DNA of 21,463 bases from a virus: positions 1 to 21,463 of IMG/VR virus record IMGVR_UViG_3300046812_000341; one strand, given 5' to 3'. A model generated the notes under the pieces. That model had not been told where the DNA came from. It was given only the letters and a program-made list of their open reading frames with translations, and did not search any database. Below, one piece after another: positions 1 through 21,463 of this stretch (positions are counted from its first letter, which is position 1; each line of letters begins with the position of its first letter). The translations under genes were made by a program, and so were the position numbers.

Positions 1-894
1 CGTCTGCACGCGCGGCAGAAGCAGATCACCGAAGCGCGACAGGTCGTCGTCCAACAGCTCCTTCAGAGGTGCCGCTTTGTCGTTCATCGTGCGCGTGACG
101 AGAATCTTCACCGCCGCCGCGTCCGCGATCGTACGGTGGAAGTCGTCCGGCACGCATGCCCACTCGGTCTGCCCAGCCGCGCGCACGTAGTCACCGGCGC
201 GAATCGTTGTCAGGTCGCCCGTGCCAGTGCACGCGAACGTGTTCGAACCGACAGTCGCGGGCTCGCCAACGAGCTGCGTCTCGTGCCATCCGCCCGGGCC
301 GATGACGTCGATCAAGTTGCCCGCGCCCACCATCAACGCCGAGGTCCCGTCCGGCTGGTAGTTGAGCAACGAAGCAGTCGTGCAGACGATCGTGCGCGTG
401 GCGAGGATGACCGACGTCACGAGCGCTGCAGTTCCCTGCGTCGGCGTCAGCCGGTTCGGACGCAAGTAGTAGTTGAGACGCAGCGACGGCTGCGAGCCGT
501 CAGGGTCTGGAAGCAAGTTGATCTGATCGCCGCGCATGCAGTAGCGATTCACGAGGCCCGTCTGCCCAGTGCCGAGCTCGTACAGATGCGCCTGCGCCTC
601 CGGCACCTCTTCGAGGTCGCGCCACTGCAGTGTGCTGTCGTCGGCGATTTGCAGGCGCTCGAGGCCGCCGGTGACCGCTCTATCCGGCATGCGGTAACGG
701 TCGGTGCCGGCGACGATCGGGATGATGAGTTGCTTGAGCCAGTAACCCTGATGCGAGCGCACGACCGCGCGCTCGTAGAGCTGCGAGAGCTGATCGTTCA
801 GCTCGTTGATGATCACGTTGTCCGTGAAGTCGACGCTCGTCGTTTCGAGAAACGCCGACAGACGCGTGCGCGCGATCATCTCGACGATGTTCAT
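1..894 (-). CDS. Head-tail connector/adaptor-like structural protein (partial, C-terminus off window)
   Basis: I translated the minus strand directly: an open frame of 298 codons starts at ATG 894-892 and runs through base 1 with no stop. The start overlaps the stop of the upstream gene as ATGA. The N-terminus is an amphipathic helical stretch (MNIVEMIARTRLSAF) followed by segments such as DRYRMPDRAVTGGLERL and LRLNYYLRPNRL. I associate this pattern with phage head-tail connector/adaptor proteins that follow the capsid gene (inference from memory of the family). Its place after terminase, portal, scaffold and capsid fits a completion protein between portal ring and tail. The opposite-strand 254-aa frame over the same bases looks like a shadow (Arg/Val-rich, no phage-like motifs). 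A tail or other head-completion protein is the main alternative. Confidence 0.7.
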   Translation of the reverse strand, partial: MNIVEMIARTRLSAFLETTSVDFTDNVIINELNDQLSQLYERAVVRSHQGYWLKQLIIPIVAGTDRYRMPDRAVTGGLERLQIADDSTLQWRDLEEVPEAQAHLYELGTGQTGLVNRYCMRGDQINLLPDPDGSQPSLRLNYYLRPNRLTPTQGTAALVTSVILATRTIVCTTASLLNYQPDGTSALMVGAGNLIDVIGPGGWHETQLVGEPATVGSNTFACTGTGDLTTIRAGDYVRAAGQTEWACVPDDFHRTIADAAAVKILVTRTMNDKAAPLKELLDDDLSRFGDLLLPRVQT

Positions 895-1265
895 CAGTAG
901 ATCTTCAGCTTCTTGAGCAGGTCTTCGTCGTCGTTCGGCCCGCCAACGGTGCGCTCTGGGTTGTAGACAACGCCGCCCTGCGCGAACGCGCCGTGACCGC
1001 CGTCGATGAGCTCGGGGTCTTGGTCGGTCTTCTCGTATCCGCCGCCGTCAGCGGCAGCGCCGACGAGCGAAAGCAACGGGCCGTAGTCGGCGCTCGACTG
1101 GTCAATCGCGCGTCCCTGCCGATACACGTCAGCGAGGTCGGTATGGCCGCCGAGCTGCTGCGCCTGGCGCTCCATCGCGCTGAGGTAGTTCTGGCGACGA
1201 GCCTCCTCCTGCTTCTTCTGGTTCGACAGGATCGAAGCAGCCGCCATGATGATGAGCGGCAGCAT
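894..1265 (-). CDS. Small helical phage protein of the head module, function unknown
   Basis: 123 aa. The N-terminus begins with a short hydrophobic run (LPLIIMAAASIL) followed by a charged, Gln-rich helix with QKKQEEARRQNYLSAMERQAQQ. After that comes a flexible Gly/Asp-rich C-terminal half ending in DEDLLKKLKIY. Its stop overlaps the start of the connector-like gene by ATGA, so the two are probably translationally coupled. It lies 2 bp after the Gly/Gln-rich gene. I do not recognise the family. Position suggests a minor virion or head-completion component, but a role cannot be read from the residues. Confidence 0.7.
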   Translation of the reverse strand: MLPLIIMAAASILSNQKKQEEARRQNYLSAMERQAQQLGGHTDLADVYRQGRAIDQSSADYGPLLSLVGAAADGGGYEKTDQDPELIDGGHGAFAQGGVVYNPERTVGGPNDDEDLLKKLKIY

Positions 1266-1267
1266 CG

Positions 1268-1924
1268 TCAGTACGTCCTACCGGGGATGATCGGCATGCC
1301 ACCGCGTGGCATCGCGAACGTGGAGCCCGCGCCCTGCGGCAGCGCGCCGCCGGTCGCTTGCGGGACGCCGCCCCACTGCGGCATCTGGAACCCGCCGCCC
1401 TGCGGAGCACCGCCTCGCGCGCCGGCAAAGCGCTGTGCGAGCTGCTGGATCGCGCCCTGCAGCCATTGGTTGCCCTGCATCCCGCCGCCTTGAGCTTGCT
1501 GGCCGCCGCCCCAGCCCTGCAGGAACGAAGGAGCAGCCGCCTGTTGCCCGCCGCCGCCGAAGCGCTGCATGAGCGCGCCCCAGTTCGGCATGCCCACCGG
1601 CGAGCCCTGACCTTGACCTGGTCCGCCAAGGATGCCGCCGGGCTGCGCGTTCTGTTGCTGCGGAGCCTGGAGCGACTGCGCCCACGGCGTCGCGCCGTTG
1701 CCGCCCGGCGCCATGCCCGGCATCAACCCGCTCCACGGCATCGGGCTCTGCTGGCCCGGCGTCGCGCCGGCAGTCTGCGGTTGCTGGAACGTGCGCTGGA
1801 ATGGATAGCTGACCGGCGCGCGCTGCGCGTTGGTGCCGCCTCCCATCCCGCCGTCGGTCGGCTTTGGAGCGCTCGGCTGCGCGGCTGGCTTGGTCTTCTC
1901 TTCTTCGTCGTTGAACGCAGCCAT
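1268..1924 (-). CDS. Gly/Gln/Pro-rich low-complexity protein downstream of the capsid gene
   Basis: 218 aa with a strong ribosome binding site (GGAGG, then ACATCTC, then ATG). After an acidic/basic start (MAAFNDEEEKTKPAAQ) nearly the whole protein is Gly, Gln, Pro, Ala, Met and Trp in irregular repeats such as GGGGQQAAAP and GWGGGQQAQGGG. It should be intrinsically disordered. There is no signal peptide or membrane segment. It follows the terminator behind the major capsid gene and precedes the connector genes, so a virion or assembly role is reasonable. The family is not recognised; function is open. The composition resembles the Pro/Gly-rich C-terminal tail of the portal protein in this same window. 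Confidence 0.75.
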   Translation of the reverse strand: MAAFNDEEEKTKPAAQPSAPKPTDGGMGGGTNAQRAPVSYPFQRTFQQPQTAGATPGQQSPMPWSGLMPGMAPGGNGATPWAQSLQAPQQQNAQPGGILGGPGQGQGSPVGMPNWGALMQRFGGGGQQAAAPSFLQGWGGGQQAQGGGMQGNQWLQGAIQQLAQRFAGARGGAPQGGGFQMPQWGGVPQATGGALPQGAGSTFAMPRGGMPIIPGRTY

Positions 1925-1937
1925 GAGATGTCCTCCA

Positions 1938-1984
1938 GGAAAATCAAAGCAGCCGTCAGCGGGTGCGATGCCGCTGACGGCTGC
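1938..1984 (-). terminator. Strong intrinsic terminator after the major capsid gene
   Basis: A perfect 14-bp inverted repeat, GCAGCCGTCAGCGG at 1949-1962 and CCGCTGACGGCTGC at 1971-1984, with an 8-nt loop. Read on the minus strand it is followed at once by TTTGATTTTC. It begins 7 nt after the capsid stop codon (1992-1994) and ends just before the ribosome binding site of the next gene. This is a textbook intrinsic terminator. It could let capsid mRNA be made in excess over the downstream genes. Confidence 0.92.
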
Positions 1985-1991
1985 AGAGTCG

Positions 1992-3293
1992 TTACGGTTG
2001 GCGGCTCACGCCGCTGCTCGGCAGGATGTTGTTGAAGAACCCGCAGCGGTACGGCATGCGCAGCACCGGCGCTTGATTGCTCAAGCAGCGGATTTGGCAG
2101 CCGGCGTTGCTCGGTAGCTCGAGGAAGAACCAGTCTTGGCCCTCACCGCGGAACGTGATGTCAGTCGAGCCGACACGCTTTCCGTTCATCGGCGAGAAGA
2201 ACATCGCCTGCCCTTCCTTCATGTACTTGTGAAGGGCGACGTCGACCTTGCCGGCCGGGCTCTTGTACTCGAGGTTGTTTGTGCCTTGGCGACGAACCTC
2301 GTCACCGTTGCCGGTGAAGCGTTGCAACGCATCCGCTTCCTCTGCGAGATCGGCAAAGCCGCCCGGCGCGAAGAACGCTTTGCCGCCCGTGTCGAGGCCG
2401 TTCGAGAACAGCTTCGACATCGCGTAGAGGATCTTCGAGCGCGTGGGCGCAGCCGAACCGAACGTGATGTTCGGCACCTTCCACATCGGAAACTGGTTCG
2501 CCGGAATGCCGAAGATCGTGCCGGCGTTCGTGCAGATGGCTTCGATGCCGATGCACGTCTTGCCCTGCCAGCCGGTCGGGATGAGCCGATCACCAGCGAC
2601 CGGCGTGTAACCGCCGCCGCTGCCGCCAGCGCCCACGCCCGTCAGCGTGATCGTGCGTAGGTCGGGGTTGACCGCCGTGACGATCGCCTTCGACGCGTTG
2701 ACCGTGACGCCCGCGGTGGCGATGACGTCCACCTGCGCGTTGATCATGTTGTTCCAGATGCCAGCGGCCCAGGAAGCAGCAGTGATCGTGATCGTTGCGC
2801 CGGCCGTGATCGTGCCGCCCGTGATGGGCGTGGTCACAACGCCGATGTCGCACGCGATGGTGCCGGTGTTGCCGCAGCCGTAGAGCAGCGACAGCTCGCG
2901 GTAGAACTCCATCGACTGCATCAGCAGCGAGGTCTTGAGCTCGAACGCGGTCTTGAACGCGTTGCCCGCACGACCGTCGCCGGCGCCGTTGCGGCCCTTG
3001 AACGTGACATCGTACGGGATGTTGCCGACCATCGCCAAGGTCGAGCCGTCGAGCGTCGCGTTCTTCAGCACCGAGTCGATCGCGCTGTTCAGCGCGAACG
3101 CAGTGCCCGTGTTGTCAGCCGTCTGGCCTTGCTCGAGCGAGACGACGACGGGGAAGTTGAATGCCTGGCCGGGGCGCTGGTCTTGCGGAACGAACTGAAA
3201 GAAGTCCGCAATCGTGTTCTCCTCCGGCAGAGGATTCGTGAAAATGCCGTATGTTTGCTTGTAGTTAGGTAGCCAGTTCGCGAGTGAACTCAT
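1992..3293 (-). CDS. Major capsid protein (coat), P22-like size and placement
   Basis: 433 aa, close to the 430 aa of P22 coat. The N-terminus (NWLPNYKQTYGIFTNPLPEE, then DQRPGQAFNFPV) resembles phage capsid N-arms. A helical spine-like stretch (FKTAFELKTSLLMQSMEFYRELSLLYG) lies near residues 115-140. Residues about 150-240 are Thr/Val/Gly/Ala-rich and beta-prone, which could be an inserted domain like the P22 I-domain (inference). The C-terminal half contains a typical capsid pattern with aromatic and Arg residues. The gene lies downstream of the scaffold and an 80-aa gene, and it is followed by a strong terminator, as expected for a highly expressed coat gene. The ATG at 3293 has only a weak ribosome binding site (GGTG). 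Identification rests on order, size and pattern. Confidence 0.82.
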   Translation of the reverse strand: MSSLANWLPNYKQTYGIFTNPLPEENTIADFFQFVPQDQRPGQAFNFPVVVSLEQGQTADNTGTAFALNSAIDSVLKNATLDGSTLAMVGNIPYDVTFKGRNGAGDGRAGNAFKTAFELKTSLLMQSMEFYRELSLLYGCGNTGTIACDIGVVTTPITGGTITAGATITITAASWAAGIWNNMINAQVDVIATAGVTVNASKAIVTAVNPDLRTITLTGVGAGGSGGGYTPVAGDRLIPTGWQGKTCIGIEAICTNAGTIFGIPANQFPMWKVPNITFGSAAPTRSKILYAMSKLFSNGLDTGGKAFFAPGGFADLAEEADALQRFTGNGDEVRRQGTNNLEYKSPAGKVDVALHKYMKEGQAMFFSPMNGKRVGSTDITFRGEGQDWFFLELPSNAGCQIRCLSNQAPVLRMPYRCGFFNNILPSSGVSRQP

Positions 3294-3471
3294 CGGTCAC
3301 ACCAAAAACGTGAGGGGGATCCCTCTGCGCCTTCGATTGCCGGTGGCCGTCTGCACGCTGGCTTGGTCGACCGCTGAGCCCTGATGTCAGGGTCTGCGGG
3401 ACTGCCGAGCGCCGACGGGCGGTTCTACTCGAGCGAGGTTGATACGATCGTGATGACCAAAGATTTTGTGG
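3294..3471 (-). promoter_or_regulatory. Capsid-gene leader with three short dyads
   Basis: 178 nt without a convincing gene. It holds CCCTGA-TG-TCAGGG at 3379-3392, a perfect 6-bp dyad. Near the capsid start on the minus strand is GAGGG-ATCC-CCCTC followed by ACGTTTTTGG, a terminator-like or processing hairpin. Next to the upstream gene is GACCA...TGGTC around 3453-3476. A TTGACC hexamer is present there, but no matching -10 box. This is the largest gap in the head operon, so control of capsid expression here is likely (inference). Confidence 0.45.
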
Positions 3472-3714
3472 TCAAGACTGCAGTGGCGCGTTTGCGAGTG
3501 TCACCGTGACGATTGTGCCGTCGCCGTCGATCCGGAGCGCCTCCGGCCGAAAGCTGGCGAGGGTCGCGAGGTCGACGATGAGCGGCCCGTCGTGCTCGAG
3601 CGCGAACGCGTGCAAGAGCGCTGACATGGTCCGATTGCGCTTCTGCAGCTCGAGCACCTGCTCGGCGAGCGCGCGCTTCGAGTAGTAGGCCGCGCGGGTC
3701 TGTAGGACGCTCAT
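3472..3714 (-). CDS. Small protein between scaffold and capsid genes, function unknown
   Basis: 80 aa, starting MSVLQTRAAYYSKRALAEQV, with a likely coiled coil over the first 30 residues (YYSKRALAEQVLELQKRNRT). A compact C-terminal part with alternating hydrophobics follows (LRIDGDGTIVTVTLANAPL), suggesting two or three beta strands. The start overlaps the scaffold stop as ATGA. Small genes at this position sometimes encode head decoration or assembly helpers, but no family is recognised. Confidence 0.7.
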   Translation of the reverse strand: MSVLQTRAAYYSKRALAEQVLELQKRNRTMSALLHAFALEHDGPLIVDLATLASFRPEALRIDGDGTIVTVTLANAPLQS

Positions 3715-4949
3715 CCGAGGCCGTGCCTCTTGATGAAGTCGGACGGCCGCCGGCCCTCGCCGCGCCCGGTGGCGCCTTGTCCTTGGCCCATGACCGAACC
3801 CATCACGAGCTGCGGGCGCGAGCCTGGCGCCAGCCGGCGCGGTCCGAGCGGGTAGGCCGGACGTGCTTGCTGTTGCGGTTCCGGCGCCTCGAGCTGCTGC
3901 ATCGCGTTGCGACCGGCCGGCATCTGGCCGGCGTTGATCTTCGCGAGGTCGGCGAGAAACTCCTTGGTCGCGATCGCGGCGTCGTTCACGCGCTGCGGCG
4001 TCACCTCGCCGTCGCCGCAGAACGCTTGCAGCTGCTGCAAGAACGTCTGTTGCGCGAGCGGGTATGCACCGATGCCGTGCGCGCGGAAGGCGCGCGGCAT
4101 GAGCTGCTCGATCTGCTTGGCCACGTGCATCGTCGCGGGGTCGGGACCTGCCTGCTGCTGCACCTGCATCTGCTGCTGGCGCATCTGCGCCTGCATCTGC
4201 ATCTTCTCGGCGCGTTCTTGCTGCATGTGGTCGTACAGCTGGCGCTCACGCGGCGGCAAGCGGTTATACGCAACGCGTTCTTCGGCCCAGCCGTACGCCG
4301 CGCGCATGAAACTCTCTTCGAGCCCCAGCATCTTGAGTCCGGCGCGCAGCTGCGCGGGGTCGCGCCACTCCATGTTCCGCGCGCGCTCGAGGTTCAGCAC
4401 ATGCTGTGCCTGGTCGCGTAGCGCGTGCGCCTCCTGCAGTTTGCGCGAGTAGTCGGCGCGCCGCTGGTAGCCCTCCTTCACCTCCTCGAGCGGCACCTCG
4501 CGCGTCTCGCCGTTGATCGTCACTTCGACGGGAAGCCCCTTGAGCTCCTCGAAGGGAAACCGCCCGTCTTCGATCGCGGTCTGTATCCTCCCCAATACCT
4601 CCTGCCGCTGGGCCTCGTAGGCGGCCATGTCGACGGGCTCTCCCGTCTCGGGGTCGTAGAGCTGCTCGGGCTGGGCGTTGGGGTCAGCGAGCGGGTTGTC
4701 CGCGTCCACCGGCGCGTTGCGCGGGTCGATCGCTGGTTGCTCGAGGTCGCCGCGCGCTGCGCGGTCCTGCGTGCGCGGCTGAGCATCGCCCCATGCCTGC
4801 GACTCGCGCGGGGCGTAGGTCTGGCCACTGCTCTCGCTTCCACCGCCTTCGATGAAGCTCGAGAAGTTGCTGGGACGCGCCGCGGGCGCGCCTGACTGGC
4901 CGCCTGACGGCACGTTCGTGACTGCTGCTCCTGCGACAGGTGCTTCCAT
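3711..4949 (-). CDS. Capsid scaffolding protein
   Basis: 412 aa with a disordered, acidic N-terminal third and a Gln/Met-rich coiled-coil centre (repeats of QMQAQMRQQQMQVQQQ near residues 250-265). A basic C-terminus ends in DFIKRHGLG. The segment VTINGETREVPLEEVKEGY followed by QRRADYSRKLQEA near residues 145-175 is a pattern I associate with phage scaffold proteins. Scaffolds are typically helical, acidic, placed between portal and coat, and have a basic C-terminal helix that binds coat protein; all of these fit. The ribosome binding site AAGGA lies 7 nt before the ATG. No protease domain is visible. Confidence 0.82.
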   Translation of the reverse strand: MEAPVAGAAVTNVPSGGQSGAPAARPSNFSSFIEGGGSESSGQTYAPRESQAWGDAQPRTQDRAARGDLEQPAIDPRNAPVDADNPLADPNAQPEQLYDPETGEPVDMAAYEAQRQEVLGRIQTAIEDGRFPFEELKGLPVEVTINGETREVPLEEVKEGYQRRADYSRKLQEAHALRDQAQHVLNLERARNMEWRDPAQLRAGLKMLGLEESFMRAAYGWAEERVAYNRLPPRERQLYDHMQQERAEKMQMQAQMRQQQMQVQQQAGPDPATMHVAKQIEQLMPRAFRAHGIGAYPLAQQTFLQQLQAFCGDGEVTPQRVNDAAIATKEFLADLAKINAGQMPAGRNAMQQLEAPEPQQQARPAYPLGPRRLAPGSRPQLVMGSVMGQGQGATGRGEGRRPSDFIKRHGLG

Positions 4950-4958
4950 GATCGGTCC

Positions 4959-7094
4959 TTACGCCGCCCGTGGCGGCTGGTTCTGAAGGTTCGCGCCCGG
5001 TGGCGGGCTTGCGTCTGTGGGCAGCTTCACGCCGCTCGGATCGCGGCCTGCCGGCGCGTTGCCACTCGGCGGGCCACCGGGAGGTGGTGGCGCAGACGGT
5101 CCGCCCGCACCGGCCCCCGCAGCTGGCGGCGGCGGTGCTCCCATCATCATCGACATCTGCATCTGCCAAGTAGGCGAGCCGGGGATGGGAGGCGGCAGCG
5201 GGATGTTGAGCAGCGTCGCGAGGCGCGGGTCGATGTTCTGCCACGCTTCGATGTGCGACATGATGTGCTGCAGCACGCCGCCGACGAGGTTGCCGTCCGC
5301 GTTGTCTTGCGCGCTGAGCTTCTCGAGGAGAGCCCAGTGCTCCATCACGTGCTTGAACGGGTTGTCTCCAGCACCGACCTGCACCTCTTGGGTATTGCCG
5401 TTGCTGAGCTGCTCGTTCTCCCAAACGACGCGCAGGTCGCGCGATCGGCTGTCGTCCGAGTAGCCAGACCAATCGCCGGTGGTGAGCCCGCGCAGCACTG
5501 CGTCGCGCTTCTCGGGCTCGACGTCTTTCAGCGCTTGGAACATCTCGAAGCGACCCGCTTGCGAGCGGAGCATGGGGTTCGCGGTTTCTACTCGCACCTT
5601 ACGAACGCCGCTGACTGACTGCTTCGTGAACTCCCGCAGATACGGGCGCTCCGAGACTCCTGCGACCTCGACCAGGAACGGCGCGGTCGAGAACGACCGC
5701 ACCATGTCGAGCATCATGTTCGCCATGCGCTCGCGGAAACCATCGAGTGCGGCCTGACGCGCGCTTTGGAACTCGATGGCGATCGAGTGGAAGAGCGCCG
5801 CCATCTGGCCGCTCTTGATGTTGTCGCTCGGGTTGCCGCGCGCGACGCTGTTGAGACCGCTGATGCTCTGATGCCGCGCGTGCAGGTACTCGATGAACCA
5901 CTTCACCGACTCAGGCATGCTCGCGTAGTTGAGCGCCGTCGGCGGGTCGCTGCCGGGTGTCTTCGCGAGCGCGCGCAGGCCCATCGCGATCATCGACGCG
6001 TCGAGCTCGCTGCCCTTGTCGTAGACGATCGTGTTGCGCCCGAACGTCGACAGGTTGCTCGCGGTGTCCGAGCAAAGCTGGTCGATCATCTCTTGGATGC
6101 TGATGAGGTCCCACGAGTCGGCGTAACCGAACGCACTGCCGATGAACCGGCCGGCGCACAGATCGATCAGCGGTGTGCCTTCGGGCACGGGGCACGCGTC
6201 ATCCCAGAGCACCGAGGTGCCGCAGTATCCGAGGTAGCGGCCGTTGGGCATGGCGCGGCAGCGCGGGTGATAGAAGTGCTTGACGATGCAGTCGTCTTCG
6301 TCGTCGGGCCGGAAGTCGTGACCGAACAGGCGCTCGATGCAGTACTCGTCGAGCCCGGCCGTCGAGAGAATCTCCTCGGACTGGTCGGGGTAGGTCGCGG
6401 CGATCTCCCACTTGCTCGCGCGCTCACGCACGATGCTCCACGCGTCGGCGCGCACGCTCGGATCGAGCGCCACGTCCCACGGCGCGCACACATCGACGAA
6501 CGGCGCGCCTGACTTCGTCGTCTGCGGCATCTGCGCCGGCTGACCATCGGGGCCCATCACAGGCTGTCCATCGGCGCCCGTCACGGGCTGCATGGTCTTG
6601 ACGTCGTCGCCACCCTCGAAGTCCCAGCGCAGGTGCCCATACGCGGCGCCGAAGACGCCTTCGGCCTCGAGCACCTCGCGCTCCTTCGCTTCGCCGAGCG
6701 CCTTTTTGTAGAGGTACTCGACGATGGAATCGGCGATCTCGACGCTTGCGAGCGCGTCGTGGTCGCTGTTGAGCACGAGGCACTGGAAGGCAGGGCGGTC
6801 GCCGAGCGCGATCACGTTCTGCTGCTTGATGAAGCTGCGAACCTCGTTGATGCGGAAGCGCGTGAACTCGGCTTCCGGACCAACGCGCGCGGTGGTCTGC
6901 GTCGCGAGGTCGGTCGGGTTCGACGGGTCGGTGCCGTAGTACTGCGCCCACGCGATGGACCACATGCTCTTCAGGCCGCGACGTTCGGCGGCGGAGAAGT
7001 AGCGGCGTTCCTTGTCCTGGAGAACGTCGACGAGCTCCTGCGCGGGAAGAGCTGCCCAATACGTGTAGGTCGATTCGGAGTTGCCGTCTGGCAT
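4959..7094 (-). CDS. Portal protein
   Basis: 711 aa, near the length of the P22 portal (725 aa). The mid-region has long helices consistent with a portal stem and wing. One is around residues 385-410, where LHARHQSISGLNSVARG and a DNIKSGQMAALFHS segment occur; the latter is typical of portals that sample helical ring contacts. A further helix follows with ARQAALDGFRERMANMMLDM. The last 70 residues are Pro/Gly/Ala-rich and probably disordered. The portal forms the dodecameric DNA gate at one capsid vertex and docks the terminase. Gene order terminase-portal-scaffold-capsid supports the call. The start at ATG 7094 has a weak ribosome binding site. Confidence 0.85.
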   Translation of the reverse strand: MPDGNSESTYTYWAALPAQELVDVLQDKERRYFSAAERRGLKSMWSIAWAQYYGTDPSNPTDLATQTTARVGPEAEFTRFRINEVRSFIKQQNVIALGDRPAFQCLVLNSDHDALASVEIADSIVEYLYKKALGEAKEREVLEAEGVFGAAYGHLRWDFEGGDDVKTMQPVTGADGQPVMGPDGQPAQMPQTTKSGAPFVDVCAPWDVALDPSVRADAWSIVRERASKWEIAATYPDQSEEILSTAGLDEYCIERLFGHDFRPDDEDDCIVKHFYHPRCRAMPNGRYLGYCGTSVLWDDACPVPEGTPLIDLCAGRFIGSAFGYADSWDLISIQEMIDQLCSDTASNLSTFGRNTIVYDKGSELDASMIAMGLRALAKTPGSDPPTALNYASMPESVKWFIEYLHARHQSISGLNSVARGNPSDNIKSGQMAALFHSIAIEFQSARQAALDGFRERMANMMLDMVRSFSTAPFLVEVAGVSERPYLREFTKQSVSGVRKVRVETANPMLRSQAGRFEMFQALKDVEPEKRDAVLRGLTTGDWSGYSDDSRSRDLRVVWENEQLSNGNTQEVQVGAGDNPFKHVMEHWALLEKLSAQDNADGNLVGGVLQHIMSHIEAWQNIDPRLATLLNIPLPPPIPGSPTWQMQMSMMMGAPPPPAAGAGAGGPSAPPPPGGPPSGNAPAGRDPSGVKLPTDASPPPGANLQNQPPRAA

Positions 7095-7182
7095 GTGCGA
7101 TCACCACGCCGCGAGGGCGGCGGAGCTGTCCGGTCCATCTGCGAGCCACGCGCGATCGCACACGCGCGCGGCCCAATCGGTG

Positions 7183-7407
7183 TCAGGTCGAGGTGGCGAC
7201 GATGCCCTTTCGAATCCAGTCGACGCACTCCGCGAGCTTCACGCGGGCGTGGTCGTATTCGGCGGTGCGCACGGCGCGCGACTCGAGCGCCGGGAGAAGC
7301 GCCGTCAGTTCGGCGAGCAGCTCATCGTCACTCGGCGCACGCGTGATGACTGCCAGCGGCACGGCCTCGGCTTCGAGCGGGGGCGGTGGTTCGGTCTTCT
7401 TGGTCAT
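7183..7407 (-). CDS. Small acidic helical protein upstream of portal, function unknown
   Basis: 74 aa from ATG 7407. The longer frame upstream is not needed: AAGGAG sits 6 nt before this ATG, and the extra residues are Arg-rich and shadow-like. The N-terminus is Pro/Glu-rich (TKKTEPPPPLEAEAV), followed by a helical part with DDELLAELTALLPALESRAV and ending CVDWIRKGIVATST. No family is recognised. An 88-nt gap to the portal start contains only a small GC dyad (around 7112-7127). Confidence 0.75.
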   Translation of the reverse strand: MTKKTEPPPPLEAEAVPLAVITRAPSDDELLAELTALLPALESRAVRTAEYDHARVKLAECVDWIRKGIVATST

Positions 7408-7421
7408 GTCGTTCTCCTTGG

Positions 7422-7916
7422 TCACACGAACCCGAGCCGCAGCACGTTGGGCGTGCCGATGTGCACGCGCGGCGCGATCGGGGTGCAAGCTTTTGCGAGG
7501 TCGGTCTGGAACGAGTCGCGCATCAGCTCGCCGCCGAACGCGTCCCATTCGTCTGCGCGGCCGCGCCAGTGGTCGGCTGTCTTCACCGGCCGGCACTCGC
7601 GCACCTCGGTGATCAACTCGACCGGCTTGCGACGCGTCACGCGCGGGGCGCCGTGGCTGTCGCGATCGTAGACTTCGAGGCTCGAGCGGTCCTCACCGCG
7701 GATGACCGGGATGATCGTCGCTCGCTCGGTGAGCCGCATCAGCGGCAGCTCGCGCACCGGCTTGCCGCGTGTATTCGGGTAGGTGGCCTTGAGCCACGCG
7801 CTCGCGATCGACAGCTCGTAGGGGTCGTCGATGCAAAGGAAATACGTTTGCTCGTCGTGGGTCTGTGGCGTTGGCGCGCTGTCTGGCGTGCGTCGCGCTG
7901 CTGCTGCGTCACTCAT
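7422..7916 (-). CDS. Conserved-looking phage protein, function unknown
   Basis: 164 aa, beginning MSDAAAARRTPDSAPTPQ. The ATG at 7916 overlaps the stop of the membrane-protein gene as ATGA, which fixes the start. A flexible N-terminus is followed by a compact region (TYFLCIDDPYELSIASAWL ... LPLMRLTERATIIPVIRGED). The C-terminal half is rich in charged and aromatic residues (KTADHWRGRADEWDAFGGEL) and ends APRVHIGTPNVLRLGFV. No motif is recognised. Its place between terminase and portal suggests a packaging- or head-associated accessory. Confidence 0.75.
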   Translation of the reverse strand: MSDAAAARRTPDSAPTPQTHDEQTYFLCIDDPYELSIASAWLKATYPNTRGKPVRELPLMRLTERATIIPVIRGEDRSSLEVYDRDSHGAPRVTRRKPVELITEVRECRPVKTADHWRGRADEWDAFGGELMRDSFQTDLAKACTPIAPRVHIGTPNVLRLGFV

Positions 7917-8317
7917 GGTCTGAACCTCGGTTGTCCTGTGCGGCTGGGCGCGATGAACGCCGCCGCCGCCTGTGTTTTCATGGAAGCCACTTCGCTCAGC
8001 ACCTCTTTGCCGAGCGTTGCAACCTCTGACTTCAGCTTGTCCTCGAGCTGCGCCACTCGGACGAGCAGGTTCTCGTGGCTGATGAGCACGTTGTCGACGC
8101 GCTGCGTCACCTCGCCGAGCTTGGTCGTCGTGTTCGCGTCGAGCAGTTCGAGCGCAAGAATGCGCTGCTCGGTCGCGCGCTCGTAGCCCTGGAACTTGTC
8201 CTGCAGATCGTTCTTGCGCCGGTAGCCGCGCATCCACTCGAGGAAGCAGTAGGCGATGACGCCGACGCTGGCGGCGGCGGTGAGACAGACGGCGATGGTG
8301 GATGGAAGGTCGGTCAT
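7913..8317 (-). CDS. Membrane-anchored coiled-coil protein
   Basis: 134 aa from ATG 8317, which overlaps the preceding stop as ATGA. One N-terminal membrane helix (STIAVCLTAAASVGVIAYCF, residues about 5-24) is followed by a positive patch (MRGYRRK). By the positive-inside rule the long C-terminal part is then cytoplasmic. That part is a long heptad-like helix (KLGEVTQRVDNVLISHENL, then RVAQLEDKLKSEVATLGKEV). An i-spanin would also have one helix plus a coiled coil, but the charge pattern argues against a periplasmic coil. Holin, spanin or tail-fibre-type functions cannot be assigned. Confidence 0.72.
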   Translation of the reverse strand: MTDLPSTIAVCLTAAASVGVIAYCFLEWMRGYRRKNDLQDKFQGYERATEQRILALELLDANTTTKLGEVTQRVDNVLISHENLLVRVAQLEDKLKSEVATLGKEVLSEVASMKTQAAAAFIAPSRTGQPRFRP

Positions 8318-8670
8318 TCGTCGATCGCTTCGTAGTCCTCGTCGGCGATGTTCCACACGGCGGGGATCGTCTTGGCCTCTTCGGCCGTGATCTTTCGGAG
8401 CACGCGGAGCTTGGGCATCCTCGACGCGTCGAGCTGGCTGAAGTCGAGCGCGGTCTCTTCGATCAGTTCGCTCATCGACTGGCGCTTGCCGTTGAACTTC
8501 TTGGCAGCGAACTCCTCGGCTTCGCCCAAGCTCTCGAGCGCGATGCGTCGGAAGTCCGCGCGCTGCTCCGCGTCGAAGTCGACGACCTCAGCGGCCTTGG
8601 TCTCGCGTTCTTTGGGCTCGATTGGGTCTGCCATGGCGGCGGCCAACCACCGGATGACCTTCAGCGCCAT
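8314..8670 (-). CDS. Small phage protein downstream of the large terminase, function unknown
   Basis: 118 aa. ATG 8670 has a strong ribosome binding site (GGAGG, 5 nt away) and overlaps the end of the terminase gene by 10 nt. The protein is charged and helical (IEPKERETKAAEVVDFDAEQ), with a second block containing KRQSMSELIEETALDFSQLD and a conserved-looking C-terminus (EAKTIPAVWNIADEDYEAI). No HTH or membrane segment is apparent. The position does not identify a small terminase, which is usually upstream of the large subunit. Confidence 0.72.
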   Translation of the reverse strand: MALKVIRWLAAAMADPIEPKERETKAAEVVDFDAEQRADFRRIALESLGEAEEFAAKKFNGKRQSMSELIEETALDFSQLDASRMPKLRVLRKITAEEAKTIPAVWNIADEDYEAIDE

Positions 8671-10259
8671 GATGTCCTCCGACCCACGGCGAACGTGTCG
8701 CGCATGCCCTTCAGCGCATGCGGCATGGCCTCGGGCGGCTGCAGGAAGAGCACGCCGCGGTCAGCTGCATCGACGTACGCGGGCGGGAACGGGTCATGGT
8801 TGCGGTGCGGCTGGAACATGCGCCAGAGGTACACGAGCATGTCGAGCAGGTCGTAGTGGCCGTGCTGCGGAGTGCGCTCGTAGTCGGTGCGGTTGTCGTT
8901 CCAGCGCGCCGTGCGCACGTGACTGATGAGCTTCACACAGCGCGGGTCGATCTCGATCTTGTCGTCGCGGAACGCGTTGCGCAGCGCGTAGAGTGCCGCT
9001 TCCTTGTCGTCTTTGAGCGTGTTCATCACCGCGATGCCGTAGTCGACGGTCAGGTCGCCGATGAGGCGTGTCTCGGTGTCCGACACGCGCTGCACAGGGT
9101 TCGCGCGGAACTCCTTGCCGTCCCACCACGACAGGCCCGCGGGCTTGTGGATGCCGAAGCCGCGCTTGCCGCCGAGCTCGCCGGCAGCGCCGTACAGCTC
9201 GAGCTCGGCCTCGCGGATGACCTGCGCCACCTGCGCGGTGCTGGCGTTCCTCTGCGCCCAATCACGCTCGACCACGAGCTTCGCACGCTTGGCATCCCAG
9301 TAGCCCCAGCCGAGCGCGAAGAGGTCGCGCATGCCCGGGTCCATCGCTGCCATCGCCACCGCGTATTCCGGCCGCTCCGAGGCGCGCACGTGCCGCGCTT
9401 CGTTGAACTCGGGGAGGACTTGCTGCTCGGGCGAAGCAGCGATCACGTTGAAGTACTCGCGCTCGCAGTTGACGTTGCCGCGACCGCCGGCCTGGCCGAT
9501 CCAAAAGTCTTTCTCGCGGCGCGTCAGCCGCGGGTTGTCCTCGATCGTCGCGCTGAAGCACGCGCCGCGCGCCTTCGCATCGGGCAAGATCGTCATCTCC
9601 CAGTCGGTGCCAAGCACCTCGGGCGCGCTCGTCTCCACCATCATCCGCGACCACGGCCGCTGATGGTACTGGTGGATGAGCACGTTGCGAACCGTGTAGT
9701 CGAGCTTGTCGATGAACGCGGCTTCCGAGATGAAGTCGAAGTCGTTGCCCTGCCCGCGCAGCGCATTCTTGTTCATGTCGAGACCGGCGAGCGCGAGTCG
9801 CGCGCCGAGCGTCGGGCCTTGCGCCGGCCAGTAGAAGCCTGCGGGCAGCGGTCCGCGCTTGCCGTGATAGCTGGGCTCACAGCTCGCTGGTGCTGTGCCG
9901 AACACCTGAGGCGCCACCGAGCCGATGATCTCGTCGATCGTCTTCTGAAAGGCGCTGGTGTAGCGCATCGAGACGGGCTTGCCGTACGTCTTGGCGAACC
10001 ACACCGCGAGCTCGTGGGCGACCCACAGCGCATCCGTGGTCTTTCCGAAGCGCTTGCCGCCCTCGACCGCGAACACGAGCGGCAGCGCGCCGTCGTCGTG
10101 CGTCAGCTCGAGCTGATCGATCGCGCGCCACGCGTGGAACTGGTTGCGCAGACGCAGCTGTCCATCGTGCATGAGCGGTGAGAGATTGCCGCTCTCCCAG
10201 AACGGCAGAAGCAGCTCTTCGAGTGAGCGGCCAGCAAGCTCTGGAGGCTCAGCGATCAA
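8661..10259 (-). CDS. terL: Terminase large subunit (DNA-packaging ATPase/nuclease)
   Basis: 532 aa. Walker A is GGKRFGKTT at residues about 67-75. A Walker B-like segment is FDFISEAAF at about 174-182, with Glu179 as candidate catalytic residue; the usual Asp before the Glu is Ser. C-terminal nuclease acidic residues are candidates at Asp307 (MAAMDPGMRD) and Asp470/Asp473 (HYDLLDMLVYLWR). The enzyme drives DNA into the capsid through the portal and cuts the concatemer. The start codon is TTG (10259-10257), sharing TTGA with the TGA stop of the upstream 46-aa gene, so initiation probably depends on coupling. Length and motif order fit large terminases. Confidence 0.88.
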   Translation of the reverse strand: MIAEPPELAGRSLEELLLPFWESGNLSPLMHDGQLRLRNQFHAWRAIDQLELTHDDGALPLVFAVEGGKRFGKTTDALWVAHELAVWFAKTYGKPVSMRYTSAFQKTIDEIIGSVAPQVFGTAPASCEPSYHGKRGPLPAGFYWPAQGPTLGARLALAGLDMNKNALRGQGNDFDFISEAAFIDKLDYTVRNVLIHQYHQRPWSRMMVETSAPEVLGTDWEMTILPDAKARGACFSATIEDNPRLTRREKDFWIGQAGGRGNVNCEREYFNVIAASPEQQVLPEFNEARHVRASERPEYAVAMAAMDPGMRDLFALGWGYWDAKRAKLVVERDWAQRNASTAQVAQVIREAELELYGAAGELGGKRGFGIHKPAGLSWWDGKEFRANPVQRVSDTETRLIGDLTVDYGIAVMNTLKDDKEAALYALRNAFRDDKIEIDPRCVKLISHVRTARWNDNRTDYERTPQHGHYDLLDMLVYLWRMFQPHRNHDPFPPAYVDAADRGVLFLQPPEAMPHALKGMRDTFAVGRRTSWR

Positions 10260-10396
10260 GCGTTGTGCTCCACCTGCGCTTCACGCATCAGCGTGCAGCA
10301 CGAGCACTGGTCGACGTAGTGGCGGCCCATGAACACGCACGGCTTCCAGCGATGACCGCGGATGCGGCACACGAGCGCTCGGAGCATCAGCATCAT
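10256..10396 (-). CDS. 46-aa Cys-rich microprotein coupled to the terminase
   Basis: I translated a short frame of 46 codons. It starts MMLMLRALVCRIRGHRWKPC and contains a Cys/His cluster (HRWKPC, then CSCC), consistent with a small zinc-binding fold. Its ATG overlaps the previous gene's stop (ATGA) and its TGA overlaps the TTG start of the terminase (TTGA). The two tight junctions are the main support for it being real. The function is unknown; it may be a translational coupler as well as a protein. Confidence 0.7.
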   Translation of the reverse strand: MMLMLRALVCRIRGHRWKPCVFMGRHYVDQCSCCTLMREAQVEHNA

Positions 10397-10623
10397 GCTG
10401 CACCCTGTTCTGCCGGATGACTCGCGCGCCATTGCTCGGCGTAATCGCGCAACGCCTCGAACGTTCGGCGCTGCAAGCCCGCGCCCTCGAGCGCGTGCCG
10501 AAACGTCGTCTCCTGCAGACCGGCAGCGCGGTACGTGCGCGCCCAGCCGTCTGTCTGCGTGGCGAGCTGCAGAGTTTCGATCTGCGCTTGCGACAGGTGG
10601 AGCTGCGAGACGTTGCGCGTCAT
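10393..10623 (-). CDS. Small HTH-like protein upstream of the terminase
   Basis: 76 aa, from ATG 10623 (ATGA overlap with the previous stop). The sequence LSQAQIETLQLATQTDGWA is followed by RTYRAAGLQETTFRHALEG, AGLQRRTFEALRDYAEQW. It fits a compact helix-turn-helix in the style of small phage DNA-binding proteins with the GLxxTTxRxALxG pattern. Sitting just before the terminase it could be a small terminase subunit or a late regulator. I cannot separate these from sequence alone. Confidence 0.68.
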   Translation of the reverse strand: MTRNVSQLHLSQAQIETLQLATQTDGWARTYRAAGLQETTFRHALEGAGLQRRTFEALRDYAEQWRASHPAEQGAA

Positions 10624-11114
10624 CGCTCTTCCCACGGTAAGCGCAGTACCTGCGAAGTGGCCGGCCTCAGCGCGTTCAGCTGTCGGATCAGCTCGATCTT
10701 CGATGCCATCGATATCTCGGGCATGTTCAACGGCCGCATGATCGGCTCGACGCGCGCTCGGCGATGCTCCCGAGTCCACCAATCGCCACCGAGAAGGCAT
10801 GCGGCGCATCGCTCCGGTGGTGTTCCGACGGGCGTTACGTCGTACTCGCGAAGGCATCGCATGCACCAAAGCGTGCGGTCGCATTCGAATGGGCGCCGAC
10901 GCTCGCAGCTGCAGACGTGGTAGCCGCAGTCTTCGCATGCCGTGATGTTTTGATGGCCATTCTCTGTGCCGAACCAGCACTGTTTGCCGGCTACCGATCG
11001 CGCGTGCACGCCGTCTACCTGCGTGGTGTCCATGCGCACGCCCACAGGCCCATGCATCTTGCGCTCACGCGGCAACGGTCGACGGCTGGCTACTCGGGCT
11101 GCGTCCCATCTCAT
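10620..11114 (-). CDS. Cys-rich zinc-ribbon-like protein
   Basis: 164 aa. Several paired cysteines are visible: ACEDCGYHVCSC, then ECDRTLWCMRC, then ERCAAC, suggesting two or more zinc sites between residues about 45 and 110. The C-terminal 50 residues are helical (EISMASKIELIRQLNALRP) and basic. The start overlaps the upstream stop as ATGA. A nucleic-acid or protein-binding role is likely for such a fold, but the family is not recognised. Confidence 0.72.
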   Translation of the reverse strand: MRWDAARVASRRPLPRERKMHGPVGVRMDTTQVDGVHARSVAGKQCWFGTENGHQNITACEDCGYHVCSCERRRPFECDRTLWCMRCLREYDVTPVGTPPERCAACLLGGDWWTREHRRARVEPIMRPLNMPEISMASKIELIRQLNALRPATSQVLRLPWEER

Positions 11115-11335
11115 TTGCGTCTCCCATATCCGCGGCAGCTGCGGCAGCGCCTATTCTTCTGCGCCTCGTCGACGCCGTCTCCACCGCACGCACCGCACGG
11201 TGAGTAGAAACAGTCATCGCCGCACGGCGTCGGCAGATTGCACTTCACGATCGTTACGTACTGGCCAGCGCTTTTAGCCCAAGCGCGCTCACCGACGCGG
11301 AAGCCCTTCGCTTTGTTCGTGTGCACGCAGGTCAC
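11111..11335 (-). CDS. DnaJ-type Cys-rich zinc-finger microprotein
   Basis: 74 aa, GTG start at 11335 overlapping the upstream stop as GTGA. The C-terminal half contains CGACGGDG and CRSCRGYG, the CxxCxGxG repeats characteristic of the DnaJ central zinc domain; phages often carry short stand-alone versions. The N-terminal half is KGFRVGERAWAKSAGQYVTIVKC, which looks like a small beta barrel (SH3-like). The protein probably binds zinc. Its partner is unknown. Confidence 0.75.
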   Translation of the reverse strand: MTCVHTNKAKGFRVGERAWAKSAGQYVTIVKCNLPTPCGDDCFYSPCGACGGDGVDEAQKNRRCRSCRGYGRRK

Positions 11336-11598
11336 AGTGACCTCGTCCTGTCAGCGGCGTGTTGGTATTCCAAGCTCTTCCACGCCCGCGCGCACTGCTG
11401 CACGAACGTGTCCTCAGCGTCGACGTCACGCGACACGCTGGTGGCGAACTCGCGCTGCGCCAAGCCGATCATCCGCATCATCGACAGCCGCACGAAGCGG
11501 TCGTCGATGCCCGGCTGCACGTCGACGGTGTAGGGCGTGCGTGCGACAGCATCGCCGGCGTCGAGTGCGAGGCGTAAGGCGTGCTCGAGGTCGATCAC
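11332..11598 (-). CDS. Small helical phage protein, function unknown
   Basis: 88 aa, GTG start at 11598 sharing GTGA with the preceding stop. It begins MIDLEHALRLALDAGDAVAR and continues with helical segments RFVRLSMMRMIGLAQREFAT and DTFVQQCARAWKSLEYQHAA. No transmembrane part or metal motif. The tight overlaps on both ends and the normal amino-acid composition support coding. No function assigned. Confidence 0.7.
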   Translation of the reverse strand: MIDLEHALRLALDAGDAVARTPYTVDVQPGIDDRFVRLSMMRMIGLAQREFATSVSRDVDAEDTFVQQCARAWKSLEYQHAADRTRSL

Positions 11599-11906
11599 GC
11601 CGCCCTCCGCTTCTCATGCGCGGCGCGGCGCTTGTCGCTCCACCGCGGCATCATCATCGCCATCGCTTCTGGCGATGCGTCCTTCAGGCTCAGCAAGAAC
11701 GTGGCGACGGCCTCACGCGTCAGCTCGTGCGCGTTGCCGCCGCACATCAGTCGCCACATCGTCGATCGGCTGACGCGGCAGTAGTCAGCGATGAGCTTCC
11801 AGCCCATGAACGCGCGCGCGTCGTGAAGCGCCTTGAGCGTTTCGCGCGTGAGTGGCTTGCCATGCGGCTGCGTGACTGGGCCGAGGTGGCTGTAGCGACG
11901 CTTCAT
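11595..11906 (-). CDS. HTH DNA-binding protein
   Basis: 103 aa, ATG 11906 (ATGA overlap). The central part MGWKLIADYCRVSRSTMWRL is a clear helix-turn-helix: IADYCRVS as first helix and turn, RSTMWRLM as recognition helix, followed by an LTREAVATFLLSL helix as in XRE-like folds. The N- and C-termini are basic. It could regulate late genes or a neighbouring promoter. The target cannot be told from here. Confidence 0.72.
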   Translation of the reverse strand: MKRRYSHLGPVTQPHGKPLTRETLKALHDARAFMGWKLIADYCRVSRSTMWRLMCGGNAHELTREAVATFLLSLKDASPEAMAMMMPRWSDKRRAAHEKRRAA

Positions 11907-12151
11907 GGATTCGCGCCCCTATGCGCGACCGCGTGATAGTTCGCTGACCAACGCTCCAGCTCTTCGATGCGGCGCAGAGCGGCGTCGATGCGACTACCGA
12001 TGCCGGTAGTAAGCCCCTGCAAGTACGTGAGGACGAGCTGTTGCTCCTCGCAGCGCTTCTCCAACGCCTCCACCTTCTCGCGCATCAGCGCCCAGTGGTC
12101 ACGGCAGAACCGGCCGTCAAAGCACGCTGAGCATGCAGGGCCTTCGCTCAT
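11903..12151 (-). CDS. Small coiled-coil protein with N-terminal Cys/His cluster
   Basis: 82 aa, ATG 12151 overlapping the upstream stop (ATGA). The N-terminus has CSACFDGRFCRDHW, a CxxC...C..H arrangement that could bind zinc. The rest is a long charged helix (ALMREKVEALEKRCEEQQL, then RIDAALRRIEELERW) that probably forms a coiled coil. No family recognised. Confidence 0.7.
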   Translation of the reverse strand: MSEGPACSACFDGRFCRDHWALMREKVEALEKRCEEQQLVLTYLQGLTTGIGSRIDAALRRIEELERWSANYHAVAHRGANP

Positions 12152-12591
12152 TCGCCCTCGTGTGGATGCGCCATGACGATCGGCGGATACAGCCTGCGAT
12201 CGACGCTCGACCGCGGGCCGGTGTACGGATTGGCGTCATCGATCGGCTTCGGCGGCTCGATGCACGGCAGCGCGAGCGCCGCGGCTGCAGCCGTCGACAG
12301 CGGTGGGTTGTCGACCATCGCGCTCTGCACCGCGGCCGGGCTCGTCTTCGCCACGCCGAGACGCACCGCGTCGACGAACAGGTCGCAGCCGATGACCGGC
12401 GTGCTGTCGGTCGCGTCGGGGTGCTCAGCGATCCACGCCTGGCACCACGCCTTGCCGATGTCCTCGGCAGCGTGAACGCCGGAGCCCCACGTCGCGCAGC
12501 CGGGCAAGTAGAACGCTGACCACACGACAGCGCCGACGACCAGCAACTCGATGAGCACGGCCTTCGTGGTTGTCATGCCGCGACGCTTCAT
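12148..12591 (-). CDS. Lipoprotein- or membrane-anchored phage protein
   Basis: 147 aa. Basic N-terminus (MKRRGMTTTK), a hydrophobic stretch (AVLIELLVVGAVVWSAFY), then LPGC with Cys32, a lipobox-like site (Pro at -2 is unusual). The remainder (residues 33-147) has two further Cys (GKAWCQAWIAEH, IGCDLF) and a Pro-rich end, and would be exported. The ATG overlaps the upstream stop (ATGA); an internal ATG five codons on is possible. It follows another lipoprotein-like gene, which recalls paired lysis lipoproteins, but the size does not match known spanins. Confidence 0.72.
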   Translation of the reverse strand: MKRRGMTTTKAVLIELLVVGAVVWSAFYLPGCATWGSGVHAAEDIGKAWCQAWIAEHPDATDSTPVIGCDLFVDAVRLGVAKTSPAAVQSAMVDNPPLSTAAAAALALPCIEPPKPIDDANPYTGPRSSVDRRLYPPIVMAHPHEGE

Positions 12592-12785
12592 GGCTTGCCC
12601 CCGTCGTCGTCAGCCTTGGCCGGCGTGACCACGACCACAGGCGCCTGGTCGATGCGATGCCCGGGCGCACCGAGCGCGTGCGTGTCGAGGTGGCAGCTCG
12701 TGAGCGCCAGCACTGCGACGACGAAGACGGCAAGCGAAATGGCGACGGCCGGCCACTCGAACGAATCAGGCTGATATGGGCGCAC
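12588..12785 (-). CDS. Short lipoprotein- or membrane-anchored protein
   Basis: 65 aa, GTG start at 12785 with GGAG 6 nt upstream. Residues about 11-28 are hydrophobic (WPAVAISLAVFVVAVLAL), followed by LTSC (Cys31), a good lipobox. The rest (HLDTHALGAPGHRIDQAPVV) is short and ends in an acidic tail with DDDGG. The N-terminal region has few positive charges, so a simple membrane anchor is also possible. It overlaps the 147-aa lipoprotein gene and is the first gene of this leftward block after the 235-nt intergenic region. Confidence 0.7.
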   Translation of the reverse strand: MRPYQPDSFEWPAVAISLAVFVVAVLALTSCHLDTHALGAPGHRIDQAPVVVVTPAKADDDGGKP

Positions 12786-13020
12786 GCATCACTCCGAGGA
12801 AGAGCGACGCAACGACCCGACCGCACTGTGACTCAGGCACCACACTCTCGTCAAGTTTCACGTGAAATGCGTTCAGGAACTGGGTTTGCCACAGCGGTGT
12901 ATACTTTTTTCTGTGACGCTCACTGGGCTCGCGAGCGAGGGACGAACGAGCGTGGCCGACGAGCTCTCCATGCCCAGACACAGAGCTGTCCCGCATCGAT
13001 GAGCTGTCAGCGCGCCAATC
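12786..13020 (-). promoter_or_regulatory. Intergenic control region with parS-like palindrome
   Basis: 235 nt with no convincing gene in either direction. It contains the 12-bp perfect palindrome TTTCACGTGAAA (see separate entry) and the 10-bp palindrome GCTCGCGAGC near 12928. There is a TATACT-like box beside a run of six T at 12900-12910. On the minus strand TTGACG lies near 12854 with only a poor -10 at 17 nt. It probably carries a promoter for the small-gene and head operon to the left, but I cannot place one confidently. Confidence 0.45.
12854..12869. promoter_or_regulatory. parS-like site (AGTTTCACGTGAAATG)
   Basis: The sequence AGTTTCACGTGAAATG matches the bacterial centromere site parS (TGTTTCACGTGAAACA) at 13 of 16 positions, including the complete core GTTTCACGTGAAA. 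The central 12 bp are a perfect palindrome. In bacteria parS is bound by ParB, which loads condensin and clamps DNA. No ParA or ParB gene is seen in this window, so if functional it would use the host ParB. The site is intergenic, where it is free of coding constraint. Confidence 0.6.
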
Positions 13021-13227
13021 CTATGGCGCCTCGTCCGCGCGCCTGCGTGGCGCGCTCTGGTATTCGGTGAGCGGAAGCCGAGCGTTCTGCGTGACGTGCA
13101 CGCCTTTCACCGGCTTGCGCGTGCGTCGCGGTCGCTCTCCGCGAAGCTCTGCGAGCACGTCCAGCGTCTCTCGGCTCGGTGCGAGCCAGCGCGCGAACAC
13201 GTAGTCAGCGCTGCGCCACTGCGTCAC
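13021..13227 (-). CDS. Small basic phage protein, function unknown
   Basis: 68 aa, GTG start at 13227 overlapping the upstream stop as GTGA. It starts MTQWRSADYVFARWLAPSRE and continues TLDVLAELRGERPRRTRKPV; the C-terminus is Arg-rich. No motif recognised. It is the last gene before the 235-nt intergenic region with the parS-like site. Support is from the tight overlap and normal composition. Confidence 0.62.
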   Translation of the reverse strand: MTQWRSADYVFARWLAPSRETLDVLAELRGERPRRTRKPVKGVHVTQNARLPLTEYQSAPRRRADEAP

Positions 13228-13490
13228 GTGCCCCTGTTCGCCAAGCGCTGCCGAATCACCTCAGCCGCGTCCTTCGTCTCCACCAGCACAAGCACGCCCG
13301 CGGGCTTGTCGCCTGTCGGCTGCTTGGCCTCGAGCTCATCAGCCATCGCGACGAGCATCTCGAGGCGGTTCAGCTGCGGCTGCGTGGGCTCGACCGTGAT
13401 CGCCAGAGCTCGCCGCACGTACGCCCTGATGCTGAGCGGGTCGAGCATGTCCAGCGCCGTGCCATCTGCCAGCGTGACGCGGTCCGCCAT
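13224..13490 (-). CDS. Small helical protein, function unknown (start uncertain)
   Basis: 88 aa from ATG 13490, chosen because GGAGAGAGCGC precedes it. The same frame is open further upstream to ATG 13553 (109 aa, protein-like but without a ribosome binding site) and TTG 13592. The protein begins MADRVTLADGTALDMLDPLS and contains a helix-rich middle (IRAYVRRALAITVEP, LEMLVAMADELEAKQ) and ends with DAAEVIRQRLANRG. No family recognised. It faces the rightward operon, so its promoter probably shares the 13.6-kb divergent region. Confidence 0.65.
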   Translation of the reverse strand: MADRVTLADGTALDMLDPLSIRAYVRRALAITVEPTQPQLNRLEMLVAMADELEAKQPTGDKPAGVLVLVETKDAAEVIRQRLANRGT

Positions 13491-13626
13491 GCGCTCTCTC
13501 CACTCATGCACCCGGCCGTCAGGCAGCTCTCGGGGGTTATTCCTGCGCGGCATCGACGCACTCAGCGTGCTTTGCGTGTGACTTTTTGTCAAACGTCATG
13601 CGTCAACTCTTTTATCGCCAATGTCG

Positions 13627-13655
13627 TTGACAGCTCTCTTCACCGGGCGCATATA
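13627..13655 (+). promoter_or_regulatory. Sigma70-type promoter for the rightward microprotein operon
   Basis: TTGACA at 13627-13632, a 17-bp spacer, and CATATA at 13650-13655. The predicted start of transcription near 13662 gives a leader of about 28 nt with the CAAACATTGGAGA box before the ATG at 13690. Just upstream are TGAC-TTTTT-GTCA (around 13580-13592) and further GTCA repeats that look like operator halves in the divergent region. Confidence 0.65.
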
Positions 13656-13671
13656 GAGGGAGTCGGCAACG

Positions 13672-13684
13672 CAAACATTGGAGA
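13672..13684 (+). promoter_or_regulatory. Start-associated leader box CAAACATTGGAGA, copy 1
   Basis: Exact CAAACATTGGAGA ending 5 nt before the ATG at 13690. It contains the Shine-Dalgarno GGAG. Identical or nearly identical boxes precede four other genes in this window. Confidence 0.85.
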
Positions 13685-13689
13685 CCGAC

Positions 13690-13833
13690 ATGGAAGACAT
13701 CGACACGCTCATCACTCGCGCTGAGGCGCTGCTCTGCTGGATGGACGCCGCATCGGCGGCGCAGCAGCTCATGGACTCGGGCATCGCCGCGGAGCTCGCG
13801 TACCTCGCTGTTCGTGCTGCGGAGACGCCGTGA
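13690..13833 (+). CDS. 47-aa helical microprotein, first gene of rightward operon
   Basis: Too short for a usual ORF list; read directly. ATG 13690 has GGAG 6 nt upstream within the leader box and a clean promoter before it. Protein: MEDIDTLITRAEALLCWMDA, then ASAAQQLMDSGIAAELAYLA, ending VRAAETP. It is all-helical and acidic, with no membrane segment. Its TGA overlaps the GTG of the next gene (GTGA). No family recognised. It may act as a small regulatory or inhibitor protein, which is inference from size only. Confidence 0.75.
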   Translation: MEDIDTLITRAEALLCWMDAASAAQQLMDSGIAAELAYLAVRAAETP

Positions 13834-14009
13834 CGCGCGCATACAAGATCGAGACTCGCGACTGGTACGGCTGCTTCTACTCCGTGGTGACATCCTCGGA
13901 TGGGGATGAGCTACACGCCACCTTCGTGCACTCGCTTCGAAGCGACGCACAAAACGCCGCTCAGCGCTGGCTGCGCAACTACAAGGCTCAAGCCCGTGAG
14001 CAAGTCTGA
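13830..14009 (+). CDS. 59-aa microprotein, function unknown
   Basis: Read directly. GTG start at 13830 sharing GTGA with the preceding stop. Sequence begins MTRAYKIETRDWYGCFYSVV, continues TSSDGDELHATFVHSLRSDA and ends in a basic helix (AAQRWLRNYKAQAREQV). This looks like a compact beta-beta-alpha domain. Its end overlaps the GTG start of the next gene by 14 nt. No family recognised. Confidence 0.7.
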   Translation: MTRAYKIETRDWYGCFYSVVTSSDGDELHATFVHSLRSDAQNAAQRWLRNYKAQAREQV

Positions 14010-14190
14010 CCGCGTGCGCGAGCTGGCTGCGAGTGGCATGAGCGCCATCGAGATCGAGCTCCAGACAGGCTTCTCACGGCAGCTCGTGCACAAGGCGATG
14101 AAACCATCGCGCCCGCTGGGCCGGCCGCGAAAGCTCGCGCGCTGCGCGAGCTGCGGCCGGCCCATCCCGAGCGTCAGCGCGCGCGCTTGA
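13996..14190 (+). CDS. 64-aa DNA-binding protein with HTH, AT-hook-like motif and zinc knuckle
   Basis: From GTG 13996; the earlier ATG at 13900 would overlap the previous gene by 110 nt and adds residues without family signal. Residues 6-34 form a helix-turn-helix (RVRELAASGMSAIEIELQTG, then FSRQLVHKAM), as in resolvase-type or sigma-region-4-like HTHs. Residues 42-46 (GRPRK) resemble an AT-hook, and CASCGRP near residues 50-56 is a CxxC pair. Together they suggest a compact DNA-binding regulator. It is the last gene of the rightward operon and converges on the next minus-strand gene (17-nt overlap of ends). Confidence 0.72.
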   Translation: MSKSDRVRELAASGMSAIEIELQTGFSRQLVHKAMKPSRPLGRPRKLARCASCGRPIPSVSARA

Positions 14191-14548
14191 GTCGCTGCCC
14201 TGAACCCAGCTTCACTTCGGGCGGTCGAACACCGGGCGGCTCGTCGGCGCACACCTTCAGCGTCGCGAGCTCGCCCGTCTCTTCGTCATGCATGTGCTGC
14301 AGCCACTTGCCCGTGGCGTGCTGCTCGAATCGGCGCCCCGAGTGCTCGTGGATGTGCGGGCCTGCGGCCGAGCGCATGAGGCGATGACACCACCATCCGA
14401 CGACCACGCCTGGCGTCATCCAGCACATCGCCTCGACCCAGTACGCGACCTGCAGCCACGAGTCGCTCTCGAGCGGATGCGCTTGCGCCTGCACGTACGA
14501 CCAGTGCGCCATCGCTTGGTGAAGCGCGAACAAGTCGGGCGCGTTCAC
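14174..14548 (-). CDS. Small membrane-associated protein, function unknown
   Basis: 124 aa from GTG 14548, which shares GTGA with the stop of the 30-aa gene upstream; the longer frame would overlap that gene entirely. It begins VNAPDLFALHQAMAHWSYVQ. A hydrophobic, Trp-rich stretch (AYWVEAMCWMTPGVVVGWWC) near residues 33-52 could be a membrane helix. A His-rich segment (GPHIHEHSGRRFEQHATG) follows and the C-terminus is basic. No family recognised. Confidence 0.68.
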   Translation of the reverse strand: MNAPDLFALHQAMAHWSYVQAQAHPLESDSWLQVAYWVEAMCWMTPGVVVGWWCHRLMRSAAGPHIHEHSGRRFEQHATGKWLQHMHDEETGELATLKVCADEPPGVRPPEVKLGSGQRLKRAR

Positions 14549-14637
14549 TTGCCGCCCCACAGCCGATACGCGAGCCACAGCATCGCGACGACGGTCGCGC
14601 CCAGCAACATCAGCGATGACCAATCGGCTGGCAGCAT
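14545..14637 (-). CDS. 30-aa single-helix membrane microprotein
   Basis: Read directly: MLPADWSSLMLLGATVVAML followed by WLAYRLWGGK. One membrane helix fills most of it, with a positive C-terminus (N-out, C-in by the positive-inside rule). ATG 14637 shares one base with the previous TGA (TGATG) and its own TGA overlaps the GTG of the next gene (GTGA). The two exact junctions are the case for it being translated. Single-helix phage proteins of this size include lysis and superinfection-exclusion factors; which, if any, applies is unknown. Confidence 0.62.
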   Translation of the reverse strand: MLPADWSSLMLLGATVVAMLWLAYRLWGGK

Positions 14638-14843
14638 CACACGCCACCTTTGCCGATGAAAAAGCAGACTGGAACGAGCAGCACGCCGAGCGTGCGCCAG
14701 CGCTTCAGCTTCGGGTGCCAGCCGAGCACCCACCAGACGAACGCCGCGAGCAGTCCCATCACGCACCACGGCGCAGCGTCAGCGCCGACGATGCGCGCGA
14801 GCGCGTGCTCGAGGCTGAACATCAGCCTGAGTATCGTGTCCAT
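14637..14843 (-). CDS. 68-aa membrane protein with two helices (holin-like topology)
   Basis: ATG 14843 is preceded by the leader box CAAACATTGGAGG. The frame remains open upstream, but the box fixes this start. Protein: MDTILRLMFSLEHALARIVG, then two hydrophobic stretches, APWCVMGLLAAFVWWVLGW and TLGVLLVPVCFFIG, separated by a basic loop (HPKLKRWRR-like). Two helices with a positive loop resemble small class II holins, but no lysin gene is nearby, so this is only a topology match. Confidence 0.7.
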   Translation of the reverse strand: MDTILRLMFSLEHALARIVGADAAPWCVMGLLAAFVWWVLGWHPKLKRWRTLGVLLVPVCFFIGKGGV

Positions 14844-14847
14844 GTTT

Positions 14848-14860
14848 CCTCCAATGTTTG
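14848..14860 (-). promoter_or_regulatory. Start-associated leader box CAAACATTGGAGG, copy 2
   Basis: Twelve of 13 bases match copy 1 (G for A at the end), with GGAGG as Shine-Dalgarno, 4 nt before the ATG at 14843. Confidence 0.85.
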
Positions 14861-15091
14861 CCGAGCGCGCGAACGCTCGAAGCTGCATCGGCGGTGTGAT
14901 TACCCGCTGACTCTGTCCGCACCACTCGATGCTCATTGCAGCCACCTGAGTACGTGGCCAAACATCGGTGGCCGATGCAGCTTCCAACGTTGGCGGAGCA
15001 GGGCGCCCTTTTCCAAGCGCCCTACCCCGCCCTATCCTCGCGACCCGCTCACCCGTAGCGAGGTACGAGCGCGGACGGCGGGTCCTGACAG
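14861..15091. other. Intergenic stretch with dyads, no supported gene
   Basis: About 230 nt between two minus-strand genes. It contains CATCGG-TGG-CCGATG near 14964-14978, the palindrome CCAACGTTGG at 14984-14993, and AGGGCGC...GCGCCCT near 15000-15025 (7-bp stem, 10-nt loop, no T run after it on the minus strand). A diverged leader-like box on the plus strand, CAAACATCGGTGG at 14959-14971, precedes an ATG at 14975 that opens a 27-codon frame. I do not support that frame as a gene. Confidence 0.4.
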
Positions 15092-15361
15092 TTACGTCGC
15101 CTTGAAGTTGCGAACATCGTGCGCCGCACTCCACATCCTGGCGAGACTTTGTAAGTCGCCGCTGTTTGCCTCGCCACGCTTCGCGACCCACATGCGCGTC
15201 GTTCCGTTCTGCATCTGGCGAACGATCTCGCACTCGTCGGGCTTGAATCCATGCTGCGCGACCCACGCCTCGACAAGCTTCTCCTCGTTGCCAGCGATGG
15301 CGCTCAGTCGCTCTCGTACTGCGCCCATCAGCTTCTCGTGAAAGTCTTGCGCGTCGCTCAT
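15092..15361 (-). CDS. 89-aa phage protein, function unknown
   Basis: ATG 15361 overlaps the preceding stop as ATGA. The protein starts MSDAQDFHEKLMGAVRERLS, a long helix, followed by AWVAQHGFKPDECEIVRQMQ and NGTTRMWVAKRGEA, which look like a small mixed alpha/beta domain. It ends in a basic helix. No membrane segment and no metal motif. Its neighbour upstream encodes a helix-turn-helix protein. Family not recognised. Confidence 0.72.
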   Translation of the reverse strand: MSDAQDFHEKLMGAVRERLSAIAGNEEKLVEAWVAQHGFKPDECEIVRQMQNGTTRMWVAKRGEANSGDLQSLARMWSAAHDVRNFKAT

Positions 15362-15591
15362 ATCGCCACCCTACTCCACAAGAGCGGTCGGCCAAACAGC
15401 GTGACCGCCCTGCGTGAGAACGCCTGCTTGTCGCGTCGCAGCTGACGCAGCCTGTCCTCGGTCGTGCGCACTGGCACGTGCGCGCGCCTCGCGACCTCCT
15501 CCAGCGTCATCTCCTCGCGGATATGCGTGGTCAGCACGTCGAGGATCGCAGCCTTGCTACGCCCCGCCAGTGGCCTGTGCGGGCCGCCCAT
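15358..15591 (-). CDS. HTH protein (winged-helix-like)
   Basis: 77 aa from ATG 15591, which shares one base with the previous stop (TGATG); the upstream extension is Arg/Gly-rich and shadow-like. It contains SKAAILDVLTTHIREE, then MTLEEVARRAHVPVRTTEDR, LRQLRRD, a clear helix-turn-helix resembling the marR/iclR-type first helices or a primase-like wHTH. A basic C-terminus with a beta-hairpin-like end (AVTLFGRPLLWSRVAI) may be the wing. It probably binds DNA. Confidence 0.72.
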   Translation of the reverse strand: MGGPHRPLAGRSKAAILDVLTTHIREEMTLEEVARRAHVPVRTTEDRLRQLRRDKQAFSRRAVTLFGRPLLWSRVAI

Positions 15592-15788
15592 CACTGCACC
15601 GCCCGCGCGCAGAATGTGAACGCCTGCGGGAACACCACCGCCGTGAACACCACGATGAAGGCGGGCGTGGCGACGAACACCCACGCGGGCAGCATCCATC
15701 GCTTGCCCGAGATGCGCGCGTCTCGCGATACCAGCGCCGAGAGCACGATGTACGCCGCGATCGCCACGAAGGCGTAGACGTCCTTCAC
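15591..15788 (-). CDS. 65-aa two-helix membrane protein
   Basis: GTG start at 15788 sharing GTGA with the preceding stop. Two hydrophobic segments: VYAFVAIAAYIVLSALVS (residues about 4-21) and LPAWVFVATPAFIVVFTAVV (about 33-52), separated by a basic loop (RDARISGKRWM). N- and C-termini probably face the outside. It belongs to the cluster of small membrane proteins at 14.5-16.4 kb. Function unknown; holin-like topology is not sufficient to call one. Confidence 0.72.
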   Translation of the reverse strand: MKDVYAFVAIAAYIVLSALVSRDARISGKRWMLPAWVFVATPAFIVVFTAVVFPQAFTFCARAVQ

Positions 15789-15961
15789 GACGCGCCCTCG
15801 TCCAGCGCGCCGCGCGGTGCTTCGACGCCGTTGCGCATTCGGCGCGTTGGCTTGTCGGCGTTGACCAGACGCTTCACGCGTGCGTCACGCTCTTCGGCCC
15901 ACGCTTCGCCCGCTTCGGCGAAGTCGTCGTGAGACATCTTGTTCCAGTCGATGCGTGCCAT
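15785..15961 (-). CDS. 58-aa charged microprotein, function unknown
   Basis: Read directly. ATG 15961 lies 6 nt after the leader box CAAACATTGGAGA and has a possible promoter at 15994-16022. Protein: MARIDWNKMSHDDFAEAGEA, then WAEERDARVKRLVNADKPTR, ending in RRMRNGVEAPRGALDEGAS. It is soluble, helical in the middle and disordered at the end. No family recognised. Confidence 0.74.
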   Translation of the reverse strand: MARIDWNKMSHDDFAEAGEAWAEERDARVKRLVNADKPTRRMRNGVEAPRGALDEGAS

Positions 15962-15967
15962 TCGTTA

Positions 15968-15980
15968 TCTCCAATGTTTG
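15968..15980 (-). promoter_or_regulatory. Start-associated leader box CAAACATTGGAGA, copy 3
   Basis: Exact match to copy 1 on the minus strand, 6 nt before the ATG at 15961. Confidence 0.85.
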
Positions 15981-15993
15981 AACTACAGTTGTG

Positions 15994-16022
15994 TCACTAG
16001 GTCAGTGTTCGATCGGTGTCAA
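15994..16022 (-). promoter_or_regulatory. Candidate sigma70-like promoter upstream of the 58-aa gene
   Basis: Minus-strand TTGACA at 16022-16017, 17-bp spacer, TAGTGA at 15999-15994. The -35 is perfect, the -10 weak. The predicted start near 15987 leaves a short leader with the CAAACATTGGAGA box, parallel to the arrangement at 13.6 kb. Confidence 0.45.
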
Positions 16023-16025
16023 GTG

Positions 16026-16193
16026 TTAGTCGACGAACTCGTCTGGGTGGTCGCGCATGTATTCGAGGAAATCGCTCTTCACTTGCGCTGCGCTGTTGTG
16101 CGGCGCGGCGCGGCGCTGGATACGCTCGTCATCGTGGCTGAGCCACCACGCCGCATAGATGATGACGGCGAGCACGATGCACGCGCCGATCAC
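16026..16193 (-). CDS. 55-aa single-helix membrane microprotein
   Basis: Read directly. GTG start at 16193 overlapping the preceding TGA (GTGA). One N-terminal helix, MIGACIVLAVIIYAAWWLSH, then a charged soluble tail (DDERIQRRAAPHNSAAQVKS, DFLEYMRDHPDEFVD). The tail could be cytoplasmic or periplasmic; the charges do not decide it. It ends in a TAA stop 65 nt before the start of the next minus-strand gene. Family not recognised. Confidence 0.7.
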   Translation of the reverse strand: MIGACIVLAVIIYAAWWLSHDDERIQRRAAPHNSAAQVKSDFLEYMRDHPDEFVD

Positions 16194-16366
16194 CGTTCCC
16201 CCTGATATTTCGACAAGTCGAACGCATTGCCGATGACGTTGTCCCAGCCGTGCTTTCCGGCCTGTCCGATCGTCAGCAGCGCGACGATGCCGATCAACAA
16301 CACGAGCCAGAACGAACCACTACCCTTCGCCGCTGATGGCGGCGCTTCCAATGTTTGTTTCTGCAC
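16190..16366 (-). CDS. 58-aa single-helix membrane microprotein with tandem leader boxes
   Basis: Read directly. GTG start at 16366, preceded by CAAACATTGGAGA (16371-16383). Protein: MQKQTLEAPPSAAKGSGSFW followed by LVLLIGIVALLTIGQ (membrane helix, residues about 21-35), then AGKHGWDNVIGNAFDLSKYQ and GER. The bases coding residues 3-6 (QTLE) are themselves a second copy of the leader box, 26 nt downstream of the first. Topology suggests N-in or N-out cannot be determined. Function unknown. Confidence 0.72.
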   Translation of the reverse strand: MQKQTLEAPPSAAKGSGSFWLVLLIGIVALLTIGQAGKHGWDNVIGNAFDLSKYQGER

Positions 16367-16383
16367 AGTGTCTCCAATGTTTG
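16345..16383 (-). repeat. Tandem leader boxes, copies 4 and 5
   Basis: CAAACATTGGAGA at 16371-16383 lies immediately upstream of the GTG at 16366. CAAACATTGGAAG at 16345-16357 lies inside the gene. The shared 11-mer CAAACATTGGA is repeated at a 26-nt interval. Confidence 0.8.
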
Positions 16384-16403
16384 TGTGTCAGAGCCGAGAT
16401 GGC

Positions 16404-16670
16404 TCAAACGTCGTTCGCCGCCTTCGTGAGGTGCTGCATGACCTTCTTCATCCGGCGTTTCGCGCGGTCGTGGAGGTTGTCGGCGTCGATGCGTGCAGCA
16501 ACGGCGTGCGGCTCGGCAGCGCCGAAGTAGCGTGCCTCGATGTGACCGAGGTAGTGCAGCGCGTTGATTGCGGCCGCATACGCCTCGCCTATTTCGGTCG
16601 CAGGTGAAAGCGAATCCTCACTCCATACAGCCGGCGGTCGAGTTCGTGCGTGAGCTGAGCGTAGCGGCAT
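16404..16670 (-). CDS. 88-aa helical protein, function unknown (start uncertain)
   Basis: The C-terminal two thirds look like a real protein (EIGEAYAAAINALHYLGHIE, then ARIDADNLHDRAKRRMKKVM). The only normal start codon in frame is ATG 16670, which overlaps the RusA-like gene by 82 nt, an exception in this tightly packed genome. A non-standard start nearer to the RusA-like stop (around 16590) is possible but unproven. It is followed by a 5-bp hairpin (GAGCC-ATCTC-GGCTC) at 16389-16403 and then the leader box of the next gene. Confidence 0.6.
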   Translation of the reverse strand: MPLRSAHARTRPPAVWSEDSLSPATEIGEAYAAAINALHYLGHIEARYFGAAEPHAVAARIDADNLHDRAKRRMKKVMQHLTKAANDV

Positions 16671-17131
16671 GTCACAAGTCCTTTTCCGATGAGTTGGTCG
16701 TCGAACACTCCGATGCGTCTGCGGTCCTGCTCGTCGAAGTCATCGCCGCGCACGAGGTACGCGCACACGGCGTCGACGATGTGCTTGAACGACTGCGGGA
16801 GGTTGTCGTGCGCGTCGAGCGGCCTCGGCCCGATGCGTGTGAGGTCGAGCACGTTGACGCGCTCGCGGTCCATGCGCCGCAGCTGCGTTTGGCACGCGCA
16901 CAGCACTGTGTCGATCTGGCCGACCTTCAGCTTGTGCGCGCGGTGGCGGTTGCCGTTGACGTTCGACGCCTCGGTCTTGATCGGCAGCTGCAGCTCCCAG
17001 CCGTCCTCGCGCTCGATGAGGCACGGCTTGACGAAGTGCGCCGACTCGCGCGCGATGCGCTGCGACTTGTTGCCGCGAATCATCGACTTGAACGCGGCGA
17101 CCTGCTCGGGCGTGGCTTGCGTGCGGATCAT
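16589..17131 (-). CDS. rusA: RusA-like Holliday junction resolvase
   Basis: 180 aa from ATG 17131 (ATGA overlap with the previous stop). The core, TRIGPRPLDAHDNLPQSFKH followed by IVDAVCAYLVRGDDFDEQDR and then FDDQLIGKG, fits the RusA pattern of a DxxDN-type metal site, an AxxK-like helix with a further Asp, and a downstream DD pair. RusA dimers cleave four-way junctions in phage recombination and replication. The N-terminal part (QVAAFKSMIRGNKSQRIARE) is helical and the middle beta-rich, typical of the fold. The spacing DAHDN rather than DxDN is noted. Symbol given by similarity of motifs only. Confidence 0.75.
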   Translation of the reverse strand: MIRTQATPEQVAAFKSMIRGNKSQRIARESAHFVKPCLIEREDGWELQLPIKTEASNVNGNRHRAHKLKVGQIDTVLCACQTQLRRMDRERVNVLDLTRIGPRPLDAHDNLPQSFKHIVDAVCAYLVRGDDFDEQDRRRIGVFDDQLIGKGLVTCRYAQLTHELDRRLYGVRIRFHLRPK

Positions 17132-17379
17132 GCCTGCCCTCGCTTCGCCTGTCGCTCGGCGACGCACGCCGGGCACTGGCATGTGTCGGCAGCGCGCTTG
17201 GCGCTTTCATCGAGCGCGATCTCGTTGGCTTCGACGAGGAACCGCGCGACGACCGGGTTCTGCATGATGAGCGCCTGAATCGCCGTGCCGACACAGACGG
17301 CGCCGTGCTGGTCGACCAGCTTGTCGAGCGCGGTCAGTGTGTTCTCGAGTTGGTCGATCGTGATGTCGATTTTGGTCAT
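17128..17379 (-). CDS. 83-aa helical protein with C-terminal CxCPxC motif
   Basis: ATG 17379 overlaps the preceding stop (ATGA); the longer frame would overlap the gene before it. It begins MTKIDITIDQLENTLTALDK, continues LVDQHGAVCVGTAIQALIMQ, NPVVARFLVEANEIALDESA and ends KRAADTCQCPACVAERQAKR. The CQCPAC cluster near residues 69-74 may bind a metal, though a fourth ligand is not obvious. It sits between the RusA-like gene and the replication genes, so it probably acts in DNA metabolism. Family not recognised. Confidence 0.72.
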   Translation of the reverse strand: MTKIDITIDQLENTLTALDKLVDQHGAVCVGTAIQALIMQNPVVARFLVEANEIALDESAKRAADTCQCPACVAERQAKRGQA

Positions 17380-17882
17380 CGCACCCGCCTCTGCACTGCA
17401 GCCATCAGCTGCTTCTCGAACGGTTGGTCTTGTCCCGCCGGCGCTGAGCGCGGGATATCGGCGACGCCCCACAGCTCGCGGTGCCAGCGCCCGAACGCGA
17501 GCGCCATGCGCTTGTCGTTTTCGTCCGAGCTCTCCGCGAGCTTCAGCTGCGCCCACATGGTCGCGCGTAGGCGCCGCTCGAGCTCGCTCATCGCCAGCCG
17601 GCGCGCGGTGTGCGCCGTCAGGTAGGCGGCGAACTCGTCGGCGAGCTCGGTCGGAATCGGAGCGCCCTTGTGCCAACGCGCGAGCACATCCTCGCGAGAG
17701 AACTGCGCGCGAAGCGGAGCGTCTACCGGCCGGTACCGCTCGCGGTCGACGAACACCTGACGTGCGATGTCGAGCGCGGAGCCTTCGCGAGCGAGCGCGA
17801 CGTGGTGCGCCGCGATCGGGTCGCTGGCGTATACGCGAGGGTTGATCGCCTCGCGCAGCTGCTGCTCGGTGTCGCCCCTCAT
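17376..17882 (-). CDS. 168-aa phage protein downstream of the replication gene, function unknown
   Basis: ATG 17882 overlaps the replication-gene stop (ATGA). Charged and helical throughout, with blocks such as DTEQQLREAINPRVYASDP, REGSALDIARQVFVDRERYR and ARRLAMSELERRLRATMWAQ, ending in a basic tail. A Trp/His-rich centre (WHKGAPIPTELADEFAAYL) is notable. Position after a replication initiation-like gene suggests a helicase loader or partner (as lambda P follows O), but no ATPase motif is present, so this is inference only. Confidence 0.7.
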   Translation of the reverse strand: MRGDTEQQLREAINPRVYASDPIAAHHVALAREGSALDIARQVFVDRERYRPVDAPLRAQFSREDVLARWHKGAPIPTELADEFAAYLTAHTARRLAMSELERRLRATMWAQLKLAESSDENDKRMALAFGRWHRELWGVADIPRSAPAGQDQPFEKQLMAAVQRRVR

Positions 17883-18799
17883 GACGCCACCGCCGCGGTG
17901 TGAGACTTCAGCAGCCGCGTCTCGTGCGACCGGGCTTTTGAGAGTTCCGCCTCAGCCTGCTCGAGTGAGGGTTTGTACCACTTTTCCTCCTTGTCGAAGA
18001 ACGGGGCGTTTCGAAGTCGATTCACTTCGATCTGAGCCGCCCTGCAGGCCTCACGTGCCGCGGCGATTTCCTCCCGGGGCGTTGCCACCGACTGCTTGAG
18101 AACGGGCCGTGCGTCGCCGCCCAGGTACTTCTGCCAGTGCTTCCGCACGTGCTCCGGGCTGACCAGGTGCTTGTTGGCCATGCACCACGCATCGCCGCGG
18201 ATGGCCGCCGCGACGGTCGAGCGCTCGGCGTCGGGCTTGGAGCCCATGTAGGTGTACTGGTCGCGCCACGAGCCGGGAGCGGGCGCCGAAGTCGGCAGCA
18301 ACTCGAGCGTCTGGCAGTACCAAGTGAAGCCGACCAAGTCCGGTCGCGCGCGCGCGCTCTCTCTCGTCTCTTCTTTCTTGTCTGTCTTGTCTGTCTGTCG
18401 AACGTGAGTTGTGTCATTTCGCGGTGTTGAGTCGATTGGGATGTCGGACCCACGACCGTTTGCCAACGAGTCCACGACGTTGGCTGACAGGTCCGCGACA
18501 ACTCGACGCAGTTGGCTGTCAGGTCTGAAGCAAACCGATACCGTCTGCCCGTCGATCCAGAGCACCCCGCGAGCCTGAAGATCGAGCAGCGACTTGCGCG
18601 CGTTCGGCCGGTCGCGGCCATCGACCTGCATCTGCTTACAGAGCGACTCCAGCCAATCGCCTTCGACGGTCACCGGCTCGCCGTCGGCGAGCTCGAATAG
18701 GCTGAACATCAGCCCGCGCATGTGGAGCTTCGCGCCGGACCACGCCGCGTGGCGTTTGCGAGGCACGGGGCAGAAGTCGTAGCCAACGCGCCGACTCAT
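17879..18799 (-). CDS. Phage replication initiation-like protein
   Basis: 306 aa. ATG 18799 has a strong ribosome binding site (GGAGG, 6 nt away). Residues about 25-95 resemble a winged helix: HMRGLMFSLFELADGEPVTV, then WLESLCKQMQVDGRDRPNAR, KSLLDLQARGVLWIDGQTVS. A charged linker follows (residues about 125-155). Residues 155-230 form a second domain with WYCQTLELLPTS, AAIRGDAWCMANKHLVSPEH and VRKHWQKYLGG, a pattern typical of DnaD/lambda-O-like phage initiators. The C-terminus is helical. Such proteins bind the origin and recruit helicase. The gene itself carries iteron-like repeats (see below). Confidence 0.68.
   Translation of the reverse strand: MSRRVGYDFCPVPRKRHAAWSGAKLHMRGLMFSLFELADGEPVTVEGDWLESLCKQMQVDGRDRPNARKSLLDLQARGVLWIDGQTVSVCFRPDSQLRRVVADLSANVVDSLANGRGSDIPIDSTPRNDTTHVRQTDKTDKKEETRESARARPDLVGFTWYCQTLELLPTSAPAPGSWRDQYTYMGSKPDAERSTVAAAIRGDAWCMANKHLVSPEHVRKHWQKYLGGDARPVLKQSVATPREEIAAAREACRAAQIEVNRLRNAPFFDKEEKWYKPSLEQAEAELSKARSHETRLLKSHTAAVAS
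18479..18525. repeat. Iteron-like direct repeats inside the replication gene (candidate origin)
   Basis: GTTGGCTGACAGGTC at 18479-18493 and GTTGGCTGTCAGGTC at 18511-18525 are identical at 14 of 15 positions. They are 32 nt apart, not a multiple of three, so they encode different residues in the gene's frame: the repetition is kept at the DNA level. An inverted GCCAAC lies at 18462-18467. On the downstream side, a 43-nt pyrimidine tract with TCTGTCTTGTCTGTCTGTC occupies 18357-18399 and could be an unwinding element. The layout recalls lambda ori inside gene O. Confidence 0.5.
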
Positions 18800-19011
18800 G
18801 GCCGACCTCCGCGCGCGATGAGTGCCGCGATTGCGATCAGCACAGCGCTATGCGATCGATGCGGCGGGACCGCGTCGAGGGCGCATTGCGAGGGGCGGCC
18901 TTCCACAGTCAGCCCTTGCATTGCGCGGGGCGCGGCCCCATTATCGACGTGTTCGTTCTGTCTCTGTACGCCGCCCCGTTCCAGCAGGGCGGCGTTTCTG
19001 TTTGTGGTCAT
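18796..19011 (-). CDS. 71-aa protein, function unknown
   Basis: ATG 19011 overlaps the preceding stop (ATGA), and the stop at 18796 overlaps the replication gene start (ATGA). Sequence begins MTTNRNAALLERGGVQRQNE and ends in a hydrophobic helix (HSAVLIAIAALIARGGRP) that may insert into a membrane. The middle is Gly/Pro-rich and not convincingly folded. Part of the gene is shared with a GC-rich inverted repeat that resembles an intrinsic terminator on the plus strand, so the coding call is less sure than for its neighbours. Confidence 0.55.
   Translation of the reverse strand: MTTNRNAALLERGGVQRQNEHVDNGAAPRAMQGLTVEGRPSQCALDAVPPHRSHSAVLIAIAALIARGGRP
18927..19003 (+). ncRNA. Possible short antisense RNA (promoter plus terminator)
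   Basis: On the plus strand TTGCAT, a 17-bp spacer and CATTAT form a mediocre promoter. About 25 nt later CGCCGCCC (18969-18976) and GGGCGGCG (18987-18994) form a perfect 8-bp stem followed by TTTCTGTTTG (terminator-like). A transcript of roughly 40 nt would be antisense to the 71-aa gene and could act on its mRNA or on the replication gene downstream. Chance GC-rich pairing remains possible. Confidence 0.3.
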
Positions 19012-19346
19012 GACAACAGGTCTCCTTGTCGGTCTGACATCGTGGTCGGCTCGGAGCGGATGACCTCGCCGTCGCTTGCGATGAGCGACCAGTGCATCGA
19101 GTCCATCAGCCACCGGCACTGCACGGGAACGAGATGCTTGCCCATGCGCAAGTCATCCTTGAGCGCGAGCGCCTTCTTGCGATGACGATCGATCGCTTCC
19201 TTCGCTTCGGCAGCAGCAGCTTTCGCGGCTGCTTCGAGCTGTTGCATCTGGTGCACGTGCTCGGCGAGCTCGTTGCCCTTCTCGATGCGAACTTCCTCAC
19301 CAAACGGCCGTAGCAACATCCGCTCTTCGTCAGGTCTCTTCGCCAT
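19008..19346 (-). CDS. 112-aa helical early protein, function unknown
   Basis: ATG 19346 has a strong ribosome binding site (AAAGGAG, 6 nt away); the stretch GGAGACCGACATGG is identical to that at the 13690 gene. Residues about 25-70 form an acidic-to-basic coiled coil (NELAEHVHQMQQLEAAAKAA, then AAEAKEAIDRHRKKALALKD). A compact end follows with LVPVQCRWLMDSMHWSLIAS. It is the first gene after the leader with the long hairpin. Family not recognised. Confidence 0.75.
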   Translation of the reverse strand: MAKRPDEERMLLRPFGEEVRIEKGNELAEHVHQMQQLEAAAKAAAAEAKEAIDRHRKKALALKDDLRMGKHLVPVQCRWLMDSMHWSLIASDGEVIRSEPTTMSDRQGDLLS

Positions 19347-19585
19347 GTCGGTCTCCTTTAGTGAATAGGGCGCACGCCGCCGTCAGCTGCATCGAGGGGG
19401 GACACGATGTCAGCCGACGGCGGCGGAGCGCGAGCGACCGCGCGCACGCAAGGCCGCTAAGTGCGCAGCAAATCGCCCGAGTCGAGAACGCGCCTGCAAT
19501 GGGTCATTGCGTCTGTGGTGCGCGGTCCCGACTCCGATGATCAGATGCGATAGCTTGCGACTAACGACGCTGTGACCACAGGAGG
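19347..19585. other. Intergenic region between the Cro-like gene and the early operon
   Basis: 239 nt. Besides the hairpin at 19375-19425 it contains CTGTG-AC-CACAG at 19570-19581 (5-bp dyad right after the HTH gene stop) and TGCGA-TAGCT-TGCGA near 19547. I found no promoter with good -35 and -10 boxes for the leftward early operon; it may be read through from the HTH gene. Confidence 0.4.
19375..19425. promoter_or_regulatory. Long imperfect hairpin in the leader of the leftward operon
   Basis: CGCCGCCGTC at 19375-19384 pairs with GACGGCGGCG at 19416-19425 (10 bp). Within the loop GCTG pairs with CAGC, then CATCG with CGATG, leaving a loop AGGGGGGACA (TGTCCCCCCT in the minus-strand transcript). 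The stem ends about 20 nt upstream of the ribosome binding site of the 19346 gene. It is not followed by a U run in either direction, so it is not a simple terminator. A translational control element, RNA-protein binding site or origin-like structure are options. Confidence 0.65.
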
Positions 19586-19804
19586 TCATGCAGCTTGAAC
19601 CCCCGCGACCAGCTCACCGATTGGGACACGCAGCGCCGCGGCGACGAGCCGCAGCGTCGAGAACGACGGCTCGACAAGGTCCGCCTCCCAGCGGTAGACC
19701 GTTGCCGTACATCGCCCGATCTTCCGGCCAAGCTGCGGCTGGGAGAGTCCCTGCTTCTCGCGGGCGTTCTTGATGCGGGTTCCCAATGTTCGCGCCATAT
19801 GCAT
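19586..19804 (-). CDS. Cro-like XRE-family HTH repressor
   Basis: 72 aa. MHMARTLGTRIKNAREKQGL starts the protein, then SQPQLGRKIGRCTATVYRWE and ADLVEPSFSTLRLVAAALRV form a typical five-helix XRE domain with recognition helix near CTATVYRW. No other domain. It is the first leftward gene and faces the 143-aa HTH gene across 77 nt, like cro facing cI. The ATG (19804) or ATG two codons later lies inside the operator-like inverted repeat CATATGCATC, and no ribosome binding site is visible before either, so the transcript may be leaderless or autoregulated by the same sequence. Confidence 0.8.
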   Translation of the reverse strand: MHMARTLGTRIKNAREKQGLSQPQLGRKIGRCTATVYRWEADLVEPSFSTLRLVAAALRVPIGELVAGVQAA

Positions 19805-19854
19805 CTAATGTGTATGCGCGATCGAATGAAAAGGCAAGCGGTTCGATGCATATG
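19796..19854. promoter_or_regulatory. Divergent operator region with CATATGCATC inverted repeat
   Basis: CATATGCATC at 19796-19805 and its exact complement GATGCATATG at 19845-19854 flank the centre between the two HTH genes; TGTATGCG lies between at 19811-19818. The second copy places a CATATG hexamer (19849-19854) at -10 distance from a start near 19861, which would give the rightward gene a 21-nt leader with AAGAGG. The pattern suggests binding by one or both HTH proteins. Confidence 0.6.
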
Positions 19855-19881
19855 CTGAATGAGCCGTCGCAAGAGGCGGAA

Positions 19882-20313
19882 ATGTCTGTTCATCTCATGA
19901 AGATGAGCGACAAGGCGATTGGCAGGCGCATCAAGTCGGCACGGACATCCGCCGGGCTAGGACAGGCGGAGATGGGCCGAAGGATGGGGGTTTCCAACAC
20001 CACCGCGTGGCGATGGGAAAGCGGAAAGACATCCGTCCCGCTGCCGAAGTTGCGGAAAATAGCGGAGCTCCTCAAGGTCGGGATGGAGCAGCTTTTGCCT
20101 CCGGTCCGGCTTGTGGATGCCGAAGCGGATACAGCGCCCGCAGACCCTGAGGAGCACGTTCATATCGCGCAGCTGGCGCTCGCGGTCGCTCGCGAGCCAA
20201 GCAACGCCGCAGCGGTCAAGAGGTTCGACGATGCGGTGATGCGCCGAGCGCGCCGGCTACTGGCCGCGAAGATGCGTCACAGCGACAAAGACGACGACGA
20301 CGCCGGCGTCTAG
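19882..20313 (+). CDS. CI-like XRE-family HTH repressor
   Basis: 143 aa from ATG 19882, chosen because AAGAGG sits 5 nt upstream; in-frame ATGs at 19846 and 19852 add a few residues and overlap the operator. MSVHLMKMSDKAIGRRIKSA opens the protein, then RTSAGLGQAEMGRRMGVSNT and TAWRWESGKTSVPLPKLRKI form the XRE domain with recognition helix NTTAWRWE. The remaining 70 residues are helical and acidic with a basic end (RRARRLLAAKM, DKDDDDAGV); no LexA/CI-type peptidase motif is seen. It is the longer of the two divergent regulators and probably the lysogeny repressor. It ends sharing CTAG with the convergent gene. Confidence 0.78.
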   Translation: MSVHLMKMSDKAIGRRIKSARTSAGLGQAEMGRRMGVSNTTAWRWESGKTSVPLPKLRKIAELLKVGMEQLLPPVRLVDAEADTAPADPEEHVHIAQLALAVAREPSNAAAVKRFDDAVMRRARRLLAAKMRHSDKDDDDAGV

Positions 20314-20507
20314 CGCACGCACTCAAACTCCCAGCGGCAGTTTCGGCCGCTGTAGTCGCATACGCACGTCGGCCTCATCGCTCGACAGCCGATCGGTGGA
20401 ATCGGCGGCAGCGGAGCGAGGCCGCAGCCGTTGGCGGCGGCGGCTGGCTCGGTTGGTGTTAGCCACAGGCAACCGATCGTCATCAGCAAGAACAGGCAGT
20501 GTTTCAT
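20310..20507 (-). CDS. Secreted Cys-rich small protein (CGLxPLPPIPPxGC type)
   Basis: 65 aa with a signal peptide (MKHCLFLLMTIGCLWLTPTE, cleavage probably after PAAAA). The mature part is NGCGLAPLPPIPPIGCRAM, then PTCVCDYSGRNCRWEFECV: six or more Cys with a Pro-rich centre, of a type I recall from small phage-encoded exported proteins. The start has GAGGGG 7 nt upstream. Its TAG shares the palindromic CTAG with the convergent repressor stop. It overlaps the C-terminal part of the next minus-strand frame by 185 nt. Function unknown. Confidence 0.72.
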   Translation of the reverse strand: MKHCLFLLMTIGCLWLTPTEPAAAANGCGLAPLPPIPPIGCRAMRPTCVCDYSGRNCRWEFECVR

Positions 20508-20832
20508 CGTCGGGCCCCTCGGGTGAGATGGATGGCCGCACGATATGCAGGCCCCTGCGGTCTCGCCACTTGGCTGTCTGTTCAGCGATCTCTTCTAGCT
20601 GCCTCCATACGGGCTGCTCTGCCTCGTAGATGAGCTTCACCCCATCCAGGTAGGCCGGCCCACATCCGAGTCGCGGAGTCAGGCGTAAACCTGACAGGTA
20701 CGCGTCGGCAAACGGACAACCTGTAACCTCGCTGACTTGTGAGTTCCGCAAAGCCCACCCCTTTTGTGAGGTGGCGAGAAGTACCACGCGGCTACTTGCT
20801 GCCGGAAAGCCACGAATGGGACGCTGTCGCAT
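20323..20832 (-). CDS. Excisionase-like DNA-binding protein (C-terminus uncertain)
   Basis: About 169 aa from ATG 20832, though upstream starts are possible and no good ribosome binding site exists. The segment ALRNSQVSEVTGCPFADAYL followed by SGLRLTPRLGCGPAYLDGVK and LIYEAEQPVWRQLEEIAEQT resembles short HTH/excisionase-like proteins with PRLGxGPxY (inference). The last third is Arg/Ser/Asp-rich and lies under the secreted Cys-rich gene, so the true stop may differ. Codon use is lower in G/C at the third position than its neighbours, suggesting later acquisition. Converges on the CI-like gene. Confidence 0.5.
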   Translation of the reverse strand: MRQRPIRGFPAASSRVVLLATSQKGWALRNSQVSEVTGCPFADAYLSGLRLTPRLGCGPAYLDGVKLIYEAEQPVWRQLEEIAEQTAKWRDRRGLHIVRPSISPEGPDDETLPVLADDDRLPVANTNRASRRRQRLRPRSAAADSTDRLSSDEADVRMRLQRPKLPLGV

Positions 20833-20880
20833 TTTGGTAGCACCTATGCAGCACCTGTAAGCATCGCGCCGATTTTTTTC

Positions 20881-20927
20881 TGCGTATGCATTTGACACGC
20901 GTACGCATCTCATGCATATGGTTGTGC
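20881..20927 (+). promoter_or_regulatory. Promoter and operator region with GTATGCAT-type repeats
   Basis: TTGACA at 20892-20897, a 17-bp spacer, CATATG at 20915-20920. The predicted transcription start near 20927-20928 coincides with the ATG at 20928. Repeats related to the lysogeny operators are interleaved: GTATGCAT 20884-20891, GTACGCAT 20901-20908, ATGCATAT 20912-20919. On the opposite side, AGCACCT occurs twice at 20839-20845 and 20850-20856, 11 bp apart. Confidence 0.62.
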
Positions 20928-21227
20928 ATGGACGGCGCGACAAACGACCTCGAGTTTGACCGGGCGGCAACCCTGAAGCGGCTCGCGTGGTTTGCGGCCA
21001 AGCGCTGGGTCTCGGGGATGGCTGACGACCTCGAGCTGCACGCGCGGTCGTACTCGAGGCGCGTCGACCTCCGGCGCATCCCGAGCGACAGCGCGGCGCA
21101 GCCGGAGTGGCTGTGGTCGCAGTTCTGCGGGCACGCCGACAGCGACGGCATCGGCGAGGACGACATGGATGCGCTGCATCCGCTGTTCGTCGCCGAGGCC
21201 GCGCTGCTCATCTCGTACGGCAACTGA
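20928..21227 (+). CDS. 99-aa phage protein, probably leaderless
   Basis: ATG 20928. The earlier in-frame ATG at 20886 would put the promoter inside the gene. Protein: MDGATNDLEFDRAATLKRLA, then WFAAKRWVSGMADDLELHAR, SYSRRVDLRRIPSDSAAQPE and WLWSQFCGHADSDGIGEDDM, ending DALHPLFVAEAALLISYGN. It is acidic at both ends and basic in the middle; no HTH or membrane segment. No ribosome binding site precedes the ATG, in line with a leaderless transcript. Function unknown; its control by lysogeny-type operators suggests an early or immunity-linked role. Confidence 0.7.
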   Translation: MDGATNDLEFDRAATLKRLAWFAAKRWVSGMADDLELHARSYSRRVDLRRIPSDSAAQPEWLWSQFCGHADSDGIGEDDMDALHPLFVAEAALLISYGN

Positions 21228-21235
21228 CACGCCTA

Positions 21236-21248
21236 CAAACATTGGAGA
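21236..21248 (+). promoter_or_regulatory. Start-associated leader box CAAACATTGGAGA, copy 6
   Basis: Exact match to copy 1, 6 nt before the ATG at 21255 and 9 nt after the stop of the 99-aa gene. Confidence 0.85.
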
Positions 21249-21254
21249 CACGTC

Positions 21255-21463
21255 ATGCGGACACACGAGCAAATGCCACTGAGAGACACGTTCGGGCGCT
21301 CGATCGAGATCGTCGATCGCAGCGAGCACGCGAAGCACTGGTGCCGCGCTGAGCGGCGGCGCATCGAGGCAGAGCGTCAGGCGCTCCGCGAGCAGGTGCA
21401 CGCGCTGAAAGTGCGCGAGCGTGAGGTCGTGCAGCTCGAGGACGAACTCAAGCGCGAAGGGAG
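21255..21463 (+). CDS. Coiled-coil protein (partial, C-terminus off window)
   Basis: Open frame of 69 codons running off the right edge. ATG 21255 sits 6 nt after the leader box. Sequence begins MRTHEQMPLRDTFGRSIEIV, then DRSEHAKHWCRAERRRIEAE and RQALREQVHALKVREREVVQ, LEDELKREG. Most of it is a charged heptad-like helix. No family recognised; size unknown. Confidence 0.68.
   Translation, partial: MRTHEQMPLRDTFGRSIEIVDRSEHAKHWCRAERRRIEAERQALREQVHALKVREREVVQLEDELKREG

Follow-up and report, generated by a model that had tools for sequence, protein, structure and literature searches.

A candidate replication origin embedded in a putative initiator gene of a high-GC phage

Origins of replication that lie inside the gene for their own initiator have been described in phage lambda, where ori-lambda is located within O, and in SPP1, where oriL is located within gene 38 (PMC5043065, PMC7466680, PMC6316719). 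For lambda, two iterons together with the AT-rich region are given as enough for unwinding (Dodson et al. 1986, in the form in which PMC7466680 cites that work). SPP1 initiation also requires the helicase loader gp39, and SPP1 has two origins, oriL and oriR (PMC6316719). The principle of iterons placed beside an AT-rich stretch is known from iteron plasmids as well (PMC5043065). Here, we describe a locus of comparable layout in the window, i.e., the whole stretch of 21,463 nucleotides that was analyzed (IMG/VR virus record IMGVR_UViG_3300046812_000341, positions 1-21,463), a high-GC phage fragment from an incomplete record; the host is probably a high-GC bacterium. We put at roughly 75% the probability that gene 17879-18799 encodes a replication initiator and that positions 18357-18525 inside it constitute the replication origin of this phage, or one of its origins. 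The genes relevant to this reading are as follows:

1992-3293, minus strand: capsid gene
4959-7094, minus strand: portal gene
8661-10259, minus strand: terminase gene
16589-17182, minus strand: RusA-like resolvase candidate (motif LD..DN...FKH..D, kept in 3/3 genomes)
17376-17882, minus strand: 168-aa gene overlapping the initiator gene by 4 nt (ATGA); product predicted to be all-helical (AF2 pLDDT 79)
17879-18799, minus strand: candidate replication initiator gene, 306 aa (role assigned from layout and synteny)
19586-19804, minus strand: Cro/CI-type HTH regulator (Pfam HTH_3, E 5e-11), upstream of the replication genes
19786-20313, plus strand: Cro/CI-type regulator

The block runs from the Cro/CI-type regulators through gene 17879-18799 (minus strand) and the overlapping gene 17376-17882 to the RusA-motif gene. 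A cro-like regulator upstream and a small overlapping gene downstream, in the place of P or a P-like gene, are shared with lambda and P22, and the RusA-like candidate lies downstream, as the RusA-like gene does in lambdoid phages. This candidate is called RusA-like by motif only, because Pfam and PDB searches with 16589-17182 returned no match. Gene 17376-17882 adjoins the initiator gene in all three genomes compared (the window and the relatives G1 and G3, described below) and is, by its position in the place of lambda P or SPP1 gp39, a candidate helicase loader; its product matched no family, and hhalign against lambda P gave no match. No DnaB-type helicase gene was recognized in the scanned genes. 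A hairpin with an 11-bp stem at 18968-18995, between gene 19008-19346 and the initiator gene, is perhaps a terminator or antitermination site; in the phage that carries relative L002, the corresponding place (L006 4797-4825) holds a hairpin with another sequence. Another close repeat pair, GCATTGCG[AC]GGGGCG, lies at 18883-18897 and 18918-18932, 35 nt apart, in the leader immediately ahead of the initiator gene.

For the 306-aa protein, an AF2 model built from three sequences (mean pLDDT 68.7) predicts an N-terminal domain at about residues 18-91 (pLDDT about 80), with helices at 25-38, 49-56, and 61-76 and two strands. From the order of predicted secondary structure alone, this domain resembles a winged helix. 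Residues 92-150 are predicted to form a disordered linker (pLDDT <50), followed by a helical C-terminal part (residues 153-225) and a coiled coil (residues 241-299). The disordered segment is exactly the stretch encoded by the repeats, core, and tract discussed below. No family was found for the initiator protein in Pfam, PHROGs, NCBIfam, or PDB sequences, and a weak match to DUF7833 (E 0.0015, L007 only) was rejected as falling below the family cut-off. None of the three homologous proteins matched PF04492 (Phage_rep_O) at E values up to 5, a search in which lambda O, the positive control, matched at 6e-36; hhalign of the initiator against lambda O gave a probability of 0.1%. By any test run, then, the initiator is not a member of Pfam Phage_rep_O. 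Since the replication proteins of this locus lack detectable sequence or profile similarity to lambda O and P, the match to lambda is one of arrangement, not of family.

Within the initiator gene, the candidate origin is made up of the following elements:

18511-18525, minus strand: iteron 1, GACCTGACAGCCAAC (coding strand)
18479-18493, minus strand: iteron 2, GACCTGTCAGCCAAC (coding strand)
18426-18457, minus strand: conserved core, GGTCGTGGGTCCGACATCCCAATCGACTCAAC, 32 nt identical in L002 (codon and DNA alignment)
18374-18466, minus strand: AT-biased stretch with A/T-shifted synonymous codons (z about -5)
18357-18399, minus strand: purine-rich tract on the coding strand (pyrimidine-rich on the plus strand), 37/43

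The preliminary description of this DNA had reported two 15-bp repeats, 14/15 identical and 32 nt apart, in different reading frames, and these were found as GTTGGCTGACAGGTC at 18479-18493 and GTTGGCTGTCAGGTC at 18511-18525 on the plus strand, with 17 nt between the copies. Because the 32-nt distance from start to start is not a multiple of 3, the copies are read in different frames (they translate as ADLSAN and RPDSQL), and one reading frame therefore cannot account for both. The accompanying claim was that selection on the protein is insufficient to explain the repeats; of 2,000 synonymous-codon shuffles with the protein preserved, 0.45% contained an off-frame pair of at least 14/15 identity lying no more than 100 nt apart. 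Pairs this good and this close, in any frame, occur four times in the 21-kb window; the pair alone is therefore suggestive, and the case is carried by conservation. A third copy of the 15-mer with up to two mismatches is absent from the whole 21,463-nt window, and further degenerate iterons at a phasing of 21/53 nt were rejected as indistinguishable from chance matches.

Relatives were sought among IMG/VR records by terminase and profile searches. Across the viral and genome-contig scans, only two records carry the initiator gene:

L002:245-1210, genome G1 (41.1 kb): initiator gene, 47% amino acid identity to the window protein
L007:2881-3861, genome G3 (43 kb, IMGVR_UViG_3300048998_000084): initiator gene, 44% amino acid identity

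The conservation case rests on these two relatives, which share ancestry. A tblastn search of 50,697 phage records gave no match, and neither the initiator gene nor the next gene was matched in the TerL relatives L025 and L026 or in L003, a fragment ending close to TerL. A DNA-pattern scan with the conserved core retrieved the two known records and six unrelated low-GC contigs. The integrase carried by G1 suggests that the phage group is probably temperate; it lies in the left arm at 19030-20235, together with a SpoU-type rRNA methylase gene at 20351-20839, and the gene for an AAA_24/Sak4-like recombination ATPase (L020 985-2223, equivalent to G1 20985-22223) adjoins both. The L007 record has a 127-bp terminal direct repeat and may therefore be a complete circular map.

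Conservation of the repeats at the DNA level, which the preliminary description had set as a check, was found in L002, where both are kept at the identical 32-nt spacing: repeat 1 is exact over 18 nt (CGACCTGACAGCCAACTG), and repeat 2 has one change in its first 12 nt. Repeat 2 is partly eroded in this relative, and the 21 nt that directly follow it in the window are absent there. The motif GACYTGWCAGCC, without mismatch, occurs nowhere else in the 41 kb of G1. A 12-nt match in L002 to a lambda iteron (CCCTCAAAACGA) was dismissed as coincidence, as it occurs once and is absent from the window and G3. In L007, neither 15-bp repeat is present; the homologous place (3193-3276) holds an 11-bp unit, ACCGTCGAACG and variants, in 7.6 tandem copies. 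The unit is unrelated to the 15-bp repeats, and the array occurs nowhere else in the 43 kb of G3. With a period of 11 nt, the frame shifts from copy to copy; at lag 11, the array matches itself at 59/73 positions, more than in any of 300 synonymous shuffles (maximum, 49). The proposed origin withstands the conservation check: L002 retains the repeats, a different tandem iteron array occupies the homologous position in L007, and the same segment is under synonymous-site constraint.

This constraint was measured with a codon-usage-aware model of synonymous retention, with P values obtained by window-scan permutation. Between the window and L002, retention across codons 90-135 was 0.66, versus 0.17 elsewhere in the gene (2dlnL 12.8, P = 0.0036), and between the window and L007, it was 0.49 versus 0.05 (P = 0.0004); the scan permutation P values across the three pairs were 0.0036, 0.0004, and 0.0042. 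Rare codons are among those retained within 18426-18457 in the window and L002. Simply counting identical codons gave a marginal result (region P = 0.018, scan P = 0.45) because the GC-rich codon bias inflates the background, which codon-usage weighting resolved. The synonymous-site tests show DNA-level constraint in the repeat/core segment.

Within the core, the pattern ACATCCCA...GASTCAA is common to the window, L002, and L007. From the core through the end of the purine tract, codons are shifted to A/T beyond what protein sequence and codon usage predict in all three genes, with z values of -5.0 in the window gene, -6.5 in L002, and -7.0 in L007. Each value is the minimum of its own gene, and these minima rank third (window), second (L002), and first (L007) among the genes of their records; a few other genes show comparable synonymous AT-dips, several of which lie close to a gene start. 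From this composition, the stretch 18374-18466 is likely the unwinding element. Positions 18374-18444 and the homologous positions of L002 and L007 also contain two GA[CG]TCAA-like motifs about 18 to 20 nt apart, clearest in L002 (AATCGACTCAAC and AAACGACTCAAC), which are a possible host-factor site. As for the 43-nt pyrimidine tract that the preliminary description placed downstream of the repeats, it includes the one 40-mer in the window to reach 85% purine or pyrimidine and is the strongest of its kind there, but it is not pure, containing six G residues (37/43, 86%); the word downstream applies in the gene sense (minus strand), with about 80 nt separating the tract from the nearer repeat. 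A purine tract is also present at the corresponding place in L002, where it is the sole one in the G1 genome, and in L007. The linker peptides differ among the three proteins, and the purine-rich composition of the DNA is retained.

For comparison with characterized origins, lambda O (NC_001416) and P22 gene 18 (NC_002371) were analyzed as controls, and SPP1 was compared by its published description. In the lambda O gene, the annotated iterons occupy nucleotides 349-433, the GC minimum falls at 435, and the purine maximum falls at 430; in the window gene, the repeats occupy nucleotides 275-321, with the GC minimum at 390 and the purine maximum at 404. In lambda O and P22 gene 18, too, the origin is marked by a synonymous AT-dip, a weaker one. 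Both controls show the same order of parts as the window gene, namely, iterons and then an AT-rich, purine-asymmetric stretch, located between the N- and C-terminal parts of the protein, which supports the lambda-O arrangement first proposed for this gene. The details differ: lambda has four 18- to 19-bp inverted-repeat iterons, whereas the window has two 15-bp direct repeats and L007 has seven 11-bp repeats, and in the window (GC 65%), unlike in lambda, a spacer of about 80 nt with the conserved core separates the iterons from the purine tract. With SPP1 gene 38 and oriL, the locus shares direct repeats and an AT-rich unwinding element inside the initiator gene, although no second origin was seen here. 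Iteron plasmids of the P1, F, and RK2 type likewise combine an AT-rich stretch with adjacent tandem direct repeats of a period close to one helical turn (11 bp in L007); in the phage genes, however, the repeats lie inside rather than beside the initiator gene, and no Rep-family match was found. Altogether, the gene presents repeated, frame-independent motifs that are kept in relatives, an adjacent element that is AT-rich and strand-asymmetric in sequence, and, by AF2 prediction, a DNA-binding domain linked to a distinct C-terminal domain through the stretch containing the candidate origin.

Given this layout, we infer a mode of initiation like that of lambda O, P22 gp18, or SPP1 gp38, in which the winged-helix N-terminal domain would bind the two iterons and the resulting complex would melt the adjoining AT-biased, strand-asymmetric stretch (conserved core and purine tract). 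Delivery of the host replicative helicase would then fall to the helical C-terminal part, probably together with the product of gene 17376-17882. We propose that the origin sits in the stretch encoding the disordered linker because the protein tolerates a DNA-dictated sequence there.

That same disorder invites a reading without any DNA function, in which the repeats and purine tract are by-products of a fast-drifting linker, produced by slippage (ACAG/GA repeats and expansion of the 11-mer). The segment is indeed microsatellite-like in the window and L007, and the type of repeat varies among relatives. Neutral drift, however, predicts fewer retained synonymous sites, not more, and a 32-nt stretch (18426-18457) is identical, with rare codons kept, in a gene otherwise near saturation. 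The retained 32-nt repeat spacing in L002 and the A/T bias beyond codon usage in 3/3 genes also speak against slippage by itself, and we consider this explanation unlikely.

The segment could instead be another kind of cis-acting site, such as an operator used by the winged-helix protein to repress its own operon, or a recombination or packaging site. In favor of such a site, the protein is predicted to bind DNA through a winged helix, and its function is inferred from layout alone. An operator about 275 to 445 nt inside a transcribed gene would nevertheless be unusual. Repeats beside an AT-biased, purine-asymmetric element in an interdomain linker are the origin layout of lambda and P22, and a gene with a RusA-like motif belongs to the same operon; we regard these other functions as quite improbable. 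Replication might also start elsewhere, e.g., in noncoding DNA near the regulators, leaving the present element as a secondary or vestigial origin, in analogy to the oriL/oriR pair of SPP1 (PMC6316719). This option gains from the incompleteness of the window record and from GC skew, a check proposed in the preliminary description, which does not single out the element: no clean switch occurs there, skew being confounded by gene orientation and by the fragmentary state of the window. The best skew change point in G1 lies at 26,129, on the purine tract, with gene orientation changing nearby, and the detrended skew minimum is at 23,679; G3 gives no significant signal. Since no further repeat copies occur in the window or in the genomes of the two relatives, we hold an origin elsewhere to be very improbable.

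An origin within gene 17879-18799 therefore remains our preferred reading. The layout of an iteron origin embedded in an initiator gene is known; what this locus adds is that homologous initiators differ in the type of iteron they carry and otherwise keep the layout. We tentatively suggest, at somewhat less than even odds, an unrecognized family of initiators in temperate phages, in which the embedded iterons have been replaced wholesale (two members have two 15-bp repeats spaced 32 nt apart, and the third has seven 11-bp repeats), with the domain layout, core, and melting tract kept. The analysis yields a candidate origin for an unannotated phage group, derived from sequence alone, and suggests a general route to unknown initiators and origins through disordered linkers that combine frozen or AT-biased codons with off-frame repeats. 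With iterons replaced between homologous initiators, swapping would allow the study of how an initiator and its binding site co-evolve. If the proposed replacement is true, initiator specificity and origin would change jointly within the disordered linker, which would serve as an evolutionary "slot".

Follow-up and report, generated by a model that had tools for sequence, protein, structure and literature searches.

Two control regions with a common operator-like motif point to a lambda-like immunity region in an uncultured phage

In phage lambda, the repressor gene lies between two sets of operators with 17-bp dyads, and the outer operons are transcribed outwards from them; the gene order and directions are those of the locus described here, with rex at the place that a lipoprotein-like gene takes in the latter. 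In phage P22, the lysogeny repressor is the c2 protein. The two operator sets of lambda are involved in a loop of 2.3 kb (PMC5880393). The stoperators of Cluster A mycobacteriophages are asymmetric sites distributed genome-wide. Among heteroimmune members of that cluster, the operator diverges along with the repressor (PMC6550527). Temperate phages of Streptococcus thermophilus encode lipoproteins as well, namely those of the Ltp type responsible for superinfection exclusion (PMC3952083).

The DNA analysed here, hereafter the window, is an entire IMG/VR virus record of 21,463 bases (also G000), and it contains two control regions, A and B (Table 1, bounds set by the analyst), which lie about 1.1 kb apart as compared with the roughly 2.3 kb of lambda (PMC5880393). 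Region A is the gap between two divergent HTH genes, one small (Cro-like) and one larger (CI-like), and region B precedes the gene at 20928, so that the locus reads as a leftward replication operon headed by the small HTH gene, region A, the rightward larger HTH gene, region B and the rightward early genes. The same operator-like sequence is found in the gap of the HTH pair and again past the putative repressor gene, before an outward operon, and this arrangement is repeated in relatives. The first-pass annotation had proposed that one repressor controls both the lysogeny switch and the gene at 20928, with an excisionase-like gene reading the other way between them. The part of this proposal that is supported is that both regions carry a single type of operator, of which the repressor of the divergent pair is the predicted natural ligand, whereas the excisionase-like gene finds no support. 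As refined here, the proposal takes lambda OR and OL as its model and puts the larger HTH gene in the interval separating the operator sets. Regions A and B probably both serve as operator sets in a single temperate-phage immunity region, where the larger HTH protein would be the repressor and the small one its Cro-like counterpart.

Table 1. Positions of the main features in the window
Feature	Position	Strand	Remarks
Region A (OR-like)	19796-19854		TATGCAT at 19798 (+) and 19846 (-); variant TATGCGC at 19813
Region B (OL-like)	20884-20919		TATGCAT at 20885 (+) and 20912 (-); TACGCAT at 20902 (+)
Operator-like 17-bp dyad, region A	19798-19814		TATGCAT-CTA-ATGTGTA, 2 mismatches
Operator-like 17-bp dyad, region B	20902-20918		TACGCAT-CTC-ATGCATA, 1 mismatch
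Small HTH_3 protein, 70-72 aa, Cro-sized	19586-19804	-	Leads leftward operon
Larger HTH protein, 143 aa	19882-20313	+	Start follows AGAGG; ORF open from 19786
Conserved gene, 112 aa	19008-19346	-	After small HTH gene in leftward operon; 79% identical in G001
First gene of rightward early operon, 99 aa	20928-21227	+	Start codon 9 bp past site B
Rightward gene 2	21255-21461	+	Leaves window end; 70% identical in G001
Lipoprotein-like ORF	20310-20507	-	Reads toward putative repressor gene; no family match
Capsid and portal genes	1992-3293 and 4959-7094	-	

The strings that had first drawn attention to these regions are all in place, with CATATGCATC at 19796-19805 and GATGCATATG at 19845-19854 in region A, and GTATGCAT at 20884-20891, GTACGCAT at 20901-20908 and ATGCATAT at 20912-20919 in region B, and the claim that one motif marks two control points separated by about 1.1 kb is borne out by TATGCAT, which occurs twice in each. 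A search of the whole window located its four exact copies (0.52 expected from whole-window shuffles) within the two regions, so that coding DNA does not carry the motif at a similar frequency, and at least four copies were reached in none of 100 such shuffles; the form TATGCGY has four further occurrences outside regions A and B. The G+C content of regions A and B is 0.48 and 0.49, respectively, versus 0.654 for the genome, and the common words could simply reflect promoters rich in AT within a phage of high G+C content. Because of this difference in composition, each region was also shuffled alone with its dinucleotides kept, and at least two copies of TATGCAT in both regions appeared in 1 of 20,000 shuffles, an outcome that, together with the recurrence of the pattern in other genomes with different dyad-symmetric words, makes the compositional explanation very improbable. 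The moderate level of motif-free word sharing in the window, a weaker test than that with the motif, speaks in its favour: the sharing of 6-mers between regions B and A was equalled by none of 2000 random windows, and that of 7-mers by 69 of 2000, and in an unguided ranking of the window against region A, region B ranked fourth by 6-mers and was not among the first five by 7-mers.

The motif copies can also be arranged as a 17-bp dyad, TATGCRT-N3-AYGCATA, prompted by one of the relatives (G010). At up to three mismatches the window holds two matches, one per region (1.09 expected), and at up to two mismatches it holds two versus 0.04 expected, a number equalled or exceeded in 2 of 1000 whole-window shuffles; these figures are partly post hoc, since visual inspection of G010 and the window had revealed the dyad ahead of the scan. 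When spacers of 0 to 13 were compared in both genomes pooled, spacer 3 ranked top at up to one and up to three mismatches, and the scan at up to two mismatches gave five matches for spacer 0 and four for spacer 3. Two of the four TATGCAT copies, those at 19846 and 20885, have no good dyad partner, and this, along with clusters of the motif core in G010 away from both regions, would be expected if the sites were asymmetric single half-sites, some of them transcription-blocking stoperators instead of promoter operators. Such a reading is improbable, given that the window has no TATGCAT outside the two regions and that each of these contains one good dyad; the sites form two compact clusters, unlike the genome-wide stoperators of Cluster A mycobacteriophages. 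Compared with the three operators per set of lambda, the window offers one clear dyad (up to two mismatches) per region plus unpaired TATGCAT. A TTGACA at 20892-20897 sits amid the motif copies of region B, and no sigma-70-like promoter passed the scan. No paper describing this operator in a phage was found among the titles and opening abstract lines of the open-access literature.

Both HTH proteins match HTH_3 above the cut-off. The small one (Pfam HTH_3, 5.1e-11) has its start ATG at 19804 or 19798, within the putative operator A1, and is proposed to be Cro-like by topology. The larger one matches HTH_31 (2.9e-11, query from 19846), and its structural model, of moderate confidence (pLDDT 76.6), consists of an N-terminal HTH plus two more helices, with HTH regulators including P22 c2 as fold matches. 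The Pfam scan gave no Peptidase_S24 match in this protein, in contrast with the S24 self-cleaving domain of lambda CI, and induction therefore cannot be that of lambda. An alternative, rather unlikely but the most serious one considered, is that the small HTH protein alone reads both sets as a Cro-type autorepressor, or is itself the lysogeny repressor, while the larger one serves another function. The best PDB profile match of the small protein is the P22 c2 repressor (8.1e-8), a likeness that here falls on the protein leading the replication operon; moreover, its start codon lies within site A1, and roles cannot be assigned by size alone. Against this, the topology of lambda puts the repressor between the operator sets and cro first in the replication operon, and in those relatives for which a region B was located, the gene flanked by A and B is that of the larger HTH protein, reading from A toward B. 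If the larger protein is the lysogeny repressor, as preferred here, it would bind the 17-bp dyads through the half-site TATGCRT. Bound at A, it would turn off the leftward replication operon led by the Cro-like protein and tune its own gene, and bound at B it would silence the rightward early operon, whose start is at 20928. The identity of the binding protein is in this sense a prediction from sequence, both HTH proteins may share the sites, and the promoter positions, the near-leaderless starts at 19804/19798 and 20928, and a DNA loop joining A to B are equally putative.

The comparison with relatives makes the reading of a shared operator much firmer than the window alone. Searches with TerL and capsid proteins provided 12 further records, which with the window make 13 phage records. 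TerL was matched by none of 50,697 phage records, and its search in genome contigs yielded no prophage or host. The small HTH protein as query returned no relatives in viral contigs, the two flanking genes recovered only G001, an alignment search with the larger HTH protein recovered only G010, and HTH searches in phage records turned up nothing beyond distant matches, none of which reached 60% identity. The capsid protein of the window is weakly similar to SU10_MCP (1.3e-4, under the Pfam cut-off) and its portal to phrog_156, weak matches that suggest a phage lineage distant from cultured phages.

HTH_3 was matched in 12 of the 13 records and a divergent HTH pair was found in seven, six of which have a word common to the gap of the pair and to another control region at a distance of about 0.9-1.6 kb: TATGCRT in the window and G010, GTTGAC in G001, GTTCRC in G007, TGGACT in G009 and, weakly, ACTAG in G011. 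The seventh, G003, has a divergent pair in which no shared word was found, and counts as a miss. The palindromes of G001, G007, G009 and G011 were chosen by eye in one or both control regions before scanning. G010 shows two 17-bp dyads at up to two mismatches, in the HTH gap (32834) and 0.9 kb on (33766), with no enrichment of the half-site TATGCRY (24 versus 31.9 expected) and with its region B ranked fifth for 6-mers and fourth for 7-mers, behind other clusters. Extra TATGC clusters of G010 are located at 24854-24866 and 28037-28193, outside both control regions, and could be additional operators. In G001, the palindrome GTTGAC-N4-GTCAAC occurs at 23661 (no mismatches), 23702 (one) and 24691 (two), that is, three of its five sites at up to two mismatches fall in the control regions, the other two, with two mismatches each, lying elsewhere in the 41.1 kb; region B is second by 6-mers and below fifth place by 7-mers. 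In G009, TGGACTNNAGTCCA is present at 29206 (no mismatches), 30437 (one) and 30407 (two), all three sites at up to two mismatches within the control regions and none other in 41.9 kb, and region B ranks first for both word lengths. In G007, GTTCRC-N4-GYGAAC appears at 2538 (no mismatches) and 2569 (two) in B and at 3546 (two) in A, whose sites are degenerate; the word itself is not rare, with 14 sites at up to two mismatches versus 11.3 expected, and region B tops the genome-wide matches to region A, with 30 common 6-mers versus 3.3 expected (0 of 2000). Finally, an ACTAG-cored word at 21539 of G011 has one match, with five mismatches, at 19963, and none elsewhere in the genome. In the window, the motif is repeated, sits at both control points and takes dyad form, and the layout recurs with other words in relatives.

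The neighbourhood follows the same order in these records. Replication-type genes, as read from the sequences, lie past the small HTH gene in G007, G009 and G011, recT is beyond B in the four records having both (G007, G009, G010 and G011), and a tyrosine integrase, likewise on the far side of B in relatives, is present in 6 of 13; recT and integrase were not found in the window, which stops 0.5 kb past B, or in G001. The latter is syntenic with the window and retains the neighbour genes (79%, 70% and, for the gene at 20928, 37% identity, 2.1e-8), with the HTH pair swapped for different proteins; the product of the gene at 20928 found no match in Pfam and PHROGs. The larger and small HTH proteins of G010 are 42% and 34% identical to those of the window, and all four carry RWE or RYE in the recognition-helix stretch (YRWE in the small and AWRWE in the larger protein of the window, AWRWE and MWRYE in those of G010), a feature absent from the HTH pairs of G001, G007 and G009. 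The operator would change along with the repressor, as described for Cluster A mycobacteriophages (PMC6550527). It is conceivable, and suggested tentatively, that the lambda-type switch behaves as an exchangeable cassette, in which the HTH pair, together with the two operator sets some 1 kb from each other, adopts another word as a unit while the neighbours stay, and which is accompanied by a hairpin through which the replication operon may be controlled by a new RNA element. The arrangement makes the immunity code of these uncultured phages legible from sequence, including the repressor pair, the operator word and both target promoters, and relatives that share the layout but differ in word form a natural series in which the co-variation of repressor and operator is directly testable.

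Between the larger HTH gene and region B, these genomes have a gene that reads in the opposite direction. The ORF taken for an excisionase gene in the window (20323-20832, minus strand) has no excisionase or MerR/AlpA-type family match, and Pfam and PHROGs (20323-20850 submitted) and NCBIfam (20323-20832) returned nothing at E up to 0.1. Its third-position G+C is a weak 0.62 versus 0.73-0.92 for the genes of the window, only its subsegment 20521-20670 appears coding, and it is overlapped by the lipoprotein-like ORF of Table 1. The opposite-reading gene is lipoprotein-like in G001, G009 and G011, and more weakly so in the window; at the corresponding place, G007 has a lipobox-like reading in the raw sequence only, and G010 a gene with no lipobox. 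From its position, the ORF of the window is a possible superinfection-exclusion gene, its likeness to Ltp being suggested just by the lipobox-like start and the location near the repressor gene.

A last observation is a hairpin with a UCCCCCC loop in the window (19374-19432, minus strand), in the gap that separates the Cro-like gene from the gene following it in the leftward operon, with a counterpart in G001 at 25084-25156 (5084-5156 of L009, plus strand). Between the two, the lower stem is conserved, the upper stem has changed yet still pairs, and the loop is invariant (z of -6.8 and -3.8, respectively); each genome has a single run of at least six C on either strand, located in this loop. 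A six-C loop is found at the same place in G003, G007 and G011, and hence in all five records having a gap there, whereas G009 and G010 show no corresponding gap after the small HTH gene; the product of Poisson probabilities for the recurrence is about 2e-11, calculated post hoc. A TCCCCCC near an HTH gene of G005 was left uncounted owing to its different, coding context. No Rfam family scored above its cut-off in the window, and a search by E-value gave only weak matches, among them 6C RNA in G011 (18 bits versus 47). The hairpin is a candidate RNA control element at the position of lambda nutR/tR1, an RNA regulator perhaps undescribed, and may be more novel than the operator finding. The noncoding strings CGACTCCGATGATCAG and GTGACCACAG, within 19529-19590 of the window, are also conserved in G001, just past the small HTH gene.
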